Program-made: the position numbers and the translations under genes
Shown here: positions 1 through 27,185 of the stretch, in pieces
How the letters are laid out: every line of letters begins with the position of its first letter
How positions within the stretch are numbered: position 1 is the first letter of the stretch
The notes under the pieces: model-generated
Database searches by the model: none
What the model saw: the letters and a program-made list of their open reading frames with translations, nothing else
What the model was told of the DNA's origin: nothing
Origin: a virus
DNA: 27,185 nucleotides
Reading direction: 5' to 3' (one strand)
IMG/VR virus record: IMGVR_UViG_3300042448_001938
Coordinates: 1-27,185 of that record

Positions 1-825
1 CGAATTATAGTGAGGCACATTTGCATGGTAATCAATTAGGTGAAACAAAGATGTGACTGATGCAGACCATTGTTCTTTAGTTTGCTCAAAATCTTTTTCG
101 TATTTGATCCAATAGTTACGATCCAAATCACGATCTTCACTAAGCAAGTTGTATAGGTTACGAGAAGTTTTGATACGATCAAAGATGCCACGACCGTCTG
201 ACCAGGTTGGAATTGTTTTCTTAAGTGCATCCCTAAAGCGCCCAAGCATTGATGAAATGTTTCTACCCTTTGCGTTCCAGCCACTGACGTTATACATCCA
301 ACGGGTTTGATCATTACCATCAATGATGTTTTGTTTGGTAACCAGTTCGGTCTTGTAGTAATAATTAGAACGACCAATTTCTGATATAGTGTATTGTTCC
401 AGGTTATTTCTAACCTGGTAATCCAGCATCTTACGAGTGGCGGCTGTGTCCTTGAAGCAGTAAGTGTAGCCATATACATAGTCATTCTCTTTGCCTTTAG
501 GTGGCAGCCATGCTGCTACCCATACGCCTTCGTAGTGGTACATCACTGCATGGACAACGTACTCTACGTTGGGAATGTTACCGACAGGTAACCTGAATTC
601 ATGGTGCCTATCAGGAGCAGCTGATGCATTAATAGTATCAACTGCTTCTTGCTGCAACGATTCTCTTACAATATCCAATGGCATCAACTGTGGTGGATTG
701 CCAAGTGGATATTTAGATTTCTTGGTAGTTGCTTTGGCTTGCTTGTCAGTACGTGCGAACTTCTTGAGTGTTGGATCGTAAGGAATAAGTTCGTTTTGAA
801 GATTGGTCGGAAGACGAAATTCCAT
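1..825 (-). CDS. Unrecognised phage protein, 3' end cut by window
   Basis: The reading frame opens with ATG at 825-823 and stays open to base 1, giving 275 residues with no stop, so the C-terminus lies outside the window. The start follows the G-poor leader AACTCACC-ATG, which recurs in this module. After a Lys-rich N-terminus comes a mixed alpha/beta region rich in Tyr and Trp (for example VWVAAWLPPKGKENDYVYGY near residue 100), followed by charged helical sequence. I see no catalytic motif and no membrane segment. The upstream neighbour ends 61 bases away across repeat copy 1, so the two probably share a leftward transcript. Function unknown; the long open frame and the start context make the gene itself convincing. 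Confidence 0.8.
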   Translation of the reverse strand, partial: MEFRLPTNLQNELIPYDPTLKKFARTDKQAKATTKKSKYPLGNPPQLMPLDIVRESLQQEAVDTINASAAPDRHHEFRLPVGNIPNVEYVVHAVMYHYEGVWVAAWLPPKGKENDYVYGYTYCFKDTAATRKMLDYQVRNNLEQYTISEIGRSNYYYKTELVTKQNIIDGNDQTRWMYNVSGWNAKGRNISSMLGRFRDALKKTIPTWSDGRGIFDRIKTSRNLYNLLSEDRDLDRNYWIKYEKDFEQTKEQWSASVTSLFHLIDYHANVPHYNS

Positions 826-855
826 GGTGAGTTCAGGGTTAAGTTCGTAGTGTAA

Positions 856-888
856 GCAGTTTAACGTCATGCTCAGGACGTGGTGTTA
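856..888 (-). repeat. 33-base stop-anchored repeat, copy 1
   Basis: GCAGTTTAACGTC, then ATGCTCAG, then GACGTGGTGTTA; ACGTC (864-868) pairs with GACGT (877-881). Identical over 33 bases to copy 2 at 1786-1818. Its last three bases are the stop codon of gene 886-1758. Confidence 0.85.
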
Positions 889-1758
889 ATCCTGATTAAC
901 AAACACAGGTTTAAACCACTGTTGCTTGCGTTGTTTGTGTTTGGGGCCATGGCATACTGTGTGCCAATGTCCACGACGCCAATGTGCTCGGACAGATCGT
1001 TTGTTATCTGGATCAACAGTATTGTCTTTGTATACAATTGTTTGTCGTACTTGCTTATAGTTTTTACCTAGCCAACGCATTTGGAATGGCTTATCTTTTT
1101 CACTAGAACCAAAGCCTTTGCCTTTTGTGGGTAGCTTAATGGTTTCTTCTGTCAAATACTTGGGCTCATACATATACATAAGTATCAGATTTTTCATGAA
1201 CTTTTCCAGGATGTAATCTTCTTCCTTGGCTCCATCTTTTTCTGTAATAATTTCAGTCCATTGGTATGAACCATAACAAACAGTAGTTTCACTTATGTAA
1301 GTTACTTTCACACAGTCAGGAATACATGCAGCAAATGCTACATAAAAATTTAAATCAAAACCTTGGTAGTCAGGTAGTTTAGTTGTAAACTTGAAATCTT
1401 TTGGCAAAAGAAATATAAAGAACGGCAATGCATATTCAGGTGTTTCCATTGGCTTAACATCTGTATTTGCAAGCGCTTCTATTATGTTTTCATGCACGCA
1501 AATAGGTGGAGACAATGATGCAATAGCGCCTGTAACAACCAAGGCAGCATTCTCTTCTTGAGATAACTCTCGTGTCAATCCAAAGCTACCAATTTCCTTT
1601 TGGACTTCATGAATTACGTTATGAGCTATGTCAACTTTGTCAAGTATCTTTAACCAGTTTGGGTAACCTGAAGGTGACTTGTACTTTTGATAATGCATGG
1701 CAGCGCGGTGCCTCACTTTATCAATATCAAAAGCAGCATTAATACTTTTAAAGTCCAT
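886..1758 (-). CDS. Conserved-type phage protein with C-terminal HWRRGHW motif
   Basis: This 290-residue frame has ATG at 1758 after a TTCAATTGCACACCC leader without a Shine-Dalgarno. The N-terminal two thirds are a mixed alpha/beta sequence with short hydrophobic strands. The last 40 residues hold a His/Arg/Trp-rich signature (RAHWRRGHWHT, then GPKHKQRKQQWFKPVFVN). From memory, a similar HWRRGHW tail ends many uncharacterised phage and plasmid proteins; I cannot attach a proven activity. Its stop codon TAA (886-888) forms the last three bases of repeat copy 1, so the repeat abuts the gene exactly. Likely an early accessory gene; a nucleic-acid or host-protein binder is possible but unproven. 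Confidence 0.85.
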   Translation of the reverse strand: MDFKSINAAFDIDKVRHRAAMHYQKYKSPSGYPNWLKILDKVDIAHNVIHEVQKEIGSFGLTRELSQEENAALVVTGAIASLSPPICVHENIIEALANTDVKPMETPEYALPFFIFLLPKDFKFTTKLPDYQGFDLNFYVAFAACIPDCVKVTYISETTVCYGSYQWTEIITEKDGAKEEDYILEKFMKNLILMYMYEPKYLTEETIKLPTKGKGFGSSEKDKPFQMRWLGKNYKQVRQTIVYKDNTVDPDNKRSVRAHWRRGHWHTVCHGPKHKQRKQQWFKPVFVNQD

Positions 1759-1785
1759 GGGTGTGCAATTGAATTAAAATGATGA

Positions 1786-1818
1786 GCAGTTTAACGTCAT
1801 GCTCAGGACGTGGTGTTA
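1786..1818 (-). repeat. 33-base stop-anchored repeat, copy 2
   Basis: Exact copy of 856-888, including the ACGTC/GACGT stem. Its last three bases are the stop codon of gene 1816-1989, so the repeat keeps the same register to the upstream gene although the two genes are unrelated. Confidence 0.85.
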
Positions 1819-1989
1819 CCTTACACCATAGTCTTCATCATCATTGATGTCGTCATCAAATGCAATTGATTGTTGTGGTGAGAAAAACACTGGCAGGCGT
1901 TTGGCAAACCCTGTGCAGAGATATACCCTGCCCATGGGACCACGCACTGTAATATACCAGCGTTTGAATTCGATGGAGAATCCAATCAT
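1816..1989 (-). CDS. Small unrecognised protein, 57 aa
   Basis: ATG at 1989 overlaps the TGA stop of the upstream gene (ATGA), a translational coupling arrangement. The product starts MIGFSIEFKRWYITVRG, continues with a small predicted beta region (VYLCTGFAKRLPVFFS) and ends in a very acidic tail (DDDINDDEDYG). The stop TAA at 1818-1816 is contained in repeat copy 2, exactly as the neighbouring larger gene ends inside copy 1. No family recognised; support comes from coupling, frame and placement. Confidence 0.65.
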   Translation of the reverse strand: MIGFSIEFKRWYITVRGPMGRVYLCTGFAKRLPVFFSPQQSIAFDDDINDDEDYGVR

Positions 1990-2234
1990 TCGTCGTTACC
2001 TAGATCAATGGGTTCCCACTCAAGCTGGCATGCGTCAAGATAACGGCAGAAGCCATCTTCATCAGTAGGGATGGTGTCATCACCCAAGAAGAAACTAGCT
2101 CGGCAAAGTGCCGGAGCGTACTCAGCAGGGCTTGAGTAAGTCGCTGCATAAATGCAACGCATGTTATCAACAATTGCTTCAACTGTGACATAGTCATCAT
2201 CGATGATGGTTGATTCGATTGCAAGAACAGACAT
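1986..2234 (-). CDS. Small acidic unrecognised protein, 82 aa
   Basis: The frame starts ATG at 2234, overlapping the stop of the gene upstream (TGATG), and ends in an ATGA overlap with the next gene. It is the middle member of a coupled trio (2407 to 1816). The protein is acidic (STIIDDDYVTVEAIVDNM, later LEWEPIDLGNDE) with several Cys residues and no membrane segment. I do not recognise a family. Another reading frame of similar length overlaps this one but has no coupling signals, so I chose this frame. Confidence 0.75.
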   Translation of the reverse strand: MSVLAIESTIIDDDYVTVEAIVDNMRCIYAATYSSPAEYAPALCRASFFLGDDTIPTDEDGFCRYLDACQLEWEPIDLGNDE

Positions 2235-2407
2235 CAGTCAGACTCCACGAATGAATATGTTTTGGTGATGTAACACCGGTATTTAGTCCACATGCGTGCA
2301 GTGGTATACTCCGCAAGGAATCCGTCGTTGTCACAAAGGCGAGCTTCTGCCCGCAACTGTGCACACTTTGCAAGATTAATGCGATCAAATAGTGTGAGTG
2401 AATCCAT
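2234..2407 (-). CDS. Small unrecognised protein, 57 aa
   Basis: I place the start at ATG 2407 (MDSLTLFDRINLAKC), which follows the leader TTTCAACTCAAC typical of this module. An upstream in-frame ATG would read through the spacer hairpin at 2431-2465. The protein has a helical N-terminus (LAKCAQLRAEARLC) and a Tyr/Thr-rich C-terminus (WTKYRCYITKTYSF). It is the first gene of a coupled trio with the next two genes. Function unknown. Confidence 0.65.
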   Translation of the reverse strand: MDSLTLFDRINLAKCAQLRAEARLCDNDGFLAEYTTARMWTKYRCYITKTYSFVESD

Positions 2408-2430
2408 GTTGAGTTGAAAGCAAGGTGGAT

Positions 2431-2465
2431 GCTGGGACTTACACACCGTAGTGGTGATGCCCAGC
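2431..2465 (-). other. Spacer hairpin between leftward genes
   Basis: GCTGGG (2431-2436) pairs with CCCAGC (2460-2465), and CACC (2444-2447) pairs with GGTG (2453-2456) inside it. It lies in the only spacer between the coupled block at 2468-3205 and the trio at 1816-2407. There is no U-run, so it is not a typical intrinsic terminator; a transcript-processing or stability element is possible. Confidence 0.5.
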
Positions 2466-2467
2466 TA

Positions 2468-2668
2468 TTAGAACAGTTGAATGTTACGTTTGCTCAAGCC
2501 TGTGCCAGGGATACTGATAGATCCCCTGACACCAGAGCCACGAGCGTTGAGTGTAACCTGGAACGGACCAAGTTTAATTGACTTGGTATAAGACTTAACG
2601 CCGTGCTCAGTTATGTTAAAACCAGCGATTGTCTTGTCAAAGTTAATTGGTGATTTGTCTTTAGTCAT
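2468..2668 (-). CDS. DUF4236-like small protein
   Basis: This is a 66-residue protein. The segment YTKSIKLGPFQVTLNARGSG followed by VRGSISIPGTGLSKR resembles the short beta-rich DUF4236 family, in which a KxxKLGP...LN start and a PGTGLS end are typical. The match is from memory of the family pattern. ATG at 2668 lies inside the end of the upstream gene (8-base overlap), so translation is probably coupled. The family has no established biochemical role. It is the last gene of a three-gene coupled block. Confidence 0.75.
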   Translation of the reverse strand: MTKDKSPINFDKTIAGFNITEHGVKSYTKSIKLGPFQVTLNARGSGVRGSISIPGTGLSKRNIQLF

Positions 2669-3005
2669 CGAGTTGCTCCACTGCTTGGCTAAGCGGTTCG
2701 ATAATGTTTGGATCTGTAATTTGTTGCTTTAGTAGTTTCAGTGCTGTCAACCCTTGCTCCTTCAAGCTCGGCGGTTTGGGGCGCCTAGCGGCGCGAAGTT
2801 CCTTCAAGCGAAAATGTGAGTCAGCAAACCATTTGCCTTTCATGGCAATGTATTCACAGCACGCCTCCAGTTCCTGGTCGGCGCTCCATTGGGCGGCTTG
2901 GGCGGCAATGTAGTCAACAAACTCACCATGGCTTGGAAGCCAACTGTGGCGCCACTGCTGCACCAGCTCCCACGGTGGGGTAATCGGATGTTGTTGGTTA
3001 GTCAC
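2661..3005 (-). CDS. Conserved hypothetical protein of cyanophage type
   Basis: This 114-residue protein starts with GTG at 3005, overlapping the upstream stop (GTGA). Features are an N-terminal PPWELVQQW, then a helical Trp/Cys-containing centre (AAQAAQWSADQELEACCEYI) and a C-terminal RRPKPPSLKEQGLTALKLL segment. I recall proteins with the same order (ADQELEACCEW..., RRPKPPSLKEQAL...) in cyanobacteria and their phages, always of unknown function. No membrane segment and no enzyme motif. It is the middle gene of the coupled block 3205-2468. Confidence 0.85.
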   Translation of the reverse strand: MTNQQHPITPPWELVQQWRHSWLPSHGEFVDYIAAQAAQWSADQELEACCEYIAMKGKWFADSHFRLKELRAARRPKPPSLKEQGLTALKLLKQQITDPNIIEPLSQAVEQLDD

Positions 3006-3205
3006 TTGAGTTCCTCAGGCATGAGCATGCGTTGGTCATCTTCATCCATATTGGTCATTACAAATTTTTCTCCATCGGGGGTGACAAAACCCCCGATGAA
3101 TTGAACACCTTGTTTATCAGCAGCTTCTTTCATCTTGGCAACGAGCTGCATGGCATGCAGACGTTGCATGTCAAGCGAGTCGGGAATGCGTGGTTTGTCG
3201 GACAT
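3002..3205 (-). CDS. Small unrecognised protein, 67 aa
   Basis: ATG at 3205 follows a CAAAACACACATCAG leader with no Shine-Dalgarno. The protein is helical and charged at the N-terminus (SLDMQRLHAMQLVAKMKEAA) and then has a short beta-like stretch (GVQFIGGFVTPDGEKFVMTN) before an acidic end. First gene of a block of three that overlap by 4 and 8 bases. Function unknown. Confidence 0.75.
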   Translation of the reverse strand: MSDKPRIPDSLDMQRLHAMQLVAKMKEAADKQGVQFIGGFVTPDGEKFVMTNMDEDDQRMLMPEELK

Positions 3206-3238
3206 CTGATGTGTGTTTTGCGGAATGAGTTAAGCAGG

Positions 3239-3277
3239 GTAAGTCTACCCTGGATGGCTAGTCCAAGGCAGACTTAC
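3239..3277 (-). other. Spacer hairpin, perfect 8-bp arms
   Basis: GTAAGTCT (3239-3246) and AGACTTAC (3270-3277) form a perfect inverted repeat. A competing smaller pairing AGGGTA/TACCCT overlaps the left arm. It occupies the spacer between the gene ending at 3297 and the gene starting at 3205. No U-run is visible on the minus strand. Confidence 0.5.
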
Positions 3278-3296
3278 AGATTCTCTTAATGTTTGG

Positions 3297-3596
3297 TTAG
3301 GAGTGAAGCTCCTGGTGCTGACGCCATGCAGCAATGTGCATTTCGTCTGCCGTCATCGGTGGTTCACCACAGGTTTCGTCATCGCTTGGTCCACCATCAC
3401 AGTCAAGTTCGTTACTGAGCATTGGGATAATCTCATCTTCCAACATGCTGAGCATGCTGTGTGTGAGATGTTGATTCATCTCGTGACGTTTTGATTCACG
3501 ATCAACAACATGTTGGAGGATCTCCAATGCACGTTGCACTTGGTAGTATTCGTTCTTAGTCCAATCAATCGTTGGATACTTCTGTGATTGTTCCAT
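3297..3596 (-). CDS. Acidic unrecognised protein, 99 aa
   Basis: I take ATG 3596 (MEQSQKYPTIDW), which follows CATCAACTCAACC, the same leader seen before many genes here. A longer in-frame extension would run through the structured spacer. The N-terminal half is helical and may form a coiled coil (YYQVQRALEILQHVVDRESK). The C-terminal half is acidic and Cys-containing (LDCDGGPSDDETCGEPPMTA). No domain recognised. It follows a 176-base spacer with three stem-loops, so it may start a separate transcript or be controlled there. Confidence 0.75.
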   Translation of the reverse strand: MEQSQKYPTIDWTKNEYYQVQRALEILQHVVDRESKRHEMNQHLTHSMLSMLEDEIIPMLSNELDCDGGPSDDETCGEPPMTADEMHIAAWRQHQELHS

Positions 3597-3772
3597 GGTT
3601 GAGTTGATGAGTGAATGGTGGGAGTAAATGGATATAACGTATGTACATCTAAGGATCCCCCCTGGTACTGAACAGCGGGGGGTTCGGGGGGTAGGCCAGT
3701 AGTTATCTGGCAATACCCTTTGTTCGCTATTCGCAAATAGCGAATGAGATATAAGTAAAACTTATATGTTGG
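3597..3772 (-). promoter_or_regulatory. 176-base spacer with three stem-loops
   Basis: Inverted repeats seen: ATATAAGT (3749-3756) with ACTTATAT (3760-3767); TTCGCTATT (3723-3731) with AATAGCGAA (3736-3744), a 9-bp stem with a 4-base loop; and a C-run near 3657-3662 facing a G-run at about 3677-3682. This is one of the longest gene-free stretches in the leftward module. Transcription control, a processing site or a replication start are all possible; I see no proof for any one. Confidence 0.45.
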
Positions 3773-4027
3773 TTAGGGATCAAGCATGATCCAGCCCGTG
3801 TAGTTACGACTGGTTCTGTCCACGCGTATCAATCCGTATTGCTCCAACCTTTCTAAGGCTGTGTAATAGTCTTGACGCCTGGTCTCTTGCATCGGAAGCT
3901 TTGGTACATAACAAGGTAAGTTCTTGTACTTCTTCCTGTGATTCAGAAAGTAGAACCAGATGTTGCGTTGGTTAATTGTCAGCCTGATCTTGGGATCAAG
4001 TTTGGGCAGGTCCAGTTGATTTGACAT
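3773..4027 (-). CDS. Putative winged-helix DNA-binding protein
   Basis: This 84-residue basic protein starts ATG 4027 in a TGATG overlap with the upstream stop. After a short N-terminus, residues 16-30 form an aromatic helix (INQRNIWFYFLNHRK). Residues 49-71 read as a recognition helix and wing entry (TRRQDYYTALERLEQYGLIR, then VDR), and a final beta strand (YTGWIML) follows. This helix-helix-wing order resembles winged-helix proteins such as small phage regulators or replication initiators. The assignment is by pattern only. Its position before a structured spacer would suit a local regulator. Confidence 0.6.
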   Translation of the reverse strand: MSNQLDLPKLDPKIRLTINQRNIWFYFLNHRKKYKNLPCYVPKLPMQETRRQDYYTALERLEQYGLIRVDRTSRNYTGWIMLDP

Positions 4028-4475
4028 CAGCAGTAGTACGGACGTTCTTCGGGGTACGCTTTGGCGTACTCGTTGGAGAAGTTAACACACCATTGGGGCC
4101 ATCCAAGGTTGTCCTTCTTGTCGCCGTACGTTTCGAGTGCGTATTCTTCGAGTGCGATTGCTTCGCGGATGGCTTGCTTCTTGGAGAAGATACAGATTGT
4201 TTTGATGGGCCAGCCTGATTCGTAATACCATCCGCCTTCTTCTGGTCCACCGTAATGCAAGGTGCATTCGTGGAGTGTGATCGTAGTTGGTTCTTTGTCT
4301 TCAAACTTGGTTGACCAGTTGTAACAACTGATCCAACGACGAGCTGATTCTGTTTTGGCAAATGGATTTGCAGTAGGCATTTGATGAAGTCTCCAATGAG
4401 TGTGACGGTGAGTGATACTAGGACAATACCCAGTAGCACTGGGTCTTCATCCCAGATTTGTTTAGTGGTAGTCAT
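3996..4475 (-). CDS. Small membrane protein ORF fully overlapping its neighbour
   Basis: ATG 4475 follows GAGGT at ten bases, a fair Shine-Dalgarno, and lies in the last codons of the upstream gene. Residues 1-45 look real: a short acidic head (MTTTKQIWDEDP), a transmembrane helix (VLLGIVLVSLTVTLIGDFI) and a basic edge. The frame then stays open across the whole next gene and into the gene after it, giving a Ser/Thr/Lys/Arg-rich tail of about 115 residues. Either the tail is translated (overprinting) or a membrane micro-protein has lost its stop codon. The first 45 codons are the well-supported part. Confidence 0.45.
   Translation of the reverse strand: MTTTKQIWDEDPVLLGIVLVSLTVTLIGDFIKCLLQIHLPKQNQLVVGSVVTTGQPSLKTKNQLRSHSTNAPCITVDQKKADGITNQAGPSKQSVSSPRSKPSAKQSHSKNTHSKRTATRRTTLDGPNGVLTSPTSTPKRTPKNVRTTADVKSTGPAQT
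4027..4380 (-). CDS. Conserved-type phage hypothetical, GGPEEGGWYYESG motif
   Basis: This 117-residue protein has a central sequence LHYGGPEEGGWYYESGWP that I recall from hypothetical proteins of unrelated phages. It is followed by a strand and long helix (KKQAIREAIALEEYALETYG) and a Trp/Tyr-rich end (GWPQWCVNFSNEYAKAYPEE). No known activity. It starts at ATG 4380 and ends in a TGATG overlap with the winged-helix gene. The frame is also covered from end to end by the membrane-protein frame on the same strand. Its regular amino-acid mix marks this as the principal frame. Confidence 0.8.
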   Translation of the reverse strand: MPTANPFAKTESARRWISCYNWSTKFEDKEPTTITLHECTLHYGGPEEGGWYYESGWPIKTICIFSKKQAIREAIALEEYALETYGDKKDNLGWPQWCVNFSNEYAKAYPEERPYYC

Positions 4476-4665
4476 TGATTACATACCTCTCGTTGTAATG
4501 GTCACATGCGTAGCGTTCTTCATTTGATATCTCATCATTGAAAACGCCTGTCCAACCATCTTGTTCTGCTTCACGCATGGCTTCTTCCAATTCGTATATA
4601 CGATCAGCCATTGCGTCAAGAGCATCGGCATTGCGTTGTTCATCAATGAAGTCAGGGTCTCTCAT
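4462..4665 (-). CDS. Small acidic coiled-coil protein, 67 aa
   Basis: ATG 4665 follows CAATTCACACC with no Shine-Dalgarno, the clearest example of the leader motif of this module. The product is acidic and largely helical (NADALDAMADRIYELEEAMR), so a short coiled coil is likely, with an aromatic C-terminus (YNERYVINDYH). No family recognised. The structured repeat element at 4691-4794 lies directly upstream, so this gene is the one most likely to be controlled by that structure. Confidence 0.75.
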   Translation of the reverse strand: MRDPDFIDEQRNADALDAMADRIYELEEAMREAEQDGWTGVFNDEISNEERYACDHYNERYVINDYH

Positions 4666-4690
4666 GGTGTGAATTGCAGTGGTGTGTTGA

Positions 4691-4794
4691 GCAGTTTAAC
4701 GTCACCGAAGGTGGTAACACAATGCATTCCATTGAAAACAAAGGAACACATTGTGTCGCTACACTTCGTGTACTCAGGACGTGAGTGTTACCAC
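4691..4794 (-). repeat. Repeat copy 3, split by a three-hairpin insertion
   Basis: The left half GCAGTTTAACGTCA (4691-4704) and right half CTCAGGACGT (4773-4782) plus GTGTTA match the repeats at 856-888 and 1786-1818, but 68 bases separate them. The ACGTC/GACGT pairing is kept. The insert folds as CACC/GGTG (4703-4713), ACACAATG/CATTGTGT (4717-4724 with 4749-4756) topped by TTCC/GGAA, and TACAC/GTGTA around TTC (4760-4772). GTGGTAACAC (4711-4720) is also the inverse of GTGTTACCAC (4785-4794), so an alternative closing stem exists. A structured RNA is likely. Confidence 0.6.
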
Positions 4795-4809
4795 TTAAGG
4801 TATGAGTAG

Positions 4810-5262
4810 TTAAATGTTTACGTTCCTCCAAGCAAGTCCTTTGTGGATGTTGGAGATCGTGTGGTAACTGACGTTGAACTTGGCAGCAATTGCTTCGTAA
4901 GCTTGTTGCCTAGAACCAAATGCTTTCATGAAACGTTCATCGGTCAGTATCAGTTTGATTTGACGTGCCTGCTGTGGTGTCAACTTACAGTTGCCAACGG
5001 GAGAGTGCTTACCTTTCAAAGAAAGATAAGATGTTTCCAGCTGCGCTGCAGTGGAATGCTGGGTCTCCTTAACAGCCATTACCTTTGGTGCTGGCGGTTG
5101 AAGCGGGGGTCTGGGGGTTGTATCAAGCCCTGTAGTTTTGATGGGGAATCCAAGAGTCACTGATGTTCCGTCTTTAACGACGGAGATAGTGACCTTGCCT
5201 TCCCTTGTAATCACACTGACGTGATCAGGGGCTTGAACGTCTAGTTGACTGAGTGCTTCCAT
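4810..5262 (-). CDS. Helix-turn-helix protein, putative regulator
   Basis: The start ATG 5262 follows CAACTCAAACC; a longer in-frame start exists upstream but would cross the spacer hairpin. Of 150 residues, 1-45 form a small beta-rich domain (VITREGKVTISVVKDGTSVT) and 46-60 a Pro-rich linker. The C-terminal 118-146 is a helix-turn-helix (RQQAYEAIAAKFNVSYHTIS, then NIHKGLAW). The last part resembles the DNA-binding repeat at the end of HNH homing endonucleases (IxxILKGxxW), but no nuclease motif is present. It could be a regulator or an endonuclease remnant. The split repeat element lies immediately downstream. Confidence 0.7.
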   Translation of the reverse strand: MEALSQLDVQAPDHVSVITREGKVTISVVKDGTSVTLGFPIKTTGLDTTPRPPLQPPAPKVMAVKETQHSTAAQLETSYLSLKGKHSPVGNCKLTPQQARQIKLILTDERFMKAFGSRQQAYEAIAAKFNVSYHTISNIHKGLAWRNVNI

Positions 5263-5289
5263 GGTTTGAGTTGGTTGCTTGTATAGAGT

Positions 5290-5321
5290 ACCTGGCACCT
5301 ATCAGATGACAAGTACCAGGT
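5290..5321 (-). other. Spacer hairpin
   Basis: ACCTGG (5290-5295) pairs with CCAGGT (5316-5321); CACCT (5296-5300) can alternatively pair with AGGTG (5318-5322). It sits in the spacer between the gene ending at 5349 and the helix-turn-helix gene. No U-run. Confidence 0.45.
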
Positions 5322-5348
5322 GTGGTGTGGTCTGTTCTGTTGACGCTA

Positions 5349-5573
5349 TCAGTTGGGTAGGAAGTCTGTACCGCTGAGAAGCTGGTTGATTGCCACGCAA
5401 TTTTCAGCGATCTCATCTTTGGTACTGCCTTCCCAGTCGTCTGTTTGTTCTTCTACCACCTCTGCGCCAAGGTCTTCGAGTTGGTCGGAAAACTTACTCC
5501 AGTTTGGAGCTTCGCCCCAAACGTGGGCATAGCGACCGCTGCGATCAACGATCAGTGCGATGTGGATAGCCAT
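5349..5573 (-). CDS. Small acidic unrecognised protein, 74 aa
   Basis: I chose ATG 5573 (MAIHIALIVDRSGRYAHVW), after a CACCACCACACAAC leader. The N-terminus looks like a beta strand and turn, followed by a helix (NWSKFSDQLEDLGAEVVEEQ) and an acidic end. The frame starts inside the 3' end of the membrane-protein gene upstream, so the two overlap by 29 bases. No family recognised. Confidence 0.7.
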   Translation of the reverse strand: MAIHIALIVDRSGRYAHVWGEAPNWSKFSDQLEDLGAEVVEEQTDDWEGSTKDEIAENCVAINQLLSGTDFLPN

Positions 5574-5751
5574 GTTGTGTGGTGGTGTTAGGTGAGGTGA
5601 TGTCGATGCCAAGTACGGCACCGACAGTGAGTGCAGAGATGATCATGGCAAAGGCTGCCACAATGATTGATCCACGGCGTGTCTCATGAGACGCACCGTA
5701 AGAATCAACGTGGAGAAATTTGCCTTTGCCGAGAGGAATAATTTGCTTCAT
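5545..5751 (-). CDS. Small single-span membrane protein, 68 aa
   Basis: ATG 5751 gives MKQIIPLGKGKFLHVDSYGA, a positively charged N-terminal part with RR before a hydrophobic helix (SIIVAAFAMIISALTVGAVL, about residues 29-48) and a short polar tail. The charge pattern suggests the N-terminus stays in the cytoplasm. The leader CAACTAACTGAC is again G-poor. Role unknown; small membrane proteins of this kind are common in phage early regions. Confidence 0.65.
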   Translation of the reverse strand: MKQIIPLGKGKFLHVDSYGASHETRRGSIIVAAFAMIISALTVGAVLGIDITSPNTTTQHGYPHRTDR

Positions 5752-5752
5752 G

Positions 5753-6010
5753 TCAGTTAGTTGCAAAGACCAAACGTACGCATGCGTATGCAGGAAGGAT
5801 GTAACCTTCAGGAACTTCGTCATGCCATACTCCTTTGATCTCAATGTCTATACATCCGTTACTGTGTACGAGACGCACGGCATTAGCGCCGGTTGTACAC
5901 CAAACGAGGTAAACAACATTGGTGTCAAACGACAGATAGTAATCTGCCGGACGAATGTCAAATTCTTCCAGTGCGTCTTGGATTTCTTGGTTGTCAATAG
6001 TAACTGGCAT
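5753..6010 (-). CDS. Small unrecognised protein, 85 aa
   Basis: ATG 6010 follows CCAACGCAATTCC. The sequence begins with an acidic helix (NQEIQDALEEFDIRPADYYL), then beta-rich segments (TNVVYLVWCTTGANAVRLVH; CIDIEIKGVWHDEVPEGYI). It is almost contiguous with the next gene. It reads as a compact globular protein; I do not recognise it. Confidence 0.75.
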   Translation of the reverse strand: MPVTIDNQEIQDALEEFDIRPADYYLSFDTNVVYLVWCTTGANAVRLVHSNGCIDIEIKGVWHDEVPEGYILPAYACVRLVFATN

Positions 6011-6031
6011 GGAATTGCGTTGGTAATGGGA

Positions 6032-6052
6032 TACAGGATGTTGAGTCCTGTA
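6032..6052 (-). other. Spacer hairpin, 7-bp perfect stem
   Basis: TACAGGA (6032-6038) pairs with TCCTGTA (6046-6052) around a seven-base loop in the 80-base spacer between genes 6091-6330 and 5753-6010. A-rich on the 3' side of the plus strand; no minus-strand U-run. Confidence 0.5.
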
Positions 6053-6090
6053 GAAAACCTACCGCCGAAACGGAAGGTTAAGTACAGAAG

Positions 6091-6330
6091 TCAGTCTGCG
6101 TTCTGGCGTTCCCAACGTAGCAAATCTCGGTTGAGATTCACCTGGCGTTGGAGTACCACGCAGAACGGCATAAGATCTTGGAACTCACGCGCCCCATCTT
6201 GCCATTGGAAAAAGATTTCGAGTGCAGCTTGACGCTGCTGCTCAAGATCTTGGTCAATGACAGGTGCGTCTCGACGTGCAAGCAGGCGAGCGTCCTGCGT
6301 TAGCAACTGTTCAACAGCTTTAGGAGTCAT
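6091..6330 (-). CDS. Small helical unrecognised protein, 79 aa
   Basis: ATG 6330 follows TTGGATTCAC, with a further CAATTCACACC copy a few bases upstream. The protein is almost entirely helical and Gln/Arg-rich (LEQQRQAALEIFFQWQDGAR; VVLQRQVNLNRDLLRWERQ), suggesting a coiled-coil or helical bundle. No known motif. Confidence 0.7.
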   Translation of the reverse strand: MTPKAVEQLLTQDARLLARRDAPVIDQDLEQQRQAALEIFFQWQDGAREFQDLMPFCVVLQRQVNLNRDLLRWERQNAD

Positions 6331-6355
6331 GTGAATCCAAGTGGTGTGAATTGAA

Positions 6356-6395
6356 TGCAGACGATGAGGTCTGCAGAAAAGGGCCGTAGCCCCTT
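6356..6395 (-). other. Two adjacent spacer hairpins
   Basis: TGCAGAC (6356-6362) pairs with GTCTGCA (6369-6375); AAGGG (6379-6383) pairs with CCCTT (6391-6395). Both are in the spacer between genes 6406-6597 and 6091-6330. In transcript order the AAGGG stem comes first, soon after the stop codon. Confidence 0.5.
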
Positions 6396-6405
6396 AGTGC
6401 AAACG

Positions 6406-6597
6406 TCAGATGTTTGTCTTGTAGCCATTGCCTGCGCACCAGTCCATATGGAGCTGATGTGCAGTCTTGGGCCAATCATGTGTTAAACACTGTTTGGCAG
6501 TTGCTTTATCCAACTGATGAATAATGATGGGGCTGATAGCACCCATGCTTACCATCCAAATGGATACGCTGATTACGATGAATTTAGTTGGGCTCAT
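6406..6597 (-). CDS. Small membrane or secreted protein, 63 aa
   Basis: After MSPTK comes a hydrophobic stretch (FIVISVSIWMVSMGAISPII) and then a soluble tail with two Cys (KQCLTHDWPKTAHQLHMDWC). The layout fits an uncleaved membrane anchor or signal peptide with a small disulfide-capable domain outside. I recall similar tail motifs (CLTHDWP...H..WC) in small cyanophage proteins, without known function. The start follows the leader CAACTTAACGCAAC. Confidence 0.7.
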   Translation of the reverse strand: MSPTKFIVISVSIWMVSMGAISPIIIHQLDKATAKQCLTHDWPKTAHQLHMDWCAGNGYKTNI

Positions 6598-6612
6598 GTT
6601 GCGTTAAGTTGA

Positions 6613-6631
6613 GCCACACTCAGTGTGTGGC
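6613..6631 (-). other. Spacer hairpin near gene start
   Basis: GCCACAC (6613-6619) pairs with GTGTGGC (6625-6631), seven bases with a five-base loop, just upstream (minus sense) of the gene starting at 6597. Confidence 0.45.
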
Positions 6632-6640
6632 AATAACTGG

Positions 6641-6678
6641 GCAGGGGTTTGCACCCTGCTTCCCGCTTTTACGGATCA
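6641..6678 (-). repeat. Stop-anchored hairpin repeat, copy A
   Basis: On the minus strand it begins with the TGA stop of gene 6676-6966 (TGATCCGTAAAAGCGGG) and ends in a hairpin with arms GCAGGG/CCCTGC (6641-6646 with 6654-6659) and loop containing TGCAAAC. Copy B at 7016-7053 matches it at most positions and has changed both sides of the stem. Confidence 0.6.
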
Positions 6679-6966
6679 GTCGTTTTCGTATTCACTACAC
6701 GCTGTCCATATACGTTCTTCTTCACATTGGCGCATGTACTTGATGATTCCTTTGATCTCATCAAATGTTAAATGGCCGGTTGGATTGCGCATACCTGGAA
6801 ACCACACTTCATACGTGGGTTCTTGCCCTGGATTGTTAGACGCCATTAGTCCTGAACCTTGCGGTCCGGTAACAATGGATATCTCACCAACCAAAGCATC
6901 AACGTAAACCAGGTGATAACCACCAGGTACGTTGCTATGTTGTTTCCAACCTGTAGTCAGATCCAT
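6676..6966 (-). CDS. Small unrecognised protein, 96 aa
   Basis: The frame is open further upstream, but ATG 6966 has GGAG six bases before it and is preferred; upstream ATGs would begin inside the spacer. The protein starts MDLTTGWKQHSN, has a beta-rich first half with a Gly turn (YHLVYVDALVGEISIVTGPQ) and a helical second half (LTFDEIKGIIKYMRQCEEER). No family recognised. Its stop is built into repeat copy A. Confidence 0.7.
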   Translation of the reverse strand: MDLTTGWKQHSNVPGGYHLVYVDALVGEISIVTGPQGSGLMASNNPGQEPTYEVWFPGMRNPTGHLTFDEIKGIIKYMRQCEEERIWTACSEYEND

Positions 6967-7015
6967 GGATAACTCCATGTGTGCGGTGCCTATCTCCGCT
7001 GGAGGCAAGTGCTGG

Positions 7016-7053
7016 ACCAGGGTTTGCACCTGGCCACCCGCTTTAACGGATCA
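7016..7053 (-). repeat. Stop-anchored hairpin repeat, copy B
   Basis: On the minus strand it begins with the TGA stop of gene 7051-7209 (TGATCCGTTAAAGCGGG) and ends in a hairpin with arms CCAGG/CCTGG (7017-7021 with 7029-7033) and loop TGCAAAC. Compared with copy A the stem bases differ on both strands while pairing is kept. Confidence 0.6.
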
Positions 7054-7209
7054 ACATCCAAGCATCTCGTCCACATAGGACTTGATGACCTGGAGGTGCT
7101 GCTCACCGAGAGTCTGGCTATGACCATGCTCCAAGAGATCAAGGATCTCAAGCATGATCTTGTCGCCTACTTCCTCGCGGGAAAGCAGCTTGGCGGGGTT
7201 GATAGTCAC
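7051..7209 (-). CDS. Small helical protein with GTG start, 52 aa
   Basis: GTG 7209 is preceded by GGAG at eight bases, one of few clear Shine-Dalgarno sites in this module. The product (MTINPAKLLSREEVGDKIML, then helical LEILDLLEHGHSQTLGEQHL) is a short charged helical protein ending in Gly-Cys. It is the first gene after the putative leftward promoter at 7419-7447. No family recognised. Confidence 0.65.
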   Translation of the reverse strand: MTINPAKLLSREEVGDKIMLEILDLLEHGHSQTLGEQHLQVIKSYVDEMLGC

Positions 7210-7294
7210 GGTGTTACTCCGTAGGTGAGCTTGGACTTACACTGCTAAAGTACAGCTGCCAAGGTCGTGACCGACCGCCGAGTTGTCTGCTGCG

Positions 7295-7313
7295 TTTAAC
7301 GTCCAGCTCGACG
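7295..7313 (-). repeat. Degenerate copy of the stop-anchored repeat
   Basis: TTTAACGTC (7295-7303), five to six loop bases, then GACG (7310-7313). It keeps CGTC/GACG pairing but not the outer parts. It lies in the leader of the leftward transcript and could be a chance match. Confidence 0.35.
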
Positions 7314-7410
7314 ACATCCCTGGTACCGCAAGGATAACCACAGTCTTTCCTGAACCCGAGGGTGGGGCGTGGCGCAGGTATTGTGGGCGCGATTACAGCA
7401 GTATCACATA

Positions 7411-7447
7411 ACGGTAGTGTTATACCGTCATAGGTGTAAAGGGACAA
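7411..7447 (-). promoter_or_regulatory. Candidate sigma70 promoter with operator-like palindrome
   Basis: On the minus strand, -35 TTGTCC (7447-7442) and -10 TATAAC (7424-7419) are separated by exactly 17 bases. ACGGTA (7411-7416) and TACCGT (7423-7428) form an inverted repeat that overlaps the -10 box, where a repressor could block polymerase. The promoter lies between a terminator and the first gene of the leftward cluster, as expected for the main start of that transcript. Based on pattern only. Confidence 0.55.
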
Positions 7448-7468
7448 CAGCGGCGAGGGCTGCATAAA

Positions 7469-7488
7469 CCCCTGGCTCTCACCAGGGG
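7469..7488 (-). terminator. Hairpin terminator candidate
   Basis: CCCCTGG (7469-7475) pairs with CCAGGGG (7482-7488) around a six-base loop, followed on the minus strand by TTTAT. It lies 13 bases after the stop of gene 7501-7737 and just before the leftward promoter. The stem is strong but the U-run is short, so termination may be partial. Confidence 0.55.
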
Positions 7489-7500
7489 AAGAGGCAACCG

Positions 7501-7737
7501 TCAATCGACGTACGCAAGCTTGGCCTGAGCAACAGCTCGGCCATTCTTTACAGTAACGTAAACCTTATAAGTCACTTCATCTCCTGGGTCAGTGTGACCA
7601 AAGATGACGTAACCTTTAAGTTCAGCAAGCCATGCCTGCACGTTACCTTGTGGCAACTCACGAATCGGTACGCTAACCTTGCGGCCAGCTACCAATTGGT
7701 TCGCTGCATTCTCAAACCTTTGTATACGATCAGTCAT
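7501..7737 (-). CDS. Small unrecognised protein, 78 aa
   Basis: I take ATG 7737 (MTDRIQRFENAANQLVAGRK); the frame is open to 7836 but the extra residues look like translated spacer. After a helical N-terminus it has beta-type segments (VSVPIRELPQGNVQAWLAEL; YVIFGHTDPGDEVTYKVYVT). The gene is followed by the hairpin at 7469-7488, so it appears to be a separate unit from the larger leftward cluster. Function unknown. Confidence 0.65.
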   Translation of the reverse strand: MTDRIQRFENAANQLVAGRKVSVPIRELPQGNVQAWLAELKGYVIFGHTDPGDEVTYKVYVTVKNGRAVAQAKLAYVD

Positions 7738-7931
7738 TGAACTAACTTGCGGTGGAACTCTGCGTTGTACGGATGCGCAGCCCCCGATATACTTATCTAC
7801 CCACCCGCCATTCTTTTTTTTCTCCCCACAATCCACTTCGGTTGGGATGTTGGAGAAGCGTCAGGAAAATCTGGTCCCTTTTTGGGTTCTATAGGGCCCC
7901 TTTTGTTTAAGTAAAAGTACAATTGTGTCAT

Positions 7932-7947
7932 GTAAATAGGTATTTAC
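7932..7947. promoter_or_regulatory. Operator-like dyad GTAAATA-GG-TATTTAC
   Basis: The two 7-base arms are perfect and separated by two bases. It lies in the gene-free gap between 7737 and the terminator at 7963-7988. The form (short spacer, AT-rich arms) suits binding by a dimeric repressor rather than an RNA hairpin. No protein partner can be named. Confidence 0.4.
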
Positions 7948-7962
7948 CCCAAATATTCAGAC

Positions 7963-7988
7963 AAAAAAGCCGGAGTTTTTGCCCCGGC
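7963..7988 (-). terminator. Rho-independent terminator after gene 8013-8225
   Basis: On the minus strand GCCGG (7988-7984) pairs with CCGGC (7973-7969), followed directly by six U. It is 24 bases past the stop of gene 8013-8225. It closes that leftward unit and isolates it from the genes further left. Confidence 0.8.
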
Positions 7989-8012
7989 CGATATTTAAAA
8001 GTCCTTATATTT

Positions 8013-8225
8013 CTAAGATTCCTTTTTACGCTTGTACGCGAGGGTTGCGTTCATTGCTTTTTTAAATGCTTCTTCGTCAGGTAACTCATATGCCAGTTCT
8101 TTTTTCGCTGAAGTTACAAAATCACGCACTTCAAGCGAGTCTTTACCTTCTTTTGCCATATCTACAGCCTTACCCTTAATGGCTTCAAGCGCTTCAACGC
8201 GTTTTTGGCGTACTCCGGCGTCCAT
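8013..8225 (-). CDS. Small charged helical protein, 70 aa
   Basis: The protein is highly charged and helical throughout (QKRVEALEAIKGKAVDMAKE; VRDFVTSAKKELAYELPDEE) and ends in KRKKES. It has its own strong terminator and diverges from the large rightward virion module, so it is transcribed alone or first. A small regulator or nucleic-acid binder is possible; no domain recognised. The ATG at 8225 has AGGG immediately upstream, too close to act as a normal Shine-Dalgarno. Confidence 0.75.
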   Translation of the reverse strand: MDAGVRQKRVEALEAIKGKAVDMAKEGKDSLEVRDFVTSAKKELAYELPDEEAFKKAMNATLAYKRKKES

Positions 8226-8325
8226 CCCTGGTGCAAATAGGTTTATTTCCTTACTATAACGCCCTTACTTCTAAGATTTTAAACAATAGAATGTGAACAG
8301 GTAAAAATAACACCAATAAATTCAA
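8226..8325. promoter_or_regulatory. Divergent intergenic control region
   Basis: An AT-rich 100-base gap between a leftward and a rightward gene, so promoters for both directions should lie here. Candidate plus-strand hexamers are TGCAAA and TATAAC 17 bases apart near its left end (weak -35, good -10) and TAGAAT further right. None is convincing alone. The rightward gene starts after AATAAATTCAA without a Shine-Dalgarno. Confidence 0.4.
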
Positions 8326-11300
8326 ATGGCTCTTTCTCCGGCTGACTTTTACGCCTACAGTCGCGCCACTGGGACTCCATACCCCGAAGATCCGGAAGAA
8401 AGAGCACGTGTTGCACCTGAAGTACTGCAGTTTCGCCGCAATCAACTTAAGGCACCTACCCAAGAAGAAGAACAAGGCTTCAATTTAACCAATGCTTTGG
8501 GTGTTGGAGCGGCATTGGCGGGTATTGCCGGTGGTGCGTTTGGATTGAATCGTGTTTTTGCGTCAAGAGGACGTGATGCTCGCACTGTAACGCCTGAACC
8601 ACCCCTAACAGAAACAGTTGAACGGGGCCAACGGGCCGCGGCAGAGGTGGCGACGGGTGATTTTGGTGCGGTCGGCAGTTTGGTGCGTGATTTACCACCG
8701 CCCAGTAAACAAGTTTCAAATGTCAAGTTACCAGACCCCTGGTCAACGCAAGAAACTCCTGTTGCTACTCAACCGGTACAACAAACTTCTGAACAACCAA
8801 AAAAGTTTTCTCCCCGTGGGTATTTAGAGTCATCAGGAGCTGTTGCACCGGCCGAAGATCTTACTGAAATCCAACAAAACCAAAAGTCTTTTGTTCAACA
8901 ACAAAGCGCGGAAGCTGTTGATACAGGTTTAGATCAAGTTGTTAATTCTGAAGTAACAATTCCCGAGCAGCGGCAGGTTAATGGGTTCAAAGCTTTTAGT
9001 CAACAAGCTGAACAAATTTCAACTGAAGCTTCTGCCCAGCGTGCTGCACAATTTGCAGCGCAACAAGCTTTATTGGCGCAAAAAAGTAAAGCACCAAAGA
9101 ATGCCCGGATGCTCCAGGCGCTTGGACCTAAGAATGGATTGACACAAGAAGAAATCTTCCATCGTATTTCTGCATCAGCCAGTGATTACAAACCTGGTTC
9201 AATGCAGCCCTTAACTCAACTGGATGTTGCCGCCCTGCTAGACCCCTCTGTCCCAACTGAAAACGTTCAGGACCTCCTTGGAACCACATTAGCCGTACGT
9301 GGCGGACGTGTGGGTAGAAACCTTGATTATGAAGTCATGGCCGAAGGTGGGGGTATGACCGAACGCGCAAACGATGTGGATATTGTTGGTGAATTTGGCA
9401 GCGACGTGTACGCGTATAACCCCACTACTGGTCAATACGAAATTGACACTACAGCTGATCTTGAAGATTTAAATTTAAATCGTGGCCGTGGTACTGATTA
9501 CGAAAACAACGCCGCAGACTATGGCGATGTTGAAGGTCCCGGTGGTTTCGTTTTATCCAAAGGGTTTAAAGAAAGAACCAAAAGTGGAACAACAACGGTA
9601 CCGGGTAAAGTTTCGGAATCTCAGGGTATGGCGCCAGGCTCCTTGCGTCAAGAACGTGAAATTGATCGCGTATTACCTGCACGTGAAACTTTAGAAGGCG
9701 ATCCTGCTGCAGGTTGGACACTTGATCCTCAAACTGGTAAGTTGCGTTTTATTGGCGCTGGCACACGACTTCAAGAAACGCGCACCAACGTTGCAGGTAA
9801 ACCCATTCGTGTTGTTGATACGACAACCGGTCGGGTACGTCCTTTAGGTGCGTATCAAGGTCAAATTACGGTTGATGATCCTAGTTATGACCCAACTTCT
9901 GGCGGTAAACTTACCGGTCGATATCAACCAGCAACTGCTGAGCCTTCTACAGAAATTAACACTGCTCCAATTACGGAGTACATGGACGCAAAAGAACGCC
10001 TCATCCAAGACCAAAAAGGCAACTGGTGGGTTAATCAAGCAAAAACCAAAGTCGTTGGCGAAAAACCTTTGCGTGGTCTTGTTGGCAGTGACCCGTATCC
10101 CAGAAATCTTTCTTTAAATAGAGATGAGCTTAATGGTGTTCTAAGTAATGCTGCTGATATGTGGTCAGCGCAAGGAGGGGGTACTTCACTTGAAAGGCAG
10201 ACGCATTTAATTCAAACTTTAGATGATTACTTAAAAACAGAAAAACAAGTTACGTTGTCTGTTCTGCAGCCAAATGAAAAAGGTTATTTGCCTTCTGCGG
10301 CTTTTGATTTTATCAACAACATTCAGCCCGGAATTAAAGAAACCAGTTTATATGTAAAACCGGCTAAGGTTAATTTTGACAATCGTCCTTTAATCAATCG
10401 CAAAACATCTCGCACAGGAGAAGTTCGAGATACGCCAATAATTGATCCTGCTTACGAAGAAATGGAAGCAGTTCCACTTCCTGGCAGCACCAAAATAAGC
10501 GGCGCTGGTGGAGTATCCGCGCAAGACGTAGACACAGAAACTTACGAAGGACCTGTCACTTTCTTTTCGGAACGCGGTGAAATGGCACCACAGCGTTTGC
10601 TTCCTGGAGCAGGGCGTCCCGAACCCGGAGAGCAAGGCTCTGTTTTGTCACGTCCGTATCTTGAAACTCAACCGGTTGGTTACCGCGTTAAATCCCCCGG
10701 TTCCTTTGCACGTACCCAAAATCCGTACACAGGCGCAGCTGCTGCTGCCATGGGACCGGCTTCTCGCGTAGATCTGGGCAACTATCAATACACACCACAA
10801 CAATTGCGTTTCAATTTAGAACCGCAATCTTCTTCTCAATTAAATGAACGCAATCTCTTTGCATTGACGGCAAATTTAACTCCGGGCGGTCGTGTTTCCA
10901 GAGGTGCCTTACAACTTGGCACCGGCATGGGAGCAATCCCTGCAGGCCTTGGCAACTTATCTGAATCGCAGACAATTACACGCTATGGTGCGTCTGGGTC
11001 ACAACTACAAGAAGTCGGTAATCGTTTGATGGCTCAAGCAGCATACAAGCGTGGGCTTCAACCAGGCCCTACTTCTGCCACTTCCCCGCCACAACAAGGT
11101 CCTTCCACTCCTCCAATGCAAGCACCTGCTCCTGTTTCTTCCGAACGACAAGCCCCGACAAGCACCGAAATGGCTGGTTACGCACGACGCAATGCGCCCA
11201 TCCCAGAAGCAATTGACCCGGTGCAAGCACGCAATGATGCCGTCGCTCGTCACATTGGCAACTACATCTCAGCTGCTTCGCAGCGTATGGAAGGTCCCGC

Positions 11301-11412
11301 TTCTATTCAAGGTGTTAAACTCAAAGGAGTAGGACAAAACTCCCTTCGTCCTTATCAAACGCCATCTGAAGGGATGATTCAACAGTTAATGCGTGCCGCT
11401 TTACGTCGTTAA
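8326..11412 (+). CDS. Large virion-module protein, 1028 aa
   Basis: First gene of the rightward module. The N-terminus (MALSPADFYAYSRATGTPYP) is compact. Residues 55-77 are a Gly/Ala-rich hydrophobic segment (LGVGAALAGIAGGAFGLNRV) that could insert into a membrane. The rest is long, polar, Gln/Pro/Thr-rich and of low predicted globularity, ending in a Pro-rich stretch and a basic C-terminus. This composition and the position among structural genes suggest an internal virion or ejection protein rather than an enzyme; no catalytic motif is visible. I recall similar N-termini from environmental marine phage contigs. It is followed after two bases by the next gene. Confidence 0.8.
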   Translation: MALSPADFYAYSRATGTPYPEDPEERARVAPEVLQFRRNQLKAPTQEEEQGFNLTNALGVGAALAGIAGGAFGLNRVFASRGRDARTVTPEPPLTETVERGQRAAAEVATGDFGAVGSLVRDLPPPSKQVSNVKLPDPWSTQETPVATQPVQQTSEQPKKFSPRGYLESSGAVAPAEDLTEIQQNQKSFVQQQSAEAVDTGLDQVVNSEVTIPEQRQVNGFKAFSQQAEQISTEASAQRAAQFAAQQALLAQKSKAPKNARMLQALGPKNGLTQEEIFHRISASASDYKPGSMQPLTQLDVAALLDPSVPTENVQDLLGTTLAVRGGRVGRNLDYEVMAEGGGMTERANDVDIVGEFGSDVYAYNPTTGQYEIDTTADLEDLNLNRGRGTDYENNAADYGDVEGPGGFVLSKGFKERTKSGTTTVPGKVSESQGMAPGSLRQEREIDRVLPARETLEGDPAAGWTLDPQTGKLRFIGAGTRLQETRTNVAGKPIRVVDTTTGRVRPLGAYQGQITVDDPSYDPTSGGKLTGRYQPATAEPSTEINTAPITEYMDAKERLIQDQKGNWWVNQAKTKVVGEKPLRGLVGSDPYPRNLSLNRDELNGVLSNAADMWSAQGGGTSLERQTHLIQTLDDYLKTEKQVTLSVLQPNEKGYLPSAAFDFINNIQPGIKETSLYVKPAKVNFDNRPLINRKTSRTGEVRDTPIIDPAYEEMEAVPLPGSTKISGAGGVSAQDVDTETYEGPVTFFSERGEMAPQRLLPGAGRPEPGEQGSVLSRPYLETQPVGYRVKSPGSFARTQNPYTGAAAAAMGPASRVDLGNYQYTPQQLRFNLEPQSSSQLNERNLFALTANLTPGGRVSRGALQLGTGMGAIPAGLGNLSESQTITRYGASGSQLQEVGNRLMAQAAYKRGLQPGPTSATSPPQQGPSTPPMQAPAPVSSERQAPTSTEMAGYARRNAPIPEAIDPVQARNDAVARHIGNYISAASQRMEGPASIQGVKLKGVGQNSLRPYQTPSEGMIQQLMRAALRR

Positions 11413-11414
11413 TC

Positions 11415-11639
11415 ATGGCTGAAAAAAAGAAAGATAAAAAGTGGATCCAAGGCGCTGACATCAAGGAAGGCGCCTTCACAGCTAAAGCCAAAAAGAAGGG
11501 TATTACTTCTGCTCAGCTCCAGGAGAACGTCCTTTCCAATCCGGATAAGTACGATGAGAAAACGGTTAAACAAGCACGGCTTCGCCAAACGTTGGTAGGA
11601 TTAAAGAAGAAAAAAGACCAGAAGAAATCTGAGGGCTGA
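11415..11639 (+). CDS. Small Lys-rich protein, 74 aa
   Basis: A basic protein that opens with a Lys cluster (MAEKKKDKKWIQGADIKEGA) and closes with another (VGLKKKKDQKKSEG), with helical sequence between (TSAQLQENVLSNPDKYDEKT). Such Lys-rich ends suit DNA or polyanion binding inside a capsid, but this is inference. Its TGA overlaps the ATG of the next gene, so the pair is translationally coupled. Confidence 0.8.
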   Translation: MAEKKKDKKWIQGADIKEGAFTAKAKKKGITSAQLQENVLSNPDKYDEKTVKQARLRQTLVGLKKKKDQKKSEG

Positions 11640-12295
11640 TGGCAAAAGATGACAGGCTTGATCTAGGTCGTTACATTCAAAACCCATTTAATCGCCGTGG
11701 TGAAATTGCCAAGCGATTAAAATTTGACGACTTGTTTCGTTCCGAAGCGGAGACCGGTCAGTATCCCTGGAACCCATCAAGGTTTGGTCAACAGGATTTA
11801 ATGCGTCGTGCCATGACGCGTAAAATTAATTTAAACCCGGATCTTGAATTTGTTGGTAATACACCGTTCTTTGATGACAATAGCGAAGTAACCGAAGCAT
11901 ATGACATGTTTGGCCTGGGACGGTTTAACCGCCCAGAAGATTATGACTTTGATGAAGGTCGAGCAAAAACTACACAACGCCCTCAGGACCAACCTGACTT
12001 CAATCCCCAATGGATTGAAGCATATAAACTCAGTCCAACATTAAATCCCGGCAAAGTGGCTAAGAATCCAATGCCACGGATGCGTAATCCGGATCCCAAT
12101 GGATACTTAATGGCAATGGCAGAAAAACGTGCAGAAAACGAGGTTGAGGATAAACCATCAATCGCTCAACTTCTTGATCGTAAAGGCGTTATGAAATCAA
12201 TGCCGGTCAAGGAGGAAGAGAAAGAAGGCGAAGATACTGCAAATAAAGAATCGGTAGAAACCAATACGTCTCCAGGCAAAACCTTAAATACATAA
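11639..12295 (+). CDS. Unrecognised virion-module protein, 218 aa
   Basis: Coupled to the preceding gene by a one-base overlap. The N-terminal part is rich in Arg/Asn/Phe (DRLDLGRYIQNPFNRRGEIA). The middle has acidic and aromatic stretches (YDMFGLGRFNRPEDYDFDEG), and the C-terminus is strongly charged and low in complexity (KEEEKEGEDTANKESVETNT). No membrane segment. Probably a structural or assembly protein by position only. Confidence 0.75.
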   Translation: MAKDDRLDLGRYIQNPFNRRGEIAKRLKFDDLFRSEAETGQYPWNPSRFGQQDLMRRAMTRKINLNPDLEFVGNTPFFDDNSEVTEAYDMFGLGRFNRPEDYDFDEGRAKTTQRPQDQPDFNPQWIEAYKLSPTLNPGKVAKNPMPRMRNPDPNGYLMAMAEKRAENEVEDKPSIAQLLDRKGVMKSMPVKEEEKEGEDTANKESVETNTSPGKTLNT

Positions 12296-12298
12296 GCG

Positions 12299-12315
12299 TA
12301 AAATAGTTAGATAAG
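12299..12315 (+). promoter_or_regulatory. TAAAAT...GATAAG motif in spacer
   Basis: TAAAAT at 12299-12304 and TTAGATAAG ending at 12315 precede the gene at 12327. The same pair of boxes occurs at 13840-13862 and 25405-25424. TAAAAT resembles a -10 box, but there is no clear -35. Possible late promoter; weak. Confidence 0.3.
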
Positions 12316-12326
12316 GTTTAAACATA

Positions 12327-12884
12327 ATGCTGTCCGGACTAGGAAAACTTATTGGCAGCGCCACATCTCGCCAGGCGGCCCAAGCAGCCATCCCTGGCGC
12401 AGCAATGAACCTTGCTGTCGGCACATTAATGCAAGGCCCTGCAGCCGGTGCTGCATACGCGGCGGGTGATTTTCTGTTGAACTATCCGTTGGTTGGACTG
12501 GCACGGAAGTTCTTTCCAGGTACTCCTGGTGGCATGGCAACGATTAAAACAAAAACTGGACAGACCATTACCAAGGAACTTGGATACAGTCCTTCTGCGG
12601 TGGAGAATGCGGTTAACTTAACGGCATCCCTGGGTTCAATGCCTCTTGTTGACTTTGCAACGCAAGGTGCTCTTTACAACCAGGCGCAAACGGTACAGCC
12701 AACCAATATTTCACAAGAGCAACAGGTTTATCAACAAAACGTTCAACGCCAACAGGTGAATAATCTTGATCGTCAGGCGCTTGCTCGTGGTACTCAATAC
12801 CAAATGCAAGGTTTGCCGCAAGGTTTTCACTACCCCGGCCTCACTCTTCCACCTGAAACCCTGGCACTGCTAAACAATACCTAA
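12327..12884 (+). CDS. Virion-module protein with N-terminal Gly/Ala membrane segment
   Basis: This 185-residue protein has Gly/Ala-rich hydrophobic sequence at about 18-50 (AAIPGAAMNLAVGTLMQGPA, then AGAAYAAGDFLLNYPL), then a basic loop (ARKFFPGTPGG). A Gln-rich helical C-terminal half follows (SQEQQVYQQNVQRQQVNNLD). The pattern fits an amphipathic, membrane-active internal virion protein. It is one of several such genes in this run. AAGG lies 11 bases before the start. Confidence 0.75.
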   Translation: MLSGLGKLIGSATSRQAAQAAIPGAAMNLAVGTLMQGPAAGAAYAAGDFLLNYPLVGLARKFFPGTPGGMATIKTKTGQTITKELGYSPSAVENAVNLTASLGSMPLVDFATQGALYNQAQTVQPTNISQEQQVYQQNVQRQQVNNLDRQALARGTQYQMQGLPQGFHYPGLTLPPETLALLNNT

Positions 12885-12885
12885 C

Positions 12886-13827
12886 ATGTTTAAACCTCCA
12901 AATCAAGGTTTTGTTTCTGGTTGGAAGACTGGCCTTAGGGCCATGAAGCAAACTGCGCCACAACGCTATGGTCAATCCACAGTTGTTGACAAGGATTTTA
13001 AAAAGCTGATACGTGATTCGCAAATTACAGCGAAAGAAACACCAGCAGCTTTCCTTGGCGCTTATACCGCACGTGTGTTGGGAGATGTTGCGAACCAGGA
13101 AACAAGAAGCCTTTGGTGGAGTGTAAACCATCCAATTGCATTAGTTGATAAGGCGAGTGCCGCATTAATAGATCCAAAAGATCAATTAAATCGTTATCAA
13201 CGTGCCGCTATTGTTGGTTCTTTTGTTACACCTGCTTTTGCGCTCAGCGGTGCGTATGATCCCACTAACATTTCTGAGTTAGGTCGTCCGCAAGGTTACA
13301 AGCAAAACGTACCAAACCCAGACGATCCAACCAAATCCCTGGATCCCGCTACGGAATTATTTGAACGTTTCATGTTGGGTCGCCAGGGGCGGCCACTTGC
13401 ATTTGATAAAGCAAGAGAAGAAGTTCCAGGTCTAACAAAAGAACGTTACACAAACTACATGAAGTTTATGTATAATGATCCGGCATTCCTTGGCTCAGTA
13501 AAAGTTACCTCTGAGAATCTACAAGGTGTGCCAGAAGCACGTGTCTTTGGTTATCCGGTTTCTATTCCAACTGTTACAACCGCAGTTGGTGGCGTTGTTG
13601 GTGCAAAGCTTGGCATGGCAACTGCCCCTAGACCACCGCAAGTTAAGCAACTTGAACTTCTGAGCGAGAAAGCGACCACTGTTGCGTCTACCCAAATGCC
13701 ACGTAATATGACCCTCCGTGGCGTCACAGGAGGCCTAGCAGGGGCCGCCGCTGGAGCCATAGCCGGTGTACTTACCAATCAGGCCCTGGCCGCCAAACAA
13801 CTTGATTCTCAACTTCCAATGTCTTAG
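12886..13827 (+). CDS. Virion-module protein with two Gly-zipper segments, 313 aa
   Basis: It starts one base after the previous stop, so is probably coupled. A soluble N-terminal two thirds includes YQRAAIVGSFVTPAFALSGA, with a mild hydrophobic stretch. Near the C-terminus are two Gly/Ala-rich hydrophobic segments (TTAVGGVVGAKLGMA about 229-243, and GGLAGAAAGAIAGVLTNQA at 282-300) joined by a polar linker. A hairpin of two membrane helices is a reasonable reading. No enzyme motif. Candidate ejection or pore protein by analogy with internal virion proteins of podoviruses. Confidence 0.75.
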   Translation: MFKPPNQGFVSGWKTGLRAMKQTAPQRYGQSTVVDKDFKKLIRDSQITAKETPAAFLGAYTARVLGDVANQETRSLWWSVNHPIALVDKASAALIDPKDQLNRYQRAAIVGSFVTPAFALSGAYDPTNISELGRPQGYKQNVPNPDDPTKSLDPATELFERFMLGRQGRPLAFDKAREEVPGLTKERYTNYMKFMYNDPAFLGSVKVTSENLQGVPEARVFGYPVSIPTVTTAVGGVVGAKLGMATAPRPPQVKQLELLSEKATTVASTQMPRNMTLRGVTGGLAGAAAGAIAGVLTNQALAAKQLDSQLPMS

Positions 13828-13839
13828 TACAAGTACTGA

Positions 13840-13862
13840 TAAAATTTAAACATAAAGATAAG
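13840..13862 (+). promoter_or_regulatory. TAAAAT...GATAAG motif in spacer
   Basis: TAAAAT at 13840-13845 and GATAAG at 13857-13862 lie just before the gene at 13870, which has no Shine-Dalgarno. Second occurrence of the box pair. Confidence 0.3.
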
Positions 13863-13869
13863 TATACGA

Positions 13870-14763
13870 ATGGCTGACGATAGAGTTAAAGCTTTTGGTG
13901 AACTGCGCAATGCGATTGCTGCAGGAGTAGATCCTGATCTAATTCGTGCTCTTGGCCCACGTGCAGCTACGCTTGCTACAGGAGCTGGCAACCGCACGAC
14001 TCAACTGGCAGGCCAAGCTGGCCAAACCCTTAGCAGTTTAGATACACCTGAAAATCGCAATCGCATGCGTACTGCTGGTGGTATTGGCGCCACTGCACTT
14101 GGTGTTATCCCTGGTGCTATTGGAACAGCGCAACAGCAGGGTATTATTCCCGGTATTGCAAGTGCTGGCGCTGGTCTTGGGGCTGCAGCTTTGACGGCTC
14201 CCATCAGTAACGCAATGATGAAGAGCGGTAATATTGGTCTTAAGCTTGCCGGTTTTGGTCTTCAAGCACTTGCTCCCGCCGCTGCCCAAGCCGGTGTTTC
14301 CGGTATGTTTAGTGCTGGCGAAGCAGGCAAGCAAGGTGCAGGCGGTACAGATGTGTCGATCCCTGGCACTCCTGTTACTCCTGAAGTTCCGCTTTCGGAT
14401 GCAGCGCGTGAACGAATGCAGCGAGATCGTGATCTTGCCTATGAGCAAAAGCGTACGCAAGTTCTTGGTCAAGCGCAACTTGGTCTTGATAAACAAGCAT
14501 TGATGGATCAAAACAATGCCTTGGTAATGCTGCAAAAATCTTTACTTCCAATTCAAGAACGGACAATGCGTAATCAACTTGTTAATCAACAAGCTTTGAT
14601 GAATACGCAGTCGGCTGCTTATCAACAACTAGGTCGTCAAGCTGGCATGTTTAAGCTTGCTGGACAAGGTATGGCAGAAGCTGGAGCCACTCTTCGCACT
14701 GCAATCAGCCAGAACCCTTACGCTGGATCCACGATTCAGGCTCCTTCCATTAGCTTTGGTTGA
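13870..14763 (+). CDS. Virion-module protein with long Gly/Ala hydrophobic region, 297 aa
   Basis: Residues 69-145 hold several consecutive Gly/Ala-rich hydrophobic segments (GGIGATALGVIPGAIG; GIASAGAGLGAAALTAPIS; LKLAGFGLQALAPAAAQAGV) without charges, enough for two to three membrane passes. The C-terminal half is helical and Gln/Met-rich (LGLDKQALMDQNNALVMLQK). Same overall build as its neighbours, so probably part of one functional set. Start ATG 13870 is preceded by an AT-rich spacer and no Shine-Dalgarno. Confidence 0.75.
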   Translation: MADDRVKAFGELRNAIAAGVDPDLIRALGPRAATLATGAGNRTTQLAGQAGQTLSSLDTPENRNRMRTAGGIGATALGVIPGAIGTAQQQGIIPGIASAGAGLGAAALTAPISNAMMKSGNIGLKLAGFGLQALAPAAAQAGVSGMFSAGEAGKQGAGGTDVSIPGTPVTPEVPLSDAARERMQRDRDLAYEQKRTQVLGQAQLGLDKQALMDQNNALVMLQKSLLPIQERTMRNQLVNQQALMNTQSAAYQQLGRQAGMFKLAGQGMAEAGATLRTAISQNPYAGSTIQAPSISFG

Positions 14764-14765
14764 TC

Positions 14766-15242
14766 ATGACTAATTTCAATCTTGGGCTTAATGTACCACA
14801 ATTAGCTGGTCAAACAAATACGCTACAAAAAGCAGCCAGCCTTTTTGGAGGTGAAGACGAAGACCTTGCTGGGTACGCAAAAAAATTAAAAGAAGCTGGT
14901 ATTGAAGATCCAAGTACGCTGTTGCTGATTCGCGATCTTCAAAATAGAAATATGAGGGAGATTCCGCAACTTCTTGATCGCCAAAGTAAACTTAGATTAG
15001 AAGAAGCCAGGCAAGCGCAAAAACTTGGCAAAGAAAGTGTTGGCTATATGTCTATGATGAATCAAATTAACAACCTCCCTGGCACTATTGCATCTGCATT
15101 TGGTGGCGCAGGAGAACGTCAGTTAACGCAAGAACTGTACGGCAAAATTCCAGAAGTTGTTTCCGAAACTTACCGAACCTTCCCGCGCATGCAGATTCAA
15201 CCAGTTGGTTTTTCGGCGCCATCTGCCAGGTATTTTAGTTAA
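14766..15242 (+). CDS. Helical virion-module protein, 158 aa
   Basis: I choose ATG 14766, three bases after the preceding stop; an in-frame TTG at 14760 is less likely. The protein is mostly helical (SLFGGEDEDLAGYAKKLKEA; LDRQSKLRLEEARQAQKLGK), with a more hydrophobic Gly region near residue 107. No known domain. Position suggests a structural or assembly role. Confidence 0.75.
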   Translation: MTNFNLGLNVPQLAGQTNTLQKAASLFGGEDEDLAGYAKKLKEAGIEDPSTLLLIRDLQNRNMREIPQLLDRQSKLRLEEARQAQKLGKESVGYMSMMNQINNLPGTIASAFGGAGERQLTQELYGKIPEVVSETYRTFPRMQIQPVGFSAPSARYFS

Positions 15243-15284
15243 TTGCACAGTGTTGACTTAAAATAAAATGATATTGAGGTAGAC

Positions 15285-15779
15285 ATGGCAGCAACTGATT
15301 TCTGGTCTGGTGCAGGAGGTCCGCTCGTTTCGGCTGGCGTTGGTCTTATCGGACTGCCCTTTCAGATTGCTTCCCAAAGGCGCCAACAAGATATCACGCG
15401 TTCTGGTATCGAAGCCCAGCTTCGGGCACAAAACGCTGCCATAGAAAACAGCGCAATGCTTGGCAGGGAAGGTTGGTATGCGCAATTAGGTGAAAGCTTA
15501 GGCGCACGCAACTTTGGTCAAACGGCAGCCGATTTGGATTTTGGTCGCCAACTTAAAGCACAAGAATGGCAGCTTGGCCCTGGTGCAGAAAAAGAATCAG
15601 CCATTTTTTCTGATCGAGCGCGTCGTGGATTTGCTCTTCAGAATTTTATTGATGCACGCGAGCAAAGCCAAAGAGCAAATAGAGAAGCCCTAAAAGCTTC
15701 TTTGGCTGAAAAAGAAGCCGCTATGGCTGGTATGTTTGGTCGTATTGCTCCACGCGATGTGGGCACAATGTTCGTTTGA
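15285..15779 (+). CDS. Helical virion-module protein with N-terminal hydrophobic segment, 164 aa
   Basis: GAGGT precedes ATG 15285 at a good distance. The N-terminus (WSGAGGPLVSAGVGLIGLPF) is Gly-rich and hydrophobic. The rest is a Gln/Ala/Arg-rich helix (RRQQDITRSGIEAQLRAQNA; FIDAREQSQRANREALKASL). The layout of membrane-like head plus long helix repeats that of the neighbouring genes. The methyltransferase cassette begins right after it. Confidence 0.75.
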   Translation: MAATDFWSGAGGPLVSAGVGLIGLPFQIASQRRQQDITRSGIEAQLRAQNAAIENSAMLGREGWYAQLGESLGARNFGQTAADLDFGRQLKAQEWQLGPGAEKESAIFSDRARRGFALQNFIDAREQSQRANREALKASLAEKEAAMAGMFGRIAPRDVGTMFV

Positions 15780-15784
15780 TTGGC

Positions 15785-15790
15785 TATAAT
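15785..15790 (+). promoter_or_regulatory. Possible -10 box before the methyltransferase
   Basis: A perfect TATAAT lies 20 bases before ATG 15810, with TG four bases upstream of it but no matching -35. If active, it would give the methyltransferase pair its own transcription. Pattern only. Confidence 0.3.
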
Positions 15791-15809
15791 TAAACAAATT
15801 TCAGTTTTT

Positions 15810-16589
15810 ATGGCGCCTTTCTCGGATTTTTTTGCCTACTCTTTATTTTATGAATCTCTTTGTAAAAACAAAGACGAGTTAAAGGAATACTGGGACGGCT
15901 GCGCTCAAATTTATCTCAATGGCCAATACCCTGTTTTTCAAGCAGGTTTACATTCAAATGACTTTACAGAACACTTGGAAATTTTACATGCTCGGCATTG
16001 GCAGGAAAATTCTTTAAATGTATTAGACGCAGGTTGCGGCGCTGGAGCGGTTACAAATTTTTTTGCCCAGAAACATCCGACTGCCTCTTTTACAGGTTTA
16101 AATGTTTCGCCTGAACAAATTAAAGAAGCTGAAAAAACGGCACCCGATAATGCTTCTTTTGTTTTAGGATCTTATGATTCAATGCCGTTTCATGATAACT
16201 CTTTTGATTTTATCTATTTTTATCAGAGCATTGGTTATCGGCCGCTTGTGCGTGTATTAGAAGAAGTCTATAGGATTTTAAAACCAGGCGGTAAACTTTT
16301 GATTTCTGATATTTGTTCTGTAGATGATCCCGATCTTCAGCAGACTCGTTGGATACGATACGTACAAGATACCTGGCACTACATGTGTTATCCAAGTTGG
16401 TATCATTTAGAAGCTGCAAAAGTTTTTGGTTTTAAATTACTTGATTGTAATCCAAATATGAATCCTGTTTTAGACTTTAGCCTTTGGATTGATCTTGTAG
16501 ACAACAAAGGCTTGAGTGAGTACCATAACTATCAAGCACCTTATGCACCCATAAAAATAGCGGAGTTTCTTTACAAAAAAAATGAGTGA
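15810..16589 (+). CDS. Class I SAM-dependent methyltransferase
   Basis: This 259-residue protein reads from ATG 15810; an in-frame TTG at 15780 overlaps the possible -10 box and is unlikely. Residues 72-79 are motif I (LDAGCGAG), which binds S-adenosylmethionine. The acidic-strand region follows (TASFTGLNVSPEQIKEAE, 91-108), then the SYDSMPFHDNSFDFIYFYQS segment (121-140) and LKPGGKLLISDI (157-168), the classic order of the small-molecule methyltransferase fold. The substrate cannot be read; it could be a small metabolite, lipid or protein. It is visibly more A/T-rich than the flanking structural genes, suggesting acquired cargo. It overlaps the next gene by eight bases, so the two are coupled. 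Confidence 0.9.
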   Translation: MAPFSDFFAYSLFYESLCKNKDELKEYWDGCAQIYLNGQYPVFQAGLHSNDFTEHLEILHARHWQENSLNVLDAGCGAGAVTNFFAQKHPTASFTGLNVSPEQIKEAEKTAPDNASFVLGSYDSMPFHDNSFDFIYFYQSIGYRPLVRVLEEVYRILKPGGKLLISDICSVDDPDLQQTRWIRYVQDTWHYMCYPSWYHLEAAKVFGFKLLDCNPNMNPVLDFSLWIDLVDNKGLSEYHNYQAPYAPIKIAEFLYKKNE

Positions 16590-17034
16590 TTCTCAAGAAA
16601 GGTTGCTGAATGATCGCAAAGTTGATTTCATAAACCAGCAAGTTGCGGCTGAAGATAAAGATGCCCTGGAATATTTACAATTGTTATCGCGTTGCGCTCG
16701 TATTGTTGATGATATTTTTGATGAACCCGAAACCATTTTACCCAACGATCTTCTTACAACAATTGAAATTTTGTTTGTCAGAATTCCTTCTAATTTGTTT
16801 TACATTAAACATCGTGACTTGTTGTTTTCACAACACTTAACCATGTGGAACGCCTGGGAGGCAAGCAATATTCTTTTCACAGGTGATGAAACAGATAAAA
16901 TCTATGCTCATGTATTGCGTGATTACATAAATGAACTTTTGCCTCTTGTGGCGCTTTTGACACAAGGTCACGATAAAATGAAGGAAGTAAATGGCCTTAT
17001 TCGTTCTTTGTTTAAAAAGGAACTAGGAGAATAA
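16582..17034 (+). CDS. Conserved-type phage protein, 150 aa
   Basis: All-helical protein coupled to the methyltransferase by an 8-base overlap. Marked motifs are LEYLQLLSRCARIVDDIFDE, IPSNLFYIKHRDLLF, MWNAWEASN and YAHVLRDYINELLPLVALLT. I recall proteins with this series (aspartates in a helix, PSNPFF, NAW, YAHVLRD.INEL..VALLTGG) in several tailed phages of unrelated hosts, of unknown function. It is therefore probably a true phage core gene rather than part of a transferred pair, though its base composition resembles the methyltransferase. It ends two bases before the next gene, whose Shine-Dalgarno it contains. Confidence 0.8.
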   Translation: MSDSQERLLNDRKVDFINQQVAAEDKDALEYLQLLSRCARIVDDIFDEPETILPNDLLTTIEILFVRIPSNLFYIKHRDLLFSQHLTMWNAWEASNILFTGDETDKIYAHVLRDYINELLPLVALLTQGHDKMKEVNGLIRSLFKKELGE

Positions 17035-17035
17035 C

Positions 17036-17959
17036 ATGGGATTTTATGGCGGTGGCGGTACTACGGTTAATTATCAACCGCCGGTAATTGAGAAAGACAA
17101 CACATTTCAACAATTGTTAGAGTTTCAACAAGGTAAAGAAACACGCGCAGAAGAACGCGCGGCGGCCGAAAAAAAGGAACGGGATGATGCAGCTGCCGCA
17201 CGTAGAACCAGGGCTGCGCAGGCCTATTCAGGCTTTCGTTCTAGCATTCAAGACCAATTAAACCAGGGTTTAATTACGTTCAACGATGCCTCTGCTCAGC
17301 TTCAAGATTTCTATTCAAAAAATGATTTGGGAGCCCTTACTGAGGGCGGTCTAAACATTGGACAAGATATTGCAGATTTAAGCAACAAATATACAAAAGA
17401 AATTCGCCCTGGTCGGCTTGCCACTGGCATCACCTCTGCATATAAAGAGATGTATGGGCGTGAGGCAAAGGAAGAAGAAAAAGCAGCAGAGCTGGAGAAA
17501 TTTAATCAGGGCTACTACAGTAGCGTCCAAGACCTTAAAGATTCCATTGCAAAGAGTCCTGAGTATCAAGAAAAATTTGAGACCAGTTATCTTGGGAATT
17601 ACTACAAAACAATGTATGGCAAGCAGGCGACTGACGCTGCTGGCAAGAAAACAGGACAATATACGTTCAACTTTGACAAGAATCTTCTCCCCAGCTACGC
17701 AGACACAACTAAAGCAAGGGCTGGGGTCCAGCTGCCGAACTTTGCTGATAGCTTCACGGGGACTCCCAGTGAAATTGAAGAGAACCTACAAAACGTACGT
17801 GACACCCGCAAGTATCTTTACAGCGCTGGGTTGACCAATCTCCAAGGGGAGATTGACAAAGAAACTCAGAAGTTGAAAAATGAAAGCTCCAAGGAAGTTG
17901 CAAAAATTGGAGCTACTGGCAATGTATATTCCAGTCTTTTATCTGGTTTTTGGGGTTAA
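17036..17959 (+). CDS. Virion-module protein with DUF4214-like repeats, 307 aa
   Basis: GGAG lies six bases before ATG 17036. The N-terminus is Gly-rich (MGFYGGGGTTVNYQPP), followed by a charged coiled coil (about 30-60, rich in Glu/Arg/Ala). Residues 134-181 (SAYKEMYGREAKEEEKAAEL ... IAKSPEYQEKF) resemble a DUF4214 unit, in which a Y...LGR start and an SPEY end are typical. A second, divergent unit starts at about 185 (YLGNYYKTMYGKQ). The C-terminal part is helical. DUF4214 domains occur in bacterial surface and phage structural proteins with no known enzymatic role. A tail or head-to-tail structural protein is plausible. Confidence 0.7.
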   Translation: MGFYGGGGTTVNYQPPVIEKDNTFQQLLEFQQGKETRAEERAAAEKKERDDAAAARRTRAAQAYSGFRSSIQDQLNQGLITFNDASAQLQDFYSKNDLGALTEGGLNIGQDIADLSNKYTKEIRPGRLATGITSAYKEMYGREAKEEEKAAELEKFNQGYYSSVQDLKDSIAKSPEYQEKFETSYLGNYYKTMYGKQATDAAGKKTGQYTFNFDKNLLPSYADTTKARAGVQLPNFADSFTGTPSEIEENLQNVRDTRKYLYSAGLTNLQGEIDKETQKLKNESSKEVAKIGATGNVYSSLLSGFWG

Positions 17960-18002
17960 GTGTTTGTACAATTAACAAGTAACGGTTTATCCAATTAATG
18001 AA

Positions 18003-18302
18003 ATGACCAGTAATCGTTGGTGGGAAACAGGCAACCAAGCCGATTATGACAGGTATGCTGGTGGTCAGCAAGCTATCAGAGACGCTTTTGCGCGTGGTGA
18101 AATTGATGAGGCTACACGCAACGCCTTACAGAAGCAACAAGCAGAACAGCAATTTGGCGCCAAATCTTTTGATATTGGCGAATTCGAGGGTCTGTTAGGA
18201 CGTCTTGAAGCCTCTAAAGGTCGTCAGCAACGTCAAAAGTCTACTGAGGGCCGTCGTGACATTTACGCCCAAGGCCTGGCGCAAATGATGTCTAACTTCT
18301 AA
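18003..18302 (+). CDS. Small unrecognised protein, 99 aa
   Basis: Polar helical protein with aromatic N-terminus (NRWWETGNQADYDRYAGGQQ) and Gln/Arg-rich remainder (ARGEIDEATRNALQKQQAEQ; RLEASKGRQQRQKSTEGRR). No membrane segment. No Shine-Dalgarno is seen before ATG 18003. Role unknown; part of the rightward late module. Confidence 0.7.
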   Translation: MTSNRWWETGNQADYDRYAGGQQAIRDAFARGEIDEATRNALQKQQAEQQFGAKSFDIGEFEGLLGRLEASKGRQQRQKSTEGRRDIYAQGLAQMMSNF

Positions 18303-18327
18303 TTTTTTCTTGTAAACTATCTAAGCC

Positions 18328-18576
18328 ATGACAAGCAGTGTGCCCCCTGGTCAAACAGATGTTGATGACTGGTTTGATCTAGACTTATACCGCCAGGCTG
18401 CTGGTGTGGCTTACGAATTTTCCAAGAAAAAAATGGAGACTGCTGGTGAACAAGAACGTGAAACCATCGGTAAGGGCGCAGAAGAACAACGTAGCTCTGC
18501 CGAACAAGGCCAGCAGTTCAAGCAACGCGACGAAGAGCGGGATTACGGGCAGGCCCAACGAGCTTATCGATATTGA
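18328..18576 (+). CDS. Upstream half of a probable frameshift gene, 82 aa
   Basis: In the zero frame this gives MTSSVPPGQTDVDDWFDLDL, a charged helical middle (GVAYEFSKKKMETAGEQERE) and an end in DYGQAQRAYRY. The next long protein-like frame overlaps it, lies one base forward and lacks its own start codon near the overlap. The simplest explanation is a +1 (or -2) shift in 18541-18576 that joins both parts into a protein of about 245 residues. A separate 82-residue product would also be made. Confidence 0.65.
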   Translation: MTSSVPPGQTDVDDWFDLDLYRQAAGVAYEFSKKKMETAGEQERETIGKGAEEQRSSAEQGQQFKQRDEERDYGQAQRAYRY

Positions 18577-19063
18577 GTTATTTGATTCATGGGTTGACAA
18601 TCTCGATGCGTCAACTCAGGAAACATTTTGCTCTTTTGCTAGCAACAACTATTCCGTAGTCGAAGTCTACTTGTATGCCCGGTTCCTGCGGTATACAGGT
18701 AGCATTACTGCGTGTGAGCTTTGGGTCCAAAACAATTACCCCAAGGCTGATCATCGTCAAAAACTTCTGTACGAAATTGACGAGATGCAGGAGGATGTTC
18801 GCAAACTCCGTGAAGATGTTGAGAACGGCAATGTTAAACGTGATGCAGGTGTTGCCCGCATTGCGTCAATGCAAAAAGAAATCCGTGGTCATATCGAACA
18901 AATTGATCGATTTACTGGCATGAAAGATCGCAAGGGCCTGTTAATGGCTGGTGCCGATCGTGCCATTCGTGAACTTTTATCTGTCTTCAAGGACGATCCC
19001 ATTGAGATTCCCCTGGAAGAAGCGACAATGAGTGTGTGGGCAAAAATGCAACTTGATGAATAA
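18542..19063 (+). CDS. Downstream half of frameshift gene, possible small terminase
   Basis: The protein-like part begins at about 18545 (GRPNELIDIELFDSWVDNLD) and runs 173 codons to 19063. No ATG, GTG or TTG occurs in frame near the join; a GTG at 18404 would add residues that look like translated off-frame sequence. After a helix-turn-helix-like N-terminal region (TFCSFASNNYSVVEVYLYAR) comes a long coiled coil (LLYEIDEMQEDVRKLREDVE; ASMQKEIRGHIEQIDRF). DNA-binding head plus coiled coil directly upstream of the large terminase suits a small terminase subunit, but sequence alone does not prove it. Confidence 0.55.
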   Translation: MTGRPNELIDIELFDSWVDNLDASTQETFCSFASNNYSVVEVYLYARFLRYTGSITACELWVQNNYPKADHRQKLLYEIDEMQEDVRKLREDVENGNVKRDAGVARIASMQKEIRGHIEQIDRFTGMKDRKGLLMAGADRAIRELLSVFKDDPIEIPLEEATMSVWAKMQLDE

Positions 19064-19117
19064 CTGCCTTAAAATATTGAGGTGCAATACAACATTGTTA
19101 ACAGATAACTGATTTAA

Positions 19118-19282
19118 ATGGCTGGTAAAGTTCCTCCGCAGTTTCTTGCGCACCTTAAGAAAAAAGATGCGAAGAAAGAAGACGGCACTGAGATGTCGGA
19201 CAAGGAAAAACGTAAGGCCGCTTTAGAAAAAGCACGTAAGTATCAAAAGCAAAAGGCCAAAAAACAAGAAGACAAAAAGTAA
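19118..19282 (+). CDS. Small Lys-rich protein, 54 aa
   Basis: ATG 19118 gives MAGKVPPQFLAHLKKKDAKK followed by a nearly continuous Lys/Ala/Glu helix ending QKQKAKKQEDKK. Very basic, probably a nucleic-acid binder or a small virion component. It lies between the frameshift gene and the terminase with no overlap. No family name recognised, but the VPPQFLAHL... start suggests a conserved short protein. Confidence 0.65.
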   Translation: MAGKVPPQFLAHLKKKDAKKEDGTEMSDKEKRKAALEKARKYQKQKAKKQEDKK

Positions 19283-19285
19283 GGT

Positions 19286-19312
19286 AGTATTCAGTAATAC
19301 TCTGAATTACTG
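19286..19312 (+). promoter_or_regulatory. Two mutually exclusive hairpins before the terminase start
   Basis: AGTATT (19286-19291) pairs with AATACT (19296-19301); alternatively CAGTAAT (19292-19298) pairs with ATTACTG (19306-19312). The two stems share 19292-19301, so only one can form. The second ends three bases before the GTG start at 19315. This could tune terminase translation. Confidence 0.4.
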
Positions 19313-19314
19313 CT

Positions 19315-20844
19315 GTGCCAAGCTATACGCATCTTGCTTACCGCCGCAATGCTCAAGCCGCCGCACGCAGACAGCAAATACGCAAGCCACGTAACGCAGA
19401 AGCACTGAAGAAAGCCCAGGAAGATTTTGGCTTCTTCTGTGAATACGTAGCAGATAAACCACCGGCTGCTCATCACCTCAACTGGCATCGACACTTCGTC
19501 ACAGAGGAGGACAGCAGTTGCCTCATCAAGATCGCTGGTCCCAATGTGGATCTCCTGGCACCCAGGGGCTCCGCTAAGTCCACAGTGTTGGGTCTGCTTA
19601 CGGCGTGGGCCATTGGCATCCATACGCACGCAGGGCTGCCACTGCAGATTCTGTATCTGTCCTACACCGTTGACATCGCTCGTTCCAAATCTTCCACCAT
19701 CAAACGCATCATTGAAAGCAAACGATACCAAGAAGTTTTTCCTAAAGTTCGCCTTCTAAAGAACGCCACCAGTAATGAGTACTGGTCAATTGATCACAAG
19801 TTTGCTGGCATTGACGTAACAGGTGACGAACAGTTCACGCTTTGCGCAGCAGGCCTCAAGGGTTCGGTGACTTCCAAGCGTTCGCACTTGGTCATGATTG
19901 ATGACGCCATCAAGTCAGCCGCAGATATTGCCAACCCTGACATCAGGAAACAGATGCAGGACAACTGGAATGCTGTGATCGCACCCACCATGTTTGAAGG
20001 TGCACGAGCGATCTGCCTTGGTACTCGCTTCAGACACGATGACATTCACTCCACAACATTCAATGAACAAAACAACTGGCAACAGATTATCCTTTCAGCA
20101 ATTCAAAACAATCCCATCACTGGCGAAGAGGAATCGTATTGGCCAGACATGTGGTCATTGGATTACCTGAAGGAGAAAAAACGGCAGGCACCAATTGCTT
20201 TCTCGTTCCAGTACATGAATCAAATCGTTCGGCAGAACGAACTTTCGCTGGCTCCGGAGTTGATTGTAAAAGCGGAAATTGCAACGGAGTTTGACGCCCT
20301 TGGGGTTGGAGTTGACCTCTCCGCTGGCACTAAAGAGAAAAACGATTACACAGTTATGATTCTTGGTGGTCGCATTGGCGACCGCATTCATATCATTGAT
20401 TACCGACGTATTCGCGTCATGGGTAACCTTGAAAAACTTGATGCCCTCAAGGAGTTGTTGAATGATTGGTCAGTGATTGCCAAAGACGAACAAAGCGGTT
20501 TGTATTACCCCAGCTATTCAACGTGCGACATTTGGAGTGAGGCCGTACAGTATCAGGCGTCCCTGGAGGCAGACTTCAAGCGTGTTTGCTTGAACAATGA
20601 AGGTCTCTACAATTTAATTTGGCATCCCGTTAAAGGTTTCAGGGCAGATAAGTTGGCCCGCTTCCGTGGCATTATGGGAATGTTTGAGGACCGCAAGATT
20701 ATCTTCAATCGTTTTCGTAACTTCACCAATATGTTTGAAGAGCTTACCAACTTTGGCGTAAGTAGTCACGACGATACGGTTGATGCGTTGGTTTGGCTCG
20801 TTACCGGATTAGCAAGGAAGGGACAGTTACACCTCGATTACTGA
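19315..20844 (+). CDS. terL: Terminase large subunit
   Basis: This is the 509-residue DNA-packaging motor, an ATPase plus nuclease that cuts and pumps the phage genome into the prohead. Walker A is at 82-90 (APRGSAKST), Walker B at 192-199 (LVMIDDAI) with catalytic acidic residues, and a coupling-type motif LGTRFRHDD at 235-243. Nuclease acidic sites are D334 in GVDLSAGTKEKNDYT and the SSHDDTVDAL pair near 483-492. Length is usual for the family. The start is GTG 19315, without a close Shine-Dalgarno. Its neighbours, a possible small terminase upstream and the portal downstream, support a packaging block. Confidence 0.95.
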   Translation: MPSYTHLAYRRNAQAAARRQQIRKPRNAEALKKAQEDFGFFCEYVADKPPAAHHLNWHRHFVTEEDSSCLIKIAGPNVDLLAPRGSAKSTVLGLLTAWAIGIHTHAGLPLQILYLSYTVDIARSKSSTIKRIIESKRYQEVFPKVRLLKNATSNEYWSIDHKFAGIDVTGDEQFTLCAAGLKGSVTSKRSHLVMIDDAIKSAADIANPDIRKQMQDNWNAVIAPTMFEGARAICLGTRFRHDDIHSTTFNEQNNWQQIILSAIQNNPITGEEESYWPDMWSLDYLKEKKRQAPIAFSFQYMNQIVRQNELSLAPELIVKAEIATEFDALGVGVDLSAGTKEKNDYTVMILGGRIGDRIHIIDYRRIRVMGNLEKLDALKELLNDWSVIAKDEQSGLYYPSYSTCDIWSEAVQYQASLEADFKRVCLNNEGLYNLIWHPVKGFRADKLARFRGIMGMFEDRKIIFNRFRNFTNMFEELTNFGVSSHDDTVDALVWLVTGLARKGQLHLDY

Positions 20845-20873
20845 CTCTTAGAATATTAAAAAACCTTGGATTC

Positions 20874-21146
20874 GTGGGACCAGAATATTTAGCTATTGCT
20901 CTTACGGCAGTGATTTCAGCTGCGACAGGTGGCTCCTGGGCAATGAGCAAGCTTATGAGCCGCCTGGGTGAAAGACTTAATTCACAAAGCCGAAGGGTGG
21001 ATCTCTTGGAAGACCAAGTCAACCGCATGCCACTGGACTACGTATTGAAGGTGGACTTCTTAAGGGAAATTCAAGAAATGCACAACAATTTTCGCGAGAT
21101 CAATAATAAGCTTGATAAACTGATGGAAAAGCTTTTGACCAAATGA
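20874..21146 (+). CDS. Small membrane-anchored coiled-coil protein, 90 aa
   Basis: I choose GTG 20874 (MGPEYLAIALTAVISAATGG); a longer frame would start with TTG inside the terminase gene. A single hydrophobic segment (about 5-24) is followed by a charged coiled coil (SQSRRVDLLEDQVNRMPLDY; LREIQEMHNNFREINNKLDK). I recall the MPLDYVLKVDFLREIQ... pattern from phage proteins of unknown role. One membrane anchor and a periplasm- or cytoplasm-facing coiled coil could suit a lysis or virion component; this is a guess. Its stop overlaps the next start (ATGA). Confidence 0.75.
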   Translation: MGPEYLAIALTAVISAATGGSWAMSKLMSRLGERLNSQSRRVDLLEDQVNRMPLDYVLKVDFLREIQEMHNNFREINNKLDKLMEKLLTK

Positions 21147-21325
21147 GTTACATCCTTGAAGTACAAGAGGACGAAAACGGAGATCAATACATTATTTTGC
21201 CCGACGAAGTAATCGAAGAGTTGGGTTGGCAAGAAGGCGATGTTTTGAATTGGGATGTACGCGGCGAAGGTATCGTAATTTCCAAGGTAAATGACGCTTC
21301 CGGTTACGAAGTTTTAGAGGACTAG
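21143..21325 (+). CDS. AbrB/MazE-like small protein, 60 aa
   Basis: The sequence (ILEVQEDENGDQYIILPDEV, then IEELGWQEGDVLNWDVRGEG) has the swapped-hairpin pattern of AbrB/MazE/SpoVT domains: strand, LPDEVIEELGW helix, EGD turn, strand. Members are dimeric DNA-binding regulators or antitoxins, but small phage versions without basic residues, as here, are common and of unknown role. No toxin gene is adjacent. Coupled to the preceding gene by a 4-base overlap. Confidence 0.75.
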   Translation: MSYILEVQEDENGDQYIILPDEVIEELGWQEGDVLNWDVRGEGIVISKVNDASGYEVLED

Positions 21326-21349
21326 AATAAGGGAAAACCAGATAGTCAC

Positions 21350-21865
21350 ATGTATTACGGCGGAGAATCTAACGTTCCAGGCGCTCCCGGTAATTTACTG
21401 GCCGGTGGAATTCCACTGCGCCAGTTGTTTAAAAATGCTCCCTCCGATATTCCTTTTACTCCGGGCATGCCAGGCATAGTTCGTCCTGGTACTAAACAAA
21501 AATTGAAAGACATTTTTCCGCATTCCCCCGGAGGGTACGGCGGTGAAGAGGGTGGTCCGCGCTATGGCACAACACCAGGGGGAATTGCAGGTAATTTTCT
21601 AGGAACACCCATTGCCTTTGGTTCCAGTAATTTCCCTGGCGCTATTGGTAATATTCAGGGAATGGCTGATGCTTATCAACTTGGTCAAGCAGTTCCACAA
21701 CAGCCAATGCAGCAGCCTTATGGTGGCTCCCCAAACAGTCAGTTAACACCTGAAGAAAAAGCTAGACTTCTTCAGCGAGGCGCTCCACCGCCAACAGACT
21801 TTCGAGAGAAGTACTTCCCGAAAGCCGAATTACCCACTGGATTTCAATCCAAATTTGTTTCGTGA
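21350..21865 (+). CDS. Gly/Pro-rich unrecognised protein, 171 aa
   Basis: Low-complexity protein rich in Gly, Pro and Asn (MYYGGESNVPGAPGNLLAGG; HSPGGYGGEEGGPRYGTTPG), with a Gln-rich stretch (QAVPQQPMQQPYGGSPNSQL) and a more regular C-terminus (PTDFREKYFPKAELPTGFQS). Probably largely disordered. Located between terminase and portal, so likely packaging- or virion-linked. No domain recognised. Confidence 0.7.
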   Translation: MYYGGESNVPGAPGNLLAGGIPLRQLFKNAPSDIPFTPGMPGIVRPGTKQKLKDIFPHSPGGYGGEEGGPRYGTTPGGIAGNFLGTPIAFGSSNFPGAIGNIQGMADAYQLGQAVPQQPMQQPYGGSPNSQLTPEEKARLLQRGAPPPTDFREKYFPKAELPTGFQSKFVS

Positions 21866-21874
21866 GGAAGCGCT

Positions 21875-22021
21875 ATGAAAACTAAAAAACTTGTAAAGCA
21901 AGCGCTGCATAATCCAGAGCTTTATTCTTCTGCCGAACTGGTGTATTTTGGCAAATGGTTACACTTTAAGAAGCAAGCAAAAGCTGCTAAGATTGAGTCA
22001 AAGAAAAAGGAAAATAGTTAA
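21875..22021 (+). CDS. Small basic protein, 48 aa
   Basis: GAGG seven bases before ATG 21875 marks the start. The product (MKTKKLVKQALHNPELYSSA, then ELVYFGKWLHFKKQAKAAKI) is short, basic and helical. Its TAA overlaps the ATG of the portal gene by one base, so the two are translationally coupled. It could be a portal-associated or DNA-binding factor; no family known to me. Confidence 0.7.
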   Translation: MKTKKLVKQALHNPELYSSAELVYFGKWLHFKKQAKAAKIESKKKENS

Positions 22022-24393
22022 TGGCCGTCGACGCTAAGTCTAGACTCAAGGAAATTATTGACTCGTATCTTGAAAAAGACGGCGGGTCAATGATTGACAC
22101 TGGCGTCGTAGCTTCACACCTGGCGCAGATGAAATTATTCGGTATCCGCCAGGGTGTCGAGTTTTTTCCTGTGCAGGATAACTTTGGCAATCAGCGCAAA
22201 GACTTTATTGATCGTGTAATTAAATACAACTCTCTTGACATCCGCTTCGATTCAATCTGGGATTATTCACTTTGTGATGGACAAGGTCTTTTTTACATCC
22301 GTCCAACTCAGAACAACTATCGTCTTTACTACTTTCGTAAGCACGAATATCGTAGCTATTACAACATTGATGGCGAGCTTGATGAAGTTGTAATCATCTA
22401 CAGCTACAAGGTCAAGAACGGGTTTGGTTACCAGCAGGACATTGATTCCGCAAGCTTAAGTGGTCCGGCCACCATGGGACAGGGCGGTGCAAAGCGTTAC
22501 ATCCGCCTTTCAATCAAACGCAAAACGATTGAAGAAACACACTCGGAAGGCGAGCTGTCGTTTGATAGCAACTATCAAGCAAATTTTGGTAGAACAAAAA
22601 CGTTCACAAATACGTTGGGCTTTATTCCTTGCGTAGAAATTTTCCACAACGTCAAGGGTTTCTCTACTGAAGGTGTCGGTGAATTTGAAGCGTTAGCCAA
22701 TCACATCTGCACGCATGATGAAATGGTTCGCACCATGCGTAAGAACGTGCAGTTCTTTGGTAACCCTACGCTTCTTTCCTCCAGGCCCAAGACCGACCTA
22801 ATGGAGGCCGGTGGTGAAAACGTTGTTCAGCGTCCTTCTATCGCAGCCAACTCTGGGTTTAGTGGCCCCAGTGGACTGAGTCAATCCCGCTTCAAGGCTG
22901 ATCCTATTCACCGTGGTGTTGACGGTCAGATCAGAGTTCCACGCGTCATTGCAAACCTGGAACCAAACGACCGTGTTGGTTACATTGTTCCTGATGCCAT
23001 CACTGGCGACCAGAATTCTTTTGCACGTCAGTACCGAGAAGAAATTCGCACTGCCCTGGGCGGCGTTGACGAACTGTCAATTTCTGCAGGCGTGACTGCA
23101 ACTGAGTACAAGTCATTGTTTGGTCGTGTTTCTGCCACGTCCAAGAAAAAGGCAATTGCTATTTACACTTACGGTATTTGCCGTTGTTTTGAGTTGATTA
23201 TCTACCAAGAAGAACGTCTGTTCAGGGAGACGCTTGCCGCTGCTGCAGGATTAGAAAAACCCCTGGATCTCCCGGAGGAATCTAGTGCGGAAGACTTGGC
23301 AGCGTACAACGATGCCATGAGTGCATTTGATGATCAAGTTAAGCAGTTGATGATGGCTTGCCTTCAAACGCAGCAGATCCCGCCCGGTGTTTCTGGTTTA
23401 ATTCCAGATGGCGATGTGACCATGCAGTGGCGTTGGCTTGGCCCTGTGTATGAGGATTCCACTCAAGACATCCTGAACAACTCCATCGTGGTACGCAACT
23501 TACAGGAGTTAGGTGTTGATAGCATTGAGGCACTGAAATACCTCTTCCCGTCCAAGACGGATGAGGAACGGGCCGAGATGTTATCTGGGTTTCCGTTCAG
23601 AATGGTGAATGAATTGCAGGGTGCATACTCTCAATTTGCTCGCCTTGTGGGGGGAATGATGCAAACTCCCCATCCGCAATCACCGGATTTACCGATGGCT
23701 GCGGACCCGCGATTAGATTTAACACCCTATCTATATCGCACTTTAGAAGCTTTACAAAAGGAGATGAGTTATGCAGGACGCTACCGTCCAATCGATCCCA
23801 CAGACGAGCCAAGCACCAGTGGCCGTCGCGCCGAGCAGCTACGTGGTGGCAGCACCGCAAGCAGCTCCGGCCAGCTACCAGGCTCCGGCTCCGGTGGCGT
23901 ATCAGGTGGGTACCAGTTACCCCCAAGCGGTACCTCAGGCAGCCCCCAGCTACCAATCCAGCCCTACTCAGTACGCCCCCCAATCCCAACCGGCGGTGGA
24001 CTCGGCGGGGAATCCCTGGGAATCGGCGTTCAACAAGGTGGTGAATCTGCTGAGCGCACCAGTCCAATCCCCGTTCCAGGGTCAACCCTCGCAGCCGACG
24101 ACGGCGTATACCCCGGCCAATTACGGACAGTACAGCAGCCAAGCTACGCAACAATCGGCTCCGCAGACTTGGTCTCCCAACCAGGCATACTCGCCCAGCT
24201 ATTCCCCAACCTCCTCCAATCAATCCTTGCAGGAGGCGGCAAGCCAAATGGCGGACCTCCTGGGAATGAGCCAGGACAGTCGGTACGTGATGGACGCGTT
24301 CGGGATCGAAGCTCCGGCAGTGCTGAACAACTACGCTCTAAACCTGGAGCAAATGCTGGACAGCGCCGTCGCGTGGGGAAACCGCGCCGCTGA
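22021..24393 (+). CDS. Portal protein with long C-terminal tail
   Basis: The portal forms the ring at the capsid vertex through which DNA passes. Assignment rests on the family-like core (FDSIWDYSLCDGQGLFYIRP; HDEMVRTMRKNVQFFGNPTL; DAITGDQNSFARQYREEIRT; ATEYKSLFGRVSATSKKKAI) and the position between terminase and capsid genes. AAGGA precedes ATG 22021. Residues 1 to about 590 look globular; 584-790 are a Pro/Gly/Ser/Arg-rich tail that overlaps the next gene in another frame. The tail may be real overprinting or a lost stop. Total 790 residues. Confidence 0.85.
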   Translation: MAVDAKSRLKEIIDSYLEKDGGSMIDTGVVASHLAQMKLFGIRQGVEFFPVQDNFGNQRKDFIDRVIKYNSLDIRFDSIWDYSLCDGQGLFYIRPTQNNYRLYYFRKHEYRSYYNIDGELDEVVIIYSYKVKNGFGYQQDIDSASLSGPATMGQGGAKRYIRLSIKRKTIEETHSEGELSFDSNYQANFGRTKTFTNTLGFIPCVEIFHNVKGFSTEGVGEFEALANHICTHDEMVRTMRKNVQFFGNPTLLSSRPKTDLMEAGGENVVQRPSIAANSGFSGPSGLSQSRFKADPIHRGVDGQIRVPRVIANLEPNDRVGYIVPDAITGDQNSFARQYREEIRTALGGVDELSISAGVTATEYKSLFGRVSATSKKKAIAIYTYGICRCFELIIYQEERLFRETLAAAAGLEKPLDLPEESSAEDLAAYNDAMSAFDDQVKQLMMACLQTQQIPPGVSGLIPDGDVTMQWRWLGPVYEDSTQDILNNSIVVRNLQELGVDSIEALKYLFPSKTDEERAEMLSGFPFRMVNELQGAYSQFARLVGGMMQTPHPQSPDLPMAADPRLDLTPYLYRTLEALQKEMSYAGRYRPIDPTDEPSTSGRRAEQLRGGSTASSSGQLPGSGSGGVSGGYQLPPSGTSGSPQLPIQPYSVRPPIPTGGGLGGESLGIGVQQGGESAERTSPIPVPGSTLAADDGVYPGQLRTVQQPSYATIGSADLVSQPGILAQLFPNLLQSILAGGGKPNGGPPGNEPGQSVRDGRVRDRSSGSAEQLRSKPGANAGQRRRVGKPRR

Positions 24394-24757
24394 TACCATC
24401 AAGGGTTACGCTAATTTCGCTGTTAACGAGCATCAAGAGAATCTTGCCTACAACGAGATCCTTACCAATCCCGATGTTCTGAGCGATTACACGCTTAAGT
24501 TTTTTGGTCCTGAAGGTCCGTACCCTGTGTACGAAAACGAGCAGGAACTTGAGACACGCGGTTATCCGACTCAGTCGATTGGTCAGTTCCAAGCTGGCAA
24601 CTTCCCTGCTCCTCCGACAGCTGCTGCTCCGCAAGCACCTGAGAATTTCTGGGGCACTTTTGGCGAGATGATGAATCGCGATCCCCAGAACGCCTGGCGC
24701 GTCCTGAACCAAGCTCAGCCTCAGACCGTTGCAAACAAACTGTTTGTAATGGAGTAA
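23771..24757 (+). CDS. Probable scaffold-like or head-assembly protein, 328 aa
   Basis: AAGGAG seven bases before ATG 23771 is a strong start signal. The first 145 residues are Pro/Gln/Ala/Ser-rich and probably disordered (SSYVVAAPQAAPASYQAPAP). A helical domain follows (QSLQEAASQMADLLGMSQDS; NNYALNLEQMLDSAVAWGNR; YANFAVNEHQENLAYNEILT), then a Pro/Gln-rich end. Order after the portal and before the capsid gene, and a disordered plus helical build, fit a scaffold, but no family is recognised. Codons 1-207 overlap the portal tail in another frame. Confidence 0.75.
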   Translation: MQDATVQSIPQTSQAPVAVAPSSYVVAAPQAAPASYQAPAPVAYQVGTSYPQAVPQAAPSYQSSPTQYAPQSQPAVDSAGNPWESAFNKVVNLLSAPVQSPFQGQPSQPTTAYTPANYGQYSSQATQQSAPQTWSPNQAYSPSYSPTSSNQSLQEAASQMADLLGMSQDSRYVMDAFGIEAPAVLNNYALNLEQMLDSAVAWGNRAADTIKGYANFAVNEHQENLAYNEILTNPDVLSDYTLKFFGPEGPYPVYENEQELETRGYPTQSIGQFQAGNFPAPPTAAAPQAPENFWGTFGEMMNRDPQNAWRVLNQAQPQTVANKLFVME

Positions 24758-24760
24758 GCC

Positions 24761-25384
24761 ATGCGTTCACTCCTTAAATACGGTGTACCTGCTGCCGCTG
24801 GCTTAGCCACGGGTGGGTACGCCCTTTCTCAAGGGGAAGATCCCGGTTCCGCAATTCTTGCTGGTACTGCGGGCGCCCTTGGTGGTGCGGCTGGTTTATT
24901 AGGCGCTCGTGCTCTTGCTGGTAAGTACTCAAGTGACGTTGCAAATTTAGCCAATACAGGCAAAACTGCAGCAGTGAAAAACTTGACAGCAGCCTCTCAA
25001 AATATTTACCCACCTATTACAACTTCGGCTAGAAATATTACGGCTGAACAAGCTGCACAAGCCGAAGCAGTAAATAAACTTCGCGCTCAACGCGCAGGCG
25101 AAAGTAAAAGAGCTGCTGCGCTCGGAGGCTTGGCAGGCGCCTTTCAAGGTATTCCTCAAGCAACTGAAGCTAATGTTTATTCAGGCCTCACGAAAGGTTT
25201 GGGCGCTCTTGCTGCTCCCGCCGCTGCTGCGGCTGCCGGTTTAGGTGGTGTTGCCCTTGGTGCCATTCCAGGCTCTCTTGGGGTCCCCGGATTCCAGCAA
25301 GGTGGGTCAGTTGATCCTGAGTCCTATGGATCTAGTAATTCCGCTGGTGCACGCACCAAAGCGTCCACACTGCAGTACATGTAA
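24761..25384 (+). CDS. Gly/Ala-rich membrane-type protein, 207 aa
   Basis: GGAG six bases before ATG 24761. Hydrophobic Gly/Ala segments at about 8-21, 30-53 (AILAGTAGALGGAAGLLGAR) and 145-174 (LGALAAPAAAAAAGLGGVAL) flank a helical charged centre (ITAEQAAQAEAVNKLRAQRA). The C-terminus is polar (QQGGSVDPESYGSSNSAGAR). Same build as the glycine-zipper proteins upstream, placed here between scaffold-like and capsid genes. Possibly an internal virion protein. Confidence 0.75.
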   Translation: MRSLLKYGVPAAAGLATGGYALSQGEDPGSAILAGTAGALGGAAGLLGARALAGKYSSDVANLANTGKTAAVKNLTAASQNIYPPITTSARNITAEQAAQAEAVNKLRAQRAGESKRAAALGGLAGAFQGIPQATEANVYSGLTKGLGALAAPAAAAAAGLGGVALGAIPGSLGVPGFQQGGSVDPESYGSSNSAGARTKASTLQYM

Positions 25385-25404
25385 TTAAATAAATTACGGG
25401 CTGC

Positions 25405-25437
25405 TAAAATTTGTGTTAGATAAGACACATGTGTCTT
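25405..25437 (+). promoter_or_regulatory. Capsid leader: TAAAAT box and perfect palindrome
   Basis: CTGCTAAAAT (extended -10-like TG-C-TAAAAT) at 25401-25410, GATAAG at 25419-25424 and the perfect 16-base palindrome AAGACACATGTGTCTT at 25422-25437 lie before the capsid start. In RNA the palindrome would be a hairpin extended by flanking GATA/TATC. This may be a late promoter plus stabilising 5' stem, or the hairpin may end the upstream transcript. Confidence 0.45.
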
Positions 25438-25482
25438 TATCTTTCACCCGATAAAAACACTAACACTGGAGGATAAACCAAG

Positions 25483-25494
25483 GTGTTTATTGAT
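25483..25494 (+). CDS. Major capsid protein, exon 1 (4 codons)
   Basis: GGAGG at 25468-25472 is ten bases before GTG 25483; the exon reads M-F-I-D and ends at U 25494. The frame is closed upstream by TAA at 25474 and would end at TAG after six codons if unspliced. The assignment depends on the guide pairing described for the intron, which joins it in frame to exon 2 (MFID-NDFPKILGAEL). Confidence 0.6.
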
Positions 25495-26320
25495 AGCTAG
25501 TTCAGATCCTGGTAGGTATTTCCTTTCAAGATTTGGTAAATAGCTCCGTGATTGCAATCAAACTTTTCGGCAATCTTCCGATAAGAAAGACCAGCCTCTT
25601 TTAAAGATTTGATTTTAACCACGTCGTCCGAAGAAAACTTTCTCAAAGAGTTTTTCGGCCTTCCTTTACTGGCAAAACCATTGTTTTTGTAACAACCGTT
25701 TTTCCAAGCCCTTGTTAAATTTTCTTGTTTGGTAACGATCTCAAGATTATCAAGTCGATTATTCCTCTTGTTATTATCTTTGTGATCGACTTGAAGGGAA
25801 AAGTTACTGGTTCCATGGGAACGCAGATCCAATCCCAAAAAAGCCACAGCCATCAAGACATGAAGATGAAAACGCTTCCTCTTCCCATCTACAAGAATTG
25901 AAACTCGGTTATAAACACTGGTTGTACTGATAGACAGCTCTCGAAAATATTCTTGATTATCGGGATCAAGACGTTTCTCAAAAGCCTTACCTTCCTCAGT
26001 TAAGTAAAGATTACCAAATCCGGGAACAAGCTTTGGTTCCATGTTGTTCATAAACAAGTTTCCAAAGCATAGCATGCCTCAACTGAACGCTCAACGTTGT
26101 CACCTCACCGAGTAATCGATGAGTGCAAACTGGATGAATTCAGGGAAGCCCTAACGTCAAGCCGAGGGTAATCCTGAGCCAAGCCAATCAAGAACGTGAT
26201 TGGAAGGTGCAGAGACTACTGGGTGTAACACGATCTTGTTACGTAATACCAGAATTAGCGTCCGGCATCCCACAGGGATGAAGAGATAGTCCACCCCTCT
26301 AAGAAACTAGAGACCAGGAG
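25495..26320 (+). ncRNA. Group I intron, T4-like IA type, in the capsid gene
   Basis: Self-splicing intron with a full core: P2 CTCA-C-CGA/TCG-A-TGAG with GUAA tetraloop (26104-26123), P3 CTGGAT/GTCCGG (26130-26135, 26260-26265), P4 TTCAGG/CCTGAG (26139-26144, 26173-26178), P5 CCCT/AGGG, P6 CCAATCA/TGATTGG (26184-26203). P7 is GACTA/TAGTC (26214-26218, 26287-26291), with extra stems P7.1 CTGG/CCAG and P7.2 GTAACA/TGTTAC. P8 CATCCC/GGGATG (26266-26280) and P9 CTCTA/TAGAG complete it. The P7.1/P7.2 stems point to the IA subgroup. The guide CGTTGTCA (26095-26102) pairs with TGAT (25491-25494) and AACG (26321-26324), the splice-site U facing G. The intron ends in G 26320. Confidence 0.85.
25497..26051 (-). 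CDS. HNH homing endonuclease, antisense inside the intron
   Basis: This 184-residue protein (from ATG 26051; ATG 26042 and 26075 are alternatives) belongs to the HNH homing enzymes that cut intron-less alleles and spread the intron. An N-terminal beta region is followed by HLHVLMAVAFLG (62-73). The HNH core is 88-111 (VDHKDNNKRNNRLDNLEIVT, KQEN), with the DH pair at 89-90 and Asn residues as expected. The C-terminal 155-176 is a helix-turn-helix (LSYRKIAEKFDCNHGAIYQI). The gene is A/T-rich and runs opposite to the capsid gene. Its stop lies three bases inside the intron 5' end, and the gene sits between the 5' splice site and the guide. Confidence 0.9.
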   Translation of the reverse strand: MNNMEPKLVPGFGNLYLTEEGKAFEKRLDPDNQEYFRELSISTTSVYNRVSILVDGKRKRFHLHVLMAVAFLGLDLRSHGTSNFSLQVDHKDNNKRNNRLDNLEIVTKQENLTRAWKNGCYKNNGFASKGRPKNSLRKFSSDDVVKIKSLKEAGLSYRKIAEKFDCNHGAIYQILKGNTYQDLN

Positions 26321-27185
26321 AACGACTTTCCAAAGATTTTAGGTGCGGAACTTTATCGTCCCCACCCTGCGTACATCGCTGAGATGGCTGTGGAGCCCGT
26401 GGTTGTCCACGACTTCACACGTCAGCCTGGTCAAACTGTTCAGTTAGACCGCTACAAGTTCTGGGGTACCCCTGGTACTAAGGACAGCCGTGAGCGTATT
26501 GCTGACCAAACGATCGGTACCGCTAACAGCCGTAACATCACCAAAGAGAAAGTTCTGGTGGTGCTTAAGGAGTACACCGGTCCTGCGGATCCGGGCGACC
26601 CGACTCAGCCCAGCACATTCAAGATTGCTCGCGAAACACTGGTTACCGCTCAGCGCATGCTGCTGGATACCGGCAACCTGAATATGTTCCACCAGTCGAT
26701 CGGTAGCCTGACGCTGCTTGACGACTATCGCCGCTGGCGTGACCGCGTGTTCATTGATGAACTCGCCAAAGCTGAAGCCAACGGTGCTGCTTCCACAACT
26801 CAAGGTGGTTACTACTTCGCTGGTAACAAGGTTAAGGATTCTTCCGGTCGTATTTCCTACACTGGTACTGAATACACCGCTGACCTGCAGCAGTTCCAGG
26901 TGCGTACCGACCTGCTGACCGTTGTTAAGGACTTGCGCAAGCGCAACGTTCCGACCTATGCTGATGGTCTGTATCGTTGTATTTGCGATCCCACGTTCAT
27001 GATGCACCTGCGTCGTGACCCTGACTTCCGTGAGATCGCCCGTTACGCTGGTAATCCTGGTCAAGGCATGTACATGGGCAACCCCATGCTGCCTAACAAC
27101 GCCAGCTTCTACCAAGGCCCCCAGGCCGGTCAAGCCTACTTCCTGGCTGGCGAACCTGTTATGCCTACTGGTGTGCAGTTTGAAG
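26321..27185 (+). CDS. Major capsid protein, exon 2, 3' end cut by window
   Basis: The frame from AAC 26321 is open to the window end (288 residues). It begins NDFPKILGAELYRPHPAYIA and continues with EPVVVHDFTRQPGQTVQLDR, LDTGNLNMFHQSIGSLTLLD and a strongly regular, GC-ended codon pattern typical of a highly expressed gene. The sequence resembles the N4-gp56-like major capsid family (HK97 fold) from memory. Position downstream of portal and scaffold-like genes supports this. It joins exon 1 through the group I intron. Confidence 0.85.

Follow-up and report, generated by a model that had tools for sequence, protein, structure and literature searches.

Coremin-like pseudoknots between the genes of cyanophages and other DNA phages: candidate exoribonuclease-resistant RNAs

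Introduction

Upstream of a small phage gene of no assigned function, one copy of a short repeat is opened by an insertion, which raises the questions of which RNA structure the repeat encodes, whether the opened copy still forms it, and what such a structure might do between two genes. The window analysed here is the whole 27,185-base virus record IMGVR_UViG_3300042448_001938 (positions 1 to 27,185), assigned to an S-EIVl-like cyanophage on the basis of a large terminase that shares 82.5% identity with the counterpart of Synechococcus phage S-EIVl. The original prediction considered the opened copy to be a candidate structured RNA of the minus strand, with the repeat loop replaced by three hairpins and with a competing outer stem that looked like a switch.

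The repeat as a pseudoknot

The repeat AGCAGTTTAACGTCA is indeed present three times exactly in the window (at 855, 1785 and 4690). When read on the minus strand, from which the neighbouring genes are also transcribed, its plain copies (880-853 and 1810-1783) correspond to CGUCCUGAGCAUGACGUUAAACUGCU. A blastn search with a 1-kb region yielded no match among phages, and further copies were therefore sought by scanning for patterns and with short queries. A 15-mer search of IMG/VR returned at least 119 stretches, and among the matches listed the loop (RAGYA) and the 3' flank (UGCUY) are complementary to each other; since the loop pairs with this flank, the element extends over 4688-4782 (table 1). 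With two helices, the first loop pairing with 3' sequence, and covariation, the comparison of sequences makes it nearly certain that the repeat is an H-type pseudoknot on the minus strand, not a simple hairpin, with the consensus CGUC-Y-U-RAGYA-D-GACG-NNAAAC-UGCUY, in which S1 is CGUC/GACG and S2 is formed by the loop and the 3' flank.

Covariation was followed in two further IMG/VR scans, leaving one helix free in each; the sequences selected are fixed at the other helix, so that each test informs on the freed helix only. With the 3' side of S1 freed, pairing was found in 134/134 and 133/134 unique cores at two positions, which show four and five pair types. With S2 freed, its three middle pairs are formed in 105-106 of 110 cores (A-U, G-C, U-A and C-G types), and all three together in 99 of them, as opposed to 0-1 after sliding by one or two bases. 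No shuffle attained the pairing values observed for S1 or S2; the cores come partly from related phages and hence are not independent, but shuffles and slides still fall far below them. Overall, each helix covaries strongly in more than 100 distinct IMG/VR sequences. When the spacer was left free, AAAC was found to end it in 397 of 421 descriptor matches, mostly as UUAAAC, while simulated sequence of the same make-up gave 21 descriptor matches, none of them with TTAAAC. Besides AAAC, the conserved features are Y5, A11-U23 and D12. In homologous loci S1 and S2 covary strongly, which upholds the proposal of a minus-strand structured RNA. The folding energy of the armed region beats that of 200/200 shuffles (z about −4).

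Nothing in the Rfam 15 scan of the window (E up to 5) corresponds to the element, the scan having returned just a group I intron and one match due to chance. The compactness and the conserved unpaired bases of the element, along with its location between cistrons and 5' of tRNAs (see below), would suit a self-cleaving ribozyme, or a processing site at which an RNase separates cistrons; the lack of a match to any Rfam family, ribozymes included, and the action of coremin, which has the same bases, as an exonuclease block make this explanation very unlikely. Two other structured motifs were noticed in the window. One, CUGGGC...GUAAGUCCCAG, precedes genes in related phages and has 130 unique pattern matches in IMG/VR, some by chance, with no Rfam match at the gathering threshold. 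The other, CUGAUCCGUUAAAGCGGG...GGUGCAAACC...CAGUUAUUGCC, which had no Rfam match in the window scan, shows compensating stem changes among 20 copies in the loci compared.

Table 1. Positions of the pseudoknot copies, their parts, the neighbouring genes and other features of the window.
Feature	Position	Strand	Remarks
Plain pseudoknot copy	853..880	minus	upstream of gene ending at window base 1
Plain pseudoknot copy	1783..1810	minus	upstream of ORF 886-1758
Armed pseudoknot element (coremin-like with hairpin arm)	4688..4782	minus	S1, S2 and spacer as in plain copies; homologues L122, L095, L303, L252 at same gene gap
S1 5' strand CGUC	4778..4781	minus	possible fifth pair A-U, 4782/4699; covaries CGUC/GACG, CGAC/GUCG, GGAC/GUCC
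S1 3' strand GACG	4700..4703	minus	partner of 4778..4781; covariation
S2 5' strand UGAGUA, within loop	4771..4776	minus	pairs with 4688-4693; covaries
S2 3' strand UGCUCA	4688..4693	minus	pairs with 4771-4776; covaries
Spacer UUAAAC, AAAC invariant	4694..4699	minus	matches coremin spacer; AAAC in 397/421 descriptor matches
67-nt insert in place of single junction base	4704..4770	minus	a single long hairpin arm (~4706-4768) in MFE folds of the four distinct homologous inserts
Small hairpin AGUG-GUAA-CACU	4784..4795	minus	directly 5' of element; half of the outer stem proposed originally
Gene 3' of armed element	4462..4665	minus	67 aa, no function assigned; homologues adjoin element in relatives
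Gene 5' of armed element	4810..5298	minus	helix-turn-helix-like C-terminus; weak PHROG match to HNH endonuclease family
Second intercistronic RNA motif, CUGGGC...GUAAGUCCCAG	2432-2464	minus	also in L120, L180, L259, L276, L266
Third structured motif	6629-6690 and 7004-7065	minus	
Group I intron	26070-26313	plus	Rfam RF00028, 88 bits; directly 5' of major capsid ORF
HNH endonuclease ORF	25497-26075	minus	opposite strand to group I intron, ends beside it
Major capsid ORF	begins 26384		

The hairpin arm

The stem ACGTC/GACGT is kept in the opened copy (4699-4703/4778-4782), as had been described. Its 8-base loop, believed to be replaced by about 74 bases, is opened as stated, but only 67 nt (4704-4770) are inserted and, because they come after the S2 strand of the loop, the latter is extended, not replaced. 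The insert takes the position of the one-base junction between S1 and S2, leaving both helices and the spacer intact.

Homologues of both genes flanking 4688-4782 were found in about 20 loci, and the orthologous gap holds the pseudoknot with or without the arm: the plain form fills it in, for example, L035, L287, L270, L007, L013 and L116, and the armed form in five sequences (the window, L122, L095, L303 and L252). In L120, L180, L259, L276 and L266 the same gap is occupied by another motif, CUGGGC...UAAGUCCCAG or near it, so that the second intercistronic motif of table 1 stands in for the pseudoknot in several relatives. The armed sequences have CGUC/GACG or GGAC/GUCC as S1 and GAGUA/UGCUC, GGGCA/UGCCU or GGAUA/UGUCC as S2; these concerted changes indicate that both helices survive the insertion.

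The four distinct inserts diverge over most of their sequence and each folds as a single long hairpin, with z values of −6.5 (window insert), −5.7, −2.7 and −5.6. The three hairpins initially envisaged are not favoured: forcing the first of them made the fold 4-8 kcal/mol worse in every homologue. The suggested switch between the hairpin set and a 10-bp outer stem is consistent with the presence of both arms, GTGGTAACAC/GTGTTACCAC, in the window and L122, and in these only; the stem is missing in L095, L303 and L252, all of which keep S1, S2 and the hairpin arm, and its 5' half sits in the small local hairpin at 4784..4795, similar to short hairpins that precede several plain copies. Such a switch is, in our opinion, hardly credible.

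Position between genes and spread among phages

The 369 distinct copies gathered are strongly biased towards intergenic positions, with 9% of them inside a sense ORF as compared with 77% for random places, and with median distances of 28 nt to the next start and 8 nt from the previous stop. The armed element of the window lies 22 nt upstream of gene 4462-4665, in agreement with the position first reported. For the first plain copy, the program-called start of the ORF at window 1-870 (minus strand), base 870, falls within the pseudoknot; the gene probably begins instead at the Met of MEFRLPTNLQ, like its homologue in S-EIVl, which is likewise preceded by the element.

Carriers include phages of Staphylococcus, Lactobacillus, Streptococcus, Geobacillus, Bacillus, Arthrobacter, Synechococcus and Nostoc, among others. 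Among isolated phages, the element is found in the gap 5' of scaffold or capsid genes in phiETA, Javan407, phiEF-1.1, D6E and Page, and precedes the SSB gene in S-EIVl, the primase gene in the crAss-like phage cr7_1 and the glutaredoxin gene in a Lentibacter phage. In Nostoc phage NMeng1 and Arthrobacter phage Molivia it lies 3-4 nt 5' of a tRNA. Other tRNA genes were noticed 3-13 nt 3' of elements in L331 (element 4136-4157, tRNA-Lys 4171-4244), L316 (1201-1234) and L319 (1201-1232). In one phage annotation the element carries a putative-promoter label, which is a prediction only.

The diversity of these genes bears on two alternatives. A metabolite riboswitch of the size and shape of preQ1-I would also be a small H-type pseudoknot upstream of genes. 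The genes downstream of the phage element share no common pathway (scaffold, SSB, primase, glutaredoxin, tRNA and genes with no assigned function) and many copies may be found in one genome, as in L026 with six within 13.8 kb, which makes a riboswitch highly improbable. Control of translation, with the pseudoknot acting as an operator or enhancer to which a protein or the ribosome binds, as in T4 gene 32 or the rpsO pseudoknot, would explain a site 20-30 nt 5' of start codons, as the median of 28 nt implies, and the copy preceding the SSB gene of S-EIVl; moreover, coremin blocks scanning eukaryotic ribosomes in vitro (PMC10520033). Against it stand the near-identical core that precedes many different genes in unrelated phages of distant hosts, the copies 3-13 nt 5' of tRNAs, which are untranslated, and the match to coremin, so that we regard this alternative as unlikely.

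The element is chiefly virus-borne: one exact form gave no more than seven stretches when 257 Gb of bacterial genomes were searched, as against at least 119 in viral contigs with a related pattern. A single 30-base query found nothing among 5,426 E. coli genomes, and 400 genomes surveyed within one bacterial class gave three matches only, not enough for a host statistic. Clear matches in isolated phages are mostly in those of Bacillota, cyanobacteria, Alphaproteobacteria and Actinomycetota, groups that possess RNase J. An exception to this pattern is represented by crAss-like phages (Crassvirales), which carry copies and in whose hosts RNase J is doubtful. A search for the RNase J family in the genomes behind the matches was clear in three, with no strong match in two Bacteroidetes bins, which are possibly incomplete or contain stray phage contigs. 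Two sets of candidates within chance expectation were left uncounted, namely matches in Vibrio phages, which are antisense to annotated genes, and that in E. coli phage flopper, which has one S1 mismatch and is far from a start.

Similarity to coremin and proposed function

Exoribonuclease-resistant RNAs (xrRNAs) are known from eukaryotic RNA viruses. Among them, coremin, or xrRNA-C, GUCCGAAGACGUUAAACUAC, is a plant-virus motif, found in benyviruses, cucumoviruses and other RNA viruses, where it stalls Xrn1 (PMC5869530, PMC10520033). Its loop must be YGAD or YGNNAD, five-base loops being not resistant in vitro and six-base loops of the right consensus resistant (PMC10520033), and changing the C and U of its spacer abolishes the block (PMC5869530, PMC10520033).

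The key bases of the phage element are identical to those of coremin. In the place of the ~4-bp 5' hairpin of coremin (hp1), with its C-G top pair, is S1, which covaries and has C-G on top in 291/313 cores. The loop begins with C/U (302/313), as does the coremin loop with Y, and ends with A (298/313) followed by U/A/G (299/313), as the coremin loop does with A-D, and the NNAAAC spacer is followed by U in 296/313 cores, in line with UUAAACU of coremin. The G at loop position 2 of coremin is absent from the extended form, which has U there in 291/313 cores, the window included, and so is the hairpin hp2 directly after the spacer, where S2 is located. Because of these two differences, the extended form is classed as a variant of coremin and not as a member, and S2 may replace both the G and hp2.

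A scan for true coremins with four-, five- or six-base loops found them in 20 viral contigs, all with six bases; the phage hexaloops CGAAAU, CGCAAU, CGGAAA, CGUGAA and CGUAAA are among the coremin loops reported to be Xrn1-resistant (PMC10520033). Stems similar to hp2 follow some of the exact copies (L262, L326, L327, L330, L340), not all. Exact coremin lies 26-36 nt 5' of genes in Lactobacillus prophage Lj928, with a near match in Synechococcus phage S-B43, and 13 nt 5' of the tRNA-Lys in L331; in L262 it directly follows an extended copy, in tandem. Judged by their letters, the exact hexaloop copies are much closer to coremin membership than the extended form.

In vitro, a flaviviral xrRNA blocks RNase J1 (PMC5760640). 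By taking into account this finding, the match of the core to coremin, the covariation of both helices, the location between cistrons or 5' of tRNAs and the prevalence of RNase J among the host groups, we propose that the element acts between cistrons as a coremin-type (xrRNA-C) exoribonuclease-resistant RNA and would stop RNase J there, a reading to which we assign a good probability. S1, the AAAC-U spacer and S2 would keep the RNA in a shape that makes an enzyme arriving from the 5' side stop on reaching S1, likely a coremin-like exonuclease block. The polycistronic phage mRNA would first be cut upstream of the element, and host RNase J would degrade it in the 5'-to-3' direction up to the element, leaving the 5' end of the downstream cistron or tRNA protected; the hairpin arm of the window copy probably stabilizes or tunes the block. 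More broadly, dsDNA phages of many bacterial phyla may use coremin-class RNAs against RNase J as segmental mRNA protectors, between cistrons or before tRNAs, as RNA viruses use the same against Xrn1, with the fold shared by phages and plant and fungal RNA viruses through common descent or convergence, and with some phage copies having gained a hairpin arm at the helix junction; this joint reading is held to be reasonably probable. If it is correct, 5'-to-3' mRNA decay would be a general front between phages and bacteria, phages would have a possible way of expressing the genes of one operon at different levels (for example, portal versus scaffold or capsid), and very short RNA parts for stabilizing bacterial messages would become available.

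Comparison with known systems

The original prediction had found no described element of this form, and this is correct for Rfam and for phages in the literature examined; the core does match the coremin xrRNA of RNA viruses. A literature search, with subscription papers and bioRxiv outside its scope, retrieved no phage or bacterial xrRNA of such a kind. The translational operator of T4 gene 32 is an H-type pseudoknot upstream of one phage gene and bound by its own product, similar in topology to the phage element and unrelated in sequence. The preQ1-I riboswitch, also a small H-type pseudoknot, differs in sequence and downstream genes, and the element has no match to it in Rfam. The start-associated sequences of cluster K mycobacteriophages are a repeated short motif directly 5' of phage genes; their sequence is different and, to our knowledge, no pseudoknot has been described in them.

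The flaviviral and tombusviral/solemoviral xrRNAs share the function proposed here, but they are larger and unrelated in sequence, with solved ring folds. In L262 (minus strand, 1479-1499 and 2547-2567), L323 and L337, exact coremins are immediately followed by tRNA-like RNAs with a T-arm and, in L262, also an acceptor stem, the latter containing two units, each with a pseudoknot and a coremin in tandem; these tRNA-like RNAs were not called as tRNAs by ARAGORN (L262) or Rfam, and the layout recalls that of some plant viral RNAs, which combine an xrRNA with a tRNA-like end. With coremin itself the phage element shares the stem, the first (Y) and last (A-D) loop bases and the spacer UUAAACU, and the phage copies with six-base loops are letter-for-letter the same motif. 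The main phage form differs in its 8-base loop, which forms S2 with the 3' flank, and in not requiring hp2, and the window form adds the hairpin arm; the carriers of coremin are RNA viruses of eukaryotes, whereas those of the element are DNA phages of bacteria.
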